DNA from: an uncultured Flammeovirgaceae bacterium
GTDB lineage: Bacteria; Bacteroidota; Bacteroidia; Cytophagales; Cyclobacteriaceae
Length of the DNA stretch: 64,000 bases
Reading direction: 5' to 3'
Assembly: GCA_937883755.1 (NCBI GenBank)
Contig: CAKZYA010000025.1
Span: 1 to 64,000, forward strand
Part shown: positions 1 through 64,000 of the stretch, piece by piece
Layout: each line of letters begins with the position of its first letter
Position numbering within the stretch: position 1 is the stretch's first letter
Notes under the pieces: generated by a model
Told to the model about the DNA's origin: nothing
The model's database searches: none
What the model saw: the letters and a program-made list of their open reading frames with translations, nothing else
Made by a program: the position numbers and the translations under genes

Positions 1-444
1 ACCATAGAAAATGTACGTCCGGCAGCGGATGGTACAATACAAATTGAAGTGAGCCGAGCGGTAGGTGCTATCTATGGTTTCCTTGGGGCTATGATTATTG
101 AAAGTGAGCCTGTAAGTAAAACTCCAGCAGCACTAGCTGCTAGGAAGGAATCTCCTAAGAAAAAAGGTACCGAACTTACTGCTGAAGTGGAGGAGGTTAT
201 TCCCATAATGGAACAATTTGAGATTAATATTTACCCGAATCCGTCAATTGGTCTAATTCATATTAAGACAGAACAAGCCGGAGCGTATCAAGTCCGGAAT
301 TTACAAGGTCACCTGATAGAGCAGGGACAGCTTAGTGAGTATCAGGAAACCTCAGTGGATTTCTCAGAGCTGCCAAAAGGTATTTATCTAGTACAAACTC
401 AAAGTAGTATTGGCTGGAATACACAGCGGGTGGTAATTCAATAA
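1..444 (+). CDS. C-terminal part of a secreted T9SS type A sorting-domain protein (5' end outside window)
   Basis: The reading frame is open from the first base to a TAA at 442-444, so the gene starts upstream of the window and only its last 147 codons are seen. The first part (ADGTIQIEVSRAVGAIYGFL) resembles the end of a beta-sandwich module, such as a malectin- or CBM-like domain. A low-complexity linker rich in Ala, Lys and Glu follows. The tail carries the T9SS type A sorting domain: INIYPNPS at about residues 76-83 of the fragment, then the usual LPKGIYLVQ strand and a basic/hydrophobic end. The protein is therefore expected to cross the outer membrane by the type IX system and be anchored at or released from the surface. 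The function of the missing N-terminal part cannot be told. A strong terminator follows directly. Confidence 0.8.
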   Translation, partial: TIENVRPAADGTIQIEVSRAVGAIYGFLGAMIIESEPVSKTPAALAARKESPKKKGTELTAEVEEVIPIMEQFEINIYPNPSIGLIHIKTEQAGAYQVRNLQGHLIEQGQLSEYQETSVDFSELPKGIYLVQTQSSIGWNTQRVVIQ

Positions 445-471
445 ATAGTAACACAAAGTTTTTCTTAAAAG

Positions 472-500
472 AGTGCTGGATGTTTATTCAGCACTTTTTG
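472..500 (+). terminator. Rho-independent terminator after the T9SS protein
   Basis: AGTGCTG at 472-478 pairs with CAGCACT at 489-495 (7 bp, 10-nt loop). A run of T follows at 495-499. It lies 28 bases after the stop codon of the upstream gene. Confidence 0.8.
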
Positions 501-585
501 CTTTATTGCAGTCCTAAATTCATATAGAATAAGATATCATGAATTGTCTGGTGCAGACGTTGTACTGATGTATATGATTGTTTGA

Positions 586-1539
586 ATGAAGCGTTGGAAA
601 AAATACTGGGATGTACTCAAAAATACCGTGATAATGCGGTTACTCGTGGATACCTACAAAGGTTTTCAGCACGATAACCCCATGCTCTATGGAGCTTCTA
701 TTGCCTTCTACATGATCTTTTCCCTACCAGCCCTACTGATATTTGCAGTGTATATTGCCGGAATCTTCTACGGAGAAGCTGCCATTACGGGAACATTGTA
801 TGAGCAAATTTCTACGCATGTAGGAGAGGGGATAGCTAAGCAAATTCAAAATATTCTGCGTAACGTTAACCTGAATGAGTCAGGAGCAATTGCTAAAACC
901 ATTGGTTTTGCTACGCTGATTTTTAGTGCTACCACAGTTTTCGTAAATATTCAGTTGGCTTTGAACGAAATTTGGGGGGTGCGGGCTAAACCTCGTCGGG
1001 GCTGGCTTAAGCTGATTATTGATCGGTTATTTTCCTTCGTAATTGTTGTGAGCCTAGGACTCATTCTTATCGCTATTCAAATTATTGATTTGGTCTTGAA
1101 AGTGTCGGAAGAATTCATTTCACCCTTTTTATCCGATTATACGGTGTATCTAATGCAATTAGCCAGTCTGATTATTAGTATTGCTATTGTTACACTAGTT
1201 TTTGCTCTCGTTTTTAAATTACTGCCGGATGCTAAAATTCGATGGCGTGATGTGTGGGTTGGAGCACTAGTTACTACGGTGCTATTTGTTCTAGGAAAAG
1301 AATTAATCGGTTTGTACCTGACTACTAGTAACTTATCAACCTCCTACGGTGCGGCTGGGTCTTTAGTAATTTTATTAATATGGATTTACTACTCGGCAGT
1401 TATCTTTCTGGTCGGAGCTGAATTTACCAAAGCATACTCCCACCATGTCGGGGATACGATTATTCCCAAAAAGAATGCGGTACAGGTAATTAAGCAGGAA
1501 ATAGAACGGGAAGCCGAACCCGAAAATATTTCTACCTAA
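586..1539 (+). CDS. YihY/virulence factor BrkB family membrane protein
   Basis: This 317-residue protein has about six hydrophobic segments, starting near residue 33 and ending near residue 285. The family signature near the end (YGAAGSLVILLIWIYYSA, then LVGAEFT) is clear, as is the early GASIAFYMIFSLPALL segment. These are the hallmarks of the YihY/BrkB family of inner-membrane proteins, once misannotated as ribonuclease BN. The molecular role of the family is not settled; transport or envelope functions have been suggested. The short charged C-terminal tail (KQEIEREAEPEN) is presumably cytoplasmic. It is preceded by a terminator and followed by a small membrane ORF, so it may be the first gene of a two-gene unit. 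Confidence 0.9.
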   Translation: MKRWKKYWDVLKNTVIMRLLVDTYKGFQHDNPMLYGASIAFYMIFSLPALLIFAVYIAGIFYGEAAITGTLYEQISTHVGEGIAKQIQNILRNVNLNESGAIAKTIGFATLIFSATTVFVNIQLALNEIWGVRAKPRRGWLKLIIDRLFSFVIVVSLGLILIAIQIIDLVLKVSEEFISPFLSDYTVYLMQLASLIISIAIVTLVFALVFKLLPDAKIRWRDVWVGALVTTVLFVLGKELIGLYLTTSNLSTSYGAAGSLVILLIWIYYSAVIFLVGAEFTKAYSHHVGDTIIPKKNAVQVIKQEIEREAEPENIST

Positions 1540-1604
1540 TCATATCAAAATACGCAACTTTTTTAGTGGTTTTACGATTAGTATGCTTGTATATTTTTAT
1601 TATT

Positions 1605-1766
1605 ATGATAACAATACTTTCTTATGTTTTTTTAGCTCTGTATTTAGCCGGAGTGCTTTATACGTTAGGAATGTTCTTTCATCTGATGTTAGGACGAAAC
1701 GAGGGTGCAACACCCCCTCCAGCTAGACATCGGAGGCTGATCCGGTTTACTCGGAAAGTAGCATAA
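1605..1766 (+). CDS. Small single-pass membrane protein, hypothetical
   Basis: This is a 53-codon frame from ATG 1605. An in-frame GTG at 1566 would add 13 hydrophobic residues. It has one hydrophobic segment (ITILSYVFLALYLAGVLYTLGMFF) followed by a proline/arginine-rich, positively charged tail (PPPARHRRLIRF). I do not recognise a family. It lies 65 bases after the BrkB-like gene on the same strand and is followed 10 bases later by a rho-independent terminator, which supports its being the last gene of that transcript. It could still be a chance ORF. Confidence 0.45.
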   Translation: MITILSYVFLALYLAGVLYTLGMFFHLMLGRNEGATPPPARHRRLIRFTRKVA

Positions 1767-1776
1767 GTACATTAGC

Positions 1777-1803
1777 AGCGGTCTTTTTAAGGTCGCTTTT
1801 TTT
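1777..1803 (+). terminator. Rho-independent terminator
   Basis: AGCGGTC (1777-1783) pairs with GGTCGCT (1791-1797), including two G-T pairs, and is followed by seven T residues to 1803. It ends the BrkB / small membrane protein unit. Confidence 0.7.
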
Positions 1804-1851
1804 GTGATTACTGAGTTTTAACTAGTTTTACGCACACCAAATTTTTTTCTT

Positions 1852-2304
1852 ATGTATATCGGCCTTCTTCACCTTCACTCTGCATTACGTTACGTTGTCG
1901 TTTTATTGCTTATTGTAGCGATTATCAAAGCATTTACGGGCTGGTTTGGTGGTAAAACCTATACTGAGTCTGACCGAAAATTAGCTTTGTTTACCATGAT
2001 CTCAGTCCATCTACAATTGGTGATTGGCTTGGTTCTATACTTTGTAAGTCCAGTGGTGAAAGGTGCACTAGCTGACATGGGTGCGGCTATGCAAAACACT
2101 GAGCTTCGCTTTTGGGCGGTAGAGCATATTAGTACCAATATCATCGGCATTATTTTGATTACAATTGGCTACTCTACGGCTAAGCGGGCTTCCATTGATA
2201 AGGCGAAGTTCATGCGCACCGCTATATTCTACCTAATCGGATTTGTACTAATAATGTCGGCTATTCCTTGGCCCTGGAGCCGAGTAGCCCGAGGCTGGTT
2301 TTAG
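1852..2304 (+). CDS. Small four-helix membrane protein, cytochrome b-like
   Basis: The protein is 150 residues long with four predicted membrane helices (about residues 10-30, 47-68, 94-113 and 123-141). Histidines sit at the helix ends: H7 and H9 in YIGLLHLHSALRY, H53 in SVHLQLVIGL and H92 in VEHISTNIIG. Similar short proteins in Bacteroidota are often labelled cytochrome B because this His pattern could bind haem. Haem binding is an inference from the residues and has not been shown. The C-terminus ends in a conserved-looking IPWPWSRVARGWF. It is monocistronic, convergent with the photolyase gene and separated from it by a long perfect inverted repeat. Confidence 0.6.
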   Translation: MYIGLLHLHSALRYVVVLLLIVAIIKAFTGWFGGKTYTESDRKLALFTMISVHLQLVIGLVLYFVSPVVKGALADMGAAMQNTELRFWAVEHISTNIIGIILITIGYSTAKRASIDKAKFMRTAIFYLIGFVLIMSAIPWPWSRVARGWF

Positions 2305-2306
2305 GG

Positions 2307-2379
2307 TAATGAATAGTGATTAATGAGTGATGATTAATGGGAAGTCGATTAGTCATCACTCATTAATCACTATTCATTA
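2307..2379. repeat. 27-bp perfect inverted repeat between convergent genes
   Basis: Positions 2307-2333 and 2353-2379 are exact reverse complements over 27 bp with a 19-base loop. The arms are built of short reiterated words (TAATGA, TAGTGA, TAATGAG, TGATGA). The hairpin fills nearly all the space between the stop codons of the cytochrome-b-like gene and the photolyase gene, so it could stop transcription from both sides. It lacks a classic GC stem and U-tract. Confidence 0.85.
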
Positions 2380-3804
2380 TTAGTATAGCCATTTGCTAAA
2401 TGCTACCAGCGGCTTGGGGTAATCTTCTCCAATGGTAATTCCCATATCAGCCAGCTCTGGGTGTGGAATTTCGGTTGGATAGTGCACTTTTTTTCCGGGA
2501 ATATCCGAAAGTTCAGGAATCCAATGGCGCACGTATTCCCCCTGAGAATCATATCGCTGAGCCTGGCTCATAATGTTGAAGTAGCGATTTTCGCGTGGGT
2601 CGTTACCTACTCCCGCCACGTAGTTCCAGTTGACCCAGTTGCTGCATACGTCATAATCAATCAGCATCGTTTCAAAGAAAGATGCTCCCCAGGTCCAGTT
2701 CACTTTCAAATCTTTTACTAAGAAACTAGCTACATTCTGTCGCCCCCGGTTCGACATAAATCCGGTAGCATTAATCTCTCGCATATTGGCGTCAATAAAG
2801 GGCACGCCAGTCTCCCCACTTTTCCACTTATGAAACAAAGCGATATCATTCCGCAAATCAGGGCTTGCCTCCTGAATCCCTCCGAACTGGAAAATACTGT
2901 TCCCGTATTTTTTAGTAATAAACCGGAAATAGTCGCGCCAAAGTAGTTCAAATACCAACCAGTAGGTCGATTTATTCTTTACTCGCTCTTTCTCGTAGCG
3001 CTTTACTTCTTCATAAACTTTACGGGGCGAGAGCGAACCATTGGCTAACCAAGCTGAAAACTTAGAAGAATAATCCGCACCCAGCATTCCATTGCGAGTT
3101 TCTTTATAATTCTTCAGGCAGTCTCTTTCCCAGAAATATTCGTGTAAGCGGGCTAACCCGGTGGTCTCTCCCCCTTGAAAATCGAGTACCGATCGGCTAT
3201 CCGTCGGAATATCAGATAACCCTAATTCGTCTACAGTAGGAATTGCGTCAGTACTAACTGCCTCAACTGAGTTTAAAGAAGTCGGGGCTGGTAACGCATT
3301 TCTCACTTGGGTAATCTTTTCTGCCTCCCGGCGAAACTGCGAAAAGATATCAGGTACATTATTAATGGGCCAGGGGATATCATCTACGTGTAGTAAGGTG
3401 GATTGCCATATCAGATCTAACTCAATACCTTGACTAACTAGGTTATCTTCTAGCTTTTTCTCTACCGATAACTCCTCGGCAGTTACTTCTTTACTGGCAA
3501 AGACCCTGGTTACCGCTAGCTCCTCAACTAGCTGAGGGATGATCTTCTCGGGTAAACCCCGCCTGATGATTAAATCAGAGCCAATTTTCTGAAGATTATC
3601 ACGAAGATCTTGTAGTGATTGTAGTAAAAACTGTGCCCGGTGCGCTCCGGTTTTGGGTAGGTCTAACTCGGTATCAGCAAAGTGTCGAGGATCAAAGCAA
3701 TATATCGGATATACCTTTCCCGATCTGCGAATTGCTTCGGTAAGAGTCACATTATCGTGTAAGCGTAGATCATTTCTAAACCAAACTATTGCATCACCAG
3801 TCAT
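2380..3804 (-). CDS. Cryptochrome/photolyase, DASH type
   Basis: This 474-residue flavoprotein has an N-terminal alpha/beta photolyase domain beginning IVWFRNDLRLHDNVTL (residues 6-21), followed by the helical FAD-binding domain. The late motifs NRGRQNVASFL, NWTWGASFFE, DYDVCSNWVNW and GVGNDPREN followed by RYFNI are those of the cry-DASH branch. Family members bind FAD and an antenna cofactor. They repair cyclobutane pyrimidine dimers, with preference for single-stranded DNA, using blue light, and may also signal. The length matches the family. The gene is single, convergent with the cytochrome-b-like gene, and its start at 3804 leaves a 163-base spacer to the SDR gene upstream. It fits an organism exposed to sunlight. 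Confidence 0.92.
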   Translation of the reverse strand: MTGDAIVWFRNDLRLHDNVTLTEAIRRSGKVYPIYCFDPRHFADTELDLPKTGAHRAQFLLQSLQDLRDNLQKIGSDLIIRRGLPEKIIPQLVEELAVTRVFASKEVTAEELSVEKKLEDNLVSQGIELDLIWQSTLLHVDDIPWPINNVPDIFSQFRREAEKITQVRNALPAPTSLNSVEAVSTDAIPTVDELGLSDIPTDSRSVLDFQGGETTGLARLHEYFWERDCLKNYKETRNGMLGADYSSKFSAWLANGSLSPRKVYEEVKRYEKERVKNKSTYWLVFELLWRDYFRFITKKYGNSIFQFGGIQEASPDLRNDIALFHKWKSGETGVPFIDANMREINATGFMSNRGRQNVASFLVKDLKVNWTWGASFFETMLIDYDVCSNWVNWNYVAGVGNDPRENRYFNIMSQAQRYDSQGEYVRHWIPELSDIPGKKVHYPTEIPHPELADMGITIGEDYPKPLVAFSKWLY

Positions 3805-3907
3805 ATCTTTCTGTTTAATTTTTAGAATTAATAACTAAACGAAGTGATAAGTAAAACGTTTGGTAATTCTTTACAAATAGCCTATCGTGGTTTGTTGAAA
3901 GAGGAGT

Positions 3908-3943
3908 AAAAAAGCTGGCTGAGTATCAGACCCAGTCAGCTTT
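3908..3943 (-). terminator. Terminator of the SDR gene
   Basis: AAAGCTGGCTG (3911-3921) pairs with CAGTCAGCTTT (3933-3943) with one G-T pair. Read on the minus strand the stem is followed by a T run (3914 down to 3908). It lies 24 bases after the SDR stop codon. Confidence 0.75.
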
Positions 3944-3967
3944 ACTAAAAATATGTCTACCGAAGAT

Positions 3968-4735
3968 CTACAAAAACATCCCACCCGAAGCTTCAATGCG
4001 TTGAGCGTTCACCCAGCGGGCATCTTCGGTACATAGAAAGGCTACCACTCCTCCAATATCTTCGGCTTCACCTACTCGCCCTAAGGCGGTTTGCGATGCT
4101 ATAATTTCTTTCATTTGGGGCATTGCTTCAAAGTCGCCTCGGTTAAAATCAGTCGCAATGGCTCCGGGGGCTACTACGTTGGCGGTGATTTTTCGGCTAC
4201 CCAACTCCTTCGCAAGGTAGCGGGTAAAGGTCTCCATTGCTCCCTTCATGGCGGCGTAAGCACTATACCCAGGCAGAGAGAAGCGAGCCAATCCGGTAGA
4301 GATATTGATGATTCGTCCGCCATCGGCGAGCAGAGGCAACGCTTTCTGGGTAAGAAAGTACGCTCCTTTAAAGTGCGTATTATTTAAAGTATCAAATGTT
4401 TCTTCATCCACTTGGCCAATCATTCCGTGCGCGTTTACCCCAGCATTATTTACCAAAAAGTCAAAATTATCTCGGTTCCAGTATTCGTGTAGCTGTTCCT
4501 TTACCTGAGCAAAGAAAGTGTCAAACGATTTGACGTTGGCTACATCTAGTTGTAAGGCTACCGCCTTTTGTCCTTGCTGCTCAATAGCGCTAACTACTTC
4601 TTGGGCAGCATCTTCGTTGCTGCGGTAGGTGATGATTACGTCGCTGCCGTACTCGGCTAAACGTAATGCCTGATCTTTTCCTAAACCTCGGCTTCCGCCG
4701 GTTACTAGTGCGATTTTGTTTGCTAACTTTGTCAT
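3968..4735 (-). CDS. SDR family NAD(P)-dependent oxidoreductase
   Basis: This 255-residue classical short-chain dehydrogenase has the cofactor-binding motif TGGSRGLG at residues 12-19, NNAG at 96-99, the active-site Ser at about 146 and the YxxxK pair Y160/K164 in GYSAYAAMKGAM. The C-terminus ends in a substrate-loop region (EASGGMFL) typical of the fabG-like branch. An NADPH preference is suggested by the Arg after the glycine motif. The substrate cannot be told. An AraC regulator is encoded immediately upstream on the same strand, with a Bacteroidota -7 element between them, so the regulator probably controls this gene. It ends in its own terminator. Confidence 0.9.
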   Translation of the reverse strand: MTKLANKIALVTGGSRGLGKDQALRLAEYGSDVIITYRSNEDAAQEVVSAIEQQGQKAVALQLDVANVKSFDTFFAQVKEQLHEYWNRDNFDFLVNNAGVNAHGMIGQVDEETFDTLNNTHFKGAYFLTQKALPLLADGGRIINISTGLARFSLPGYSAYAAMKGAMETFTRYLAKELGSRKITANVVAPGAIATDFNRGDFEAMPQMKEIIASQTALGRVGEAEDIGGVVAFLCTEDARWVNAQRIEASGGMFL

Positions 4736-4775
4736 GGTTCTGTTGATTTAAATTGGTTTTCAATTGACTACACGA

Positions 4776-4783
4776 CAAAGGTA
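4776..4783 (-). promoter_or_regulatory. Bacteroidota-type -7 element upstream of the SDR gene
   Basis: On the minus strand this reads TACCTTTG, an exact match to TAnnTTTG, 41 bases before the SDR start codon. No good TTG partner was seen at the usual distance, which would suit an activator-dependent promoter. Confidence 0.5.
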
Positions 4784-4836
4784 GAGCGACAGGTACAGTC
4801 ACTAAAGGCACATTTCTCAGCATCGATGGCGCAAAG

Positions 4837-5742
4837 CTAAGATGCTAGCGATTGACGGTAGTTATTGGGGGTTTGTTGGGTGTGTTTCTTGAAAAATTTG
4901 CTGAAATGCGTAGGTTCGGAGAACTTCAGTTGGTAAGCTACTTCCTTTATTGACAGGGTTTTGTTATTCAATAGAGCTTGAGCTTCTAGCAGTGTTTTTT
5001 CATTAATCCAGGTATTCACTGACTTCCCGGTTTTATTTTTAATGACAGTGCTGAAGTAGTTGGGATGCAACTGTTGAGTTTCGGCGTAGTTCTGCACGTT
5101 AGGCAGTGCTTTGAGGTTTGCCAGGTTACGGTACGATTTTTCTAAATCCTGCTTAAAAGTCTGCACAATCACTGACCCCCGGTCTGATTCCTGCAATGGA
5201 TTATAGTCTTTCCAAAACCGATCTTTTATTTTTAGTAACAGCACCACAAACAGATTTCCAATGATACGATAACGGTAGCGAGCGTTTCCTTCGTACTCAT
5301 CGGTAATTTGCCTAACCATTTTTTGATATTCCCCAAAAGTTTCTTCGTTCAGATAACCTGGCGGAACGGTCTCGGCTAGTAGGAACGGAAAATCTTCAAA
5401 AACGTCAGGGTGCACATTTTGCTTAAGAAACTTCTCCGATAGTGTGACGAGGTATCCGGTGCATTTTTCTTGCAAATAGAATGATTTTAGGTGGCCGGGA
5501 TTGGTAAAATACACCGTACGCGGTTTGGCCTGAAACTGCTGACCATCTAACGTATACTGACTGTGACCACTCTCCAGAAAAACAAAGGAATAATAATTAG
5601 CCCGAAAGGTAGGCGACTGTCGCACTTCGCCGTGCACATCTTCTAACCGATGTACGGTAAACTCAGCATCCTGCTCAATTGGGATACCTAAGTTGTTAAA
5701 TAAGTCCTGAAGCCGGTCGTGGACAATAATCGGAGTGCTCAT
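4837..5742 (-). CDS. AraC family transcriptional regulator
   Basis: The protein is 301 residues long. The N-terminal half looks like a cupin-type sensing domain (FVFLESGHSQYTLDGQQFQAKP, then TVYFTNPGH). The C-terminal 100 residues form the double helix-turn-helix of AraC/XylS: YAETQQLHPNYFSTVIKNKTGKSVNTWI and then LSIKEVAYQLKFSEPTHFSKFFKKHTQQTPNNYR. This layout is the common one in Bacteroidota next to oxidoreductase genes. The SDR gene follows 101 bases downstream on the same strand and is the likely target. The ligand is unknown. Confidence 0.9.
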   Translation of the reverse strand: MSTPIIVHDRLQDLFNNLGIPIEQDAEFTVHRLEDVHGEVRQSPTFRANYYSFVFLESGHSQYTLDGQQFQAKPRTVYFTNPGHLKSFYLQEKCTGYLVTLSEKFLKQNVHPDVFEDFPFLLAETVPPGYLNEETFGEYQKMVRQITDEYEGNARYRYRIIGNLFVVLLLKIKDRFWKDYNPLQESDRGSVIVQTFKQDLEKSYRNLANLKALPNVQNYAETQQLHPNYFSTVIKNKTGKSVNTWINEKTLLEAQALLNNKTLSIKEVAYQLKFSEPTHFSKFFKKHTQQTPNNYRQSLAS

Positions 5743-5786
5743 TTCTTATCATATTTCTCTGGATAACAACTAAGCACGAGTTATAG

Positions 5787-6161
5787 TTAGACACAGCTTG
5801 AGCAAACCCCGGATATCACTCCATTAAAATTACGAACAACATATCCGTCAGGCAAGGGCACTTTTACTTCACTTTGCATACACTCCATCTTGCCGCACTC
5901 GGTACAGCGAAAGTGAAAGTGATTGTGTTGGTGGTGCTTTTCTTGACAGTTGGTACAAAAAGCAAAATACTGCTTACCATCATCGCCTACTATTTTATGA
6001 ACAAGTTTGTCTTCACAAAAGCGGTTAAGCACCCGATAGATTGTAGCCCGATCCATTTTCACGGATGCTCTTTCCTGAATCATCTCGTGGTTCAAGGCCG
6101 ATTTTGCCTGTTTTAGAATAGCCAGTATTTCGTTGGTTGATTCGGTATTTCTTCGATTCAT
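5787..6161 (-). CDS. Fur family metal-responsive repressor (possibly Zur-like)
   Basis: The protein has 124 residues. The winged-helix DNA-reading segment is VKMDRATIYRVLNRFCEDKLVHKI (about 34-57). The C-terminal dimerisation part is rich in metal ligands: C69, C72, a His cluster from 76 to 83 (HHQHNHFH), C86 and C89, C94, and C120/C123. The pair of CxxC motifs is the structural zinc site of Fur proteins. The His cluster is the sensory region. It is divergent from a thioredoxin-reductase-like flavoprotein 55 bases away, and an imperfect palindrome lies between them. The metal sensed (Zn rather than Fe or peroxide) is an inference from the box and the Cys/His content. Confidence 0.85.
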   Translation of the reverse strand: MNRRNTESTNEILAILKQAKSALNHEMIQERASVKMDRATIYRVLNRFCEDKLVHKIVGDDGKQYFAFCTNCQEKHHQHNHFHFRCTECGKMECMQSEVKVPLPDGYVVRNFNGVISGVCSSCV

Positions 6162-6168
6162 TTATTAA

Positions 6169-6208
6169 TGCGACTTTGTTGCAATAAAGAAAAAAACCAC
6201 TACTTTTG
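6169..6208 (+). promoter_or_regulatory. Promoter with overlapping Fur/Zur-like box, divergent region
   Basis: TTG at 6179-6181 and TACTTTTG at 6201-6208 are separated by 19 bp, a full Bacteroidota promoter reading towards the flavoprotein gene. The 15-bp near-palindrome TGCGACTTTGTTGCA (6169-6183; one mismatch between half sites) covers the -33 element and begins 8 bases upstream of the start codon of the Fur-family gene. It is well placed for the Fur-family protein to repress both genes. Binding is inferred. Confidence 0.55.
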
Positions 6209-6216
6209 CTAATGAT

Positions 6217-7227
6217 ATGTTCATAGAAACAACGTCAAGACGAACATTACTAAAGCAAATTGGGCGTACAGTAAGTGCCATTACACTCCCGATTTCTTCT
6301 CAAGAACTCATAAAATTTAACTCAATGCACGATAATAGTCAATTTGAAGTCATCATCATTGGTGGTAGCTATGCCGGACTTTCCGCCGCTATGACACTAG
6401 GGCGTTCACTAAAAAAAGTGTTGGTCATTGATAGTGGCAAGCCCTGTAATCGTTTCACGCCCCACGCTCATAATTTTATAACCCAAGACGGAAAGAAGCC
6501 AGCAGAAATTTCCGCGCTAGCCCGACAGCAAGTAGCACAATACGATACGGTGAGTTTCCACAACGATTTAGCTACCCAGGGAGCTAAGACTGAATACGGC
6601 TTCGAGATTCAAACAAACTTAGGACAAACTTTTACTGCCCAAAAATTACTTTTTGCTACTGGTATTAAAGATATTCTGCCTGATATTGATGGCTTTACCG
6701 AATGCTGGGGCAAAACCGTTATCCACTGCCCCTACTGTCACGGCTACGAAGTACGAGGCAGGAAAACCGGAATTTTCGTAAACGATGAATCCGCCGTTGA
6801 CTTTTATAAGATCATTTCTAATTGGACCGATAGTATCATAATCTTGACAAACGGAAAGGCTACTTTTGATCAAGCTGAACTTCAAGAACGTGAAATTCTG
6901 GTTATGGAGAATACAGTTACTTATCTTGAACATGAGGAGGGCTCTTTAAAGAAAATAGTTTTAGACAGTGGGCAAACTCATGCGCTAGATGCTCTTTACT
7001 TTCGCCCGCCATTCGTTCAGCACTGTGCAATTCCACAACAGCTAGGATGCACTATAAATGAAAGTGGGCATATAGAAGTTGATGATTTTCAAAAGACGAG
7101 TCTACCCGGAGTATTTGCTGCTGGGGACTGTACTACTCCTTTCCGCAGTCTGGCTATTGCTTCGGCTCAAGGAAATAAAGCAGCGGCGATGCTAAATCAT
7201 GAATTAATTATGGGGGAACATGCATAA
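6217..7227 (+). CDS. Thioredoxin-reductase-like NAD(P)/FAD-dependent oxidoreductase
   Basis: This 336-residue flavoprotein has the FAD-binding motif IIIGGSYAGLSAA at residues 46-58, a redox CPYC at 171-174 (HCPYCHGYEV) and the second FAD motif GVFAAGDC near residue 305. This is the class II pyridine nucleotide-disulfide oxidoreductase family, close to thioredoxin reductase, so it should move electrons from NAD(P)H to a disulfide partner. An N-terminal stretch of 36 residues (with SRRTLLK, twin-arginine-like) precedes the usual start; an internal ATG at 6325 would give a normal-length enzyme. The promoter just upstream places the first ATG within a few bases of the transcription start. It lies next to and divergent from a Fur-family gene. 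Confidence 0.85.
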   Translation: MFIETTSRRTLLKQIGRTVSAITLPISSQELIKFNSMHDNSQFEVIIIGGSYAGLSAAMTLGRSLKKVLVIDSGKPCNRFTPHAHNFITQDGKKPAEISALARQQVAQYDTVSFHNDLATQGAKTEYGFEIQTNLGQTFTAQKLLFATGIKDILPDIDGFTECWGKTVIHCPYCHGYEVRGRKTGIFVNDESAVDFYKIISNWTDSIIILTNGKATFDQAELQEREILVMENTVTYLEHEEGSLKKIVLDSGQTHALDALYFRPPFVQHCAIPQQLGCTINESGHIEVDDFQKTSLPGVFAAGDCTTPFRSLAIASAQGNKAAAMLNHELIMGEHA

Positions 7228-7268
7228 AACATTCGCATTTGCACTCACTCATTAATATTTGAAAAGAT

Positions 7269-7892
7269 ATGAAAGATATCTGGACTGAAAAATGGAATGA
7301 TCGATATAGCCAAAATGGGTTCGCGTATGGCGAAGAACCTAATATCTATCTGAAGGAACAATTGGAGAAACTAAGTGCAGGAAATATACTTTTTCCCGCG
7401 GAAGGCGAAGGGCGCAATGCTGTGTTTGCCGCTAAACGCGAATGGAAAGTTTCGGCCTTTGATATAAGCGCTGAAGGAAAAAATAAGGCTTTGCAATTAG
7501 CTGAGACCAACCAGGTAAAGATTGATTACCAAGTGGGTGAGTTATCCAAACTGAATTATCGAGCCGAGCAATTTGACGCAATGGCATTGATCTACGCCCA
7601 CTTTCCGGCAGATACTAAATCAGCATACCATCGAAAGCTTAGTGAATATTTGCGTAAGGGTGGTATAGTGATCTTTGAAGCGTTCAGTAAAAATCACATC
7701 AACTATAATTCGGTAAATCCCAAGGTTGGTGGGCCAAAAGATGAAGGAATGTTGTTTTCAACAGATGAGATAAAGTCTGATTTTGCCAACTATGAAGTTG
7801 AAGAGCTAATAGAAAAAGAAATTGAACTCAGTGAGGGATTGTATCACAATGGGACAGGTTCAGTGATAAGGTTTGTTGGACGGAAAAAATAG
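7269..7892 (+). CDS. Class I SAM-dependent methyltransferase, TehB-like
   Basis: This 207-residue protein has the SAM-binding loop [14 protein letters not shown] at residues 42-55, followed by an acidic residue in SAFDIS and the later ALIYAHFP and [12 protein letters not shown] strands. The opening [17 protein letters not shown] is typical of TehB/thiol methyltransferase-like enzymes in Bacteroidota, which methylate small acceptors such as tellurite, selenite or thiols. The true acceptor is unknown. It starts 41 bases after the flavoprotein gene on the same strand, so the two may be cotranscribed and share the Fur-family control. It is convergent with nth, with only 12 bases between the stop codons. 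Confidence 0.8.
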
Positions 7893-7904
7893 AGTTATTA
7901 GAAA

Positions 7905-8552
7905 CTATTCTATTCCATTTTTCTCAAAATAGCGACAAAAATGAGTGAGCTTGCACTCTTCGCACTTGGGTTTTCGTGCGAGGCAGACGTAGCGTCCGTG
8001 TAAGATGAGCCAGTGGTGAGCATTGGCTACGTGTTCTTCAGGAATGTGGCGAATAAGTTGCTTTTCTACTTCTAGTGGCGTTTTGGCCGTTTGGGTGACC
8101 AACCCTATTCGTTTAGAAACCCGAAAAACGTGGGTATCAACCGCCATTGCGGGTTGATTGAAAATAACGGAAGAGATTACATTAGCGGTTTTACGACCTA
8201 CTCCCGGTAACTTTTGTAATTCCTTTATATCACTCGGTACCTCAGAGCCAAAATCTTCAATCAGCATTTTAGCCATGCCAAGCAAGTGCTTGGTTTTGTT
8301 ATTAGGGTAAGAAATACTTTTGATATAGGGAAAGAGCTCGTCAAAATGACTAGCAGCCAGATGTTCGGGAGTAGGAAATTGCTCAAATAGCGCAGGAGTA
8401 GCCATATTAACCCGCTTATCAGTACACTGAGCACTCAGAATAACTGCTACCAGTAATTCGTAAGGATTATTGTAGATTAGCTCAGTCTCTGCTTCAGGCT
8501 GATGGGTTGCGAAATAAGAGATAAATTCCTGAAACCGTTCTTTCTTGGTCAT
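7905..8552 (-). CDS. nth: Endonuclease III (DNA glycosylase/AP lyase)
   Basis: The protein is 215 residues long, the usual size. The helix-hairpin-helix LQKLPGVGRKTANVI (112-126) contains the catalytic lysine K121, and the catalytic aspartate is D139 in VDTHVFR. The [4Fe-4S] cluster ligands are C190, C197, C200 and C206 with the classical 6-2-5 spacing. It removes oxidised pyrimidines in base excision repair. It is the last gene of a minus-strand group with an ECF sigma factor and a small acidic protein, 12 bases after the latter. Confidence 0.95.
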   Translation of the reverse strand: MTKKERFQEFISYFATHQPEAETELIYNNPYELLVAVILSAQCTDKRVNMATPALFEQFPTPEHLAASHFDELFPYIKSISYPNNKTKHLLGMAKMLIEDFGSEVPSDIKELQKLPGVGRKTANVISSVIFNQPAMAVDTHVFRVSKRIGLVTQTAKTPLEVEKQLIRHIPEEHVANAHHWLILHGRYVCLARKPKCEECKLTHFCRYFEKNGIE

Positions 8553-8564
8553 AAAAAAAGGTAG

Positions 8565-8810
8565 CTATTCCTCAGCCACCCGAATATCAAAAGTCTTGGA
8601 ATACGCCAGAATGTTGTTTACCGTCTGGCGAGAAGGTTCTTTTTCAATGGATATATTCTCTAATCGGCTTTTGACCGAATGTAGTTGGTGAAACATATCC
8701 ATTAATTCGCTATCTAAGCAGAGTGCTTCTTCAAACCGTTGAGCTTCCTCTGCCGACATTTCTTCATACGTATAACGTACTACATCATCTAGGGTAAATG
8801 TTTGGATCAT
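8565..8810 (-). CDS. Small acidic protein overlapping the ECF sigma gene (anti-sigma-like candidate)
   Basis: The protein is 81 residues, acidic and helical, with no membrane segment. The opening TLDDVVRYTYEEMSAEEAQRFEEALCLDSELMDMFHQL resembles the N-terminal part of zinc-less anti-sigma proteins (a short helix, then the AEEA helix and LDSELMDMF). Its start overlaps the 3' end of the sigma gene by 26 bases, implying translational coupling. The position and the helix pattern suggest a soluble partner of the sigma factor. I do not recognise a named family. Confidence 0.65.
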   Translation of the reverse strand: MIQTFTLDDVVRYTYEEMSAEEAQRFEEALCLDSELMDMFHQLHSVKSRLENISIEKEPSRQTVNNILAYSKTFDIRVAEE

Positions 8811-9384
8811 AGGCGATATTATGTTTTTGCATCTTCTTTCTCAAATTAATGAGAGCGTAGCGCATACGGCCCAGTGCCGTGTTAATACTGACCCCAGTGG
8901 CATCGGCAATTTCTTTAAAACTCATGTCCATATAGTGGCGCATGGTCAAAACTTGCCGCTGTGCTTCGGGCAATTCTTTAATCAATTGCCTTAATAACGT
9001 ATGTGTATCCTTTTTTATTTGAATCGATTCGGCAGAATCTTCAGAAAAATCTAACGTGTTGAAAACGTTGTGCCCATCTTCCATAATAATGGTGGGGTAA
9101 CGGCGGGCTTTTCGGAAATGATCAATAGAAAGATTATGAGCTATTCGCATCACCCAAGGTAAAAATTTACCTTCTTCGTTATATCTTCCTGATTTAATAG
9201 TGTTAACAACCTTGATAAAGGTTTCTTGCAGAATGTCTTCGGCGATACACTCATCTTTTACAATCATGTAGATTGCCGTGAAGATTTTGTTTTTGTGCCG
9301 TCCAACTAATTGCTCAAACGCTTCTTCGTGTCCTTCCTTGTACAGGGACACTAACTTGCTGTCGCTTACTGTGTACTTCTTCAT
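8785..9384 (-). CDS. ECF RNA polymerase sigma factor (sigma-24 type)
   Basis: The protein has 199 residues. Region 2 is AFEQLVGRHKNKIFTAIYMI, then DILQETFIKV and LPWVMRIAHNLSIDHFRKARR. Region 4 is LPEAQRQVLTMRHYMDMSFKEIADATGVSINTALGRMRYAL. It has no sigma-1.1 or extended C-terminal domain, so it is a plain extracytoplasmic-function sigma factor. It heads an overlapping minus-strand unit with a small acidic protein and nth. The N-terminal MKKYTVSDSKLVSLYKEGHEEAF is the form common in Cytophagales. The signal it responds to is unknown. The upstream 270 bases are AT-rich and contain no gene. Confidence 0.93.
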   Translation of the reverse strand: MKKYTVSDSKLVSLYKEGHEEAFEQLVGRHKNKIFTAIYMIVKDECIAEDILQETFIKVVNTIKSGRYNEEGKFLPWVMRIAHNLSIDHFRKARRYPTIIMEDGHNVFNTLDFSEDSAESIQIKKDTHTLLRQLIKELPEAQRQVLTMRHYMDMSFKEIADATGVSINTALGRMRYALINLRKKMQKHNIAYDPNIYPR

Positions 9385-9660
9385 TAATCCAAGTGTTTAG
9401 TGAGCGTAGAGTTTTAAGGCATAGAGTGGGGTTTAGTGATTAAAATACTACAATTACTTTATAGACAGCTTTCAAAAATAAATAAGTAACAAATAATATG
9501 CAACTTTTTCATTTGAGAGTTCTAAGAAGACTATTTTGTTTCAAAAAAACAAAAATCCTGCTTAAAGTATCATTTAATAATTAAAACAAGTTAGCAAATA
9601 GCCGACATTTTATCGAATTAATAAACCTTCTGTTACGTAAGATTTTGCTTTGAAATGAAA
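9385..9660. other. AT-rich intergenic region, no gene
   Basis: The stretch between the ECF sigma start and the terminator of the next gene has no convincing ORF, RNA gene or long repeat. It should hold the promoter of the sigma unit. I found no exact TAnnTTTG element on the minus strand, so the promoter may be of another class. Confidence 0.6.
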
Positions 9661-9693
9661 AAAGGAGGTGGGCTAATTGCCCAACCTCCCTTT
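9657..9693 (-). terminator. Terminator of the 503-residue secreted protein gene
   Basis: AAAGGAGGTGGGC (9661-9673) pairs with GCCCAACCTCCCTTT (9679-9693) with minor irregularities. On the minus strand a T run follows at 9663-9657. It lies 30 bases after the stop codon at 9723. Confidence 0.8.
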
Positions 9694-9722
9694 GTAATCA
9701 ACTGATTTTTCTTAAAATCAGC

Positions 9723-11234
9723 CTAATACTGAATATACGTAAGTGCTTGCTTCCCCTGTTTTTCTACCGGAACTACTAGATAGCCATCGTGTACTGTTTT
9801 GGCAAAAGTAGGTACGAGTCGCAGCCGATAGCTCTTACGGTCAAGCATCGTTTCCAGATCAATATCACCCGAAGACGTGATTTTTACCAACGAAACATCT
9901 GTCGAGTTTTTAATAGCATTGTTAAAAATGAGATGATACGTATCATTATGATATGCCAAGGCGAAAGAAGTGTACACATCCCGTTCCTCGGTTGATTTCT
10001 GATCTTTATCAATAATTCGCAACCAAGATTCGCTCTGCGGATGAATTTTCACCGCCAGAATTTTCTTATAAATATCACCTAGTTCTAAATCAGCGTCGAT
10101 GGGGCTGAGCCCGCTCAGACTTAACTTGGGTTTGATAACTGGGCCTCGCTTATAAGATTCGGCAAAGAAGACTACGCTACCATCTTGTTCCTGCACCATA
10201 TGCTTAATGGTATATTCTTCTGCGTATTTCTTATCATCCTTCTCATTAATTTCTTTGGCATCTTTAGCAGGAAAAGGATGCTCAGTGATGCTACCACCTT
10301 GAATTAAAAGCCCGCCTTCTAGATCATTATTAGTAGGGTTGGCATAAATTCCGGCAAATACGGGCTGCTGTTGCTCATTGAGTTGCATACCCAAATTAAT
10401 GATGAACCGATTATTGGTCGGAATATCAATTGTCTCAACTTCGCCCTGGTCAGGATGGTATTTATACATGAAGTACTCAAAATCCCCCGCAGTTTTCTTA
10501 AAGCCATCGTCGCCGAAGGAGGCTACTAACATGTAGAGGGTGCCATCGTTAGCCAAAGCGTAGCTTTCTACCATTTGGTAATTACCGTTCACGTCAGGAA
10601 GGTCAATAAACCCTGACCAAGCCTCTTCCATATTTTCGTCAAACACCAAACACTGCACATCGTTAGTCACATCGTTGAAGAAGCCATAATTAAATAATAG
10701 CATAGCTTTATTACCGTCAGCACTCTCAGCATGGCTAAAGAAGAAGTTGCGCCTCATCTTGCTAAACTGAGTAGAAAAATAGCTACGGAATATGTTTCCT
10801 ACATTGGCCGTGAAAATTTGCGGATATAAACCGCTTATCTGTCGGGTTTCACCCACCTGGTTCAAATCAGTACCGTAGGTTTCCAGGTAGATTGGATACA
10901 GTAATTCTTCGTTAGGCTCATCCTCGAAGAGTAACGTATGTAACTGATCCTGGAAATAAAAAGTATAGAAATAGTCGCGTGACTTGTCTTCTGATTTTAG
11001 CACCCGGCTCTCTTCTAGTCCGTCGGTCAGGCTGTAGTAGCTAATAAGTGGTTTGTTATCGAGACCGTTATAATAGTAATCTTCGCCAATTCCGGTAAAA
11101 ACGCCTTCTTCATTGCCTCCAATGATGAATAGATCGTCTTGACTCCCGGTTTTTACATAATCAAAAATGCGGACATCCTGAGCGAAGGCTAAACAAGTCA
11201 AACTGGTTAGCAGTAATGTTAAAATAGCTTTCAT
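9723..11234 (-). CDS. Secreted protein of unknown function
   Basis: The protein has 503 residues with a signal peptide (MKAILTLLLTSLTCLAFAQ, cleavage after AFA likely). The mature part is acidic and made of beta-strand-like segments with aromatic pairs (YYYNGLD, YFYTFYFQDQLHTLLF, DGTLYMLVASFGDDG), which suggests a beta-propeller or similar beta-rich fold. I see no catalytic motif and no T9SS sorting signal, and the C-terminus ends plainly (KQALTYIQY). It is a single gene with its own terminator, divergent from uvrA. I do not recognise the family. Placement in the periplasm or outer membrane is inferred from the signal peptide. Confidence 0.7.
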   Translation of the reverse strand: MKAILTLLLTSLTCLAFAQDVRIFDYVKTGSQDDLFIIGGNEEGVFTGIGEDYYYNGLDNKPLISYYSLTDGLEESRVLKSEDKSRDYFYTFYFQDQLHTLLFEDEPNEELLYPIYLETYGTDLNQVGETRQISGLYPQIFTANVGNIFRSYFSTQFSKMRRNFFFSHAESADGNKAMLLFNYGFFNDVTNDVQCLVFDENMEEAWSGFIDLPDVNGNYQMVESYALANDGTLYMLVASFGDDGFKKTAGDFEYFMYKYHPDQGEVETIDIPTNNRFIINLGMQLNEQQQPVFAGIYANPTNNDLEGGLLIQGGSITEHPFPAKDAKEINEKDDKKYAEEYTIKHMVQEQDGSVVFFAESYKRGPVIKPKLSLSGLSPIDADLELGDIYKKILAVKIHPQSESWLRIIDKDQKSTEERDVYTSFALAYHNDTYHLIFNNAIKNSTDVSLVKITSSGDIDLETMLDRKSYRLRLVPTFAKTVHDGYLVVPVEKQGKQALTYIQY

Positions 11235-11416
11235 AGTAATTGAATAAATGATTGAGTGAAATTATGTACGAGTTTATATGTGCTCAATGCAAGAAGTAAA
11301 CAAAAAAGAAGGAAAATTTCAGACGAGTGATTACACCTTCTCTTTTTATTCAATTTTGAACGAAATAAAAGAATAAAATTCTTATTTTGAGCACAAAGGT
11401 TGCCAATGAAATATTG

Positions 11417-11424
11417 TAGTTTTG
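11417..11424 (+). promoter_or_regulatory. Bacteroidota -7 element upstream of uvrA
   Basis: TAGTTTTG is an exact match to TAnnTTTG, 96 bases before the uvrA start. TTG triplets occur upstream at non-ideal spacing (14 or 27 bp), so only the -7 element is supported. Confidence 0.4.
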
Positions 11425-11519
11425 TTGGCTTAAGTGATTTGAAGTGATACGCTAAATAGTTTTTTAGCTAAAATACTAATTATTAGATTCTTATCCTCTA
11501 ATAGCAAGTCGGAATAGTT

Positions 11520-14342
11520 ATGAGCACCACCCAGCCTGCCTCGATTGATACCCTAGATCCTAAGCAGTTTATTATCATTAAAGGAGCAAAAGTTAATAAC
11601 CTAAAAGGAGTTGATGTAGCCATTCCTCGTAATAAGCTGGTGGTAGTCACGGGGTTATCGGGTTCAGGAAAATCTTCTTTGGCTTTTGATACACTTTTTG
11701 CCGAAGGACAACGGATGTACGTGGAAAGCCTAAGTTCTTACGCCCGGCAGTTTTTAGGGCGTATGGAAAAACCCGAGGTAGAGTACATTAAAGGAGTTTC
11801 TCCCGCGATTGCTATTGAGCAAAAGGTGAATACCCGTAATCCTCGATCAACAGTGGGTACATCTACCGAGATTTATGATTATCTCAAGCTGCTCTACGCC
11901 CGCGTAGGAAAAACCTATTCTCCGGTGAGTGGTGAATTGGTTAGTCGTGATACGGTAACAAGTGTAGTAGACTTTATTTTTAAGCAGGAAGAGGGTACTC
12001 GTCTGCTGGTTCTCTGCCCACTAATCACGCATCAAGAGCGATCATTAGCCGAAGAACTCAATGTGTTACTACAAAAGGGTTTTACCCGGATAAAAGTAAA
12101 CGACGATGTTCTTTTTATTGAGGAAACTTTAGAAGGTAAATTGGATGAATCAGCCGAGTATCGGATTCTGATTGACCGGGCTGCCGTGCAACCAGACGAT
12201 GAAGATTTACAGTTCCGACTAGCAGACTCAGTGCAAACTGCCTTTTTTGAAGGAGAAGGCGTATGTGAGGTAGAGATTGTTCGACCTGAAGATAACGAGC
12301 TACACCATTTTTCAGATAAGTTTGAGCGGGACGGAATTGTTTTTGAAGAGCCGAGTGTTAATCTGTTTTCTTTTAATAATCCCTACGGGGCTTGCCGCAC
12401 CTGCGAAGGCTTCGGCAAGGTGCTAGGCATCGATGAAGACCTGGTAGTCCCAGATAAAAGCATCTCGGTATACGAAGGAGCCATTGCTCCCTGGCGGAGC
12501 CATTCTATGAAAAAGTGGGTAGAACCGCTGCTCAAAAATGGTATCCGCTTCGATTTCCCTATCCACCGTCCCTATGTGGATCTTACCGAAGAAGAAAAAC
12601 AGTTGATCTGGACAGGCAATCAGTACTTTAAAGGATTAGATGCTTTCTTTAAGCATATTGAGTCCAAAACCCACAAAATTCAGTATCGAGTAATGCTCTC
12701 GCGCTACCGTGGGCGCACCATCTGTCCCGAGTGCAAGGGAACTCGCTTGCGGAAAGATGCTTCTTATGTAAAGATAAATGATACTTCTATTAATGAGCTA
12801 GTGTTAATGCCCATTAAGCGGTTGATTACATTTTTTGAAGAAGTTTCACTAGCAGCCCACGAACAGAAAGTGGCGGATCGGATCACCAAGGAAATTCGTA
12901 GCCGACTAGACTATCTCAATAAAGTTGGGCTAGGCTACCTGACGCTCAATCGCCTAACCAGTACACTATCTGGTGGAGAGTACCAGCGGATTAAGTTGGC
13001 TACTTCACTAGGAAGTGCATTGGTAGGTTCTATGTATATTCTAGACGAACCCAGCATTGGATTGCATCCGAGAGATACCAGTCGATTGATAGAAGTGCTG
13101 AAAACTTTGCGGAATTTAGGTAATACGGTAATTGTGGTGGAGCACGAAGAAGAAGTGATGCGAGCAGCCGACCAGATTATTGATATTGGCCCTGATGCCG
13201 GACGCCACGGCGGTAAGCTAGTTTTTCAGGGTAGTTTGGCTGAATTGCAAAAGATGAACGGTAGTGCTAATACCCATACGGCTCGCTACCTTAGCGGAAT
13301 TGAAGCTATTCCGATGCCCAAAAAGCGGCGAGAGTTCAAGCTTAAAATCGAAATAAAAGGAGCTCGGGAGAATAATCTTAAGCACATTGATGTAGACATT
13401 CCATTAGGGGTGCTGACGGTAGTAACCGGAGTGAGTGGCTCGGGTAAATCGACTCTTGTCAAAAGTATTCTGTATCCTGCTCTAGGAAAAATCTTTGGTA
13501 CCGTAAGCGAAAGCACGGGAAAGTTTGACCGACTAGAAGGCGACTTTAAAAAGCTTACTCAGATTGAGTTTGTGGATCAAAACCCAATCGGAAAATCCTC
13601 CCGATCCAATCCGGTTACTTACGTAAAAGCCTATGACCAAATTCGGCAACTCTATGCTGACCAGCCGCTGGCAAAGCAACGGGGTTATAAACCGGCTTAT
13701 TTCTCCTTCAACGTAGACGGCGGTCGTTGTGAGAACTGTCAGGGTGAAGGAGAGGTAACCGTAGAAATGCAGTTTATGGCGGATATCCATCTTACCTGCG
13801 AGGTCTGCAAGGGCAAACGCTTCAAAAAAGAAATCCTGGAAGTAACCTACCAGGATAAGGACATTGCTGATGTACTAGAATTGACGGTAGACGAAAGCAT
13901 CGAGTTTTTTGCCGGACAGAAATCTCTGATAAGTAAGCTGCAGCCACTACAAAACGTAGGACTAGGCTACATTAGGCTAGGACAATCGTCTAACTCACTC
14001 AGTGGCGGGGAAGCCCAACGAGTAAAATTGGCTTCGTTCCTCGGGAAGGGAAATAGTAACCGTAGCGAACACTTGCTGTTTATTTTTGACGAACCCACCA
14101 CGGGGCTGCACTTTCATGACATCCGCAAGCTAATGGATGCAATTAACGCCCTGATTGAGCAGGGTAATTCAGTAGTGATCATTGAGCACAATACCGAAGT
14201 AATCAAATGTGCTGACTGGATTATTGATTTGGGACCTGAAGGCGGTGACGAAGGCGGAAACCTCACCTTTACTGGGCGGCCTGAAGAGATGATTAAGTTG
14301 GAAGATAACCACACTGCTCGCTATTTGCGGGAGAAGTTTTAG
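11520..14342 (+). CDS. uvrA: Excinuclease ABC subunit A
   Basis: The protein has 940 residues, the usual UvrA size. It has two ABC-type ATPase modules: Walker [12 protein letters not shown] near residue 45 and [11 protein letters not shown] near residue 638, with ABC signatures [12 protein letters not shown] and [12 protein letters not shown]. The zinc-binding pairs CRTCEGFG with CPECKGTR, and CENCQGEG with CEVCKGKR, are intact. It is the damage-sensing subunit of nucleotide excision repair, working with UvrB and UvrC, which are not in the window. It is followed 55 bases later by a DinB-like gene. Together with cry-DASH and nth, this region is rich in DNA repair. Confidence 0.97.
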
Positions 14343-14397
14343 TAAGGAAAAGACGTGGTTCTTGTACTTGATGGCACCATTAATGAAGTAAGAACAA

Positions 14398-14919
14398 ATG
14401 CGATTCGACCTCAATAAATCAATAGAAGTTTTAGAGAAAACGCCCGCAGTTTTAGAATCCTATTTACTGGGATTATCTGACGAGTGGTTGAGGAGTAATG
14501 AGGGCGAGAACACCTGGAGTCCTTATGATATTGTAGGCCACTTAATTATTGGTGAGAAAACCGATTGGATGGTGCGAATCAGAATCATCTTGAACTCTGA
14601 AAACAAATTGTTTGAGCCATTTGACAGGTTTGCCCAATTACAGGAAGACCAAAGTAAACCTATTGCCGAATTACTTGAAAATTTTAGCGAGCTAAGGGCA
14701 AGAAACTTGGATGAATTGAAATCCCTAAAAATTACTATGGATGATTTGAAATTAACCGGAATACATCCTGAACTTGAAAAAGTTACCCTCGCCCAGCTTA
14801 TATCCACTTGGACGGTTCACGATTTAGGTCATATCGCACAAATTTCTAGGGTAATGGCTAAACAATACAAAGGTGAAGTCGGGCCGTGGATAAACTATCT
14901 GGGTATTTTGAAGAACTGA
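14398..14919 (+). CDS. DinB family protein (metal-dependent four-helix bundle)
   Basis: The protein has 173 residues. Family hallmarks are WSPYDIVGHLIIGEKTDW (His near residue 50) and TVHDLGHIAQISRVM (His pair near residue 139). These three His residues form the metal site of the DinB/YfiT fold. Bacteroidota members of this branch often act as thiol transferases or are uncharacterised. It follows uvrA on the same strand and may be cotranscribed with it. The link to DNA damage is by name and neighbour only. Confidence 0.8.
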   Translation: MRFDLNKSIEVLEKTPAVLESYLLGLSDEWLRSNEGENTWSPYDIVGHLIIGEKTDWMVRIRIILNSENKLFEPFDRFAQLQEDQSKPIAELLENFSELRARNLDELKSLKITMDDLKLTGIHPELEKVTLAQLISTWTVHDLGHIAQISRVMAKQYKGEVGPWINYLGILKN

Positions 14920-15011
14920 ACTGCTATTTTCCTTAGGCAGAATAATTCAGTAGAGTACAGACTGACCGCCTAGCGAGTATTTGTGATTTTTTAGAAATAC
15001 AAAATTCTGTC

Positions 15012-15019
15012 TAACTTTG
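15012..15019 (+). promoter_or_regulatory. Bacteroidota -7 element upstream of accD
   Basis: TAACTTTG matches TAnnTTTG exactly and sits 47 bases before the accD start. The nearest TTG is at 14981, farther away than usual. Confidence 0.45.
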
Positions 15020-15066
15020 CCCGCCTTAATTAGGTTTAAGGATTAGCAACACTTTTTCACTACACT

Positions 15067-15906
15067 ATGGCGTGGTTTCGACGGAAAGATAAAGGCATTC
15101 AAACCCCTACCGAAAACAAAAAAGAAGCACCTGACGGGCTTTGGTTCAAAACCCCCAGCGGAAAAATCATTCATACTCGTGAGCTGAAAAACAATGCCTA
15201 CGTAGTACCGGAAGATGGTTTTCACGTACGCATCGGTTCTAAGGAATACTTTGAATTGTTATTTGACGACAATCAGTTCACTGAGTTAAATACTGATATG
15301 GAGTCAGGTGACCCACTGGAGTTTGTAGATAGTAAGCCGTACCCTGATCGGATACAAGCCGCCCAGAAGAAAACAGAATTGAAAGATGCTGTTCGGGCGG
15401 CTCACGGTAATCTTAGCGGGTTATCCATCGTAATTGCTTGTATGGATTTCTCGTTTGTAGGAGGCTCAATGGGGTCGGTGGTAGGCGAAAAAATTGCTCG
15501 GGCTATTGACTACTCGCTGGAAAACAAAGTGCCTTTTCTGATGATCTCTAAATCGGGTGGAGCTCGGATGATGGAAGCGGGCTTCTCGCTCATGCAGATG
15601 GCTAAAACCTCAGCCAAACTTGCGCTGCTTGACCAAGCAGGTATTCCTTACATCTCGCTCATGACTGACCCAACCACTGGAGGGGTTACCGCGTCTTACG
15701 CTATGTTGGGTGATTTTAATATTGCTGAACCGGGTGCCCTGATCGGTTTTGCTGGACCCCGGGTAATTGAGCAAACTATTGGTAAAACTCTGCCTAAAGG
15801 TTTTCAGAGGTCAGAGTTTCTGCTAGATCATGGCTTTTTAGACTTTATTGTTGACCGCCGTAACCTGAAATCCCGTCTATCTACCTTGTTACGAATGCTA
15901 GAGTAA
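15067..15906 (+). CDS. accD: Acetyl-CoA carboxylase carboxyltransferase subunit beta
   Basis: The protein has 279 residues. The crotonase-like core is typical: [52 protein letters not shown] and [11 protein letters not shown]. With AccA it transfers carboxyl from carboxybiotin to acetyl-CoA, the first step of fatty acid synthesis. The N-terminal zinc ribbon, normally two CxxC pairs, has lost all four cysteines: the region at residues 24-58 reads [11 protein letters not shown] and [16 protein letters not shown] infer that this is a lineage trait rather than a defect, since the remaining ribbon sequence is well kept. It is a single gene; accA is not nearby. Confidence 0.93.
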
Positions 15907-15996
15907 GTAGTGTACTACAATCGACTCAAAACCTGTTGCCCGTGGCTTGATTATTGAAGAAATTATATTCTTCAGCTAAAATTAATCATTGCGAAT

Positions 15997-16431
15997 ATGG
16001 GTATTTGGGATGCTTTCTTTAGTCGCCGGAATCACGAGCGAGAATATATTAATCAGTTATTTCGGGTAGCTTGGGCCGACGGTAGTTTGGATCAGGTAGA
16101 GGTTCAGTACATCTATTCAGTAGGAAAAAAACTGGGGATGGAAAAGGAAGAGCTGCAAGATGTTCGAGATAATTTCGATCCGGCTACGCTCTCGTACAAA
16201 CCGCCCCGTAAGCGAGAAGATCGATTCTTTATGCTATTTTATCTCATTAACATGATTCTGGCTGATGATGCAGTTCATCCCGAGGAAATGCGAATCACCG
16301 AAAATATTGTAATGAAACTCGGTTACGATCCCGATACCGTAGATGCTATTATCGGAGCTATAAAAACCAATCAAAAGAAAGATATTTCCGCTGAAGAAAC
16401 TTATGAAAATTTAAAGGTGCAGTTGGGTTAG
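15997..16431 (+). CDS. TerB-like family protein
   Basis: The protein has 144 residues, all helical. INQLFRVAWADGSLDQVEVQYIYSV and LINMILADDAVHPEEMRI are the two acidic repeats (ADGxxxxxE) that mark the tellurite-resistance TerB/DjlA-N domain, thought to bind metal. Small stand-alone TerB proteins are common in Bacteroidota and mostly uncharacterised. It has its own spacer from accD and is convergent with a sulfatase gene 37 bases away. Confidence 0.85.
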   Translation: MGIWDAFFSRRNHEREYINQLFRVAWADGSLDQVEVQYIYSVGKKLGMEKEELQDVRDNFDPATLSYKPPRKREDRFFMLFYLINMILADDAVHPEEMRITENIVMKLGYDPDTVDAIIGAIKTNQKKDISAEETYENLKVQLG

Positions 16432-16468
16432 CTACTCTTTTAACTGTTGTGTCAATTCCTAAAGGAAG

Positions 16469-17872
16469 TTACTCCGGCCAAGGATATGTATTCTGTCCAG
16501 CTACTTCATCCACCGGACTTTCGGGAAGGGTAGCATTCCATTCAAGTAGCATTCTTGAAAGTCGATTAACAATTTCAGACTCCTGATCAGCAAGATTATT
16601 AAGCTCTGATGGGTCTTTTGGGATGTTATATAGTTCTACTCTGCTTCTGTCAGGATTCATCAGTAATTTCCAGTCGCCATCCCGAACAGCAAGTTGGGGA
16701 GGCCGATTAAGAACATGCCCAAAAACCTTAAACCGCCATTCCCAAAACAAGGGCTGGGTTCGGTTTCTATCGGCTCCCAACCATACATCACTCATATCTT
16801 CTCCGTCAGCAGCTAGGGCATTTGGTAATTCAACTTCTACTATTCGGCAGATAGTAGGCAAGAAATCAACTCCGTTTATTACCGATGCATCGTTCACTTT
16901 ACTAGCGGGAATTGAACCTGGCCACCGAAGTATGAACGGAACTCGGATGCCTCCTTCGTATATACTTCGTTTTCTGCCCCGAAATGGGCCGGCACTACCA
17001 ACCCCGCTATGCGCCGCGTTCGATATCTGATAGTCTTCCGGGCCGTTGTCGCTAGAAAAAATGATAAGGGTGTTTTCAGCCACTCCCATGCTGTCCAGTT
17101 CGTCCAGGAAAATACCGATTTGGTGATCCATCTCCAGTAGAGCGGCATAGTAGACTTGTTCTACCCCGTAGAATGGCACATCCATTCGTGGCTTAAATTT
17201 TCTTACTTCCTTCAGTTGCTCTTCTGAAGGGTTCAAGGTAGCGTGTACATCTGAAAGCCATACGTTTGCGTAGAATGGTTGACCCTTAGCTTGCTTTATG
17301 AATTCTAAAGCATCATTTAAAATATCTTGGGTACAGTGTGGCCGGGCTTCAGGAGACCAAATGTCTACCGGATCACTGTTTTTGATATTAGTGTGATTAT
17401 CGGTGCGAAATACATCTACCCCGTACTCGCTGGGGGTAACGGTTCCAAGATGCCATTTCCCGAAATGAGCCGTGGTATAGCCTGTCTCTTTCAGCAAATC
17501 TGTCAGCATCGGCAAACCGGAGTCAAGGTAGTCAGGCATCCCTCTTCGTTCATTCACTCCTTCCTGGGTGGTGAAGTGCCCAAATATTCGGTTGCGAGCC
17601 GGATACTGCCCGGTCATAATGCCTGCTCGGCTGGGCGAGCATACTGATCCTGCTACATAGAATTGCGTAAACAGCGTGCCTTCTGAAGCTAGTTTATCTA
17701 GAGCAGGTGTTTTTATACGATTATTCCCATAACAACTTAAATCACCCCATCCTAAGTCATCGGCAAATATGAATATGATATTGGGTTTATCGGTATCCTT
17801 TTGGGCAAAAGTTATGGTAGAGCAAACGGTTAGAAGGAAAACTAAGGCTGAAACAATAAATGGCTGATACAT
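16469..17872 (-). CDS. Secreted sulfatase, arylsulfatase family
   Basis: The protein has 467 residues with a signal peptide ending TITFAQ. The metal-binding FADDLGWGD begins near residue 37. The formylglycine motif is CSPSRAGIMTG with C78 as the residue to be oxidised by a maturation enzyme (not in the window). GKWHLG and the SSDNGP motif (near residue 273) complete the S1-type active site. It hydrolyses sulfate esters, here probably on host or algal glycans. It is the last gene of the sialic-acid locus, 27 bases after the sialidase gene, and is presumably periplasmic. Confidence 0.93.
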   Translation of the reverse strand: MYQPFIVSALVFLLTVCSTITFAQKDTDKPNIIFIFADDLGWGDLSCYGNNRIKTPALDKLASEGTLFTQFYVAGSVCSPSRAGIMTGQYPARNRIFGHFTTQEGVNERRGMPDYLDSGLPMLTDLLKETGYTTAHFGKWHLGTVTPSEYGVDVFRTDNHTNIKNSDPVDIWSPEARPHCTQDILNDALEFIKQAKGQPFYANVWLSDVHATLNPSEEQLKEVRKFKPRMDVPFYGVEQVYYAALLEMDHQIGIFLDELDSMGVAENTLIIFSSDNGPEDYQISNAAHSGVGSAGPFRGRKRSIYEGGIRVPFILRWPGSIPASKVNDASVINGVDFLPTICRIVEVELPNALAADGEDMSDVWLGADRNRTQPLFWEWRFKVFGHVLNRPPQLAVRDGDWKLLMNPDRSRVELYNIPKDPSELNNLADQESEIVNRLSRMLLEWNATLPESPVDEVAGQNTYPWPE

Positions 17873-17899
17873 GTCATATTAGTTTAAAGAGCAGAATAT

Positions 17900-19108
17900 T
17901 TAGTCTGGTAAGTAGTCTTTTTCGTCGGTTAACCACTCTAAATTAAATCGGGCGTAGTAAATGCCTCGGCGGGGCCCGTTCAGTTCGTATAGTAATCCAA
18001 CTTTTCCATCATCCTGCACCACCATATCGGAATACGCCGCCCCTCCGGAGCGGATTAATTTACTGATTGGCCAAGTCTCACCCTCGTCGTAGCTCAAGCG
18101 TACGGTCATGGTATGGCGACCCCGGTGGGTAGCCGGGTTAGAGAAAAGTATTCTACTTTTATCCGATTCCGCGGTGGTCGAGTAGCGCAAGATAGCCGCC
18201 TGGCAGCCCGACTCCGGAAGTTCTTCGTCTTGATAAACTTCCTGCCAGGTCTGGCCACCGTCATTACTAATGCCAACCGTTCTAAAGAGTGGTTCGTTGT
18301 TACCCGGATTCCAGTTGCGGGTATTGATCATAAGGTTGCCATTGGCAAGCTCCACAGCGGTAGCCTCATTCGTTGTGGGCTTTAGGTCAGTGCCCACTCG
18401 CCAGGTTTTTCCGTGGTCATCCGTATAGAAAACCATAGAAGAAGTAGTGCTTTCGTGGGGCTCAATGGAATGATTGGCTGGAAAAACGAGTCGCCCGGCA
18501 TACTTCCCTTGGGTTAGCTGAAGGCAATGCCCAGGAGTGATGGCATACCAACGCCAGTCTTCGGCAAAAGTGTAATCAGGATTAATGGCCGGCTCATGGG
18601 GGCGGTGTACTTGCGCCGTAATATTGGTAGGCGCTGACCAGGTAAACCCGTTATCGGAACTGGTAGTCACCATCACCTCACGTACCCCCTTTCCCTTACG
18701 AATAGCTCGCCATTCGTGGTAACCATTGTCCTTGATGTACGTCAGAAAGATACGACCGTGGGGGTAGTCAGGGTCCATAGTATCTAGTACAGGTCCGGGA
18801 TTACCCGCCAGGTAGTTTCCATTACTAGCTACGACTTCTAGGGGTGTCCAAGTTTGCCCGTTGTCTGTGCTACGCTTCATTACGATGTCAATCTTTCCAT
18901 CGTCCGAGCAACTGTGTTGGCGTCCTTCGCAAAAGGCCAGGATATCACCATTGGGAGACTTAATAATGGCAGGTATCCGGAAGCAGGCGTAGCCGTTATC
19001 CCCAGCTAGGAATATAGGATCTTCGGAGAAATAGGGAACCTGTTGTGCTACCGAGCCAATATGCCCTATTGTTATAATCAAGAGTAGTAGTGCGCTGAAT
19101 TTTATCAT
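17900..19108 (-). CDS. Exo-alpha-sialidase (GH33-type)
   Basis: The protein has 402 residues with a signal peptide (to about GSVAQ). The FRIP motif (ACFRIPAII, R44) supplies the first arginine of the triad. Five Asp-box-like motifs follow: STDNGQTW, SSDNGFTW, TDDHGKTW, SNDGGQTW and SYDEGETW. GGAAYSDMVV with LLYE near the end fits the Tyr/Glu pair of the active site. It removes terminal sialic acids from glycoconjugates, feeding the lyase encoded at the other end of the locus. Its ATG overlaps the TAA of a gene remnant upstream (TAATG), and a -7 element lies within that remnant. Confidence 0.93.
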   Translation of the reverse strand: MIKFSALLLLIITIGHIGSVAQQVPYFSEDPIFLAGDNGYACFRIPAIIKSPNGDILAFCEGRQHSCSDDGKIDIVMKRSTDNGQTWTPLEVVASNGNYLAGNPGPVLDTMDPDYPHGRIFLTYIKDNGYHEWRAIRKGKGVREVMVTTSSDNGFTWSAPTNITAQVHRPHEPAINPDYTFAEDWRWYAITPGHCLQLTQGKYAGRLVFPANHSIEPHESTTSSMVFYTDDHGKTWRVGTDLKPTTNEATAVELANGNLMINTRNWNPGNNEPLFRTVGISNDGGQTWQEVYQDEELPESGCQAAILRYSTTAESDKSRILFSNPATHRGRHTMTVRLSYDEGETWPISKLIRSGGAAYSDMVVQDDGKVGLLYELNGPRRGIYYARFNLEWLTDEKDYLPD

Positions 19109-19239
19109 TAGGTTTGTTTATTTTCTGACAAAGGTAACCATCCAATGGCTTTTGTCCGTGCCTCGATCGCTGAAGCATTGCCCTCTTCAAAACTTCCGAA
19201 GTGCCGTACTTTTCCTTCGCGATATTGACCCCAACTAGC
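19108..19239 (-). pseudogene. Gene remnant: 3' fragment of an unidentified gene abutting the sialidase start
   Basis: A 43-codon open frame without a start runs from 19239 (just after an in-frame TGA) to a TAA at 19110-19108. That TAA overlaps the sialidase ATG as TAATG. It would encode ASWGQYREGKVRHFGSFEEG and then an Ala/Arg/Lys-rich end finishing GWLPLSENKQT. The composition is protein-like and the stop/start overlap is the kind found between coupled genes. I therefore read it as the tail of a lost operon gene. The family is unknown, and it may be a chance frame. Confidence 0.35.
19129..19136 (-). promoter_or_regulatory. Possible internal promoter (-7 element) of the sialidase gene
   Basis: On the minus strand the site reads TACCTTTG, an exact TAnnTTTG match, 20 bases before the sialidase start. 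No TTG is found at 19-21 bp, so support is limited. Confidence 0.35.
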
Positions 19240-19298
19240 TCAAATTGGGTGTTAGTGTGCAAATTTGGGTTTAGAACTGCTGAAGTCTGCTAAAAAGT

Positions 19299-22238
19299 TT
19301 ACCTTTTGTTATTTTCTTGTATGGCTTCTACTATTAGCACCCAATCATTGCCTCGGCGAGGGGCTTCTGGGGCATCAAATGTTCTTTTACCTTTATTCGC
19401 AAAAACGCCTATTTCTTTCGTTCTACCGGTACGTGGGTCGAACCAACTGGTCTCTACTTTCTCCCCGGCTACCTTTCCCATCTGCATCTCGAAAGTTACA
19501 CCACAAGGATTATAAACCAGAAGATGGTTTTCACCGCGTATTGCCTGTAAATGGGTACTGTCGTCAGGGTTGTCGGAAATAATAATGGATGTAGCGGGTA
19601 CCATGGCATGCCATGGTACCGACTCCATCAGGTTACGCAGGTGGGTCATATCGTATGCACCCGGACGATCCAGTGCTTCCGGCCAGTATCGGTCCTGAAA
19701 TGCAACCGGAATATCGTCGGCATCGAAAAATCGCCAAATGCTGTGATGGCCATAAGTATAACCGCAAGCACCGGCCAGTACCGACCAATAGGCCGACTGT
19801 CGAATGTCAAAATCGCGATAGCGGGTACTATCGGTATACCATCCCGAACGCCAGGCCGGGTGATCTTCGTACCGAGGTTCTCCGTCAAGGGTAGGCTTTA
19901 TCGGCTCGAGTGAGCGATCGGTCAAAATGTATTGATAGCTAGTAGGATTATCTTTTGTTCGATGTCCGGTTTGCATAAAATTAAAATCGAGCCAGGCATC
20001 TTCGTGAAAGAATTCCGAAGAACGCCGATTACCCCGCGGATGAAAGGTCATCAACACTTTGTCCCAGGCGGAGTGTTTTTCATTCCAGGCCGGTGACTCA
20101 CCGGTGACTCCCTGAGCAATACCTTCGGCCATAGCCCGGTAAATAGGTCGATAATCGCTATCCAGCATGGGGTCGTCATCTCCTCCTATGATCCAGATAA
20201 TATTTGGGGAATCTCTGTATCTTTTGCCCAAAAACATACCGTATTCCTTGGCGCTTGCCTCGTCAAAAATTTTCAGATTTCCTCTGGAACCACTACCATT
20301 TACATAGTTCCAGCCCCAACAGGGTAGCAACCCAACGTATAGGCCTTTTTTAGCGGCTTGGTCAATGATATAATCGGCATGATCCCAGAAGTCGTTAGGC
20401 TGGTTCGGACTTCCTCCGGGTACCACTAGCGGTTGAGCAGGATTGTCCCTATTCATTGGTTTGTGACCGTAATAGTTAGGTCCCAATCCTGCTGGGGGAT
20501 CTTCTTCAACCTGATTATCGTACTCGGCCAACAGCACACCCATCACCACATTAAACCTTTTTTGTCCTCTGTTTTCTAAGTAGGCATCCGCTTCCTCCCG
20601 GCTTAGTTCTTTGAAGAGTTGCCAGCCGGTATCACCTAACCAAAAGAAAGGTGTACCATCTTCATGCTCTAAGTAGCGACTACTGTCTGAAACTCGTAAT
20701 GCGCCGTGATCAACCCAGGGTTGTCGCGAAATTTGATGAGATCCACGGACTACTATGCGACGGTATGACTTTAGTGATGGAGAGCCATTATCCTTAACTT
20801 CCAGGATAATATGAACAGTTTTACCCAAGGCATCCTCCGGCAGTTGAAAGCTGAGCGATCTGTCTTGATTTTCGCTAAGGGTGATAGGCTTTTGGTAGCT
20901 TCCGGGCTCTGGATATACCCACCACCGATAAGATAGATCGTTGCCATCGGGATCGGCACTCCCGGCGGCATCCAAACGAATGGTACTTCTGGGCTTGTGG
21001 TAAACCTGAAGCACCGACAGGGTCGTATCTCCATTGACAACGACCCGGGGAGCATGGTTGGCTTGTTCGTAGGGCGAAATACACCAATCCATCCGGGCAG
21101 CAAAATCGTTTTGGTAGTCTTGCCGCCAGCGGGCTATCGGGGCGTATATGTTATCTTTGTACGTGGTATCTCGGTATTTCCAGGTGTCACCCGTCTGAGC
21201 AAACATCCAAAAGTCGTGGTACTTTTTTTCGTGATCAGCTGCCCATAGTCCGGTTACATTTTTTTGCTCAAGCTTAGAGAAGCGTCCGCCCCAGCTTCCG
21301 TAGTAGGGTTGCTCTGGATTAGACAAGCCATTAGGAATCAGGTACATAAAAGAGGGGGAGTCTCCTTCGAAATGAAATCCCCCACTGCGGGTCCGATGAT
21401 TAACGATATATTTCTTTCCCAGTTCACCGTGGGAACGCACGTGCTCATCAGCCCACTCGTCGGTGATTATAGATTCGTCTCCCAAAAGAGGTGTATCACC
21501 GAACCCTTTGAATTGCGATAGGACTCGTAGGTAAAAAATGTCGGGGAAAGTATGGGCGATCCAGCTTCCGGTATTGTCTTGCCCAGCAACATCGTACACC
21601 CGTACTTTTGCGGTGACTTGATCTAGTTTTTCGGGGGGTAGTTCTTGCCGAAGATCCCACAGCGCCTGAGCCAGATCGATGGCCTTTCCCCATACTAAAA
21701 ACCATACGGGACGGGGGTCGTCTTTTTGCAAAACGTCTACTATCAGTTGGGAAGCTTCCGTAGCTTTTCCTGCTCCTACACCCAGCATATCATCGCCTCC
21801 CCCCCAGCGAATATCTTGGTTAGGATTGCCAGCTTTTACAATACTGTGCAGATGCGCCGCCGCAGGATACCGTGGATCATGTAAAATTAAGTTGGGATAA
21901 ACTTCGGCATAAGCGTTGATGATGTTATGCATGGTGGCCGGGAAGACATCGATGATATTGTTTTTCTGATTCGACATACTGACCGCATTTTTCCGCGATT
22001 TAGTGGCAATCAACCCTTCAAGGTCTAGTTCATTTGCGTATAGCAACAGACGCACCAGTGACTGAATATCGTCCCGATCCTTTTGATCATCCATATCCTG
22101 TACACCGATATCAGCCAACACGACTACGCGCGGTTTTTCAAACGAGGAAGCGGTATATCCTCGGACAAATAGGCCCAGGAACAAAAAGAGAATAAGTAGC
22201 TGGCTAAGGTAATTGGGTTTCATAGATATTAAATTCAT
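19299..22238 (-). CDS. Two-domain secreted glycosidase: Sde0182/DUF1593 nucleoside-hydrolase-like + DUF4038 (GH140-like)
   Basis: This is a 979-residue protein with a signal peptide; an internal ATG at 22223 (MKPNYLSQLL) may be the true start. Residues about 30-370 are the DUF1593 (Sde0182-like) domain with VLADIGVQDMDDQ and DRDDIQSLVRLLLYAN, a nucleoside-hydrolase-type acidic cluster. Residues about 390-500 are its beta-sandwich (SADPDGNDLSYRWWVYPE). From about residue 520 (GTPFFWLGDTGWQLF, later GLLPCWGWNY and WIIGGDDDP) it is a DUF4038 TIM barrel like GH140 apiosidases, ending in a small beta domain. The two enzymes are normally separate proteins. The start overlaps the stop of the upstream sulfatase gene by four bases. 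Confidence 0.85.
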   Translation of the reverse strand: MNLISMKPNYLSQLLILFLFLGLFVRGYTASSFEKPRVVVLADIGVQDMDDQKDRDDIQSLVRLLLYANELDLEGLIATKSRKNAVSMSNQKNNIIDVFPATMHNIINAYAEVYPNLILHDPRYPAAAHLHSIVKAGNPNQDIRWGGGDDMLGVGAGKATEASQLIVDVLQKDDPRPVWFLVWGKAIDLAQALWDLRQELPPEKLDQVTAKVRVYDVAGQDNTGSWIAHTFPDIFYLRVLSQFKGFGDTPLLGDESIITDEWADEHVRSHGELGKKYIVNHRTRSGGFHFEGDSPSFMYLIPNGLSNPEQPYYGSWGGRFSKLEQKNVTGLWAADHEKKYHDFWMFAQTGDTWKYRDTTYKDNIYAPIARWRQDYQNDFAARMDWCISPYEQANHAPRVVVNGDTTLSVLQVYHKPRSTIRLDAAGSADPDGNDLSYRWWVYPEPGSYQKPITLSENQDRSLSFQLPEDALGKTVHIILEVKDNGSPSLKSYRRIVVRGSHQISRQPWVDHGALRVSDSSRYLEHEDGTPFFWLGDTGWQLFKELSREEADAYLENRGQKRFNVVMGVLLAEYDNQVEEDPPAGLGPNYYGHKPMNRDNPAQPLVVPGGSPNQPNDFWDHADYIIDQAAKKGLYVGLLPCWGWNYVNGSGSRGNLKIFDEASAKEYGMFLGKRYRDSPNIIWIIGGDDDPMLDSDYRPIYRAMAEGIAQGVTGESPAWNEKHSAWDKVLMTFHPRGNRRSSEFFHEDAWLDFNFMQTGHRTKDNPTSYQYILTDRSLEPIKPTLDGEPRYEDHPAWRSGWYTDSTRYRDFDIRQSAYWSVLAGACGYTYGHHSIWRFFDADDIPVAFQDRYWPEALDRPGAYDMTHLRNLMESVPWHAMVPATSIIISDNPDDSTHLQAIRGENHLLVYNPCGVTFEMQMGKVAGEKVETSWFDPRTGRTKEIGVFANKGKRTFDAPEAPRRGNDWVLIVEAIQENNKR

Positions 22239-23710
22239 TTTCCTTCGTATTCGAGGTTTGGTTGGGGCATTTCAGCTCGTACTGATTCTCGCCAGACTTG
22301 TAACTCCTCATATAACCGGGATGTCTGCTCAGGCCGCTGTTCAGATAAATCCTGCGTCTCGCTAAGGTCTTCTTCCAGGTTGTAGAGTTCCTGGCGGTCT
22401 TCATCGAAGTATTCAATCAGTTTCCAGGGGCCACGCCGGATCACCCCAACCGGAGCAGCATCGGGATGCCCGTTGTAGTGTGGAAAATGCCAGAAAAGTG
22501 CTTCTCGCTCCAGACCACCCGTACTGTTAATAATTGGTATCAGGTTTTCGCCATCCAGGTGCTGATAGGGCCGCAGCGGAAGTCCGGTTGCTGCTAGCAC
22601 CGTAGGGTACAGGTCGTTCCCGATCACCGGCACATCGCTGACGATTCCTTTATTAACCTGGGTGGGCGACTTAATGATAAACGGCACTCGGATTCCTCCC
22701 TCAAAGTAAGAGCCTTTATTGCCCCGTAACGGACGCGAAGAGCTGGCTTTATAATAAGCTCCGTTATCGGAAGTAAAAATAACCAGCGTACGGTCATCCA
22801 ATTGTAAGTCTTGTAGCGTTTGCATTACCCGACCGACACTTTCGTCTACGCTCTCGATCATCGCGGCGTAGGTAGGTTTCCCTTGCCGATCGGCTTCCGG
22901 TACTTCCTCGTAACGGGCTATTTTTTCTTCCTTAGCCTGCAAGGGGGTATGCACCGCGTAGTGCGATAGCATCAGAAAAAACGGTTGATCCTGGTTTTTC
23001 CTAATAAATTCGATGCTCTCATCGGTAAGGCGGTCGGTCAGGTATTCGCCCTCCCGGCGGATGTCGTACTGTTCTCCGTCGCCCAGCACGTGCCACGTGG
23101 CCTGCAATGGAGTGGTAGGGACTCGCCAAGTGCCGTTGTAGGGGTAAAAATAGTTGCCCGGATTGCCCATATCGTTGCCTCCGATATTCACCTGAAAGCC
23201 CTGATGTTCGGGGTAGTAGAAGGGTAACCCGCCTAAGTGCCATTTGCCAACGAAGCCGGTTTGGTACCCCACTTCGCGAAGGGCTTCAGCCAAAGTGTAC
23301 TCCTCGAGGGGTAATGCCCGTACGAATCGCCCCTCTTTGAGTCGGTGTTTCTTACGGTCCCAGCGGCCATCGGGAATCCAGTTCGTTAGTAGCATGCGGG
23401 CCGGGTACCGGCCGGTGAGGATACTTGCCCGGGAAGGAGAACAGATAGCGGCAGCAGCGTAACCGTTCGTAAATTTCACTCCTTCCTCCGCCAGCTGATC
23501 GATGTGGGGTGTCTGGTAGTAATCACTCCCGTAGCACCCCACGTCGTTCCACCCCAAATCATCAATTAAGAAAAGTACCACATTCAGTTTTTCCGGCTGC
23601 TGCGCGTAACTATCGCTAAATACGCCGCACCCCACCGTGAGCCCGACAATCATGCTTACTCTAGACAGTAATGCCCGATTGTGCCTCATTTTACTTTTCA
23701 ATTTCCCCAT
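22235..23710 (-). CDS. Secreted sulfatase, arylsulfatase family
   Basis: The protein has 491 residues with a signal peptide ending SDSYAQQ. LIDDLGWNDVGCYG (48-61) carries the metal aspartates. The formylglycine motif is CSPSRASILTG with C90. GKWHLG and FTSDNGAYYK follow. It is clearly different from the sulfatase at 16469-17872, so the two probably act on different sulfate positions or sugars. It sits between susD and the two-domain glycosidase gene and overlaps the latter by four bases, so it is part of the same operon. Confidence 0.93.
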   Translation of the reverse strand: MGKLKSKMRHNRALLSRVSMIVGLTVGCGVFSDSYAQQPEKLNVVLFLIDDLGWNDVGCYGSDYYQTPHIDQLAEEGVKFTNGYAAAAICSPSRASILTGRYPARMLLTNWIPDGRWDRKKHRLKEGRFVRALPLEEYTLAEALREVGYQTGFVGKWHLGGLPFYYPEHQGFQVNIGGNDMGNPGNYFYPYNGTWRVPTTPLQATWHVLGDGEQYDIRREGEYLTDRLTDESIEFIRKNQDQPFFLMLSHYAVHTPLQAKEEKIARYEEVPEADRQGKPTYAAMIESVDESVGRVMQTLQDLQLDDRTLVIFTSDNGAYYKASSSRPLRGNKGSYFEGGIRVPFIIKSPTQVNKGIVSDVPVIGNDLYPTVLAATGLPLRPYQHLDGENLIPIINSTGGLEREALFWHFPHYNGHPDAAPVGVIRRGPWKLIEYFDEDRQELYNLEEDLSETQDLSEQRPEQTSRLYEELQVWRESVRAEMPQPNLEYEGK

Positions 23711-23751
23711 GAACTAATAATAAAGATGACTCATTTTTACTTTTGCCCCAA

Positions 23752-25245
23752 TTAGTAACCCTCAGTTTGCTTGATCTTAGGGTTTCGGTTGATGATATCC
23801 TGGTCTACGGGCAGCAGCAAAATATTGCCGTTTTTCTCGCCTTCTCGGCCTACCAACGAAGGTATTCGGGTAAAGGCTTGTCCGAACCGACGGATATCGT
23901 AGAACGACTTGCCTTCCAATACAAACTCGATAATTCGTTCGTCGAGGATGGCATTGTCTATTTCTTCAGATGATAAAGAAGCTGCGTAGAAGTTATCTAC
24001 TCCGTAGGCCCGCTGGGCAACTCGGTTCAACTGGTTGATGGCTTCTCCGCTGTTGCCCAACGCATTTTCTATTTCGGCCTTAAAAAGAAGGGCTTCAGCG
24101 TAGCGATAGATAATGATATCGGAGGTGGGCTGAAGCAGCCCGTTGAGCTCTTCACCAATGTACTTATTAATCCAGACAAATTCACCAATCGACAATTCTT
24201 CTTCCTGCCAGATAACCGGGGTTCTTGCGTCGATATCTGCCGGTTTCAACACATCGTTAACAAATCGTTCATCCAATATCAGCCACTGAAGACCGGACTG
24301 AGTAGGTACCGTATCTCTAAATTGCTCGGGTACAAAACTTGCCCCGTGCAGGGTGATGGCTGAAATATTAGCCCCGTTGGTCGTTCGGTTCTTGTTATCA
24401 TTCGCTACCTCAGCCGTGCCGGCCTCTATCAAAGAGTAAAAAACGGAAAATATAATCTCCGAACTGCTTTCGTCTCTAAATACCGTTTCGTAATTCTCTT
24501 CTAAAGCGTATCCAGCATTGAGTACTGCGTCCACCGCCGCATTAGCCGTATTCAGGTCGGCAGTACCGCCTCCGGCTACCTTGGCAGTCCATAAATATAA
24601 GTCGGCCTTGAGCATGTTGGTTGCCGCCTGGGTGGCAAAATACGGTTCTTGTCCGGGATTAGCCGGAGGTAGTAAAGCGACGGCCTGCTCAACATCGTCT
24701 TTAGCTTGCTGATATATTTCCGCTACCGGACTCCGGGTGAGCTCCAGTTCTTGTGCCGCCGACTCAAACCCTTCTAGGGCAATCGGGGCATCGCCCCATA
24801 TTTTTGCTAACTGAAAGTAAGAGAACGCCCGCATAAAGTAGGCACTGCCCAAGATAAACTCTTTTTCAGCCTCATTCGAAAACGCAATATCCGGTACGTA
24901 CTTGAGGATAAGATTAGCATCGTTAATCAAGATATAGATGTTTGACCAGTTCGTTCGGGAGGTAGCTGGAGTGACATCATTCATCCAGAAATCGCCCCAG
25001 TCCCAAGCCCCTCCTGAAGTGCCCCAATCCCAGTAGTCGGAGCGAAACTCTCCCCACCACTGCAGTTTGGAATCGAAAGTGTTTCTAAATTGAGAGTACA
25101 GACCGGCATTGGCTCCCCGAGCGTCATTCTCGGTTTGCCAGAAGGAAGCGTTACTGATAGAACTAGGCGGACTGAGCTCCAAGGCGTCGTCGCAGCTCGT
25201 AACAAACAGAAAAGCTAAGCAAAATATAATGTGTATAAATTTCAT
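23752..25245 (-). CDS. SusD/RagB-like outer-membrane glycan-binding lipoprotein
   Basis: The protein has 497 residues. The lipoprotein signal is LFVTSCDDALEL with the acylated cysteine at about residue 18. The SusD pattern is present: SISNASFWQTENDA, then LILKYVPDI, YFMRAFSYFQLAKIWGDAPI, and the C-terminal LDERIIEFVLEGKSFYDIRRFG. It caps the neighbouring SusC channel at the cell surface and binds glycan. The stop is 42 bases before the sulfatase start, and its own start is 12 bases after susC. Confidence 0.95.
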   Translation of the reverse strand: MKFIHIIFCLAFLFVTSCDDALELSPPSSISNASFWQTENDARGANAGLYSQFRNTFDSKLQWWGEFRSDYWDWGTSGGAWDWGDFWMNDVTPATSRTNWSNIYILINDANLILKYVPDIAFSNEAEKEFILGSAYFMRAFSYFQLAKIWGDAPIALEGFESAAQELELTRSPVAEIYQQAKDDVEQAVALLPPANPGQEPYFATQAATNMLKADLYLWTAKVAGGGTADLNTANAAVDAVLNAGYALEENYETVFRDESSSEIIFSVFYSLIEAGTAEVANDNKNRTTNGANISAITLHGASFVPEQFRDTVPTQSGLQWLILDERFVNDVLKPADIDARTPVIWQEEELSIGEFVWINKYIGEELNGLLQPTSDIIIYRYAEALLFKAEIENALGNSGEAINQLNRVAQRAYGVDNFYAASLSSEEIDNAILDERIIEFVLEGKSFYDIRRFGQAFTRIPSLVGREGEKNGNILLLPVDQDIINRNPKIKQTEGY

Positions 25246-25257
25246 GATTATAAAGTT

Positions 25258-28200
25258 TTAGATTCCCAACTTGATACCTGCAGTGTAGATTCGGAAGGGA
25301 GGATAACTACCTCCTCGGTTATTTTCTCCACCCCGTTCCGGAGAAAAGCCGGGATAATCCGTAAAGTAATGCAGGTTATTTCCGGCTACGTACAACCGGG
25401 CACTTCTCAGGAATTTTACTTTCTCCAGTAGATCATCCGAAAAGTTATAACCCAAACGAACGTCACGTAGCGACACAAAATCAGCGCTGTAGGTGTAAAA
25501 ATCGCTTGTTCTGAAGTGGTTTCTTTGTCCTCGGGGGTCGTGAAACACCACCCGCGGCTGGTTAGTAATTGCCGCATCTCCCGGTTGCTTCCAGGCGTTC
25601 AGAATATCAGTAGTAGGCGACAGGTCCCGGGCGCCTACTCCATTCCACCAACCCCTAGATTCGTCGGCAATCGAATGGCCCAAAGCGAAGTCGAGAAATA
25701 CTGTTAATTCAAAGCCCTTGTAACGGAAAGTATTATTCAATCCCCCGGTGGTGCGAGGCTGGGAATAGCCCAGAACGTACTGATCCAGGTTGGTGATGCG
25801 GCCGTCGCCGTCCCGGTCCTGCCACTCAAAATCGCCCGGAAATTTTCGGCCCCGGGTGGAGGTCTCCGTCGCGGGATCGTAACCCAGGGCTTGCTCATCA
25901 AAGTGGGCGGCATCGGCCTGTTCCTGGTTATCAATCAGAAAATTCACTTTCCAGCCAATAAAGGCATCTAGTCGTTCTCCTTCGGCAATTCCGCCTACGC
26001 CGGTGCCATCCGGAAATATTAGTCCGTTAATCCGGTTTTTGTCAATGCCCTCCCGTTCGGGTAGCTTGAGTACCTCGTTGTCTACGTAGGCAATATTGAA
26101 GTCGGTAGTCCAGGAGAAATTATTGGTGCGGATATTTTCGGTGCTGATGGCTAATTCTATTCCATTGTAGCTAACCGATCCAACGTTGGTTTCTATGGAA
26201 TTGAATCCGGTTTCGCGAGGAAGCTGCACCGTAAACAACAGATCATCCGTCTGTTTCACGAAGTAATCAACCAGAACATTGATGCGTTGATTCTTTAGGA
26301 AGCCCAGATCGAAGCCTACATTGTACTGCGTGGTGGTTTCCCAGCCCAAATCACTGTTGGGCATGGCTACTGCGCTAATACCCGCATTACCCGCATAGTT
26401 GTAGATTGGGTTGTAATTACCCTGCGAAGTATATCGGCCAACTCCATTATTACCTGTTTGCCCTACACTGGCCCGAAATTTGGCTTCGGATAATACGTTA
26501 CTGATGCCTGATGGATAAAACGCTTCATTGGAAATTACCCAACCCGCTGAGACACTAGGAAAGATTCCGTAGCGTCGGTCTGCCCCAAACTTGGAAGAAC
26601 CGTCCCGTCGTACTGAAGCCGACAGTAAGTATTTATAATCAAAATTATAGTTTAACCGGGCAAACTGGCTAATAAGTCGTTCTTCCGACCGAAACGTAAA
26701 CGCTCGGGTTGGTTCGGGAGCGGCATTTAGCGTCGGAATGTTGTCGGTAGCAGCTCCCCGTCCCTGTACGTTAACATTATCGTCTGCAAGATATAGATCA
26801 GTGTATCCTATCAGGGCCATGAGGTTATGCTTTTCCAGAAAGGTCTTTTCGTAATTAAGTGTAAGCTCATATTGCCAACTGGTGGCCTGGTTGCGCTGCG
26901 CAATGGCCGGGCGCGATTGATTGAATACGTGCGATCTCTCAAAGTAGTCGCGGGTGTTCTGATTAATATGGTAATTGACTGTTCCCCGAAAACTTAAATC
27001 ATTAACAATCTGCCAGTCGAGCTTTCCTCCGACGGTAGCGATGGTACGGGTACGGTCATTTTCGCGGGTAGCCTGCACCCACAGCGGGTTGGCTAGAGAG
27101 CCATTGATCCCCCATCCGGGAGTGCCGTCGGGAAGTTCATCGCGAATGGTTCGAGCTAGAAAAGCTCCCCGGGAGAACAGGGCACTTTCATTCTCGAAGC
27201 GGTTGGTATTGCTGAACGAAAAATCGGTCATGGTGGTCAACGTCACCTTATCGTTCAATCGGAAATCTACATTGGCCCGTCCGCTAAAGCGTTTCCAGTA
27301 GGTATTTACTGCTACCCCCTGTTGGTCGGTGTAGCCCACCCCGGCTGCGTACCGAATCTTATCGGAGCCTCCGTTAGCCGATACGTAGAAGTTTTGCTGC
27401 GGAGCTCTTTGGAATAGGTTTTCCTGCATGTCGTTGTCCTGAAACACCAGCGTTCGCCCAGTGACTGGATCAATAATACTTTGCCATCCGGCGGGCACAG
27501 CTTCGCCATCTTCTAAAAAGCGAGTAGTCCAGGTGCTGTTTTCGTCATTTCCCGTTCCGGTCGACTGCGGCCCAGAGAACCAAATTCCGTCTTTGTAAGT
27601 AGACGTTTGGACAAGCGGGCGGAATACTTCCAAAAACTGGGCGGAACTTAAGGTTTCTATTTTCCGGGGAAACTCCTGGGTACCGAAGCTGTAGTGGAAA
27701 TCAATATTACTGGTACCTTGTTCGCCTCTTCGGGTAGTGATTAGCACTACGCCGTTAGAAGCCCGGGCTCCGTAGATAGCTGCCGCTGCCGCATCTTTCA
27801 GCACTTCAATGGAGGTAATGTCCTGAGGGTTGACATCATTAATGTCCCGAGGGAATCCATCCACGATGTACAACGGATCGTTGCTTTTATTGATCGATGA
27901 GCCTCCTCGGATTCGGACATTGAGTTGATTGCCCGGCTGCCCGCTGGTGGCTAGTACCCGAACGCCCGCCACTTTTCCCTGTAATACCGAGGTAACGGTA
28001 GGGGTAGGTATCTCGTGCAGGTTTTCTCCGTCAACGGAGGCAATGGCACTGGTTACCGTAGCGCGGGATTGAGTACCGTAGCCTACCACTACTATTTCCT
28101 GTAAAGCTTGAATATCTGGAAACATTGCGACATTAATGATCGCTTGGTCACCAATAGTAATCTCTTCGGTAGTGTAACCTACGGAAGAAAATACCAGGAT

Positions 28201-28443
28201 AGCGGCGTCATCGGGCACATCAAGACGATAATTACCGTTGATATCGGTAATCGTCCCGATGGCAGTATTCTTAACTAGTACGTTGACTCCGGGCTGCGGT
28301 TCATCGTTTTCGTCAGTAACCTGCCCAGTGATGGTTTTCTCGACTACCCCATATTCTGCTTCCTTTGCGTAACTGCTATTAGCTATGAAGACCGCTAGCA
28401 GCACCACCAGGATTCTACTGGTTTTTTGTAAAATCTTGTTCAT
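25258..28443 (-). CDS. SusC/RagA-like TonB-dependent outer-membrane transporter
   Basis: The protein has 1061 residues. After the signal peptide comes a carboxypeptidase-regulatory-like domain (ITGQVTDENDEPQPGVNVLVKNT, in parts), then the TonB box/plug with EIVVVGYGTQ, DPLYIVDGFPRD, IEVLKDAAAAAIYGARASNGVVLI, and the barrel ending in GIKLGI. It imports glycans, here probably sialylated or desulfated oligosaccharides, using TonB energy, paired with the SusD-like lipoprotein. It lies 36 bases after the kelch-symporter gene in the same direction. Confidence 0.95.
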   Translation of the reverse strand: MNKILQKTSRILVVLLAVFIANSSYAKEAEYGVVEKTITGQVTDENDEPQPGVNVLVKNTAIGTITDINGNYRLDVPDDAAILVFSSVGYTTEEITIGDQAIINVAMFPDIQALQEIVVVGYGTQSRATVTSAIASVDGENLHEIPTPTVTSVLQGKVAGVRVLATSGQPGNQLNVRIRGGSSINKSNDPLYIVDGFPRDINDVNPQDITSIEVLKDAAAAAIYGARASNGVVLITTRRGEQGTSNIDFHYSFGTQEFPRKIETLSSAQFLEVFRPLVQTSTYKDGIWFSGPQSTGTGNDENSTWTTRFLEDGEAVPAGWQSIIDPVTGRTLVFQDNDMQENLFQRAPQQNFYVSANGGSDKIRYAAGVGYTDQQGVAVNTYWKRFSGRANVDFRLNDKVTLTTMTDFSFSNTNRFENESALFSRGAFLARTIRDELPDGTPGWGINGSLANPLWVQATRENDRTRTIATVGGKLDWQIVNDLSFRGTVNYHINQNTRDYFERSHVFNQSRPAIAQRNQATSWQYELTLNYEKTFLEKHNLMALIGYTDLYLADDNVNVQGRGAATDNIPTLNAAPEPTRAFTFRSEERLISQFARLNYNFDYKYLLSASVRRDGSSKFGADRRYGIFPSVSAGWVISNEAFYPSGISNVLSEAKFRASVGQTGNNGVGRYTSQGNYNPIYNYAGNAGISAVAMPNSDLGWETTTQYNVGFDLGFLKNQRINVLVDYFVKQTDDLLFTVQLPRETGFNSIETNVGSVSYNGIELAISTENIRTNNFSWTTDFNIAYVDNEVLKLPEREGIDKNRINGLIFPDGTGVGGIAEGERLDAFIGWKVNFLIDNQEQADAAHFDEQALGYDPATETSTRGRKFPGDFEWQDRDGDGRITNLDQYVLGYSQPRTTGGLNNTFRYKGFELTVFLDFALGHSIADESRGWWNGVGARDLSPTTDILNAWKQPGDAAITNQPRVVFHDPRGQRNHFRTSDFYTYSADFVSLRDVRLGYNFSDDLLEKVKFLRSARLYVAGNNLHYFTDYPGFSPERGGENNRGGSYPPFRIYTAGIKLGI

Positions 28444-28479
28444 AATCGTGACGTTTTAGGTTATTAATCATTGTGTGTA

Positions 28480-31083
28480 TTAGTTATAAATGGTGAGTCC
28501 GGTGATATCGCGCTCTTTACTGGGGATCACTAGGCTGGCTAAGTAGCCAATTACGACAGATACGGAGATACCAATGGCACCGTATAAGAGAAAGCTGGCA
28601 TCGGTATACTGCTGTACCCACCACAACACTATAACTCCAGTGAGCACCCCGACTAACGCGCCCGAACTGTTTGCCTTTTGCGTGAACATGCCCAACATGA
28701 ATAATCCGCAAATAGCACTCCCGAAGAGTCCCAGAATGCTGAGAAAGGAATCCCACAGTGATTTAATATCGGCGTAGGCAATGAGCAAGGCTACGGCGGT
28801 TCCAATCACCCCGAAAAGAACCGTAAGAAACCGAGCCAACCGGAAGTAAGCCGACTCGGTGCCCAGTCCGTTGAAGCGTCGCACGAAGTCAGTAGTAACC
28901 GCGGTAGCCATGCTGTTCATGCTGGTAGAAATGGTGGATTGGGCTGCGGCAAATACTCCGGCAATCACCAGACCGGCTACCCCCACCGGAAGCTGACGGG
29001 CGATAAACTGCGGGAAGACCGCATCGGTCTGAAAAGTTGGATCCAGGGCGGCGGGGTTATTTTTGTAAAAAACGTACAGGGCGGTGCCTACGCAAAAGAA
29101 AAGCACGGTTCCGAACAACGACAGCCAGGCGTTGGCCCAGATGGAGCGAGCGGCGTTCTTTTCCGAAGACACGGACATATATCGTTGCACCACTCCCTGG
29201 TCTGAGGAGTAAGGGATGAGTTGCTGCCCGATACCACCCACCACTACCACCCAGATGGTAGCGGTAGTATAGTCCCAACTCCAATCGACCATCGTGAATT
29301 TCTGCCCCTGCTGAGCGGTAGTCCAGAAATTGCTGATTCCACCGTCGGTATTTAGAAGGACAACGAGCAGGCTTAGCAAAGCCCCGCTCAGCAGTACGAA
29401 AGTTTGTAGCGTATCGGTCCAGATCACGGCCTCTACTCCTCCCAGCGTACAGTAAATAATGCTTAATAATCCCATCGTTAGTATGCAGACTTCAATAGAA
29501 AACGGAGTAACCGTAGCCAGGGCCAGGGCGGGTAAGTACATCACAATCGCCATGCGGCCGACCTGAAAGAGGATATACCCAGCACTGGCAAACAAGCGAG
29601 CCACCAGGTTAAATCGCATTTCGATGTATTGATAGGCGCTGGTTGCGTCAATTTTCCGGAAAAATGGTAGTATGAAGCGGATGATAAAGGGAGCCAGCGC
29701 GATGATCGGCATGTTGATAAAAAAGTACACCCAATCGGTAGCGTAGCTCTTGGCCGGAACCGACATAAAGGTAAGGGAGCTGAGCATGGTGGCGAAAATA
29801 CTACAGCCGGCCGCCCACCAGGGTACCCGTTGCCCTCCGCGAAAAAAGTCTTCAGTATTTTTATTCCGATACGAGAAGTACACTCCCATCCCTACCAACA
29901 GCAGTAGGTAAATAACGATGGTAGTACTGTTGATCCACCCGAAATTTACGGCAGTTTTCCGGGTGCTGATTGACCAAACTAGCGGAGTCCGGGTGCGGGG
30001 CTTGATCTCACCACTGACCATCACGTAGGAATCACGCCAGGGAACGACGGGAGCAGTGACTTGGTTCTGTGGCATATCCCCGGCTAAAAACCAAGTATCG
30101 GTGATGGTATGATAACCGAGTATTTGCTGAGGAAACCCCGGGTGCTCATCTCTAAGGCTATCAGCCACTTCGTGCAAGGCACCGTCGTCGCCCGATAAAA
30201 CAAATATATGGCTTTGCCCGACTGATATTCCGGACCCGGCCATTCGGGGGAAAGGAATGTCAGTCCGCTGGCGCCAGGGGGCGTCTTTGTCGGCCGCGAA
30301 CCGATCAGGGCTAAATTCATACACATCAGTCAGCGTATTCCAGGTGCCGACCAGCCCCCGAGCGTTTCTTCCGCTTATGACATAGATACAATCCTGGTAG
30401 CCATTGTGCTGCGATACAGTGATATGGTAGGCCCGCGCTGGCCCTGGCCAAGGTGGCAGTACTTCCCAGCCAAAGCCTGGTTGTTGGTAGCGAGATAAAT
30501 CCAGCGACCAAAAGTTCTTCATAGCCGATGAAAGCGCGATACCTTCCATGCCACCGGCCAGATATACCGTTTCGCCGATCAGCGCTGTGCTTCCGGCGGT
30601 GCATCGCTTAGGTAGCCGAGGAAGCTCCTGCCGAACTACCCGTCGGTTCACTGGATCCCACTGAAGCAAGAACACATCGTCGTAGGAAGTAGTTGCGTCG
30701 TTGCCTCCCATGCATAGCAGCCCCAAGGGAGTAGCAATGCTAGCTCCGTAGGCTAACGCTCGGGGGAGCTCTCCCCCACGAACCCAGGTACGGTTTCCAT
30801 CAGCACGCTGCTCAAACACCCAAATATCGCTGTGCCAGCTCTTTTCACTTTGCCAATATGGCTTCTCGAAGTTCGCCCCACCCGCCACTATCAACGCATC
30901 TTGGTGCACTCCTACAAATGGTCCAGCTACTCCCAAGGCATTGTGCTGTCCGGTCATTGAGGGTAGCGGAGGCAGAGAATCCCACGCAAAAAATTCATTC
31001 GCCTGTGCCAGACACCCTGAACTGCCCTGGATATACCAAACAGCCAAGAAAGCTATTAGCCGATGTCGCTTTGTAAAACTCAT
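28480..31083 (-). CDS. Fusion of kelch mutarotase (NanM-like) and sodium:solute symporter
   Basis: The protein has 867 residues. Residues about 25-370 form a kelch propeller of the cyclically permuted mutarotase type: WDSLPPLPSMTGQHNALG, VAGPFVGVHQDALIVAGGAN, and repeated GG motifs. This is the family of N-acetylneuraminate epimerase. Residues about 375-855 form a sodium:solute symporter with about 13 membrane segments (NTEDFFRGGQRVPWWAAG, FLSILGLFGSAICGLF). The fusion would interconvert sialic acid anomers in the periplasm and pass them to the transporter. It starts 15 bases after the gntR stop and precedes susC. Confidence 0.9.
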   Translation of the reverse strand: MSFTKRHRLIAFLAVWYIQGSSGCLAQANEFFAWDSLPPLPSMTGQHNALGVAGPFVGVHQDALIVAGGANFEKPYWQSEKSWHSDIWVFEQRADGNRTWVRGGELPRALAYGASIATPLGLLCMGGNDATTSYDDVFLLQWDPVNRRVVRQELPRLPKRCTAGSTALIGETVYLAGGMEGIALSSAMKNFWSLDLSRYQQPGFGWEVLPPWPGPARAYHITVSQHNGYQDCIYVISGRNARGLVGTWNTLTDVYEFSPDRFAADKDAPWRQRTDIPFPRMAGSGISVGQSHIFVLSGDDGALHEVADSLRDEHPGFPQQILGYHTITDTWFLAGDMPQNQVTAPVVPWRDSYVMVSGEIKPRTRTPLVWSISTRKTAVNFGWINSTTIVIYLLLLVGMGVYFSYRNKNTEDFFRGGQRVPWWAAGCSIFATMLSSLTFMSVPAKSYATDWVYFFINMPIIALAPFIIRFILPFFRKIDATSAYQYIEMRFNLVARLFASAGYILFQVGRMAIVMYLPALALATVTPFSIEVCILTMGLLSIIYCTLGGVEAVIWTDTLQTFVLLSGALLSLLVVLLNTDGGISNFWTTAQQGQKFTMVDWSWDYTTATIWVVVVGGIGQQLIPYSSDQGVVQRYMSVSSEKNAARSIWANAWLSLFGTVLFFCVGTALYVFYKNNPAALDPTFQTDAVFPQFIARQLPVGVAGLVIAGVFAAAQSTISTSMNSMATAVTTDFVRRFNGLGTESAYFRLARFLTVLFGVIGTAVALLIAYADIKSLWDSFLSILGLFGSAICGLFMLGMFTQKANSSGALVGVLTGVIVLWWVQQYTDASFLLYGAIGISVSVVIGYLASLVIPSKERDITGLTIYN

Positions 31084-31097
31084 GCAAGACCTATTAA

Positions 31098-31808
31098 TTA
31101 TTTTTTGTCCTGCTTCCGCTTAAGCCCATCAAAGTGAGGTTTTAGGTGCTGATACATCCCTTCGCGAAAGGCGGATGGAGTTCCGGATTTTAGTATCTCT
31201 ACTAAATCAAGGTGAGTCACCTGCCCTTTTTTTACGTCTGACCCTAACTTAATTTCTTCCTGAATTACGTATTCAAAAACCGGGAGTAGCATCCGTTGAA
31301 AACGATATAAAGTCTTGTTACCGGTGATCTCGTACAGCCGACCGTGAAACTCTATTTCTTGTTCGAGACGAAATACCTGACTGGTAGCATTAGATGGATT
31401 ACTAGCGATTTTTTCTAGCTCCTCAATATCCTGCTGGGTAATGTTTAAGAAAATCAACTCCGACAATCCCATCTCGATCACCAGGCGAAGCTGGAACAAA
31501 TCTTCCAGAGTCTCATCCGCCATAATCTCCGGTTCAAGCAACCGCTCGATACCCTTGAAGAAATCCGGTGATTGCAGGGTCATACCCCGGCGCTTCTTCG
31601 TCTCGACCATACCGATCATCCGAAAGCGGCCTAAGGCTTCGCGCACAACATTTCGGCTGACTCCCAGGGCTTCGGCTAATTCAATTTCCTTGGGCATTGC
31701 GTCACCCGGCTTAAACTGATTATTCTTCAGAAACTCCAGTATCCGAAGTTCTACCCGATCTGCCATGGATAAGGTTTGTAGCGGTTTCAGTGATAAATCT
31801 CTAGTCAT
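31098..31808 (-). CDS. FadR-type GntR family transcriptional regulator
   Basis: The protein has 236 residues. The winged helix-turn-helix is VELRILEFLKNNQFKPGDAM, then AEALGVSRNVVREALGRFRMIGMVE. The C-terminal FCD domain (LFQLRLVIEMGLSEL, FHGRLYEITGN) is all helical and usually binds a small acid with a metal. It lies inside the sialic-acid locus, 43 bases after the lyase gene, and is the likely repressor of the whole unit with sialic acid or a derivative as inducer. A GTnnnAC palindrome upstream of the lyase gene is a plausible operator. Confidence 0.92.
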   Translation of the reverse strand: MTRDLSLKPLQTLSMADRVELRILEFLKNNQFKPGDAMPKEIELAEALGVSRNVVREALGRFRMIGMVETKKRRGMTLQSPDFFKGIERLLEPEIMADETLEDLFQLRLVIEMGLSELIFLNITQQDIEELEKIASNPSNATSQVFRLEQEIEFHGRLYEITGNKTLYRFQRMLLPVFEYVIQEEIKLGSDVKKGQVTHLDLVEILKSGTPSAFREGMYQHLKPHFDGLKRKQDKK

Positions 31809-31851
31809 TCTATAGCTTAAGTTAGGAGAAGAATATCAAAACGATTATGGA

Positions 31852-32745
31852 TTAGGGTAATTCCATAGCTCTCCAGTCAGTTTCCAGAGAGGTTAGTGTT
31901 GCGGAATCGAGGGAAGGAAGAGGCAATCGGACTGGCCCACAGTCTAAGCCAACAAACTTCATCAACGCTTTTTGTACGGCTAAGCCCCCGTATTTAGTAA
32001 TTAGATCGACGACCCTGATTGACTTCATCTGGCATTCCCGAGCCCTTGGTAAATCTTGTTGATAAAATGCTTCAAGGAGAGCACGATAGACCGGAGCCGC
32101 AAAATTGAATGTGCTTCCAATAAATCCTTGGGCACCGGCCACCAGAGCGTTAATCATCATCTCATCGTACCCATACAGTATATCGTACTTTCGGTTAGCG
32201 AACTCAATACATTGTAGATATTCGTGAAAATTTGATGAAGTATATTTTATGCCCGCCAGATTAGGAATCAGTTTTTCCGCCCGTCTGAGGAACTCAGTCA
32301 TGCTAATACTGTTGCCGGTTAGGGCTGGAATATGATAGTAGTAGAAAGGCAAATTGGGAGCACCCGAAGCGATCTCAGCCATTGTTTCCGTGAGTTGGTG
32401 AGCTCCCCCTAGAGGGAAATAGTGAGGAGCTATCGCCGATATAGCGTCAATACTTAGCGAAGCTGCGTGAGAGACAAGGTGTTTGGACTCGTGGACGCTA
32501 GTATGACCCACATGAGCAAAGATGGGCAACTTACCGGAGGCCGCTAAAGCAAAATGCTCTAATGCCTTCATCCGTTCAGTCGTCGTAAGGGATGGTCCTT
32601 CACCCGTGCTTCCACACACAAAAATGCCGTTAAGCTTATTTTCAACGTAGTAATCAACTAATGCTGGTATTCGGGAGTAATCAACTTCATGATTAGGCAT
32701 CATGGGAGTGAAAGTGGCTACTATTAATCCTTTAAATTTTCGCAT
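31852..32745 (-). CDS. nanA: N-acetylneuraminate lyase (DHDPS/NAL family)
   Basis: The protein has 297 residues. The carboxylate-binding motif is GSTGE at 45-49. The active-site tyrosine is Y137 in YYYHIPALTG, whose HIPALTG form is that of sialic acid lyases rather than dihydrodipicolinate synthases. The Schiff-base lysine is K167 in GIKYTSS. It cleaves N-acetylneuraminate to N-acetylmannosamine and pyruvate in the cytoplasm. It is the first gene of the minus-strand locus that also encodes the regulator, transporter, SusC/D, sialidase and sulfatases. The epimerase and kinase that follow in the pathway are not in the window. Confidence 0.92.
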   Translation of the reverse strand: MRKFKGLIVATFTPMMPNHEVDYSRIPALVDYYVENKLNGIFVCGSTGEGPSLTTTERMKALEHFALAASGKLPIFAHVGHTSVHESKHLVSHAASLSIDAISAIAPHYFPLGGAHQLTETMAEIASGAPNLPFYYYHIPALTGNSISMTEFLRRAEKLIPNLAGIKYTSSNFHEYLQCIEFANRKYDILYGYDEMMINALVAGAQGFIGSTFNFAAPVYRALLEAFYQQDLPRARECQMKSIRVVDLITKYGGLAVQKALMKFVGLDCGPVRLPLPSLDSATLTSLETDWRAMELP

Positions 32746-32756
32746 TATATGCTATT

Positions 32757-32802
32757 ATGTACTACATATATACAATACTAATAATTATCCTCAAAAAGGC
32801 AA
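32757..32802 (-). promoter_or_regulatory. Promoter of the sialic-acid locus with GntR-type operator
   Basis: On the minus strand TTG (32802-32800), 19 bp, then TAGTATTG (32780-32773; one mismatch to TAnnTTTG) form a Bacteroidota promoter. The 11-bp perfect palindrome ATGTACTACAT at 32757-32767, containing the GTnnnAC core of FadR-type operators, lies at the expected transcription start. A second short palindrome, GCATTATATGC, at 32742-32752 overlaps the start codon. Repression by the locus regulator is inferred. Confidence 0.5.
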
Positions 32803-32830
32803 AAGATTCGTCCAAAAATCACGAGCTAGT

Positions 32831-32929
32831 GATGTCCCCAACACAAGTTGCCGTCACCAGATCAAAGACGACACCGGCCGCATTGCCCTGCATCCGGCTG
32901 AGATTTTGTATGAGGCGTTGAAAGATTAA
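32831..32929 (+). pseudogene. Remnant of the C-terminus of a FAD/Fe-S oxidoreductase (glycolate/D-lactate dehydrogenase-like)
   Basis: A 32-codon frame ends at TAA 32927-32929 and encodes DVPNTSCRHQIKDDTGRIAL and then HPAEILYEALKD. The pattern TSCRxQI...TGR.ALHPAEIL matches, from memory, the extreme C-terminus of FAD-binding/Fe-S oxidoreductases of the glycolate oxidase and D-lactate dehydrogenase type. Nothing resembling the rest of such an enzyme lies upstream; the sequence passes directly into the promoter region of the nanA locus. The 5' part appears to have been replaced, which would make this the scar of the event that placed the sialic-acid locus here. Confidence 0.5.
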
Positions 32930-32980
32930 TCTTAATTCTGGTTCGGTTTTATTGATGCAAGCCCACATCACCGATGGGCG

Positions 32981-33841
32981 TTACTTTGAGAGAACCTTTC
33001 TTTTTTTCAAATCATACTGATCGCCTTCCCGGAGGAAGTAAAATAGGTTATCCTGAGGCGGCAGGTTCTTCAGATCGCTTCCCTCCCGCGACCAGAAAGA
33101 ACCGTCGTAAACGATTACGTAGCTATCGCCGAGGACTTTAAATTGGTTTTTCTGTACTACCATTGCCGTACCTTCGTCTATACTGACTCCTAACAGTTCC
33201 GGGCGATTTTTCAGAATATCGAGCATATCAAACTGCCGATTACGAGCCAGCACGTGCTGATCGATGGCGATATTTTTGATAAAGCCGAAGCCTTCTTCGT
33301 GGTCGCCCATCATAATCTGATTGTTTTTGGTATCGCCTCGCGCCAGATAAGAACCTTGGATGGTTGCCCCAGCCGAAGAGCCACCGATAACTCCACCCCG
33401 CTCTAGCACCTGCCAGAACAACTCCTCCGCTTTGGTATCTTTATAGGAATCAACTAATCGCCATTGCCGTCCTCCGCCAAACCATACTGCCTTAGCCTCA
33501 TGTAAAGGCCGAACAAAAGCCTCAGAATTAGCTTCCGACCGATCATTCGTATGCAGTACGGTTACATTCGTAGCGCCCGCATCTCTAAACTTACCAGCCC
33601 CACTAGAATTTTCATCGTAGCTCTTCGCTCCTAATGCGGTAGGGATAATAACAATAGGTGCATCTGTTCCACCAGCTAATTCGATAAACCGTTTAATAAT
33701 GCTTTCCCCCAGCTTGCCTCCCCCGGCTATGATTAATGATCCTTTTTTAGGGCCAGTAGTTACTTCAGATTGAGCATTGCACTCAGTAGTTGTGATGCCT
33801 GACAAAATGCCTATGAGTAGAAAAAGAAGATATATTCTCAT
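32981..33841 (-). CDS. Cyanophycinase-like serine peptidase (family S51)
   Basis: The protein has 286 residues with a signal peptide ending CNAQ. The fold begins KKGSLIIAGGGKLGESI. The nucleophile serine is in GGVIGGSSAGATIQG, followed by GDHEEGFGFI and DQHVLARNRQFD, as in S51 peptidases related to cyanophycinase and aspartyl dipeptidase. A cyanophycin-type substrate is possible, but exported members are common in Bacteroidota and may act on other beta-linked peptides. It stands alone on the minus strand, upstream of the sialic-acid locus and not obviously part of it. Confidence 0.87.
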   Translation of the reverse strand: MRIYLLFLLIGILSGITTTECNAQSEVTTGPKKGSLIIAGGGKLGESIIKRFIELAGGTDAPIVIIPTALGAKSYDENSSGAGKFRDAGATNVTVLHTNDRSEANSEAFVRPLHEAKAVWFGGGRQWRLVDSYKDTKAEELFWQVLERGGVIGGSSAGATIQGSYLARGDTKNNQIMMGDHEEGFGFIKNIAIDQHVLARNRQFDMLDILKNRPELLGVSIDEGTAMVVQKNQFKVLGDSYVIVYDGSFWSREGSDLKNLPPQDNLFYFLREGDQYDLKKRKVLSK

Positions 33842-34048
33842 CAGTAAATTAGTTATCCAAAGTAAGCTTCGGTCGCTAATCTAATCAATTAAATCAATGT
33901 TATAGAACCTGCTGGGGTAGATCATGACCCTCGGTTCGTTTAAACCAGAAGTGAAGTAGCCTAGCATGCTTTTTCTTAACAGAAACCCAAAAGTTCTGAG
34001 ATGAGGAGTTTAACTCAGTAGCTTCTCGCCAGAAATAGGGTAGGTCAT

Positions 34049-35188
34049 TTACCGACCGGCAACCACCACATCGTGGGTAGCAGCCCACTGGAAGAGGTTC
34101 TGCTTTTGCAGGGCATTGGCCATCAGATCAGGGAAAAGATCGGGGGTACAGGCGAAAGCTGGAATGTTATTCGCCGCTAGGAAGGCGGCATTTCCGTGAT
34201 CAAAGTACGGTTTACCTTCGTCGTTCAGTGCCAATAGTACGACTAGCTGCACGCCACTACCTACCAGCGAAAGAATTCGCTTTTTCATTTCGGCTACGTT
34301 GCCGCCTTCGTACAGGTCAGTAATGAGCACTAGCACGGTATCGTTGGGGCGGGTAACTGACTGTTGGCAGTAGCGAAGGGCGCGTTCGATGTCGGTTCCT
34401 CCGCCCAGTTGCACTCCAAATAATAAATCAACCGGGTCTTGTAGGTCTTCGGTTAAATCGGCTACGGAGGTATCGAACACCACCATACGGGTATTTACCG
34501 CAGGAATGGAAGCCATTACGGCACCAAAAATACCGGAATACACCACCGACGTACCCATAGAGCCACTCTGATCAACGCACAGAATAATGTCTTTTAACGC
34601 ACTGCGTTTGCGTCCGTAGCCTATCCGGGTTTCGGGAATAATGGTTTTGTACTCAGCTTGGTAGTGCTTGAGGTTGCGAAGAATGGTAGCGTGCCAATTG
34701 ATTTCGTTGTGTCGGGGACGTTTATTTCTCACCGAACGGTTCAGGCTTCCGGTAACTGCTTGTTGCATAGGCTGGGTGAGTTTTTTCATCAACGCATCTA
34801 CTACCTTCTGCACTACCTCCCGGGCGGTGTCTTTAGTTTTATCGGGAATCACTCGCGATAGAGTCATTAAATTAGCTACGAGTTGCACGTCGGGCTCTAC
34901 GGCTTGTAGCATTTCCGGCTCAGTGAGCATGGAAGTGAGGTTGAGCCGCTTGAAGGCATCTTGCTGCATCACCTGCACTACCGAACTGGGAAAGTAAGTA
35001 CGAATATCACCCAGCCACCGAGCCACATTGGGTGAACTAGGCCCTAGTCCACCACCCCGTTCACCATCGTAAAGTGCGGTCAGCGACTGATCCATAATCT
35101 GATCCGCTCCGCTCAGGCTCACTCCGGTACCGTCAGCTTCGCCTTCGCCCAGAATTAATCGCCACCTTCTTAACTGTTCGCTATTCAT
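34049..35188 (-). CDS. VWA domain protein of the MoxR/SWIM cassette
   Basis: The protein has 379 residues. The MIDAS metal site is DQSGSM (D206, S208, S210) in IILCVDQSGSMGTS, with the later Thr in GGGTDIERAL and Asp in LVLITDLYEGG. Residues 1-195 are a helical, basic region. This is the CoxE/BatA-like arrangement in which a VWA protein works with a MoxR ATPase. It is the last gene of a five-gene minus-strand cassette and overlaps DUF5682 by 8 bases. It has no signal peptide and is probably cytoplasmic. The substrate is unknown. Confidence 0.88.
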   Translation of the reverse strand: MNSEQLRRWRLILGEGEADGTGVSLSGADQIMDQSLTALYDGERGGGLGPSSPNVARWLGDIRTYFPSSVVQVMQQDAFKRLNLTSMLTEPEMLQAVEPDVQLVANLMTLSRVIPDKTKDTAREVVQKVVDALMKKLTQPMQQAVTGSLNRSVRNKRPRHNEINWHATILRNLKHYQAEYKTIIPETRIGYGRKRSALKDIILCVDQSGSMGTSVVYSGIFGAVMASIPAVNTRMVVFDTSVADLTEDLQDPVDLLFGVQLGGGTDIERALRYCQQSVTRPNDTVLVLITDLYEGGNVAEMKKRILSLVGSGVQLVVLLALNDEGKPYFDHGNAAFLAANNIPAFACTPDLFPDLMANALQKQNLFQWAATHDVVVAGR

Positions 35189-37409
35189 TCGTTGCTGATT
35201 TTAAACCTAACAATTGTTTCACTAGCGGTAAGGCCGCGGTGGCTCGCTCATGATTGAATCCCATATCCTGAGATGCTACGGCAGCTACCGAAACTGACTG
35301 CTTGCCGTTTTTGGCTTTCTCTCCCAGCTTTCGTCGTTCGGGTTTGGAGAAAGTGGCAAAGCTTCGTCGCAGTACCGGCAGTATCTGCACAAATATTTCT
35401 TCTTCTAACTGGGCTACCCATTGATCAAGCAATCCCCACAAGGTTTCGTCCAAGATCAAAACCATACCACTTCCCTGAAGAAAACCTTCCAGCCAAGTAG
35501 CAGAGTAACTCGTTGACTGGGCCGACGAAAGGGCTAGTGAAAATTTCTGGGCAATGATGTCATCGTTCCAGATACTGCTTTCCGATAAAATCCGGCAGGC
35601 TTTACCGGCTACAATCCCGTTGATCTGCGAATGGTCAGCCAGGCTTACCAGTGCCTGATGCCAGAGCTGAGTATAATCATCTTGCTGAAGAATCCGTAAC
35701 GCACTATCCATTTCCTGAATTCTATCAAACGCTTCTGCCGCACTCTCTTCATTCAATGAAGTACAAGCGTTAGGTAATCCAATGCTAATTCGGGAAACCA
35801 AGCTGTCCAGCACATGATTGATCATGGCGGTGTCGGTCTGACGAACATCGCCGTAGCGACTGATATTAGCCAAGGGCGGTAGAGCCTGCATCAGTTGGAA
35901 AATATCGCCTGAAAGAGCAGCTAGTTCATCCAGCTTCTGTAGCAAGTCAGTCAGAGCCTGTGGTAAATTGGCAGGTAATGTCTGCTCTAGTAGTTGGGCT
36001 ACCTCGCGTAAAGCAGATACCTGATTTAACTGCTGTTTAATGTAAGCCGAAGCTGCCGTTGCTACGGTGTTTCCCCAAATACCCTTTTCTATAATTCGAA
36101 TGGCAATCTCCGGCTCCCAGTATAGATTCCACTGCTCCTTGAAGGTTCCCTTGCCCGAGACGTGAGCCGGAGTGCCCCAGTTAATTCCTAACACATGCAG
36201 TCGATGCAAGAATTGGCTTCTTTCCCGATCTAGGTCTTTCCGTAAATCTAGCGTTAAGGCTTTGCGCTCGTCGCTGGGTTTTAGGCGGAGCTTTTTCTGG
36301 TGTTGCTGCACATCCGACTGAAGCGGAACAGCAGGGACTTCGCTGGGTACTTCGCCCATTCGTTGCCCTACGATCAGGGCTTCCTGTACCAAATCTAGCA
36401 GGCTATCATCACCAAAAGATAGTACGGTGTTGGTCGCTTCATTGTACTCGGCTAATCCAGGTCGAGCCAAGTCTCTGAGAGCGGCTAGGGTATCAGCCAG
36501 TCGGATAGCTTCAATCACATGAGCGGTGGAAGTATCCATCTGGTGCCGACGGAATACGCGAGCTACCTGGGTCATCCAGCCGTAGCCCCGCTCGTCGGGT
36601 TTCGCCTGCCAGATATGGTGGTACCATCCGGGCGACATCACTCCGGCTCCGTAGCCACTGGCAAACGTCAGGCGGCGGTATGTCCAAGGAATCCAAGTGG
36701 TTTCTATTTTGCATTTGGGCAAGCCCTTTAGAAGCAAGCGATCATCCTTTTTAGGCGGCTGATTTACCAGGGCCGGAGCGTGCCAGGCGCCGCAGACTAC
36801 GGCTACGGTTTCGTAGTTTTTCTCTGCTTCTTGCAGAATTTTACGCATGTAGGCCTCCCGCAAGTCGTTCTCCCGATCCTCGGGCAAATCCAGCGTATCC
36901 CGCAGGGCGGTCATCCCTTCTAAAATGGCCGCGAAACTATCCTGATGGTTCAGTCGCAGTTCAAACTGATGCTCCCACCACAGCTCGGTATCCGCAAATC
37001 CGGCAGCTCGCGCCAGATGGGTGAGCGGATATTCCGCTACGCTGGCCTTTTCCTCTTCTGGCTTGCTATCCTTTTCTGCCGATTCTTCGGGAGTAGCAAA
37101 GCGGTGCGCCAATGGTAAATCCATAAACTGCACCGGAATATTATTCTTTAGACCGTACTGAATGGCCTGCCACTCGGGAGAAAACTCCGCAAACGGATAA
37201 AAGGAAGCCTGCTGAGGCTGATCGGTGCGATAGGCTAATATGGCTACCGGAGGCTTAATATCGGGGCTTTGTACGTATGAGAGAATACCATCCGCTTCCG
37301 GTGGTCCTTCCACTAGCAGCACATCGGGCTTGAGTTGCTCCAGAGCCGCCTGCAAGCTATGGGCTGAACCCGGTCCGTGATGCCGAATACCTAAAACGTG
37401 TACGGACAT
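35181..37409 (-). CDS. DUF5682 family protein of the MoxR/SWIM cassette
   Basis: The protein has 742 residues. It opens VHVLGIRHHGPGSAHSLQAAL (in parts), then LKPDVLLVEGPPEADGIL, and later ETVAVVCGAWHAPAL. This spacing of GxxHxG, a Glu in VEG and a GAxH is like the TraB/TIKI/ChaN superfamily of putative metal-dependent hydrolases, so an enzymatic role is possible. That is an inference. The C-terminal half is helical with no motif that I recognise. It lies 10 bases after the AAA gene and overlaps the VWA gene by 8 bases. DUF5682 proteins are normally found with exactly these neighbours. Confidence 0.85.
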   Translation of the reverse strand: MSVHVLGIRHHGPGSAHSLQAALEQLKPDVLLVEGPPEADGILSYVQSPDIKPPVAILAYRTDQPQQASFYPFAEFSPEWQAIQYGLKNNIPVQFMDLPLAHRFATPEESAEKDSKPEEEKASVAEYPLTHLARAAGFADTELWWEHQFELRLNHQDSFAAILEGMTALRDTLDLPEDRENDLREAYMRKILQEAEKNYETVAVVCGAWHAPALVNQPPKKDDRLLLKGLPKCKIETTWIPWTYRRLTFASGYGAGVMSPGWYHHIWQAKPDERGYGWMTQVARVFRRHQMDTSTAHVIEAIRLADTLAALRDLARPGLAEYNEATNTVLSFGDDSLLDLVQEALIVGQRMGEVPSEVPAVPLQSDVQQHQKKLRLKPSDERKALTLDLRKDLDRERSQFLHRLHVLGINWGTPAHVSGKGTFKEQWNLYWEPEIAIRIIEKGIWGNTVATAASAYIKQQLNQVSALREVAQLLEQTLPANLPQALTDLLQKLDELAALSGDIFQLMQALPPLANISRYGDVRQTDTAMINHVLDSLVSRISIGLPNACTSLNEESAAEAFDRIQEMDSALRILQQDDYTQLWHQALVSLADHSQINGIVAGKACRILSESSIWNDDIIAQKFSLALSSAQSTSYSATWLEGFLQGSGMVLILDETLWGLLDQWVAQLEEEIFVQILPVLRRSFATFSKPERRKLGEKAKNGKQSVSVAAVASQDMGFNHERATAALPLVKQLLGLKSATNE

Positions 37410-37419
37410 AGCGTGTTAA

Positions 37420-38499
37420 TTAAATCTGTTCCCGGCAAGCTCGGTACATATCTTTCCAGCCGTCGCGGGTCTTCACTACGGTTTCCAAGTACTCTTGCCA
37501 TACAACCTTATCCTGAACCGGATCTTTCACTACCGCTCCTACTAAACCAGAAGCAATATCTTCAGCACTTAACTGTCCATCACCAAAGTGGCCGGAAAGC
37601 GCCATACCACTGTTGACCACCGAGATTGCCTCCGCAGTGCTAAGGGTTCCGGTAGGGCTTTTTAGCTTGGTTTTTCCGTCTTCAGTCATGCCCGAGCGAA
37701 GCTCCCGGAAGATGGTCACGATTCGTTTGATTTCTTCCAGAGCCGGTACTTCAGCGGGTAACTGTAGTGCCTTACTAATACTTTCTACCCGTCGGCGAAC
37801 AATGTCAATCTCTTCGTCCATGCTGCTGGGAGTAGGTAGAATTACGGTATTGAAACGTCGCTTCAAAGCTCCCGACAGCTCATTCACGCCCTTATCGCGA
37901 TTGTTAGCTGTGGCAATTACATTGAATCCACTCACTGCTTGTACTTCCGTATTCAATTCCGGAACTGGCATGGTTTTCTCCGAAAGAATGGTAATTAGCG
38001 TGTCCTGCACATCGGCAGTAATACGGGTAAGTTCCTCGACTCGGGCAATTTTCCCGTCTTGCATGGCTCGCATCATGGGGGTTTCTACCAGTGCTTCAGC
38101 TGAAGGGCCTTCCGCCAGTAGCTTAGCGTAGTTCCAGCCGTAGCGGATCGCTTCTTCGCTGGTGCCCGCCGTGCCCTGAATCAGTAAAGTTGAATCGCCA
38201 CTAATAGCCGCCGCCAGATGCTCAGCCACCCAAGACTTGGCGGTACCCGGCAAACCGTACAGCAACAAAGCCCGATCAGTAGTAAGGGTAGCTACAGCAA
38301 TCTCCATCAACCGTTTGTTGCCGATGTACTTAGGAGTTATTTCAAAGCCATTTTTCAGCTTTCCTCCTACCAAGTAGGTTACCACTGCCCAGGGCGACAT
38401 GTTCCACCGGGGAGGTGCCGGGTGAGAATCGGCTTTCTTTAACGCCTCTAGTTCTTCTGCAAATAGTTGCTCGGCATGTTGCCGTAATAATTCTGCCAT
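37420..38499 (-). CDS. MoxR-type AAA+ ATPase
   Basis: The protein has 359 residues. Walker A is GLPGTAKS (82-89). The Walker B region reads KIARVEELTRI (150-160), with EE in place of the common DE. Sensor 1 is VIATANNRDKG, and the arginine-finger region is LKRRFN. MoxR ATPases drive maturation or metal insertion into client proteins together with VWA partners. This one sits in the middle of the SWIM/DUF5691/DUF5682/VWA cassette with 10-11 base spacers on both sides, so it is very likely the motor of that complex. Confidence 0.92.
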   Translation of the reverse strand: MAELLRQHAEQLFAEELEALKKADSHPAPPRWNMSPWAVVTYLVGGKLKNGFEITPKYIGNKRLMEIAVATLTTDRALLLYGLPGTAKSWVAEHLAAAISGDSTLLIQGTAGTSEEAIRYGWNYAKLLAEGPSAEALVETPMMRAMQDGKIARVEELTRITADVQDTLITILSEKTMPVPELNTEVQAVSGFNVIATANNRDKGVNELSGALKRRFNTVILPTPSSMDEEIDIVRRRVESISKALQLPAEVPALEEIKRIVTIFRELRSGMTEDGKTKLKSPTGTLSTAEAISVVNSGMALSGHFGDGQLSAEDIASGLVGAVVKDPVQDKVVWQEYLETVVKTRDGWKDMYRACREQI

Positions 38500-38510
38500 A
38501 TCCGTATTGG

Positions 38511-40046
38511 TTATTCGTCAAATGATGATGGTATCTTGGTTTTCAATTCGATAGTTCTGAATAAATCTCGCAGCATAGTTCGCCAGGTATCACGCTTCTC
38601 ATTTTTGGGCGGAAGAAATTCTTCCTGCTGCGCTAAGATTTCAGTGGGCATACGTTCGGCTAGTCGCATAAACGCTTCCGTTTCGTAGTGATAGACGCCG
38701 CGCTGGGCGAAGTTGTGATACAGCAGTTTCAGGGCTGCTTTAGAAAATTCTAGCGACCACGGATAATGTAATTCGTCTAGTAGTGGGATAATATTATTTG
38801 CGCTCAGGATGGCATCTGCTCGTTTATGATTAAATAACCGAGTGAGTGTCTCCGGCGAAGCCCCGGGCAATACTGAAGGGGTGTTCTCGAGTAAAGCTTT
38901 AGTTGCGTTCGAGGCAAGAACGAAGTCCAGCCAAGCATCAGCCCAGCTACTATTCCGGTGAAAGGCTATCGTAGCGGCCCAAGCAGGTAAGTATTTTTGC
39001 AGGGATTTATCGGTGATGAACGGCTTCAGTATTTTTTCGGGGGATAAGCTTAGTTGCTCTTCCCAAACCTTTGGCTGAATTAGTGAAAGTACTTGGAAAG
39101 CTTGATATTCTTGATCGGAAAAGTTTTTGTCTAAGCTCTCGGATTCTAAGCCAAATTCTTTTATCCAAACGCCGAGGTCTACATTGGTATTGACTTCAAT
39201 TTTAGCGGAACCTATGCCCAGCATACCTCCCTCTTTTGATGTTAACAATTGACTACATTGCTGGTGAAACTGCTGGGTCAGTGTACTCTCGGGTTGCCTT
39301 AGTAAAAGCTGCTGAGCTAGAGCCGTGACCTTCTTGCTTTTATCCTGCAACATTGTTTCCAGTAATGCCAGTTCTTCGGCTGACTGCGGATTACCCCACG
39401 CACTGAGAAAGTCAAATCGATCAGTGGCATTCTCTTCCTTCCAGGTACTTTGCAGCAGTTCGGTAGCCTTGGATCGACCGTGTTGTAGCAGATACTGAAA
39501 TAGCTGTTTTCGTTGGCGACTGGCACCCGTCTCCCAAATCTCCTGAGTTGTTTGCTGAAACACTTGCCAGTCATCGTTCAGGCTGGCTAGCCAGTGGCCT
39601 CGCTCTCCTATCACCTCCGTCAATTGCTGTTGCAAGGCTATATCTTCCTCACCTAGTTTTAGCAACTGAGGTAAATACTGAGGGGCAATTTTATACGATC
39701 TCTCTGTACAATGGGTCAACCAAACGGGTAGTAAAGAATAACGGTTTTCACTAATCAGTACTCCTAACAAACGGTTCGCTGTGGTAGGAGGAAAGTTTTC
39801 GTTCTCAGATTCACCCGTATTCTTTTGATTTGCCGTATCAATGTCTACGATGGGAAACTCCTGACCAGCCCGATAATAGGAAAGCATGAATGCCGAAAGC
39901 TGGAGAAAACTTGTTTCATCATCTTCAGTCGCTAACTGAGCTAATTCCTGCTGTACCGCTTGCGGTAAACTGGCTATTACCGACTGTGGCGGTGTTTTAT
40001 CTGTACCGAGCAAGGCTGCTTTTAGTATCTCGTCAATAGAATTCAT
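38511..40046 (-). CDS. DUF5691 family protein of the MoxR/SWIM cassette
   Basis: The protein has 511 residues and is mostly helical. The start MNSIDEILKAALLGTDK and the following LPQAVQQELAQLATEDDETSFLQLSAFMLSYYRAG are the conserved opening of DUF5691. The body has repeated Leu-rich helices (ALLETMLQDKSKKVTALAQQLLL) like HEAT or Armadillo repeats, which suggests a scaffold. It follows the SWIM gene by one base and precedes the AAA gene by 11 bases. The function is unknown. It is probably an adaptor in the same complex. Confidence 0.85.
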   Translation of the reverse strand: MNSIDEILKAALLGTDKTPPQSVIASLPQAVQQELAQLATEDDETSFLQLSAFMLSYYRAGQEFPIVDIDTANQKNTGESENENFPPTTANRLLGVLISENRYSLLPVWLTHCTERSYKIAPQYLPQLLKLGEEDIALQQQLTEVIGERGHWLASLNDDWQVFQQTTQEIWETGASRQRKQLFQYLLQHGRSKATELLQSTWKEENATDRFDFLSAWGNPQSAEELALLETMLQDKSKKVTALAQQLLLRQPESTLTQQFHQQCSQLLTSKEGGMLGIGSAKIEVNTNVDLGVWIKEFGLESESLDKNFSDQEYQAFQVLSLIQPKVWEEQLSLSPEKILKPFITDKSLQKYLPAWAATIAFHRNSSWADAWLDFVLASNATKALLENTPSVLPGASPETLTRLFNHKRADAILSANNIIPLLDELHYPWSLEFSKAALKLLYHNFAQRGVYHYETEAFMRLAERMPTEILAQQEEFLPPKNEKRDTWRTMLRDLFRTIELKTKIPSSFDE

Positions 40047-40047
40047 A

Positions 40048-41343
40048 TTACAGCAAATGATATTCTGAAAAAGCCCATACTCCGAGTGGATGCAAAACCC
40101 GGTTTTCTATAATTCCCGTTACGGTGATAGGTTGACCACTGCTAAGGGCTAGCATTTTCCACCGCCCCTCTTCCGCTATCTGAACTTTTACGGCTTTACC
40201 AGCTGAATCCATCAATAACAGCTTTTCTGACATCCAGCGGGGTATAACTGAACTTAATACCACCGGAAGCTGATTAGTTTGGATATCAAATGATACTACC
40301 TGAGCGTAGTCTGCTTCAAATTCGGACAAGGTAGTGTAGCCCTCGGGCTGGCTCATGGGCTGTATTTGGCGAATCTCCTTCACAATAGCTCGCAGGGGAT
40401 AATTACTGGGATAAAAGGCTAGCGTAGCTTCCAACTGTGTAGCGGGGAGCAAACTAGTATCCCGAGGTTGCCCGGGAGTGATAAACTGTAGAATAAGCGC
40501 GTAGCGCTGAGTGGTCTTTCCCTTGAGCCAGTACCGAATGGTAGTCAGTCGCTCTTCCTGAAATTCCTGCTTACCCAGTACCTGCCAGGTATCCTCTATT
40601 CCAGTTTGCTGATTTAGCTCGTCTTTAGAATACGGCCAGCCTAAAGCAGTTTTCACATCTTCTTGCACTCCAGCATCCAATGAATCCCAGTGCTCAAATC
40701 CTTCGGTCACCAAGTACATTTGTGTTAGGGTCTCCCAAGCCGTATACTCCCAACCCGCTGCGTGATAGTTAATATCACCCATTCTTCGGATGAAGTTGGC
40801 TAATCCGGGTGCCTGGGCGTCCACCATACGGGCAGCGGTATTTCCCCAAAATGCTCGGTCGCGAGTAGGTAGTGTAGCCAATCCATCGCGCACCAAATCT
40901 TTCAGCCAAAGTTGTAATTCCTCAACTCCGCCTTCAATCTTCTTCATTCGGCTAGCAACCCGTTTTTGCCGGGCTTTCTTATCTACCGGTTTTGGATTAG
41001 CCTTTCTTTCTTCCCGCTTCTCTCGCTGATTCAGCCAGTCCGCTACCCAGTCGGGCGGGGTGGTTTCGGTAAAAGTATCGGCACTACGGGCGCGCAGCAG
41101 CAGTAGTCCGATGGCGTGTTTGCAGGGAAATTTGCGGCTAGGGCACGAACATTTATAACCAATCTGACGAAGATCAATCCGTACCTGGTAAGGTGCACTA
41201 CCGCTTCCTTGTACTTCACCCCAGAGGCTAGTATCGGAAGCACCTAACCGGGGCCACTTACTGGGATTAGCCTGCTTCTTTCCGGCTTTAACCGAAGCAG
41301 TATCGGGAGCGAGTTCTAAGATTTGTTCTTCAGTCCAGTGCAT
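40048..41343 (-). CDS. SWIM zinc-finger protein, first gene of the MoxR/SWIM cassette
   Basis: The protein has 431 residues from ATG 41343. An earlier in-frame start at 41439 would add 32 unconserved residues, and the opening MHWTEEQILELAPD fits the family start. The SWIM zinc site is CSCPSRKFPCKH (C65, C67, C74, H76), expected to bind nucleic acid or protein. The rest contains helical regions and a C-terminal beta-rich part. It heads the five-gene cassette and is divergent from the malic enzyme gene. Members of this group occur with DUF5691 and MoxR in many phyla; the role is not established. Confidence 0.88.
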   Translation of the reverse strand: MHWTEEQILELAPDTASVKAGKKQANPSKWPRLGASDTSLWGEVQGSGSAPYQVRIDLRQIGYKCSCPSRKFPCKHAIGLLLLRARSADTFTETTPPDWVADWLNQREKREERKANPKPVDKKARQKRVASRMKKIEGGVEELQLWLKDLVRDGLATLPTRDRAFWGNTAARMVDAQAPGLANFIRRMGDINYHAAGWEYTAWETLTQMYLVTEGFEHWDSLDAGVQEDVKTALGWPYSKDELNQQTGIEDTWQVLGKQEFQEERLTTIRYWLKGKTTQRYALILQFITPGQPRDTSLLPATQLEATLAFYPSNYPLRAIVKEIRQIQPMSQPEGYTTLSEFEADYAQVVSFDIQTNQLPVVLSSVIPRWMSEKLLLMDSAGKAVKVQIAEEGRWKMLALSSGQPITVTGIIENRVLHPLGVWAFSEYHLL

Positions 41344-41527
41344 AAAGTTGCTGGTTGGAATAATAGGTGGCCACCACTCGGTAGAATTGTAGCGAACCTC
41401 AAGGCAAGATTCATAATTTCCGAGTGAACGGCTAACCAAAATTGAGGGAGTTCTTACATCGATACTATTTCAAACTTTACGTTGAATCTACCCCGTAAAA
41501 CTCGATATTCCTCTACACAACTAAGGC

Positions 41528-41557
41528 TTGGCATCTGAGGTGATTTTACTACTTTTG
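41528..41557 (+). promoter_or_regulatory. Promoter of the malic enzyme gene
   Basis: TTG at 41528-41530, a 19-bp spacer and TACTTTTG at 41550-41557 form a perfect Bacteroidota promoter, ending 20 bases before the ATG at 41578. Confidence 0.7.
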
Positions 41558-41577
41558 CTGAAACAACATAACTCGTA

Positions 41578-43881
41578 ATGGCCGAACCCAAAGTCCAGCA
41601 ATTTCGCACCATCAAAATTCGGCGCGAAGATGCCCTGAATTATCATACCCAAGACCAGCCCGGTAAAATTGAAGTCGTTCCCACTAAGTTACTAAGTTCT
41701 CAAATTGATTTGGCACTGGCCTATTCGCCTGGAGTAGCCGAGCCTTGTCGGGAAATCGCCCAGCAACCTGATGACGTCTATAAGTATACTGCCAAGGGGA
41801 ATTTGGTAGGGGTTATCTCTAATGGAACCGCTGTGCTAGGCTTGGGCGATATTGGTCCCGAAGCCTCCAAGCCTGTGATGGAGGGAAAAGGAGTACTCTT
41901 CAAAAAATTCGCAGGTATTGATGTGTTTGATTTAGAAGTGGATGTTAAAGACCCCGATGCCTTTGTCCAGATCGTAAAATCATTAGAGCCGACTTTTGGA
42001 GGAATTAACTTAGAAGATATTAAAGCTCCAGAGTGCTTTGAGATTGAGCAGCGGCTACGGGAAACGATGAATATTCCGGTGATGCACGACGATCAGCACG
42101 GAACCGCTATTATTTCCAGTGCTGCCTTGCTGAATGCACTGGAATTGGTCGGAAAGAAGATTGAAGACATTCAGATTGTAGTGAGTGGAGCGGGAGCATC
42201 AGCTATGGCCTGCATCAAGCTTTATGAAGAGCTAGGAGCCCGTCGGGAAAATATTGTGATGTGCGACATTGATGGGGTGCTATATCAGGGGCGAGAAGGC
42301 TTAGATGAAATTCGATCATATTTTGCTACCAATCGAAGTGTACGAACCTTAGCCGAAGCCATGCAAGGAGCAGATATGTTTTTAGGGCTTTCTGCCGGAA
42401 ATATTGTCTCAGCCGAGATGGTTAAGTCAATGACTGATCGCCCCATTGTTTTTGCCTTGGCAAACCCTGACCCGGAAATAAGTTATGATCTGGCTACACA
42501 AAGCCGGGATGATATTATTATGGCTACTGGGCGATCCGACCATCCTAACCAGGTAAATAATGTGTTAGGCTTCCCTTACATTTTTCGGGGAGCGTTGGAT
42601 GTGCGGGCTACGGCGATTAATGAAGAAATGAAGATGGCAGCGGTGAAAGCCCTGGCAAAACTAGCGAAAGAGCCTACCCCGGAGATTGTCAACAAAGCTT
42701 ACAGCAGCGATAAAATTATTTTTGGGAAAGAATATCTCATTCCTAAACCGCTTGACCCTCGTTTAATTACTAGTATCTCGCCCGCCGTAGCCAAGGCTGC
42801 GATGGAAACTGGAGTAGCCCGCACTACGATTAATAACTGGGAGCAATATGATATAGAGCTACAGCAACGCCTGGGGATCGACCAAAAATTGATGTCGCAA
42901 ATTATTTCTAAGGCTAAAAAAGAACCTAAGCGAGTAGTGTTTGCGGAGACTGAGAATGTGAAAATCCTGAAGGCTGCTCAGATTCTTTACGATGAACAGA
43001 TAGCCAGTCCTATTTTACTTGGTAATCGGCAAAAAATAAAAGCCCTCGTCGAGGAGCATCAACTAGAGCTCTCATCTTGCAAAATCATTGATCCCTACGT
43101 AGAGAAAGAATATCGGGAAGTATACGGGGATAAACTGTATGAGAAGCGGAAGCGAAAAGGTGTTACTCAGCAGGAGGCTCGTAACGTAATGCGTTCGCGT
43201 AATTACTACGGTACCGCTATGGTAGAAAGCGGCGATGCCGATGCCTTCCTCTCGGGTCTTACTAGCGACTACCCGAAAACGGTGCGTCCGGCTTTGCAGG
43301 TAATTGGAATGAGTAGCGAAGTGAAACGGGTAGCGGGAATGTATATTATCCTAAATAAGAAAGGTCCTTTCTTCTTCGCTGACACTACAGTGAATGTAAA
43401 TCCTACTGTTGAGGAATTAGTGGATATTATTGGGCTAACCGCTTCTTCAGTACGTTCGTTTGGTATTACTCCCCGAGTGGCAGTTCTTTCGTATTCCAAC
43501 TTTGGTTCCAGCAAAGGTGAAGTACCCGAAAAGACGGCTCGGGCAGTAGCCTTAGCCCAGAAGCGCTGGCCTGACTTAATTATTGATGGAGACATTCAGG
43601 CAAATACGGCTCTCAACGTGGAGTTGCAACAGCAAAGCTATCCGTTTAGCCGTCTTGCTGAACAAGGGGCTAACACTTTAATTTTCCCAGATTTAACCTC
43701 TGGAAATATTGCTTATAAACTACTGATGGAAATTGGTAGTGCTGAGGCTATCGGCCCTATTCTGCTAGGAATGAACAAACCAGTTCATGTATTACAACAA
43801 GGTAGTACTGTGCGCGAGATCATCAATATGGTAGCGATTGCCGTAGTAGATGCTCAAGCGCAACAGACGATTAAGTTGTAA
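41578..43881 (+). CDS. maeB: NADP-dependent malic enzyme with C-terminal phosphotransacetylase-like domain
   Basis: The protein has 767 residues, the usual length of the fused MaeB type. The N-terminal half is malic enzyme: LALAYSPGVAEPC, TAKGNLVGVISNGTAVLGLG (in parts), the dinucleotide loop VVSGAGASAMACI, and ANPDPEI. From about residue 435 the protein continues with a phosphotransacetylase-like domain (KRVVFAETENVKILKAA, FLSGLTSDYPKTV), which in this family regulates rather than transfers acetyl groups. It decarboxylates malate to pyruvate and makes NADPH. It is monocistronic, with its own promoter and a downstream bidirectional hairpin. Confidence 0.95.
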   Translation: MAEPKVQQFRTIKIRREDALNYHTQDQPGKIEVVPTKLLSSQIDLALAYSPGVAEPCREIAQQPDDVYKYTAKGNLVGVISNGTAVLGLGDIGPEASKPVMEGKGVLFKKFAGIDVFDLEVDVKDPDAFVQIVKSLEPTFGGINLEDIKAPECFEIEQRLRETMNIPVMHDDQHGTAIISSAALLNALELVGKKIEDIQIVVSGAGASAMACIKLYEELGARRENIVMCDIDGVLYQGREGLDEIRSYFATNRSVRTLAEAMQGADMFLGLSAGNIVSAEMVKSMTDRPIVFALANPDPEISYDLATQSRDDIIMATGRSDHPNQVNNVLGFPYIFRGALDVRATAINEEMKMAAVKALAKLAKEPTPEIVNKAYSSDKIIFGKEYLIPKPLDPRLITSISPAVAKAAMETGVARTTINNWEQYDIELQQRLGIDQKLMSQIISKAKKEPKRVVFAETENVKILKAAQILYDEQIASPILLGNRQKIKALVEEHQLELSSCKIIDPYVEKEYREVYGDKLYEKRKRKGVTQQEARNVMRSRNYYGTAMVESGDADAFLSGLTSDYPKTVRPALQVIGMSSEVKRVAGMYIILNKKGPFFFADTTVNVNPTVEELVDIIGLTASSVRSFGITPRVAVLSYSNFGSSKGEVPEKTARAVALAQKRWPDLIIDGDIQANTALNVELQQQSYPFSRLAEQGANTLIFPDLTSGNIAYKLLMEIGSAEAIGPILLGMNKPVHVLQQGSTVREIINMVAIAVVDAQAQQTIKL

Positions 43882-43915
43882 ATCGTAGAGTCAACCTACT
43901 GTAATAAAACAAATC

Positions 43916-43953
43916 AGCCCTGAATGCTAAGCGTAAGCTTAACACCCAGGGCT
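43916..43953. terminator. Bidirectional terminator between maeB and the cupredoxin-like gene
   Basis: AGCCCTG (43916-43922) pairs with CAGGGCT (43947-43953), with a smaller inner hairpin (AAGC/GCTT). It lies between the convergent stop codons at 43881 and 43983. Confidence 0.6.
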
Positions 43954-43982
43954 AATTTATTGAGCCTTATCTTAAAGAGTTT

Positions 43983-44348
43983 TTACTTTACAGTCAGCGT
44001 GTACTGAGGAGTTGGGTTCATGGGGCAGAAGTATACATACTCTCCTTCTTCTAGAGTCACTTCTTGAGAAGCTGCTGTTTCACCGTCAGTAATGGTTTTG
44101 GACAAATAAGCTTCCGGAATGTGATGCTCTTGGTCGGTTTTTCCTTTGGGGGCAATTACAAATCCTACTTCGTGGTCTACTCCACTATTGGTTACTTCAA
44201 AAACGTAAGTTTCTCCTGCTTTCAGATTAAGCTCCTGTTGGGTAAACTCACCCGTAGTTTGATCTAGTTTAACCACTTCTTGTGCTTGAAGGCTCTGGTT
44301 AAATAACCCTCCAACAACTAGGGCGAATATGAATAGTACTTTTTTCAT
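43983..44348 (-). CDS. Exported cupredoxin-like domain protein
   Basis: The protein has 121 residues with a signal peptide (MKKVLFIFALVVGGLFNQSLQAQ). The single beta-sandwich domain follows the cupredoxin order: LNLKAGETYVFEVTNSGVDHEVGF (in parts) with H59, then EEGEYVYFCPMNPTPQYTLTV with C108 and M110. The second copper histidine that normally follows the cysteine loop (C-x-x-H-x-x-M) is missing, so copper binding may be changed or absent. It was probably an electron-transfer or copper-handling protein of the periplasm. It is monocistronic. Confidence 0.75.
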   Translation of the reverse strand: MKKVLFIFALVVGGLFNQSLQAQEVVKLDQTTGEFTQQELNLKAGETYVFEVTNSGVDHEVGFVIAPKGKTDQEHHIPEAYLSKTITDGETAASQEVTLEEGEYVYFCPMNPTPQYTLTVK

Positions 44349-44398
44349 TGCTTTATCTTTTGTATAGTTCGAGAATGGGATAAGAATAGATTAAAATA

Positions 44399-44950
44399 TT
44401 AAACAGCGGCAACTTCTAGCTCAGGGGCAGCTGGGAAATCTACCGGAACTTGAGTGGCTCCGTGAATGAAGTTGCTGATGATTTTGTCGCCAATTACTAC
44501 GATTACATCAATTAAGTTAGCTTTGGTGTAACCAGCAGCGAAGAAGTTTTCTAAAGCTTCCGCACTAGGCTTACTGCGGTTGATGGTAATGTCCTTTACA
44601 AATTTTGCTAGGGCATCTATTTTTTCATCAAATGAGGCTTCTCCGCTTCTGATTTCCAAAATCTGCTCATCAGTAAAACCGTTCATTTTTCCTAAAGCAG
44701 TGTGGGCAGCTAAACAGTACTGGCATTCGTTCACTTGAGAAACAACTAGATTAATTACTTCTCGCTCTTTTGCTTTCAAAGTGCTTTTGCGATTTTGGAA
44801 AGCTAGATAATCGCCTAGGGCAGTGTCATTGTACGCGTAAGTAGCGTAGAGATTAGGAACAAAGCCTAGCCCTTTTTCTAATTGATCAAAGATGGCTTGG
44901 TTATTTTCTGATACTTGGTCTCGAGTAGGAACTTCAAATGTAACTGACAT
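44399..44950 (-). CDS. AhpD-like carboxymuconolactone decarboxylase family protein
   Basis: The protein has 183 residues from ATG 44950. An upstream in-frame start at 45040 would add 30 residues without family similarity. The redox centre is ECQYCLAAHTALGKM, with the CxxC and following His of AhpD-type peroxidases. The context FTDEQILEIRSG fits the peroxidase-related branch. It should act as a thiol-dependent peroxidase or reductase in the cytoplasm. An AraC regulator gene lies upstream on the same strand, with a palindrome in the 137-base spacer, so it is probably regulated by that protein. Confidence 0.88.
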   Translation of the reverse strand: MSVTFEVPTRDQVSENNQAIFDQLEKGLGFVPNLYATYAYNDTALGDYLAFQNRKSTLKAKEREVINLVVSQVNECQYCLAAHTALGKMNGFTDEQILEIRSGEASFDEKIDALAKFVKDITINRSKPSAEALENFFAAGYTKANLIDVIVVIGDKIISNFIHGATQVPVDFPAAPELEVAAV

Positions 44951-45008
44951 GATTCTATTTATTTTAAAGTGTAAAATCGTTTTGTAAAAATTTTGAATAC
45001 AATAGGTT

Positions 45009-45029
45009 TTACGGACGGGTTGCCCGTAA
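45009..45029. promoter_or_regulatory. Palindrome between the AraC regulator and the AhpD-like gene
   Basis: TTACGG (45009-45014) and CCGTAA (45024-45029) form a 6-bp inverted repeat around ACGGGTTGC, 59 bases before the AhpD-like start. It is a candidate operator for the adjacent AraC protein. Only the symmetry and position support this. Confidence 0.3.
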
Positions 45030-45087
45030 GTAATTGACAATTCTTCCCGTTGTATTGGCGATTTTACCTTTATTGGTCAGTAAGTGG

Positions 45088-45927
45088 CTAATTTTGATTC
45101 CCTTTAAACTGCTGTGGGGTTTGACCTACCACTCGTTTGAAAAGTCGATGCAGTGAGCCTACATCATTGAAACCTAGTTCGTGGGCAATTTCTTTAGTGC
45201 TCTTACTGGTGTAGAGTAGTTGTCTTTTTACCTCTAGCACAATCCGTTCGTGAATAATCTGCAAAGGAGACTTTTGCTCATACTTTGCAAAAAGGTTGGA
45301 AAGTGTTTTAGGAGATTTAAAGAGAAGATCAGCATAGTCTTGGACAGTCCGCTTCTCTTTATAGTGTATGTCTACTAGTACATTAAACTTACGGATGGTA
45401 TCTCGTTGCCTTTCCGGTAGGTCAGGGTAGGGTGACTGATCTTTGGTTAAACGAGTAATTTTAATAATCAGTCTTTTCAGTAGTATACGTAGCATTTCTC
45501 CCTGAATGGTATCCCGAGTTCTGCACTCTTCAAGGAATACTTCATACAGCATATCAAACTTTTTCTGTTCTTCCGGACTGATACTAGTTAAAGGAGGTCG
45601 CTGATTACCGAAAAAGATAATGCCATTGCACGACGTCTCGTGGTCGTGATCATTGATACAGTAAAATTCCCGATTGAACGTGAAACTAGTCAAGCTAGCT
45701 GAAGACTGAGGAAAGGTTAGATGCTGTAAAAAAGTAGTTGTAGTAACTTGGTGAGGTTGAAGCTGAAGGTCTACTCCATCAACATTAAGTAAAATAGATT
45801 CATCACCTTTATTCCAGTGAATACTGATCAGGCTAGGCTGATGCTCGAACTGCTCAAACTCATTGATGTAATCAGTACTCAAAGCAAAAAAAGCCCCTAC
45901 GTCTTTCTCTTGATATGAATAAACCAT
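45088..45927 (-). CDS. AraC family transcriptional regulator
   Basis: The protein has 279 residues. The N-terminal 170 residues are a cupin-like sensing domain. The C-terminal DNA-binding domain is VQDYADLLFKSPKTLSNLFAKYEQKSPLQII, then STKEIAHELGFNDVGSLHRLFKRVVGQTPQQFK. The gene precedes the AhpD-like gene on the same strand and most likely controls it. The domain order matches the AraC protein encoded at 4837-5742, but the two sequences are not close. The signal is unknown. Confidence 0.9.
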   Translation of the reverse strand: MVYSYQEKDVGAFFALSTDYINEFEQFEHQPSLISIHWNKGDESILLNVDGVDLQLQPHQVTTTTFLQHLTFPQSSASLTSFTFNREFYCINDHDHETSCNGIIFFGNQRPPLTSISPEEQKKFDMLYEVFLEECRTRDTIQGEMLRILLKRLIIKITRLTKDQSPYPDLPERQRDTIRKFNVLVDIHYKEKRTVQDYADLLFKSPKTLSNLFAKYEQKSPLQIIHERIVLEVKRQLLYTSKSTKEIAHELGFNDVGSLHRLFKRVVGQTPQQFKGNQN

Positions 45928-46078
45928 ACTGTACTGTCAAAAATTTACGCGTACTATTGTGGTAACTCCAAAAATAGCTGATAAATAACAGTTAGAATGT
46001 CTACTAATACACAATTGATGCGAATGAACAGTTGCAGTGTTCCGCCGGAATATTAGATAGTGGAGTTATGACGCATTT

Positions 46079-46178
46079 TGTGTTCAGGCAACCGTTGCAC
46101 AGTATTTGTGTGTTCATGCTGCTTTGGAATGGCAACTGATAAGTGCCTGAACACACGAATACCTTAACACTTGAACAC
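46079..46178. repeat. Nested inverted copies of GTGTTCA in intergenic DNA
   Basis: Four copies of GTGTTCA lie within 100 bp, at 46080-46086 and 46110-46116 on the plus strand and 46148-46154 and 46172-46178 on the minus strand. The outer pair extends to a 12-bp perfect inverted repeat (46079-46090 and 46144-46155). No coding potential was seen. It may be a regulatory cluster or a decayed mobile repeat. Confidence 0.6.
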
Positions 46179-46184
46179 ATTTAA

Positions 46185-46880
46185 TTATTTTAGCCACTTC
46201 AGTCGGAATTGGTTTACCGCATTTTTTTTGATCGCTTTGCCGTGACCAAAGCAAGCCACTTCAAACTGGTACATCGTTAACTTACGAAGGCTCCGTAATC
46301 CTAGCTGATAATCTTCATAGGCGATACTGGGCTGAAGCCAGCCAATATTACTAGCCGTATCGGCAGCAAAGAGTACTCCACCTTCCTGAGGCCAAAAGAA
46401 AACGAGTTGCCCGGCACAGTGCCCGGGCGCGTGAATAGCCCGAAGACCTCCCGCAATTTCTAAGATTTCGCTATCTGTCACTTCTCGATCAATACTAGCA
46501 GGTTCTATTTCGCTGGGTGATTTAGCAATGAAAGCCTGGAAGAGACCTTTGTTTAGAAGTCCCGGAGCAGGAGTTAGCGGGCGCAATACTTGTCCTTGTT
46601 GAACCAGAGCAGCATCGGTAGGGTGCATATAGGTGGTGGCATCACAAGCTTTTTGAAGAGCCGCTAGCCCTCCGGTATGGTCAGCGTGGCAGTGGGTTAT
46701 CAGAATATGCTGAATATCTTTCGGTACTCTTCCAATTTTTTCTACTGCTTGTATCAACTGATGAGTACTACCCTCTGAACCTGTGTCAATAAGCGTTAAT
46801 TCGTCATGATTAATTAAAAATGTATTTACTACACCGAGCGAAACTTCATAAACCGACGGGGTAATTTGGCGAACCTTCAT
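46185..46880 (-). CDS. MBL-fold metallo-hydrolase
   Basis: The protein has 231 residues. The metal motif is THCHADHTGG (H63, H65, D67, H68), with a further His in HAPGHCAGQL and the late D in FAADTASN. This is the glyoxalase-II/lactonase-like branch of the metallo-beta-lactamase fold. It is the last gene of the truA-ABC-MBL unit, with 3 bases between it and the ABC exporter. The substrate is unknown; coupling to an exporter might indicate lipid or glutathione-like chemistry. Confidence 0.9.
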   Translation of the reverse strand: MKVRQITPSVYEVSLGVVNTFLINHDELTLIDTGSEGSTHQLIQAVEKIGRVPKDIQHILITHCHADHTGGLAALQKACDATTYMHPTDAALVQQGQVLRPLTPAPGLLNKGLFQAFIAKSPSEIEPASIDREVTDSEILEIAGGLRAIHAPGHCAGQLVFFWPQEGGVLFAADTASNIGWLQPSIAYEDYQLGLRSLRKLTMYQFEVACFGHGKAIKKNAVNQFRLKWLK

Positions 46881-46883
46881 CGA

Positions 46884-48647
46884 TCACAAAACTTCTTTGT
46901 ACTGCATTTTATGAAGCTGAGTGTAGTAACCATCTAGAGTCAGCAGTTCATCGTGCGTACCTCGCTCCTTAATTTCTCCGTGATCGAGTACCAAAATCTG
47001 GTCGGCATTCTGAATGGTAGATAATCGGTGAGCAATGACAATAGCCGTCCGGCCTTTCATTAGCCGAGTAATGGCTTCCTGAATGAGTTCTTCGGTTTCG
47101 GTATCTACTGAGGAAGTAGCTTCATCGAGAATAATAATTTCCGGGTTGTACACCATTGCTCGTACAAACGAGATCAACTGCCGCTGCCCAACCGAAAGCG
47201 TAGCACCTCGCTCTTGCACATTGTACTGAAAACCACCTGGCAAACGCTCAATGAACTTACGGGCTCCGACCAGTTCAGCAGCTTCAACTACTTTTTCGTG
47301 ACTAATATCCGAGTTACCTAGTGTGATATTTTTCTCAATTGTATCGGAGAACAGAAAAACATCCTGAAGAACAACTCCAATGTGGCGACGTAGAACACTT
47401 AAATCGTAGTCTTTCACTTCGGTGCCATCGATCAGAATTTCGCCGCGCTTAATATCGTAGAAACGGCTCAAGAGGTTGATAATGGAAGACTTTCCTGCTC
47501 CAGTAGCTCCGACTAACGCCAGGGTCTCTCCCGGTTTTACCTCAAAATTAATGTCCTTCAGTACGTAATCGCGCTCATTGTAGGCAAACCATACATTTTT
47601 GAACACTACGTGTCCTTCCAGATGATCTTTAGTGTGCTGACCATTATCATCAATGTGCTCCTGGCTGTCTAGTAAATTCAGAATGCGGGAAGAACTAACG
47701 ATTCCCATCTGTAGGGTGTTAAAGCGATCAGCAATCTGTCGGATAGGTCGGAAGAACATATTGATGTACATGATGAAAGCGATCAGTATCCCGATGGTTA
47801 CTTCTTCGTGTAATACGCCTCGGGCTCCGTACCAAACTAATAGGCCGATCCCGGTAGCCATAATTACATCTGCCACGGGGAAGTACACCGAATAGTACAT
47901 GACTGACCGGAGGTGAGCTTGCCTATGTTCATCATTAATTTCTCGAAAACGCTCGTACTCCCGCTTTTCACTGCTAAAAATCTGGACAATGCTCATGCCT
48001 GTAATATGCTCCTGTACGAAAGAGTTAAGATTAGATACCGCGTTTCGTACTTCATTAAAGGCAACCTTTACCTTTTCTTTGAAAACGTAAGTACTTAGTA
48101 TTAGCAAAGGTAAGGTAGACAGACTCACCAAAGTTAGCTTCCAGTCAATATAGAACATCACGCCCAGAATGACGATGATCTGGAGAATATCGCCAATAAT
48201 GGCGGCTACTCCTTGGCTAAAGATGTCCGACAGGGTTTCAATATCCGAGATATTACGGGTAACCAAGCGACCGATGGGGGTGCGATCGAAAAATCGTAAT
48301 CGTAGACTTAGCAAGTGGCGGTACAGCTTTACGCGGATATCCCGTACCACGCTTTGTCCAATCCAGCCCGAAAGGTAAGTATGTAAGTATTGCACAATGC
48401 CTTGCACCGCAATCAGCCCGATTAGTAGCCCTACCATGTTTACTAGACCCGGGTAATCGCTTACTAGAATATATTCGTCAATGGTCTGTTGTACAAAGAA
48501 GGGAACCGCCGGAGCGAGCAGAGCGATAAGTATCGTAAGAAATACCAAAATGTAAAATCTTCCGATATACGGTTGTATGTATCGGAAGATTCGTTTCAGT
48601 ACTTGGGTGTCAATGATGTCACCACTATTAATTTTTTCTTTATCCAT
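46884..48647 (-). CDS. ABC exporter, ATPase and permease fused (MsbA-like)
   Basis: The protein has 587 residues. The membrane domain is about residues 20-320 (six helices, opening RIFRYIQPYIGRFYILVFL). The nucleotide-binding domain follows with Walker A LVGATGAGKSSI, Q-loop VLQDVFLFS, signature LSVGQRQLI, Walker B IIILDEATSSVD and the H-loop AHRLST. As a half-transporter it should act as a homodimer, exporting lipids, drugs or peptides. It lies between truA (8 bases) and the MBL gene (3 bases). Confidence 0.95.
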   Translation of the reverse strand: MDKEKINSGDIIDTQVLKRIFRYIQPYIGRFYILVFLTILIALLAPAVPFFVQQTIDEYILVSDYPGLVNMVGLLIGLIAVQGIVQYLHTYLSGWIGQSVVRDIRVKLYRHLLSLRLRFFDRTPIGRLVTRNISDIETLSDIFSQGVAAIIGDILQIIVILGVMFYIDWKLTLVSLSTLPLLILSTYVFKEKVKVAFNEVRNAVSNLNSFVQEHITGMSIVQIFSSEKREYERFREINDEHRQAHLRSVMYYSVYFPVADVIMATGIGLLVWYGARGVLHEEVTIGILIAFIMYINMFFRPIRQIADRFNTLQMGIVSSSRILNLLDSQEHIDDNGQHTKDHLEGHVVFKNVWFAYNERDYVLKDINFEVKPGETLALVGATGAGKSSIINLLSRFYDIKRGEILIDGTEVKDYDLSVLRRHIGVVLQDVFLFSDTIEKNITLGNSDISHEKVVEAAELVGARKFIERLPGGFQYNVQERGATLSVGQRQLISFVRAMVYNPEIIILDEATSSVDTETEELIQEAITRLMKGRTAIVIAHRLSTIQNADQILVLDHGEIKERGTHDELLTLDGYYTQLHKMQYKEVL

Positions 48648-48655
48648 AGGTTTGC

Positions 48656-49411
48656 TTACTGTTGATATATTTCAGTTGGATAGGTCACTTCCGTTAGGAA
48701 CAGTCCGCAGGCATCTACCGAATGCCCCGCCTGTCTCCGGTCTTGACTTTCTACAATTTTCTCAAAATCGTTTAAACTAATCTTGCTGGCTCCGACATCC
48801 AGCATGGTGCCGACGATTGCTCGAACCATACCGCGCAAAAATCGATCGGCAGAAATTGAAAATATCAATCGATCTTCTTCTAATACGTGCCAACCTGTCC
48901 GAAAGATGTGACAATCGTAAGAAGGGTTTTGAGTATTCTTTTTGCTGAAACTCGCGTAATTCCGTTTTTTGTACCGAACCAACTGCTGGGCAGCTTTGTT
49001 CATCATCTTTATGTCTACTTTGGTAGGCAAGAAGCAACTTAGCCCGTTCAAAAAAGGGTTTCTCTTTTGGTGAATAAAATACTGATAGCTACGGCAGGTA
49101 GCACTAAAGCGGGCATGAGCCTGTTCCGTCACAGGGACCATTTTAGAGATGCTGATATCCCGGGGTAGGGCAGCGTTGAACCGGTATAGACACTCTTCTT
49201 CATCTAAAGGAATGCTGCTGTCAAAATGCGCTACCTGTCCTCGAGCGTGTACACCGGTATCTGTCCGTCCGCTGCCTACGGTAGCCACAGGCTGGCGTAA
49301 AACCTTTGACAATGTTTCGTCGAGTACCTGCTGTACTGAGAGCGCGTTCTGCTGAATCTGCCAGCCGTGGTAAGCTGCCCCATGATACTTGATACTAAGA
49401 AAGTAGCGCAT
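48656..49411 (-). CDS. truA: tRNA pseudouridine(38-40) synthase
   Basis: The protein has 251 residues. The opening RYFLSIKYHGAAYHGWQIQ and the catalytic GSGRTDTGVHARG with D51 are the TruA signatures. LRGMVRAIVGTMLDVG near the end is also typical. It isomerises uridines 38-40 in the tRNA anticodon arm. It heads the minus-strand unit with the ABC exporter and MBL hydrolase. The AT-rich 265 bases upstream are shared with the divergent Na/Pi cotransporter gene. Confidence 0.96.
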   Translation of the reverse strand: MRYFLSIKYHGAAYHGWQIQQNALSVQQVLDETLSKVLRQPVATVGSGRTDTGVHARGQVAHFDSSIPLDEEECLYRFNAALPRDISISKMVPVTEQAHARFSATCRSYQYFIHQKRNPFLNGLSCFLPTKVDIKMMNKAAQQLVRYKKRNYASFSKKNTQNPSYDCHIFRTGWHVLEEDRLIFSISADRFLRGMVRAIVGTMLDVGASKISLNDFEKIVESQDRRQAGHSVDACGLFLTEVTYPTEIYQQ

Positions 49412-49676
49412 CAGATTGGGTTGGGGTAGTAATTGGGTTACTTAAGGATAGTAGATTATGCATTTGTTAAGTATATTGATTAATATAGCAAAAAATATTT
49501 TTCATAAGATGTTGATAATAAGTCACTTAAATAATATACATTTAACTATAAGATTAACAGTGTAAGTGAAATTTAACAATAGTTTCATCTCTAGCTGAGT
49601 ATATCTTGATTTTTATATTGTTACTTTTCGAAAATCCCACTTAGTTGAAGGGATTCATACATAAATCTTAAATTTT
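49412..49676. other. AT-rich divergent promoter region
   Basis: This is the region between the divergent truA and Na/Pi cotransporter genes. It is strongly AT-rich with no ORF. A near-match to the -7 consensus (TACTTTTC, 49622-49629) points towards the transporter gene, but without a well-spaced TTG. Confidence 0.5.
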
Positions 49677-50816
49677 TTGTCTAAAGAAGTCAGTCCGGTG
49701 AGTGTTTTAGAGAAGGTACATACAACCACGCAATGGCAGTCAGTAGGGCGGTACTTATCGGTGCTAGGGGCGGTTATTGTGTTCATGCTCTCCATCAATT
49801 TACTTAGCCACTCGTTTCAGGGAATTCGCGAAGATATTGCATCTTCTATTCTATCGGTAACTACTAATCCGTTTATTGGATTGTTCATTGGTCTGTTGCT
49901 CACAGCGGTCATTCAAAGTAGCTCAATTAGCACTTCTATGATTGTGGCTCTTGTCGGTTCAGGTACAATTAGTTTATCAGCCGCAGTGCCTATTGTAATG
50001 GGAGCCAATGTAGGAACGACGCTTACTAGCACCATAGTTTCCCTCAGTTTTATTACCAGCAAGCGAGCGTTTCGCAAAGCAATTAGTGCCGGAGTGGTGC
50101 ATGATATTTACAATGTTATATTGGTGGTGCTACTTTTTCCTTTAGAATATTACTATCAAGCTCTGTCTCGTATTAGCCTGTCATTGGTAAATAGCCTAGG
50201 TATTGTAGAAACTCAAGCTAGTAGTAGCTCAGTTTATCTAGGAATTTTCCCGGACGGTGGACTCGGTAAATCGTTTTTAGATGCAGTGGGGAGTAATTGG
50301 TTACTACTTATACTGGCGCTCAGTATGTTATTTTTCTCAATTAAGTACATTTCTAATGTTATCTCTAAGTCGCTTATCGGAGAATCTAAGGATAAACTAA
50401 AAGAGTATTTATTCGATAATCCCTACAAATCGTTCTTGTGGGGCGGAGGACTCACGGCAGCCGTACAATCCAGTTCCATCACTACCTCACTCATAATTCC
50501 CCTGGTAGCAACCAGTAAAGTTTCCTTGATCAAGTCATTCCCATTTATTATCGGAGCTAATATTGGCACTACGCTTACGGCGCTGGTTGCCTCATTCTTT
50601 GCTACTGAGGTAGCGGTTAGCATTGCTATTGTGCATTTACTATTTAATTTATTGGGCGTACTTCTTTTCTTGCCTATTGCTTCTGCTCGTCGTATTCCTA
50701 TTGCTATTGCGGCTTTCTTCGGTCGTCTTACTCTTCGTAATCGTCTATACGGTTTTTTGTATATCATTCTCATGTTTTTCATCGTTCCCTTTTTGCTTAT
50801 TTATTTCAACCGATAA
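49677..50816 (+). CDS. Na/Pi cotransporter family protein
   Basis: The protein has 379 residues with about nine membrane helices. It contains the family's inverted repeat: QSSSISTSMIVALVGSG with GANVGTTLTSTIVSL, and again QSSSITTSLIIPLVATSK with GANIGTTLTALVASF. The two QSSS motifs form the substrate pocket of NptA-type transporters. It has no C-terminal PhoU domain, so it is the short form. The start is a TTG at 49677. It probably imports phosphate or another anion with sodium. The gene is single. Confidence 0.92.
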   Translation: MSKEVSPVSVLEKVHTTTQWQSVGRYLSVLGAVIVFMLSINLLSHSFQGIREDIASSILSVTTNPFIGLFIGLLLTAVIQSSSISTSMIVALVGSGTISLSAAVPIVMGANVGTTLTSTIVSLSFITSKRAFRKAISAGVVHDIYNVILVVLLFPLEYYYQALSRISLSLVNSLGIVETQASSSSVYLGIFPDGGLGKSFLDAVGSNWLLLILALSMLFFSIKYISNVISKSLIGESKDKLKEYLFDNPYKSFLWGGGLTAAVQSSSITTSLIIPLVATSKVSLIKSFPFIIGANIGTTLTALVASFFATEVAVSIAIVHLLFNLLGVLLFLPIASARRIPIAIAAFFGRLTLRNRLYGFLYIILMFFIVPFLLIYFNR

Positions 50817-50937
50817 GTGTCCCATCGTTTCCCGAACTACGCGGGCGGTGAATTACTAATCTAAGGATGTGCCCCATTGCGAAAATGCAGAGGGCTAACT
50901 ATCTTGAAGCACTTTACCACTTTTTAACAAACCACGT

Positions 50938-51270
50938 ATGGCCAAGCATTTTGCCTCCGACACTTTTGACGCCCAAAAAGAGAAAATTCAAGAAATCATT
51001 GAAAAGTTAGCGGTTCAGTTTGATCTGGATGAAGAAGACCTGTCCACTATCAAAGAGTGGGGCGTGGCATTGCTTGTTACGGGCGTGTCTATTTATATTC
51101 TTTACCAGCTAATACAGCGTCTGGTTGGATCAAAAGAGGAAGATGAAGAAGAGAATGACGATTATGGTGTGGCCGACCGTACCTCAGCATTAGCCGAGAT
51201 GCTAAAGAAACAAGCGGCTCTTTTGCTAGTCTCGGTAGCTCGTAGTCAGATTAAACGTCTTTTCCGGTAA
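50938..51270 (+). CDS. Small single-pass membrane protein, hypothetical
   Basis: The protein has 110 residues: a helical acidic N-terminus (EKIQEIIEKLAVQFDLDEEDLSTI), one membrane helix (WGVALLVTGVSIYILYQLI, about 42-60), a highly acidic stretch (SKEEDEEENDDYG) and an amphipathic C-terminal helix ending in basic residues. I do not recognise it. The next gene, a lipid-synthesis enzyme, begins 11 bases later, so it may be part of the same unit and act at the membrane. Confidence 0.65.
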   Translation: MAKHFASDTFDAQKEKIQEIIEKLAVQFDLDEEDLSTIKEWGVALLVTGVSIYILYQLIQRLVGSKEEDEEENDDYGVADRTSALAEMLKKQAALLLVSVARSQIKRLFR

Positions 51271-51280
51271 ACTTATCGGG

Positions 51281-52042
51281 ATGTCCAGCTTATACCCAGA
51301 CGTACTGCGTCAGCAGCAAATACGACAGAAATCGCTGGCCGTTTTCATTGATCCCGACCAGCTAGACGAGGTGGCTGACACACTCCGCCTAATTAGCCTG
51401 GGAGTGAAGCATCAGATTGATTATTTCCTGGTGGGCGGCAGTCTCATTACCACGAATAACTTGGGTGAAGTCATCCGAACGATTAAGGACGAATGCTCTA
51501 TCCCGGTTATCTTATTTCCGGGCAGCAATTTGTATATAGAATCAAGTGCTGACGCTATTTTGCTTCTTTCCATTATCTCTGGTCGCAACCCCGATTTGTT
51601 GATTGGCCAGCATGTAGTGGCTGCTCCAGTGCTGAAGCGTAGCCCATTAGAAATTATGGCAACAGGCTACATTCTGGTGAATACTGGAAGTATTGCCTCT
51701 ACTACTTATCTAAGCCACACTACTCCTATTCCTCACGATAAAGCATCGGTAGCCGCTTGTACCGCTATGGCTGGGGAGATGCTAGGGCTGAAACTTATTT
51801 ACTTAGATGCTGGCATCGAAGCTGAACGAGCAATTGACTCCAAAATGATTAGTGCTGTTCGTAAGTCGGTAGATATACCATTAATCGTGGGTGGTGGAAT
51901 TAGTAACCGATACAAAGCCAGCCGAGCTTATGAAGCTGGAGCCGACATACTCGTTATGAACGGTGTAGAACCCACCTTTGAAAAGGTACTACCTGAGATC
52001 TCCGAAGTGGTACAGCAGTTAAATAAAAAGTCATCAGAATAA
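51281..52042 (+). CDS. Geranylgeranylglyceryl phosphate synthase family protein (PcrB/GGGPS)
   Basis: The protein has 253 residues, a TIM barrel. Motifs are AVFIDPDQLDE, DYFLVGGSLI, ILFPGSN, NTGSIASTTYLS, LIYLDAGIEA and LIVGGGISNRYKASRAYEAGAD (in parts), ending with VMNGVEP. The family joins an isoprenyl diphosphate to sn-glycerol-1-phosphate, as in archaeal ether lipids; homologues in Bacteroidota are known. The product and its use in this organism are unknown. It follows a small membrane protein gene by 11 bases on the same strand. Confidence 0.9.
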   Translation: MSSLYPDVLRQQQIRQKSLAVFIDPDQLDEVADTLRLISLGVKHQIDYFLVGGSLITTNNLGEVIRTIKDECSIPVILFPGSNLYIESSADAILLLSIISGRNPDLLIGQHVVAAPVLKRSPLEIMATGYILVNTGSIASTTYLSHTTPIPHDKASVAACTAMAGEMLGLKLIYLDAGIEAERAIDSKMISAVRKSVDIPLIVGGGISNRYKASRAYEAGADILVMNGVEPTFEKVLPEISEVVQQLNKKSSE

Positions 52043-52186
52043 AGTGTAGCTCGATTGCGCCTGGTTCAATAGCTTAATTGTTGTCGATTGCTGATTGTTA
52101 ATGATTATTAGCAATTGCTACGCGGTTCTTTGTTCGGGCGTATTGCTATACTCCCTTTACCCCATTTCCCGCCTTTCAAAAAAATT

Positions 52187-52216
52187 TTGCATACAACTGT
52201 AACCTTTTTACTTTTC
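52187..52216 (+). promoter_or_regulatory. Promoter of the ECF sigma / DUF4097 operon
   Basis: TTG at 52187-52189, a 19-bp spacer and TACTTTTC at 52209-52216 (one mismatch to TAnnTTTG) lie 32 bases before the sigma start. Confidence 0.5.
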
Positions 52217-52247
52217 CGAAGTTTCCCTGCCCAAAAAATAACCAAAC

Positions 52248-52790
52248 TTGGATTCTTACTCTGACAATGCCCTGATGCTTAAGGTAAAAAACGGACAGCG
52301 CAGTGCGATGGGTTTGCTCTTTGAACGTTACCACCGCCGTCTGTTTGGCTACTATTATCAACTTTCGGGGCAGGCTGAGGTAAGTGAAGACTTAGTACAA
52401 AACACATTTTACCGAATGTTGAAGTACGCACATACTTATCAAGGTAAGGGTGAATTTATTACCTGGATGTTTCACTTGGCGCGCAATGTATGGGCGGATC
52501 ATTACAAAAAGCAACAGCGATTACCCGCACGGGAGATGAACCTAGAGGCAGATATTCAGGAGGAAAGAGAGCCTGAAACTACTGAGCAATTAGGGCAATT
52601 ACAGAAAGCTTTGACCTATCTCAACCCCGACCGTAAAGAGGTGTTACTGCTCAGTCGATATCAGGGATTACGCTATCAGGAAATTGCTCAGCTACTTAAC
52701 TGCTCGGAGGCAAATGTAAAAGTGAGGGTTTTTCGGGCAATTCAGGATCTACGCAAAATTTTCCGTCAATTGGAACAGCAACAATTATGA
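52248..52790 (+). CDS. ECF RNA polymerase sigma factor
   Basis: The protein has 180 residues from a TTG start, chosen because the sequence SYSDNALMLKVKNG before the first in-frame ATG (52275) belongs to the family's region 2. Core motifs are LLFERYHRRLFGYYYQL, LVQNTFYRMLKY and TWMFHLARNVWADHYKK. Region 4 is LNPDRKEVLLLSRYQGLRYQEIA, then LLNCSEANVKVRVFRAIQDLRKIF. Its last codons overlap the next gene as ATGA, so sigma and the membrane protein are translationally coupled. Confidence 0.92.
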   Translation: MDSYSDNALMLKVKNGQRSAMGLLFERYHRRLFGYYYQLSGQAEVSEDLVQNTFYRMLKYAHTYQGKGEFITWMFHLARNVWADHYKKQQRLPAREMNLEADIQEEREPETTEQLGQLQKALTYLNPDRKEVLLLSRYQGLRYQEIAQLLNCSEANVKVRVFRAIQDLRKIFRQLEQQQL

Positions 52791-53575
52791 AAGAAGAATA
52801 TACAATACTGATTATGGATTATCTGGACGGAAACTGGGATGACCGAAAGGAAGCCCAACTTCAGCAGTTGCTAGCCGAAGGAGAAATCAGTCAGCAAGAA
52901 TTAGCCGATTGGAAATTGCTTCACCAAGGCAGCGAGAAGTTATCTGCTCCGGCTCCAGCTGATCAGCTTCGAGACAATTTCTACACTATGCTGGGCGATT
53001 GGAAAGAGTCTTCGCAACCGAGTAGTTGGCAGCGTCTTCTTCAGTCCTTTAATGGATCAATTCGGGTATCCCAATTGTTAGGGGCGGCTTGTTTGCTTGT
53101 GGTTGGTATTGCATTGGGGTTTTGGCTACATCCAGTGCAAAACTATGAATCGCAGATCGGACAGTTGTCTACTGAAGTACAGCAGATGCGCGAAGCGATG
53201 GTACTTACCCTATTGGAACAGCCCTCTGCTATGCAGCGTCTCAAAGCGGTAAGCATTAGTACGGATTTAACATCGGTAGATGAAAAGATTCACCAGGCAC
53301 TACTGCGAACGCTCAATGAAGACCCGCAGGTAAATGTTCGGATAGCAGCATTAGAAGCCCTAATTCCTTACTCCCAAAACTCACTTGTGAGGCAAGGGTT
53401 GGTACGGTCTATCGCCCAGCAGAGTGACCCGCTGATGCAGATTGCTTTGGCTCAGGCGATGGTAGAGTTGCAGGAAAAGCAGGCGGTAAGGGCTCTAGAG
53501 GACTTGCTGGAAAAGGAAGATTTAAACCAAGATGTTAAGCAGACCATCGAGCAAAGCCTAGAAATACTCATTTAA
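52787..53575 (+). CDS. Membrane-bound anti-sigma candidate with HEAT-like repeats
   Basis: The protein has 262 residues. Residues 1-75 are helical and acidic (YTILIMDYLDGNWDDRK, then QQLLAEGEISQQELADWKLL), like the cytoplasmic part of Bacteroidota anti-sigma factors. A membrane helix is at about 95-115 (LLGAACLLVVGIALGFWL). A coiled-coil stretch and HEAT-like repeats follow (DPQVNVRIAALEALIPY, SDPLMQIALAQAMVEL), placed in the periplasm. It probably holds the preceding sigma factor at the membrane and senses something outside through the repeats. There is a 4-base overlap with the sigma gene. Confidence 0.75.
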   Translation: MKEEYTILIMDYLDGNWDDRKEAQLQQLLAEGEISQQELADWKLLHQGSEKLSAPAPADQLRDNFYTMLGDWKESSQPSSWQRLLQSFNGSIRVSQLLGAACLLVVGIALGFWLHPVQNYESQIGQLSTEVQQMREAMVLTLLEQPSAMQRLKAVSISTDLTSVDEKIHQALLRTLNEDPQVNVRIAALEALIPYSQNSLVRQGLVRSIAQQSDPLMQIALAQAMVELQEKQAVRALEDLLEKEDLNQDVKQTIEQSLEILI

Positions 53576-53608
53576 ATATCTCTCATTCAATAACTCACTC
53601 ATTCAACC

Positions 53609-54472
53609 ATGAAACTCATTACCCTTCTCACTATTATCATTAGCTCGATAAATTGGGTGATAGCCCCTCCTCCATACCGAGAAACTATTACTCGTAGTCT
53701 ACAATTCTCAGAAACTTCTACTGAGAACGAACTTTGGCTGAAAAATATTCAGGGAGATATTACGGTTATTGGCTACGATGGCGAAACAGTAGAAGTTAGC
53801 GTAGAAAAAACTATTAGTGCCCGCCGCCAAGAGAAACTACAACAAGGTATTGATGAGATTCAGCTTACCACGGAATTAGACGGTACCGTCATGCTAGTGT
53901 ACATGGATGCTCCTTTTGTAGACGCTCATCGCAAAGGTAATCACTTTCACTATCGTACTGATCGCTATGATCATGATTATAATTACCGGATGGATTTTAC
54001 GGTGCGGGTGCCCAAGAGTCTTAACCTGAAAGTGTCTACTGTAAATGACGGAACAGTGGTCGTTGAAAATGTGCAGCCCGAGAGCATGGAGGTACATAAT
54101 GTGAATGGTTCTATTCAGGCAACAGATATTAGCGGACAAACTTCTGCTATCACAGTAAATGGCGATGTAGATATTTCTTTCACCCAAGCTCCAGCACAAG
54201 ATAGTCGCTTTAAAACGATCAACGGGAACATTACGCTAATGATGCCAGAGAACTTGTCTGCCGATGTGTCTTTCAAAAGTATGAACGGGGATTTCTATAC
54301 TAATTTTGAGTCCATTGATTATCTACCAGCCGAGGTTTCCTCAAACAAAGAAAAAGGTAGAAAGCGTACCACTTACCGCATAAATCGCTCTACCAAGATA
54401 CGCATTGGTGACGGAGGACCTATGGTAGAAACCGAAACTCTCAACGGCGAGGTCTACCTAAAGCATAGCTAA
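53609..54472 (+). CDS. DUF4097 family exported beta-helix-like protein
   Basis: The protein has 287 residues with a short signal peptide (to about NWVIAPP). The body has the repeating pattern of DUF4097: LKNIQGDITVIGYDGETVEV, LKVSTVNDGTVVVENVQ, MEVHNVNGSIQATDISG, and ITVNGDVDISF. The VNG/NGD repeats form a parallel beta structure. Such proteins sit in the periplasm downstream of ECF/anti-sigma pairs and are of unknown role. It is followed by a paralogue 164 bases later. Confidence 0.85.
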   Translation: MKLITLLTIIISSINWVIAPPPYRETITRSLQFSETSTENELWLKNIQGDITVIGYDGETVEVSVEKTISARRQEKLQQGIDEIQLTTELDGTVMLVYMDAPFVDAHRKGNHFHYRTDRYDHDYNYRMDFTVRVPKSLNLKVSTVNDGTVVVENVQPESMEVHNVNGSIQATDISGQTSAITVNGDVDISFTQAPAQDSRFKTINGNITLMMPENLSADVSFKSMNGDFYTNFESIDYLPAEVSSNKEKGRKRTTYRINRSTKIRIGDGGPMVETETLNGEVYLKHS

Positions 54473-54483
54473 TCAGTAGACAC

Positions 54484-54600
54484 AAAATATGAGATGTGAA
54501 ATGCGAAAAGAGAAAACTTCAAGATAAGAAACAATCAGCTATTGAACCAGGCATAATCGAGCCATTAAGCAATCGAACAATTAGAACATTAACCCATAAA
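54484..54600 (+). repeat. Reiterated short-word intergenic segment
   Basis: The sequence between the two DUF4097 genes consists of imperfectly repeated words (CAATCAG, ATTGAACCAG, AATCGAG, AATCGAACAATTAGAACATT). It is open on the plus strand but matches no protein. I take it as spacer, not as an N-terminal extension of the next gene. Confidence 0.4.
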
Positions 54601-54636
54601 ATTATGAACGTTTTGCCTCAATTATCACAAGATATT

Positions 54637-55446
54637 ATGAAACTTATTCGCATCATTTTAATCACCCTGGTTGTCTACTTGATTGCGTTTGGTATGGCGA
54701 ATGCCCAAGATGAATTACTGGCGATTCCACTCACCAACCCCGGTCAGTCTGGCGAATTACGAGTGGATTTAGTACGGGGTTCCATCACTATCCAAGGGTA
54801 CGATGGTGAGGAGGTGATTGTGCAAACTGCGCCTACTAAAAGCAATTATGTAGATGATAATCGGGGGCGGGATGGCTTGCGAAAGATCAGTAGCGGTGGC
54901 AATATTTCTATGGAAGCTATTGAAGAAAATAATCGGGTGACGGTGCGATCCCGTGCCCCGGAAAGCTCCTTTGATTTTGATATTCAGGTGCCTCGTAACT
55001 TTTCAGTTAAAGCCAAGGCTGTAAACGAAGGTGTCATCTTTATAGAGAATATTGAAGGTGAAGTAGAAGCTACCAATGTAAATGGTGATGTAGAGCTTCA
55101 GAATATTTTGGGTTCCGCAGTAGTAAGTACGGTAAATGGGGAAGTAACCGTAGTATTTGATGAGGTTACACCTGACACGCCAATGTCATTCACCACCCTG
55201 AATGGGGATATTGAGGTGACTTTTCCGACTTCAATCGCAATGTTGGCTAAGATGAAAACCCTCAATGGCGAAATCTACACTGATTTTGATATGGACGTGA
55301 ACACCAAGAACAATAAGAAGAGCTCTAACGATGGCGGAATTTATCGGGTAAAAATCGATAAGGAAATCATGGGAACTGTAAACGGTGGCGGCCCTGAAGT
55401 CTACTTCAAGAGCCACAACGGCGATATTATCATTCGGAAAAAGTAG
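54637..55446 (+). CDS. DUF4097 family exported beta-helix-like protein, paralogue of the preceding gene
   Basis: The protein has 269 residues from ATG 54637. In-frame starts at 54496 and 54604 would add residues encoded by the intergenic word-repeat segment before the signal peptide. The signal peptide is KLIRIILITLVVYLIAFGMANAQ (in parts). The mature domain repeats the DUF4097 pattern: ELRVDLVRGSITIQGYDG, FSVKAKAVNEGVIFIENIEG, EVEATNVNGDVELQNILG, and MKTLNGEIYTDFD. It shares the domain order and the ENGE/VNG turns with its neighbour, so it is a tandem duplicate. It is the last gene of the sigma-anti-sigma operon and is followed by a hairpin. Confidence 0.85.
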   Translation: MKLIRIILITLVVYLIAFGMANAQDELLAIPLTNPGQSGELRVDLVRGSITIQGYDGEEVIVQTAPTKSNYVDDNRGRDGLRKISSGGNISMEAIEENNRVTVRSRAPESSFDFDIQVPRNFSVKAKAVNEGVIFIENIEGEVEATNVNGDVELQNILGSAVVSTVNGEVTVVFDEVTPDTPMSFTTLNGDIEVTFPTSIAMLAKMKTLNGEIYTDFDMDVNTKNNKKSSNDGGIYRVKIDKEIMGTVNGGGPEVYFKSHNGDIIIRKK

Positions 55447-55481
55447 CATCTTACCAATCTCTAAATAGATCTCCACTGCCG

Positions 55482-55513
55482 ATCAGAGTCACTCGCTAGG
55501 GGACTCTGATTTA
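55482..55513 (+). terminator. Hairpin after the DUF4097 operon
   Basis: ATCAGAGTC (55482-55490) and GACTCTGAT (55502-55510) form a 9-bp stem with an 11-base loop, 36 bases after the stop at 55446. Only a short TTT follows, so termination may be weak. It also touches the stop of the convergent gene. Confidence 0.5.
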
Positions 55514-56275
55514 CTCCTCACAAAAACGCCCCGTTAGGTTTTCGTACTGCTGTATTACCGCAATGTAGTCATCAAGGGTTTCAAACTGGAGATTATTGGT
55601 ACTGATAAACTTTTTAAGTTTCTTTTTTTCACTCTCCAGCGGGTCTAATGTGAAATCGTAGGCTTTACCTTCTTTTATATCGATCAGAAACCACCGATAA
55701 TCCATAATAAACTTAGTAGCAGTAGCCGCATTTCCCCGATAAACATCAGCATAACTCATATTGGCGTACTCAAAGCTTCTGGAAATTGTTCCGGCTGATG
55801 GCCCTGGTAAATAATTCGTGATTTCTACTAGCATCGACCGGCTACCTAATATTGCGTAGAAGCAATCTTCATACAGCAGCTCGGCAAACATCAGCCGATT
55901 ATTAATTAGTGGGAGTGCATAATAAGTATGATCGGTGTAAGTATCGTGATTATAAAAAGAAAAGCTTTCTACATCGTGCACAGTAACCACGCGGATAAGG
56001 TCGCCGTCGGCAATTTTTACCATTCCTTCAGGAACCAAGGGGCTATAGGAAAGTTGACAGAAAATAGTTTTCCCATTCCAGAAAGTTACTTCCCCTTCAA
56101 ACCAGTGGTCGGTCATTTCATTCAGATGTTCTATACTTTTGGCCCGGAATCTCTTAGGAGTGGATAGTTTATCTTGTCCGTAAGCCAGGTTAAGGTTAAG
56201 AATAATTAAGGCGATTGTTGCAAATGCCTTGCATACTCTCAGTATAGTCCATACGTCAATTAACTTTCCTCGCAT
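55511..56275 (-). CDS. Exported protein of unknown function
   Basis: The protein has 254 residues with a hydrophobic signal segment ending NLNLAYGQ (about residue 34). The mature part begins DKLSTPKRFRAKSIEHLNEMT and contains WFEGEVTFWNGKTIFCQLSYSPLVPEGMVKI (in parts), a strand-rich segment. Later comes a helical, Lys-rich end (LDPLESEKKKLKKFISTNNLQFETLDDYIAVIQQYENLTGRFCEE, in parts). Similar small exported proteins with a WFEGxVxFxNG start are common in Cytophagales and have no known role. It is a single gene. Confidence 0.65.
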   Translation of the reverse strand: MRGKLIDVWTILRVCKAFATIALIILNLNLAYGQDKLSTPKRFRAKSIEHLNEMTDHWFEGEVTFWNGKTIFCQLSYSPLVPEGMVKIADGDLIRVVTVHDVESFSFYNHDTYTDHTYYALPLINNRLMFAELLYEDCFYAILGSRSMLVEITNYLPGPSAGTISRSFEYANMSYADVYRGNAATATKFIMDYRWFLIDIKEGKAYDFTLDPLESEKKKLKKFISTNNLQFETLDDYIAVIQQYENLTGRFCEE

Positions 56276-56435
56276 ACCAAATACAGCTACGATTATGCGG
56301 TGAAATTAAATAAAAATAGTATTATTAAATATTTAAAAAATACTAATATTGTACAAACTGTATAATTGAGTTTTTATCAATAATTTGTTGATTAAAGTCG
56401 CAAGAGGATAATTATGAGGTAAGCTGGGTAAGAGA

Positions 56436-57056
56436 TTAACCGTTCAGCAGTGCTTCAGAATGCACCACTTGAATACCAGCTGCTTCCATCTCTTGGATGG
56501 CCTTGTCAAAATCATCAGATTGAAGATTGACAGCTCGGGTTCCATCCGGTACAACCACCGTTTCAAAACCTAGCTGTTTAGCATCTAGCGCCGTGAACTT
56601 TACACAGTAGTCAGTGGCTAGCCCAACAATTACCACTTTAGTCACACCTTTTTCCTTCAGGTAATCACCTAGCCCGGTAGCTTTACGGTGACCATTATCA
56701 AAAAAACCACTGTAGCTATCAATCTCTGGGTCGGTACCTTTAGGAAAGATCTGGGCTACTTTATCCATATGTAAGCCATCGGCAAATTCCGCTCCCGTTG
56801 AACCTTGCACACAGTGAACTGGCCAGAGTACCTGGTCAAGACCATCTAGCTGAATGACCTCTCCGGGCTGTTTTCCCGGATGATTAGCCGCAAAGCTCTG
56901 GTGGTTGGCCGGATGAAAATCCTGAGTGGTAACCACCAGGTCAAAGTGTAATTGTAGCTGGTTAGCTATCGGAATTACTGCATCGCCGTCGGTGACAGCT
57001 AAGGCGCCGCCGGGCAAAAAATCGCGCTGAATATCAACTAAAATTAAAGCTTCCAT
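56436..57056 (-). CDS. pncA: Nicotinamidase
   Basis: The protein has 206 residues from ATG 57056. An in-frame ATG at 57119 would add 21 residues lacking family similarity. The catalytic triad is D8 (LVDIQRDF), K106 (PKGTDPEIDSYSGF) and C151 (GLATDYCVKF). The metal ligands D46, H48 (TTQDFHP) and H81 (WPVHC) are present. It hydrolyses nicotinamide to nicotinic acid for NAD salvage. It is monocistronic and divergent from the CHU_C surface protein gene. Confidence 0.93.
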   Translation of the reverse strand: MEALILVDIQRDFLPGGALAVTDGDAVIPIANQLQLHFDLVVTTQDFHPANHQSFAANHPGKQPGEVIQLDGLDQVLWPVHCVQGSTGAEFADGLHMDKVAQIFPKGTDPEIDSYSGFFDNGHRKATGLGDYLKEKGVTKVVIVGLATDYCVKFTALDAKQLGFETVVVPDGTRAVNLQSDDFDKAIQEMEAAGIQVVHSEALLNG

Positions 57057-57191
57057 TGGGAGTTGAACGTCAGATGACGGAAAAATGAATATTGCAGAAG
57101 ATATTACACCTGTGGGCAAAAGCCAACTATTGGTCTAAAAAAATCAGGGGTTCCCACTACCTTGCTATGTCTGAATAATGGTGCGCCTGAT

Positions 57192-60100
57192 ATGTTGAAG
57201 TTCTTATTTACACTTATTTTTTCGCTGTACACTGCCATTGTACTGGCGCAGGCTCCGGTGATTACCCAATTGGATAAAACCCGAGGAACCGTGTTTGAGG
57301 TAGTTACCATTCAGGGAAGTGGCTTTGGAACCGATACCGCTAATGTAGAAGTATCTTTCGGGGGAATATTGGCTGATTCTATCGTATGCATTAGTGGAGG
57401 TTCATGTATATTGGATACCGAAATTCGAGTACTGGTTCCGGCAGGAGCTACCACTAGCAGTGTTTCAATTACTCGTACGGATACCCGGCATACTGCTTAC
57501 TCACCCGAAGTCTTTTACATTAGCTACGATGGAGAGGTGTTCGATAGGAATCTGATGGAAACAAACAATACCTACCGATACGCTACTTCAGGCAACAGTT
57601 TATACAACCTTTGCTTTTGCGATTTTAATCAAGATGGATTGAATGATATTGCTACTAGCGATACCGATAGCGAAGAAATTACAATCTTACAAAATACTAC
57701 TCCTGATATTGATACCGTTGCCTTTACCGATGTGGAAATTAATCTGGGAGAGAATACCCGTTGGGTACGCTGTGGCGACCTAAATGGCGATGCTTTACCC
57801 GAACTGATTTTCTCAGCTTCTAATAGTAATACTGACAAAGAACGTCTGTATATCTACCGAAATACCAGCGATATTGAAACTGGAACCATTAGCTTTGAGG
57901 TAGCTTCTCCTATTTCTTTATCCCTGCAAGGAAACTTAGCTGCCCGCATGGTTATCCGGGATGTTAATATGGATGGAAAGCCAGATATTACAGCAGTTGA
58001 CATTTCGGAAGACGGGGGCGTCTCGGTATTTCTGAATAATGGAACGGGTGCGGTTATTAGTTTTAATCCTACACCTAGTTTACCTTTTGCGGTATTTGGG
58101 CTGAGTACTACCGAATTGAGCGGGGTTGCGGTAGAAGATTTTAACGGGGATGGAGTGCCTGATATTGCCGTAAGTGAAGATGAAGGCAGCGGTATATACG
58201 TAATTACCAATGCTAGTACAGCAGGTGAGTTAGGATTTAGTTCATTGATCGAGCTTACAGCTTCGGGGCGAATTACTAATTTGAGGGCAGGAGACTTGGA
58301 TAACGATGGACTTACAGATTTAGTAGTGGCTAACGATGCCTACGTGGGTACGCTACGAAATACTTCTCAGGATGGAGTAATTAGCTTCGCTAGTCCGGTA
58401 CGCTTTGATCAAACCTCGCTAGGGCGAGAGGGGCTAGAATTGGTAGATATGGACGGAAACGGACTGCTCGATATTGCAGTAGCCGCTCAGAATCGCAACT
58501 GGATTGTTCTATTATTAAACAGAAGCACCTCAGGCTCACTCGATTTTAATACTAAACAGGTAATACTAGCTAATGAAAACTCTCTCAGTGTACGGGGTGG
58601 TGACCTAAATGGTGACGGAAAATCAGATCTGGCATATACTGAAACTGCTACTGATCAAATTGCTATTCAACTTAATCGGAACTGCCTTGCCCCGGTGCTA
58701 GAGCCGCAGGATGGACTTGGTATTTGCGACCTACTGCCTTACCAGCTTTCGGTGACTAAAGCTATTGGAGTAGATTACGAATGGGAAAGTTCGAGCGATG
58801 GTATCAACTTCACATCAGTATCCACAGATTCTACGTTTACATTCACTACTAGTGATGAGCTATTTTATCGAGTAAAAGTAACCACTCCAACCTACAATGG
58901 ATTGAGTTGTACAGTGGCTACTTCTAATTCAGTAGAGGTTGTCCGTCCCGATGGTTTTGTGCCCTCTAAACCAGCGATTATTAATAAAAACCCTACTGAA
59001 CCAGTCTGCTTCGGAGGAGAAATAAATCTAGCGGCTGAATCAGTGAGAGCGGACTATTTTTGGACGGGACCCAATGGGTTTTCCTCTAGCGACGTAAGTC
59101 CAACAATTACTGATGTTACTAAGGCTAACGAAGGGCTTTATGTACTTTTCGTACGAGCTAGCGAAGAAAACGGTGGTTGTGTGAGTGATACGGTAACTAC
59201 CTTTATTCGGGTAAGCGAACCTGATTCTATCACGGCACGTCCGGAAAGTCTACCTGTCTTTTTTGAAGGAGGTCAAGTAACCTTAGCGGTTAATCAAGTA
59301 GACGGGCAAACCTACGAATGGAAGTATAATGACCAAGTGATACCTGGAGCTGCAGAAACATCACTGACCGATAATCGGGAAGGTGCCTACGTAGCGGTCA
59401 CCCAAAATGCCGAGGGTTGCCAGCGAGAAAGTAATACGGTAGACGTAGCGTTTGCGCGTCCTGAAATTCCGGCTGAGCTTTGCCAAAATGAAGCGGGGCA
59501 ATTTGTAATTACTCCAGAAAGGTTGAATGGTGAAGAGATTGCGTACCGCTGGATTTTCGAGGGAAATCGGGTGGAAGGCGATACTGTATCGTATCAATTT
59601 ACCAATTCGGGAACGCAAACGGTAACTATAGAAATTCTAGAAAGTGACGGAAGCGTTCGTGATCGCTACGAGCAAACAATGGAGGTACTGGCTACTCCTG
59701 AGCTGACGGTACAAGCCGCGGATAATCCCAATTTATGCCCCGGTGCAGTGGTTGTGCTAGAAGCTAGCGAAGGGTTTGCTAGTTATCGTTGGAATACTGA
59801 GTCTACCGAGCGGAGCATCACTGTTACCAGTGCTGGAACCTATACTGTTACCGTCACAGCTGAAAGCGGTTGTAGCACCTCTCAGCAGTTTACAGTAAAT
59901 GAAGCAGAAAATCCCGAAGGAGAAATTACGGCCTCAACTGACCGCATTTCGTTGGGTGATACGTTACAACTGCAAGCGACGGGTGGTGATATTTACCGTT
60001 GGAACAGCGATATTTCTCTGAGCGATAGTACGATTGCTAATCCGTTCGTTCGCCCACTCATTACTACGACTTATGTTTGTCAAATTATCAATGAAGCTGG

Positions 60101-60416
60101 TTGCATTGACTCAGTTGAGTTTACCGTAACGGTAGATCGTCGCCTGGATGTAATTCCTGAGCGGGCTTTTACGCCCAATAACGATGGAAACAATGATACC
60201 TGGTTTATTGAAAAAATGGATTTGTACCCCGACTGTCGCCTGACCCTTTTCAACCGCCAGGGAGTCAAGCTATTTGAGCAGGAAAATTACAGTAACCTCC
60301 AGCCGTGGGATGGTCTGGCTAATGGTAGTATAGTGCCGCCAGGCGTATATTTTTATCTTATCGATTGTGGCGAAGAAGCCGGAACCCAAACCGGAAGTGT
60401 GACGATTATTCGTTAG
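57192..60416 (+). CDS. Large surface protein: IPT/TIG, FG-GAP repeats, Ig-like domains and gliding-type T9SS C-terminus
   Basis: The protein has 1074 residues from ATG 57192, chosen because the signal peptide MLKFLFTLIFSLYTAIVLA starts there; an earlier ATG at 57162 adds 10 residues. An IPT/TIG domain comes first (VVTIQGSGFGTDTANVEVSFG, in parts). At about residues 115-500 lie FG-GAP/VCBS repeats with DxNxDGxxD calcium loops (FNQDGLNDIA, LNGDALPEL, VNMDGKPDI, FNGDGVPDIAV, DLDNDGLTDLV, LNGDGKSDLAY). Several Ig/PKD-like domains follow. The end is the CHU_C domain (ERAFTPNNDGNNDTW, LTLFNRQGVKLFE, VPPGVYFYLID), a T9SS substrate signal. It is probably an adhesin. Confidence 0.92.
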   Translation: MLKFLFTLIFSLYTAIVLAQAPVITQLDKTRGTVFEVVTIQGSGFGTDTANVEVSFGGILADSIVCISGGSCILDTEIRVLVPAGATTSSVSITRTDTRHTAYSPEVFYISYDGEVFDRNLMETNNTYRYATSGNSLYNLCFCDFNQDGLNDIATSDTDSEEITILQNTTPDIDTVAFTDVEINLGENTRWVRCGDLNGDALPELIFSASNSNTDKERLYIYRNTSDIETGTISFEVASPISLSLQGNLAARMVIRDVNMDGKPDITAVDISEDGGVSVFLNNGTGAVISFNPTPSLPFAVFGLSTTELSGVAVEDFNGDGVPDIAVSEDEGSGIYVITNASTAGELGFSSLIELTASGRITNLRAGDLDNDGLTDLVVANDAYVGTLRNTSQDGVISFASPVRFDQTSLGREGLELVDMDGNGLLDIAVAAQNRNWIVLLLNRSTSGSLDFNTKQVILANENSLSVRGGDLNGDGKSDLAYTETATDQIAIQLNRNCLAPVLEPQDGLGICDLLPYQLSVTKAIGVDYEWESSSDGINFTSVSTDSTFTFTTSDELFYRVKVTTPTYNGLSCTVATSNSVEVVRPDGFVPSKPAIINKNPTEPVCFGGEINLAAESVRADYFWTGPNGFSSSDVSPTITDVTKANEGLYVLFVRASEENGGCVSDTVTTFIRVSEPDSITARPESLPVFFEGGQVTLAVNQVDGQTYEWKYNDQVIPGAAETSLTDNREGAYVAVTQNAEGCQRESNTVDVAFARPEIPAELCQNEAGQFVITPERLNGEEIAYRWIFEGNRVEGDTVSYQFTNSGTQTVTIEILESDGSVRDRYEQTMEVLATPELTVQAADNPNLCPGAVVVLEASEGFASYRWNTESTERSITVTSAGTYTVTVTAESGCSTSQQFTVNEAENPEGEITASTDRISLGDTLQLQATGGDIYRWNSDISLSDSTIANPFVRPLITTTYVCQIINEAGCIDSVEFTVTVDRRLDVIPERAFTPNNDGNNDTWFIEKMDLYPDCRLTLFNRQGVKLFEQENYSNLQPWDGLANGSIVPPGVYFYLIDCGEEAGTQTGSVTIIR

Positions 60417-60446
60417 TTGGCAGTCGAATAAAAAATTGAGATAAAA

Positions 60447-60474
60447 TGTATCTTTTACGATGTTTGTTGGTCTA
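60447..60474 (+). promoter_or_regulatory. Possible ECF-type promoter upstream of the metallothionein-like gene
   Basis: TGTATC at 60447-60452 and GTCTA at 60470-60474 are 17 bp apart, like ECF -35 (TGTAAC) and -10 (CGTCTA) elements, 28 bases before the small gene's ATG. Recognition by the neighbouring sigma factor is a guess. Confidence 0.3.
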
Positions 60475-60501
60475 CTTAACTGAACCAATTAATTTGATGC
60501 T

Positions 60502-60615
60502 ATGAATAATTGTGAATGCGCTAACTGTGAATGTACCAAATGTGATTGTCAAAATTGCTTAAAAGGTAATTGCTCTTGCTCTAAATGCGAATGCAATAAG
60601 TGCAAATGTTGTTAA
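60502..60615 (+). CDS. Metallothionein-like peptide, 37 residues with 14 cysteines
   Basis: A short frame runs from ATG 60502 to TAA 60613-60615. It encodes a 37-residue peptide in which 14 residues are Cys, at positions 4, 6, 9, 11, 14, 16, 19 and 24, 26, 29, 31, 34, 36, 37. This gives two clusters of seven cysteines built on a CxCxx repeat (CECAN CECTK CDCQN, spacer CLKGN, CSCSK CECNK CKCC). The rest is mostly Asn, Lys, Glu and Ser, with no aromatic residue and no histidine. Such a composition is that of a metallothionein able to bind a cluster of soft metal ions through thiolates. It is unlike the longer His-containing bacterial SmtA type. It lies 44 bases before a SigZ-like sigma gene. 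The family is not named; identification is from composition only. Confidence 0.7.
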   Translation: MNNCECANCECTKCDCQNCLKGNCSCSKCECNKCKCC

Positions 60616-60622
60616 TTTAGAT

Positions 60623-60655
60623 AAAGGCTGGTTTAAACACTGGCCTTTAACTTTT
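60623..60655 (+). terminator. Hairpin between the metallothionein-like gene and the sigma gene (terminator or attenuator)
   Basis: AAAGGCTGGT (60623-60632) pairs with ACTGGCCTTT (60639-60648) with two G-T pairs, followed by AACTTTT. It ends 11 bases before the sigma start. It could make most transcripts stop after the small gene. Confidence 0.5.
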
Positions 60656-60659
60656 GACT

Positions 60660-61178
60660 ATGGAAACTCAAGATATATGGAATAATTTTAATGACGAACT
60701 TTACTTTTTTATTCTTAAGAAAGTCAAAGATACAGATGTAGCGAATGATATTTTTCAAAGTGCCTTCTTGAAAATTCATAAGAATCTGCCCAAGCTTGAG
60801 AAGGAGGAAAGAGTAAAGGCGTGGATTTTTCAAATTGCCCGCAACGAGATAGCAAATTACTTTAATGCAGAGGCTATTTACGTAGATAATTCAGGCACAA
60901 ACGAAGAAATTCCCTTACAAGAAGATCAATTTGTATGTTGTTTTGACAAACTGATTAATGACCTGCCCGAAATTTATCGAGAGGTTATTGAAATGGTTTA
61001 CATCAAGGGACATAAGCAAAAAGATGTGGCAAAAGAATTAGAAATAAGTCTTGAAAATACAAAAGCAAGAATTAGAAGAGCGAAGGACATATTAAAGGAA
61101 AAATTCAAGGAATGTTGTAAATATCAGATTGATAAAAAAGGAAAGCTAACCGGAGAACCGAATTGCTCAATCTGTTGA
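60660..61178 (+). CDS. SigZ-like ECF RNA polymerase sigma factor with Cys-rich tail
   Basis: The protein has 172 residues from ATG 60660; a TTG at 60654 is possible. Region 2 is WNNFNDELYFFILKKVKD, DIFQSAFLKIHKNL and VKAWIFQIARNEIANYF. Region 4 is LPEIYREVIEMVYIKGHKQKDVAKELEIS (in parts), then LENTKARIRRAKDILKE. The C-terminal tail ECCKYQIDKKGKLTGEPNCSIC (in parts) contains four cysteines, and FVCCFDKL adds two more, as in SigZ-type factors. No anti-sigma gene follows, so the cysteine tail may itself sense metal or redox state. It lies directly downstream of the metallothionein-like gene. Confidence 0.88.
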   Translation: METQDIWNNFNDELYFFILKKVKDTDVANDIFQSAFLKIHKNLPKLEKEERVKAWIFQIARNEIANYFNAEAIYVDNSGTNEEIPLQEDQFVCCFDKLINDLPEIYREVIEMVYIKGHKQKDVAKELEISLENTKARIRRAKDILKEKFKECCKYQIDKKGKLTGEPNCSIC

Positions 61179-61428
61179 AGAGCGAAAAATATACCCGCCA
61201 ACAAAACAAAAGTAGGCTATGCCATTTATACGAACCGTTAGAAGTACCGATACTGCGTATTCTCAACGTATAGTAGGTTCAGTTGCTTACCCTTCAAACG
61301 CATATTAGATCCGCTGTACGTTGCTTTTCTTTATTTTACATCGCTTGGCGACCCAGTTCATATTTTCAAGTTTACAGCCAACCCTTTTGCAAAAAGGCAG
61401 TTGATAGCATCAGACATTTACTTGTGCT

Positions 61429-62331
61429 ATGCTGAAGATTGCCTGGTCAGAGATTTACGCTCATCCTTTACCCGAAAACCATCGGTTCCCGATGGAAAAA
61501 TATAATCTGCTCCCCGAGCAGTTAATGTACGAAGGTACAATCACGCCCGAAAATCTATTCGCACCCGTGCCTTTAGAAGAAAAATACATCATTAATACTC
61601 ATGATACTGAGTACTGGTACCGGCTGAAAAATCAGCAGCTAAACCGCTCAGAAATCCGAAAGACTGGCTTTCCAATGTCTAAGCAATTAGTGCAGCGTGA
61701 GATTACAATTATGCAGGGCACAGTGCAGGCAGCTCTGTATGCCTTAGAATTTGGAGTAGCTTTTAATATTGCCGGAGGCACTCACCATGCATTCACCAAT
61801 CGGGGCGAAGGTTTTTGCCTGCTAAACGATATTGCTGTTGCTGCTAACTATCTTCGGGAAGAGCAGTTAGCCAAGCAAATTTTGGTCGTTGACCTGGACG
61901 TACATCAGGGCAATGGAACTGCCCAGATATTTCAGGATGATCCGGGAGTTTTTACCTTTAGTATGCACGGGGCTAAGAACTATCCTATGCATAAAGAACA
62001 GTCTGACCTAGATATTGCCTTCCCCGATGGCACGGATGATGCTACCTACCTAGAAAAACTTAGAGAGGTACTACCGCGTTTACTGAACGAAGTAGCTCCT
62101 GACTTTATCTTTTTTCAATCGGGGGTAGATGTGCTAGTTTCAGATAAGTTAGGTCGGCTAGGATTAAGCATAGATGGTTGCCGAGAGCGCGATCAAATAG
62201 TGTTAGAACTTTGCCATCAGCATAAAATACCAGTTGCCCTCAGCATGGGTGGGGGGTACTCGGAGAAAATTGCCCACATTGTGGAAGCTCACGCTAATAC
62301 GTACCGATTGGCTCAAAAAATATTTTTCTGA
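61429..62331 (+). CDS. Histone deacetylase family amidohydrolase
   Basis: The protein has 300 residues, the size of bacterial class IV-like members. The catalytic His pair is H119-H120 in GGTHHAFTNRGEGFCLLND. The zinc ligands are D155, D157 and H159 in VVDLDVHQGNGTA. Later motifs are FSMHGAKNYP, FFQSGVDVL and SMGGGYS. Bacterial members deacetylate small substrates such as acetoin-related, acetylpolyamine or protein lysines; the substrate is not known here. A small membrane protein and a rhomboid protease follow within a few bases, so an operon is likely. Confidence 0.93.
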   Translation: MLKIAWSEIYAHPLPENHRFPMEKYNLLPEQLMYEGTITPENLFAPVPLEEKYIINTHDTEYWYRLKNQQLNRSEIRKTGFPMSKQLVQREITIMQGTVQAALYALEFGVAFNIAGGTHHAFTNRGEGFCLLNDIAVAANYLREEQLAKQILVVDLDVHQGNGTAQIFQDDPGVFTFSMHGAKNYPMHKEQSDLDIAFPDGTDDATYLEKLREVLPRLLNEVAPDFIFFQSGVDVLVSDKLGRLGLSIDGCRERDQIVLELCHQHKIPVALSMGGGYSEKIAHIVEAHANTYRLAQKIFF

Positions 62332-62337
62332 AATAGG

Positions 62338-62586
62338 ATGAATCCAGAAAAGCAAGTAATTGATTTGAGAAAACGTTATCTTACCTACTGGTTAGTTTCG
62401 GCCATAGCTGGATTGGTTCTCATTGGCTTCGGACTCAGTTTATTTGGCGAGGCAGTTATTGCCAAGTACGAGCAGCGAGCTTGGTTTTGGCTCGGAACAA
62501 CCAGCTTAATTGTAGTAAATAGTGGTGTGTCTTTGGTTGGGCAGTCCATTGTATACCGGATAAAATATTTGCGTGAGAAAAAGTGA
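62338..62586 (+). CDS. Small two-helix membrane protein, hypothetical
   Basis: The protein has 82 residues with two membrane helices (YWLVSAIAGLVLIGFGLSLFG, in parts, about 17-37, and FWLGTTSLIVVNSGVSLVGQ, about 50-70). The termini are basic. I do not recognise the family. It begins 6 bases after the HDAC-like gene and overlaps the rhomboid gene by 14 bases, so it is translationally coupled to both. Confidence 0.7.
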   Translation: MNPEKQVIDLRKRYLTYWLVSAIAGLVLIGFGLSLFGEAVIAKYEQRAWFWLGTTSLIVVNSGVSLVGQSIVYRIKYLREKK

Positions 62587-63376
62587 TAATCCCATAAAAT
62601 CGCTATCTGAAGATAGAAGAATTCTTCAGCAAAGTATTTTATTTGCGGTTGGGTTTGCTGCTTTGCAGTGGCTGGTACGGGCGATAGAGTGGGGTGCTTC
62701 GCTTAACCTAGGTGTATTCGGAATACTTCCGCGTACGTTCACGGGTATGATTGGAATTATCACTGCTCCGTTGGTGCACGGCACGTTTCTACATCTCTTA
62801 TCTAACACTTTTCCGCTGATTCTACTGCTAGTTGCCACATTCTATTTTTACAATAAAATTGCTCTCGAGGTTTTCCTGTGGATTTACCTGATTACGGGTT
62901 TTTGGGTGTGGGTGGCAGCTCGGCAAGCGTACCACATTGGAGCTAGTGGGATCGTTTACGGTCTAGCTGCATTTCTGTTGTTCAGCGGATTATTTCGTAA
63001 AGATATTCGGTCAATTGTTGTGGCGGTAGCAATTGCTTTTCTATACAATGGGATGTTGCAGGGCTTACTACCTAATGCTACCCAGCAAAATGTATCGTGG
63101 GAGTCGCACTTGCTAGGTTCGGTGGCTGGAGTATTTTGCTCATTTTATTTTCGTACCTCGGGAGAGGTTCCAACGTTAGTTACCGAAAATCAAGTGATGA
63201 TGACTGGTAATGATTTGTCTAATCGGCAGGATCATACATTTAGCACTAATAGTCGCTTTACTACTTCTGATTATCAGTATACCTATTCTTCGCCAGAGAA
63301 AGAGAGACAGAAAAATCAAACTATTTTATTAAAGACAAAAGAGGAAGGCGACTCGTCTATTGCTTCAGAAATCTAA
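62573..63376 (+). CDS. Rhomboid family intramembrane serine protease
   Basis: The protein has 267 residues from a GTG at 62573. The catalytic serine is S125 in HIGASGIVYGLAAFLLFSG and the catalytic histidine H179 in WESHLLGSVAG. The early LVHGTFLHLLSNTFPLILL (His and Asn of the oxyanion region) is also intact. About six membrane helices end near residue 195. The C-terminal 70 residues are polar and cytoplasmic or periplasmic (NRQDHTFSTNSRF). It cleaves membrane-protein helices. It overlaps the small membrane gene by 14 bases and, at the 3' end, the convergent T9SS gene by 20 bases. Confidence 0.93.
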   Translation: MRKSDNPIKSLSEDRRILQQSILFAVGFAALQWLVRAIEWGASLNLGVFGILPRTFTGMIGIITAPLVHGTFLHLLSNTFPLILLLVATFYFYNKIALEVFLWIYLITGFWVWVAARQAYHIGASGIVYGLAAFLLFSGLFRKDIRSIVVAVAIAFLYNGMLQGLLPNATQQNVSWESHLLGSVAGVFCSFYFRTSGEVPTLVTENQVMMTGNDLSNRQDHTFSTNSRFTTSDYQYTYSSPEKERQKNQTILLKTKEEGDSSIASEI

Positions 63377-63737
63377 AAACCTTTCGTTTGGTCTTCGGAC
63401 TATTCTCTGGTTCGGCAACCAACATATAGTATCCCGAGGCAAGTTTACTCACATCAATTCGATAAGTATTAACTTGGGTTTTCTCAGGTTGAATTGCTAC
63501 GGGATTACCCAGAATATCCATTACCGAAATAGATATGTTGCCTTTGCTTGATGTAAAATCAGCTACTTTATCAGCTCGGAAAAAAATGAAATCGCGGGCA
63601 GGGTTGGGGTAAATGGCAGCATCTTGGTCAACTGGTTCAGTACGCTCATACTCAGTCATAGAGAAGGTGGGCAGTACCGAAAGTACTACGATGAGTGTGG
63701 AAACTCCCACTTTTACTATGAACGAAATGAAGTACAT
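63357..63737 (-). CDS. Minimal T9SS cargo: signal peptide plus sorting domain
   Basis: The protein has only 126 residues: a signal peptide (residues 1-27, ending LPTFS), a 13-residue linker, then a complete T9SS type A sorting domain (AIYPNPARDFIFFRA, SVMDILGNPV, ISKLASGYYMLV-like, with the final basic strand TKRKVFRFLKQ). There is no room for a functional domain in between. The T9SS domain itself may be the product, or this is the remnant of a longer gene with an internal deletion. The 3' end overlaps the rhomboid gene by 20 bases on the opposite strand. Confidence 0.8.
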   Translation of the reverse strand: MYFISFIVKVGVSTLIVVLSVLPTFSMTEYERTEPVDQDAAIYPNPARDFIFFRADKVADFTSSKGNISISVMDILGNPVAIQPEKTQVNTYRIDVSKLASGYYMLVAEPENSPKTKRKVFRFLKQ

Positions 63738-63850
63738 CTCTTAGTTTTCCAAGTTTAGTATGTATACTGATTGTAATGGTAATAGGTTTTATAAAATTAT
63801 CGAAAACCTAAAACAGCCGACATTTGTTAGCTGATTTTATCAGATCTTAA

Positions 63851-63878
63851 AAAGAAACCGGGACTCTGCCCGGTTTTT
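63851..63878 (-). terminator. Terminator for the partial gene at the window end
   Basis: AAACCGGG (63855-63862) and CCCGGTTT (63869-63876) form a perfect 8-bp stem. On the minus strand TTTCTTTTT follows. On the plus strand TTTTT follows too, so it may work in both directions. Confidence 0.85.
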
Positions 63879-63926
63879 AGTTTACATTTTGCAACTCTCA
63901 TGCCAGTTTATTCTGAGGGATACTAA

Positions 63927-64000
63927 TTAGTTTTCACTAATGCTTTCAGCAACTCGATCAATCTCAGCTTCAATACGGGCAATTGCTTCGTTCACTTCTT
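63927..64000 (-). CDS. C-terminal end of an unidentified protein (5' part outside window)
   Basis: On the minus strand the frame is open from the window edge to a TAA at 63929-63927. It gives a helical, acidic tail, EVNEAIARIEAEIDRVAESI then SEN. Twenty-three complete codons are seen. The heptad-like pattern suggests a coiled coil. The family cannot be told. A good terminator downstream supports that it is a real gene. Confidence 0.6.
   Translation of the reverse strand, partial: EVNEAIARIEAEIDRVAESISEN

Follow-up and report, generated by a model that had tools for sequence, protein, structure and literature searches.

MymT of Mycobacterium tuberculosis is a small, Cys-rich copper metallothionein that at first went unannotated, as described in the available part of PMC7558416, and His is common in bacterial metallothioneins according to the accessible portion of PMC10612145. 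The accessible text of PMC10141476 places MymT under the control of RicR, and among the literature matches listed, bacterial metallothionein control lies with repressors (AzuR) or with RicR. The same text names cuoB and copB as genes driven by the sigma factor CorE. In the available part of PMC8999054, the Cys-rich C terminus of CorE and a CXC motif in its linker are both essential for activity, and ECF287 and ECF288, two groups with Cys-rich tails, may work like CorE. Among the literature matches listed, with subscription journals mostly beyond reach, no description of the peptide presented here or of its pairing with a sigma factor was found.

The window (the whole stretch of 64,000 nucleotides that was analysed) contains a promoter, a Cys-rich peptide gene, a hairpin, and a sigma factor gene within less than 0.8 kb, which could act as a compact metal-sensing circuit (Table 1). 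It is likely, in our judgement, that the peptide is a small metallothionein and the dedicated target of the CorE-like, probably metal-sensing sigma factor encoded directly downstream. An earlier, sequence-only reading of this DNA had singled out the peptide ORF, whose position, length of 37 residues and 14 Cys were all borne out, and had named the SigZ-like neighbor; the promoter, the hairpin, and the conserved Cys residues of the sigma factor, which make the case, came from the follow-up. A large ORF upstream (57162-60416) resembles, by eye, a secreted repeat protein.

Table 1. Features of the peptide-sigma locus in the window and Cys-rich peptide genes beside related sigma factors
Feature	Locus	Position	Strand	Details or basis
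ECF-type promoter	window	60442..60479	+	TGTATC 60447-60452 (-35), 17 nt, GTCTAC 60470-60475 (-10)
37-aa, 14-Cys metallothionein-like peptide	window	60502..60615	+	ATG to TAA; sequence comparison
Terminator-like hairpin, TAAAGGCTGGT..ACTGGCCTTTA then T-rich	window	60622..60649	+	terminator scan, fold, covariation
SigZ-like ECF sigma, 172 aa from ATG	window	60660..61178	+	Pfam, SigZ models, predicted fold
Linker Cys-Cys (C93, C94) just before sigma region 4	window	60936..60941	+	sigma alignment
C-terminal Cys tail CC-x15-C-x2-C (C152, C153, C169, C172)	window	61113..61175	+	sigma alignment
Type B peptide, 33-34 aa, 11 Cys	L132	1323-1427		upstream of sigma
Type B peptide, 33-34 aa, 11 Cys	L134	1323-1427		upstream of sigma
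Type B peptide	L133	2153-2257	-	upstream of sigma
Type B peptide	L141	2123-2224	-	upstream of sigma
Type C peptide, 26-27 aa, 8 Cys	L137	2132-2215		downstream of sigma
Type C peptide, 26-27 aa, 8 Cys	L139	2130-2213		downstream of sigma
Type C peptide, 26-27 aa, 8 Cys	L140	2131-2211		downstream of sigma
Type D peptide, 43 aa, 13 Cys	L146	2092-2223		downstream of sigma
Type E peptide, 65 aa, 19 Cys	L013	2169-2366		downstream of sigma

The peptide (MNNCECANCECTKCDCQNCLKGNCSCSKCECNKCKCC) has seven Cys residues at positions 4 to 19 and seven at positions 24 to 37, and it lacks His. The two seven-Cys clusters proposed earlier therefore stand, whereas the spacer given as CLKGN is properly LKGN, since its leading C closes the first cluster. 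Small, Cys-rich, and built of C-x-C-x-x arrays, the peptide has the makeup of a metallothionein in the functional sense; we class it as one by likeness, outside any named family, with metal binding predicted from its sequence. With 14 Cys, a metallothionein would be expected to take up some four or five divalent ions, or a larger number of Cu(I).

Comparison with relatives indicates that the ORF is a real, conserved gene. The sequence-only reading had staked the gene on conservation of its Cys pattern in related genomes, and the pattern proved strongly conserved. Of the 61 parsed loci (59 distinct places, the window being L002), 58 have a sigma gene beside the peptide gene, and the exact 14-Cys spacing, with TGT and TGC codons mixed, is kept in 58 of 61, a degree of Cys invariance that is inflated by selection, since the relatives from the species scan were drawn with Cys-pattern seeds; the sigma, promoter, and hairpin evidence is independent of these seeds. 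The exceptions are L031 (an insertion), L044 (12 Cys), and L084 (13 Cys), so that 59 of 61 peptides have 14 Cys. The length is 37 residues in 45 of 61 loci and 36 to 47 in all. (The script left carriers L004 and L093 and the repeat views L008 to L012 out of the parsed set.) Across 55 distinct peptide genes with exact spacing, pN is smaller than pS in 100% of pairs (medians, 0.18 versus 0.89); when only the 20 positions other than Cys are considered, the same holds for 96% of pairs. Given these values and the conservation across relatives, the gene is most likely translated and under purifying selection.

ORFs that combine 8 or more Cys with a Cys content of 20% or higher numbered 0 in about 451,540 bases situated over 1.5 kb away from such genes, and 18 other loci also had 0; thus, the window ORF represents more than chance. 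Its shortness, its weak 15-bp DNA periodicity, and the lack of a library match might suggest that it arose by chance as a Cys-rich reading frame within the sigma gene's non-coding repeat leader; this is contradicted by the pN and pS values, by the narrow length range, and by the empty background, and we give this explanation almost no weight. As for the periodicity, the degenerate 15-bp repeat noted earlier was detected in the first half of the gene (60511-60549; 2.6 copies, 79% matches) and nowhere else in it. Growth of the gene by duplication of a 15-bp unit, which the sequence-only reading had proposed, is rejected. Codons at matching repeat-unit residues are no more alike within a gene than when redrawn from other genes (within-gene identity, 0.520 in 1,496 comparisons, versus 0.538 when redrawn, with a standard deviation of 0.014), and in the window gene 12 of 27 such codons are identical, versus 16.3 expected. 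Given this codon test, the DNA repeat is attributed to the C-x-C-x-x rhythm of the peptide.

Neither the window peptide nor four of its relatives matched a Pfam or NCBIfam model at an E value of 10 or less, in line with the earlier description of an unannotated metallothionein-like peptide. The model of SmtA/BmtA (PF02069), the family to which the peptide had been said to look less close than to eukaryotic CxC metallothioneins, found nothing in the window's whole genome at an E value of 1 or less; the control search was positive in 4 of 14 genomes, including that of Synechococcus elongatus, and over the cut-off in one. Membership of the peptide in SmtA/BmtA or any other Pfam or NCBIfam family is thus rejected. 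A PDB search with a six-row peptide profile (A1) returned no matches, and the window peptide alone gave three weak Muscleblind zinc-finger matches (E value of 0.23 or worse); neither search found a sequence relation with metallothioneins of solved structure. The suggestion that the peptide is closer to eukaryotic CxC metallothioneins holds as a likeness but not as a detected sequence relation. Like the fungal and animal proteins, the family consists of C-x-C arrays nearly without His (present in 3 of 61 peptides) or aromatic residues (1 of 61), a resemblance that is likely convergence. Seven Cys per cluster recalls, as we see it, the fungal copper metallothioneins.

A family-level protein search matched 6 of 148 genomes at an E value of 0.001 or less, the window's own genome included, where the match was the only one; one of the six (L007) was weak and had internal stops and was dropped as spurious. 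A further carrier, L031, was found beside its sigma gene. With profile A1, the peptide was detected in 8 of the 395 genomes of a draw across the phylum. A scan of 84,980 species yielded 50 peptide loci in named genomes from 153 pattern matches, which is a lower bound because the seeds were strict; all 50 belong to Bacteroidota, going by titles, and the carriers of the two-gene unit are mainly marine, judged by names. Carriage of the peptide by plasmids or viruses was considered and dropped: the plasmid search (with the low-complexity filter on) gave no match, and none of 19 pattern matches in viral contigs was confirmed. The peptide-sigma units of L052 (Roseivirga) and L053 (Psychroflexus) are nearly identical despite different families, which suggests either a transfer of the unit or misassignment of a 6.6-kb contig. 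Perhaps the unit has passed between families as two genes.

The downstream gene, for which a TTG start at 60654 (two codons before the ATG) is also possible, encodes a sigma factor of regions 2 and 4 only (PF04542 and PF08281, both over the Pfam cut-off), as is typical of an ECF sigma. SigZ is its best-scoring named family, yet the scores stay below both curated cut-offs (NF007215, 145.6 bits against 212; TIGR02959, 137.4 against 168.65); these scores cover the window sigma alone, and "SigZ-like" denotes here the matches of the sigma searches. The predicted model matches ECF sigmas in the PDB (best E value, 4.6e-06). In this AlphaFold model (mean pLDDT, 82; pTM, 0.45), the linker is uncertain (residues 75 to 90 under 50), and linker and tail are not placed together.

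A sigma gene adjoins the peptide gene in 58 of the 61 parsed loci, 56 by script and 2 by inspection (L006, whose sigma reading frame lacks the usual ATG start, and L031, from a fragmented assembly, where a frameshift interrupts the sigma). The peptide has no adjacent sigma in L043, L059, and L077 and therefore can do without it. When 517 ORFs from 51 loci, each no longer than 12 kb and part of the window among them, were clustered, the sigma was the sole conserved neighbor family, present in 49 of 51 loci under 25 genus labels and never more than 600 bp away from where the peptide begins; no other neighbor up to 6 kb away occurs in five or more genera, the next cluster reaching four. The neighbors do not point to a metal, as only the sigma family attains five genera; no conserved metal transporter stands beside the pair in these 51 loci, and no conserved anti-sigma, which is suggestive of an absence of anti-sigma control. 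In the phylum draw, sigmas scoring 231 to 281 bits occur in seven genomes, all seven with the peptide, and the next sigma scores 167.

Five Cys residues of the sigma (C93, C152, C153, C169, and C172) are invariant in all 51 aligned peptide-linked sigmas, and C94 is kept in at least 90%. Among 44 other related sigma rows, Cys occupies position 94 in 33, position 152 in 38, position 153 in 34, position 169 in 38, and position 172 in 37, and position 93 in only one. A 99-row sigma tree (midpoint rooted, for drawing only) places 55 peptide-linked sigmas on one side of a branch with support of 100/95, with the sigmas linked to type B peptides next to this group (99/97).

Upstream of the peptide gene, the regular expression GTATC[CT]TT + GTCT[ACT]C matched in 58 of 61 loci, with nearly fixed placement (ATC at -50 to -56 from the ATG; spacing of 17 in 56 of 58). 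The window promoter is the only site without mismatch in the 64 kb; sites with up to three mismatches number 11, versus 14.6 expected. A promoter model built from 45 sites (R1) scores it at 34.8 bits. In 604,540 bases, R1 found 48 strong matches (28.1 to 44.5 bits; next match, 12.5), all before a peptide gene and together covering 47 of the 50 named loci and the window. The three named loci without a match are L059, whose sequence ends 42 bp upstream of the peptide, L077, which has no sigma, and L093, which has both genes and a divergent upstream region. This conservation is partly circular, as most sites built R1 or met the regular expression, whereas uniqueness across whole genomes is not. 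In 12 of 13 peptide-bearing genomes, R1 found one match each (24.6 to 40.8 bits), before the peptide gene; none of the 13 showed a second strong match (next best, 20.6 bits, in G071), with 150 of several thousand first-look candidates scored per genome, so that weak sites were possibly missed. Within that range, a larger regulon of the sigma is rejected.

The eighth peptide genome of the phylum draw, G222 (locus L043), lies outside the 44 genomes with a sigma match at an E value of 1e-25 or less and thus has no sigma of the window kind at that threshold. It aligns with G283, of the same genus, in the flanks and the peptide gene and with G333 in the flanks only; G222, which is also the thirteenth of the peptide-bearing genomes scored with R1, has kept the peptide gene, lacks the sigma gene, and shows no recognizable promoter. 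By these alignments, G222 is a natural deletion in which the promoter was lost jointly with the sigma gene, and this joint loss ties the promoter to the sigma. From it and from the co-occurrence of the two, we infer that the adjacent sigma recognizes the promoter.

Between the two genes, the segment 60613-60660 folds with -13.6 kcal/mol (z score, -3.89; 0 of 200 shuffles as good). In 39 distinct rows with spacers of 30 to 60 nt, 89.9% of cells are paired, and pairing falls to 25 to 59% when the partner is slid. Two-sided compensated changes occur in 44 cells versus 15.2 in shuffles (0 of 500 as high) and in 7 of 11 pairs versus 4.2 (5 of 500 as high), shuffle counts that are not probabilities because the rows are related. 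At least L005, L041, L067, and L084 fit poorly by eye. The type B loci L132, L134, and L141 have, also by eye, unrelated stem-loops of their own before the sigma.

Cys-rich peptides are not limited to the 37-residue family. In a set of 47 more distant sigma loci (45 distinct places, as L149 and L151 repeat L027 and L033), Cys-rich mini-ORFs of at least 8 Cys and 20% Cys lie outside the sigma in nine; a tenth match, in L135, corresponds to the tail of the sigma itself and was left out of the count. At least five unlike Cys-rich peptides (26 to 65 residues, 8 to 19 Cys) thus adjoin SigZ-like sigmas, two types upstream and three downstream. Near the SigZ-like sigmas of L022 (1181-1378, minus strand) and L154 (3287-3484, minus strand), 65-residue peptides with CC pairs fall below this Cys cut-off; an ORF of about 390 residues in these stretches has no NCBIfam family at 1e-10.

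This variety bears on a second explanation, that the peptide mainly regulates the sigma, as a small metal-binding anti-sigma or a metal-relay peptide, and is not a bulk sink. The peptide is indeed co-encoded and inherited with one sigma, and no other conserved neighbor could serve as anti-sigma; however, the wholly different architectures beside related sigmas (8, 11, 13, 14, and 19 Cys) are unlike a binding interface, the hairpin would presumably favor an excess of peptide over sigma, and G222 keeps the peptide without the sigma. We regard such a regulatory role as unlikely and favor the metallothionein.

A sister promoter, TGC[AG]TC[CT]-N13-16-[ACT]GTCT, occurs in 44 distant loci 31 times on the strand of the sigma and once on the other, versus a mean of 0.1 matches over 20 first-order resamplings. 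It precedes the sigma in 15 loci and stands just after it in 12; in 21 of 44 it is in neither place, only elsewhere, or absent. Types C, D, and E have a copy before both sigma and peptide, and the type B loci carry TGC[AG]TC...GTCT; the motif was framed after viewing the nine peptide loci, and its independent part consists of the matches in other loci. In L028 and L148 and in L026, L027, and L033, a copy after the sigma lies either right where an ORF of about 300 residues starts or before it, the ORF encoding either a "GGNPAGVV" protein, which we take to be PhzF-like, or a "PARGHY" protein. In L135, arsM is preceded by the sister promoter, 142 bp downstream of the sigma.

SigZ-like sigmas adjoin ArsM in L032, L037, and L135 and ArsI/CadI in L029, L143, and L153. 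Ten neighbors of related sigmas were scored with NCBIfam; over the cut-off were three ArsI/CadI, three ArsM, and one ArsR/SmtB-type regulator, with one CDF-like protein below it and two proteins without family, counts that are not rates because the ten were picked for looking like metal genes. A third explanation makes the pair a thiol-redox buffer or sensor module, in which the peptide and the sigma Cys residues answer oxidants or electrophiles, not metal. The sigma Cys pairs could form disulfides, and the metal link is drawn from related sigmas, not from the window's own clade; against this stand the ArsI/CadI and ArsM genes beside some related sigmas and the peptide's C-x-C-x-x-C arrays, which are typical metal-thiolate designs. 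A redox module seems to us an improbable account, and we retain metal sensing.

Sequence comparison shows the gene and its pairing with the sigma, a single strong promoter in each genome, the conserved Cys positions, the hairpin, and the joint loss; on these we build the following model. Excess soft metal, such as Cu(I), Zn/Cd, or a thiophilic metalloid, would bind the sigma Cys residues (the CC before region 4 and the CC-x15-CxxC tail), and the metal-bound sigma would be active without an anti-sigma, by analogy with CorE of Myxococcus. It would then start transcription at TGTATC-N17-GTCTAC, a promoter recognized by comparison. Many transcripts may end at the hairpin, giving much peptide and little sigma, while read-through would keep the sigma going in a positive loop. 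The 14-Cys peptide would hold the metal in metal-thiolate clusters, free metal would fall, and the sigma would switch off. The circuit would amount to a negative loop, by peptide chelation, inside a positive loop, with the peptide binding and the sigma sensing the metal. Weighed on chemistry alone, Cu(I) is a tentative candidate, Zn/Cd a somewhat weaker one, and any other metal doubtful.

A broader proposal, which we consider nearly balanced but lean slightly against, is that SigZ-like sigmas of Bacteroidota are widespread one-protein sensors of soft metals with related promoters (TGTATC or TGC[AG]TC, a spacer, and GTCT), beside which metallothioneins have arisen repeatedly. If this is true, the 37-residue family is the leanest example, with two genes making up an entire metal-buffering circuit. 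The locus and its relatives supply a concrete promoter sequence, a natural sigma deletion, and a set of dissimilar Cys-rich peptides next to related sigmas, so that the origin of new metallothioneins and the signals of SigZ-like sigmas become directly testable.

Among known metallothioneins, SmtA/BmtA (PF02069) is likewise a small Cys-rich metal-thiolate protein, the peptide's share of this likeness being predicted, whereas the peptide family is nearly devoid of the His that could serve as ligand and of aromatic residues. MymT, as far as the available descriptions go, resembles the window peptide in being small, Cys-rich, and initially unannotated, a likeness by description only; it is under RicR, whereas the window peptide is paired with its own sigma. 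That sigma probably works like CorE, to which we liken it by published descriptions and not by placement in ECF44/ECF238. In the accessible accounts, CorE and CorE2 of Myxococcus xanthus (formerly ECF44, now ECF238) have a Cys-rich C-terminal extension, matched in the window sigma by four conserved tail Cys residues, and, like the window sigma, they carry Cys in the stretch that separates region 2 from region 4, although the linker of the window sigma has CC (C93-C94) and not CXC. CorE and CorE2 respond to metal and are regulated by the extension instead of an anti-sigma, as we propose by analogy for the window sigma. CorE, by the same accounts, targets cuoB and copB, whereas the only evident target here is the co-encoded metallothionein-like gene. 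If our reading is true, the locus couples a metallothionein to a sigma-factor switch of its own, in contrast to control of the AzuR or RicR type.
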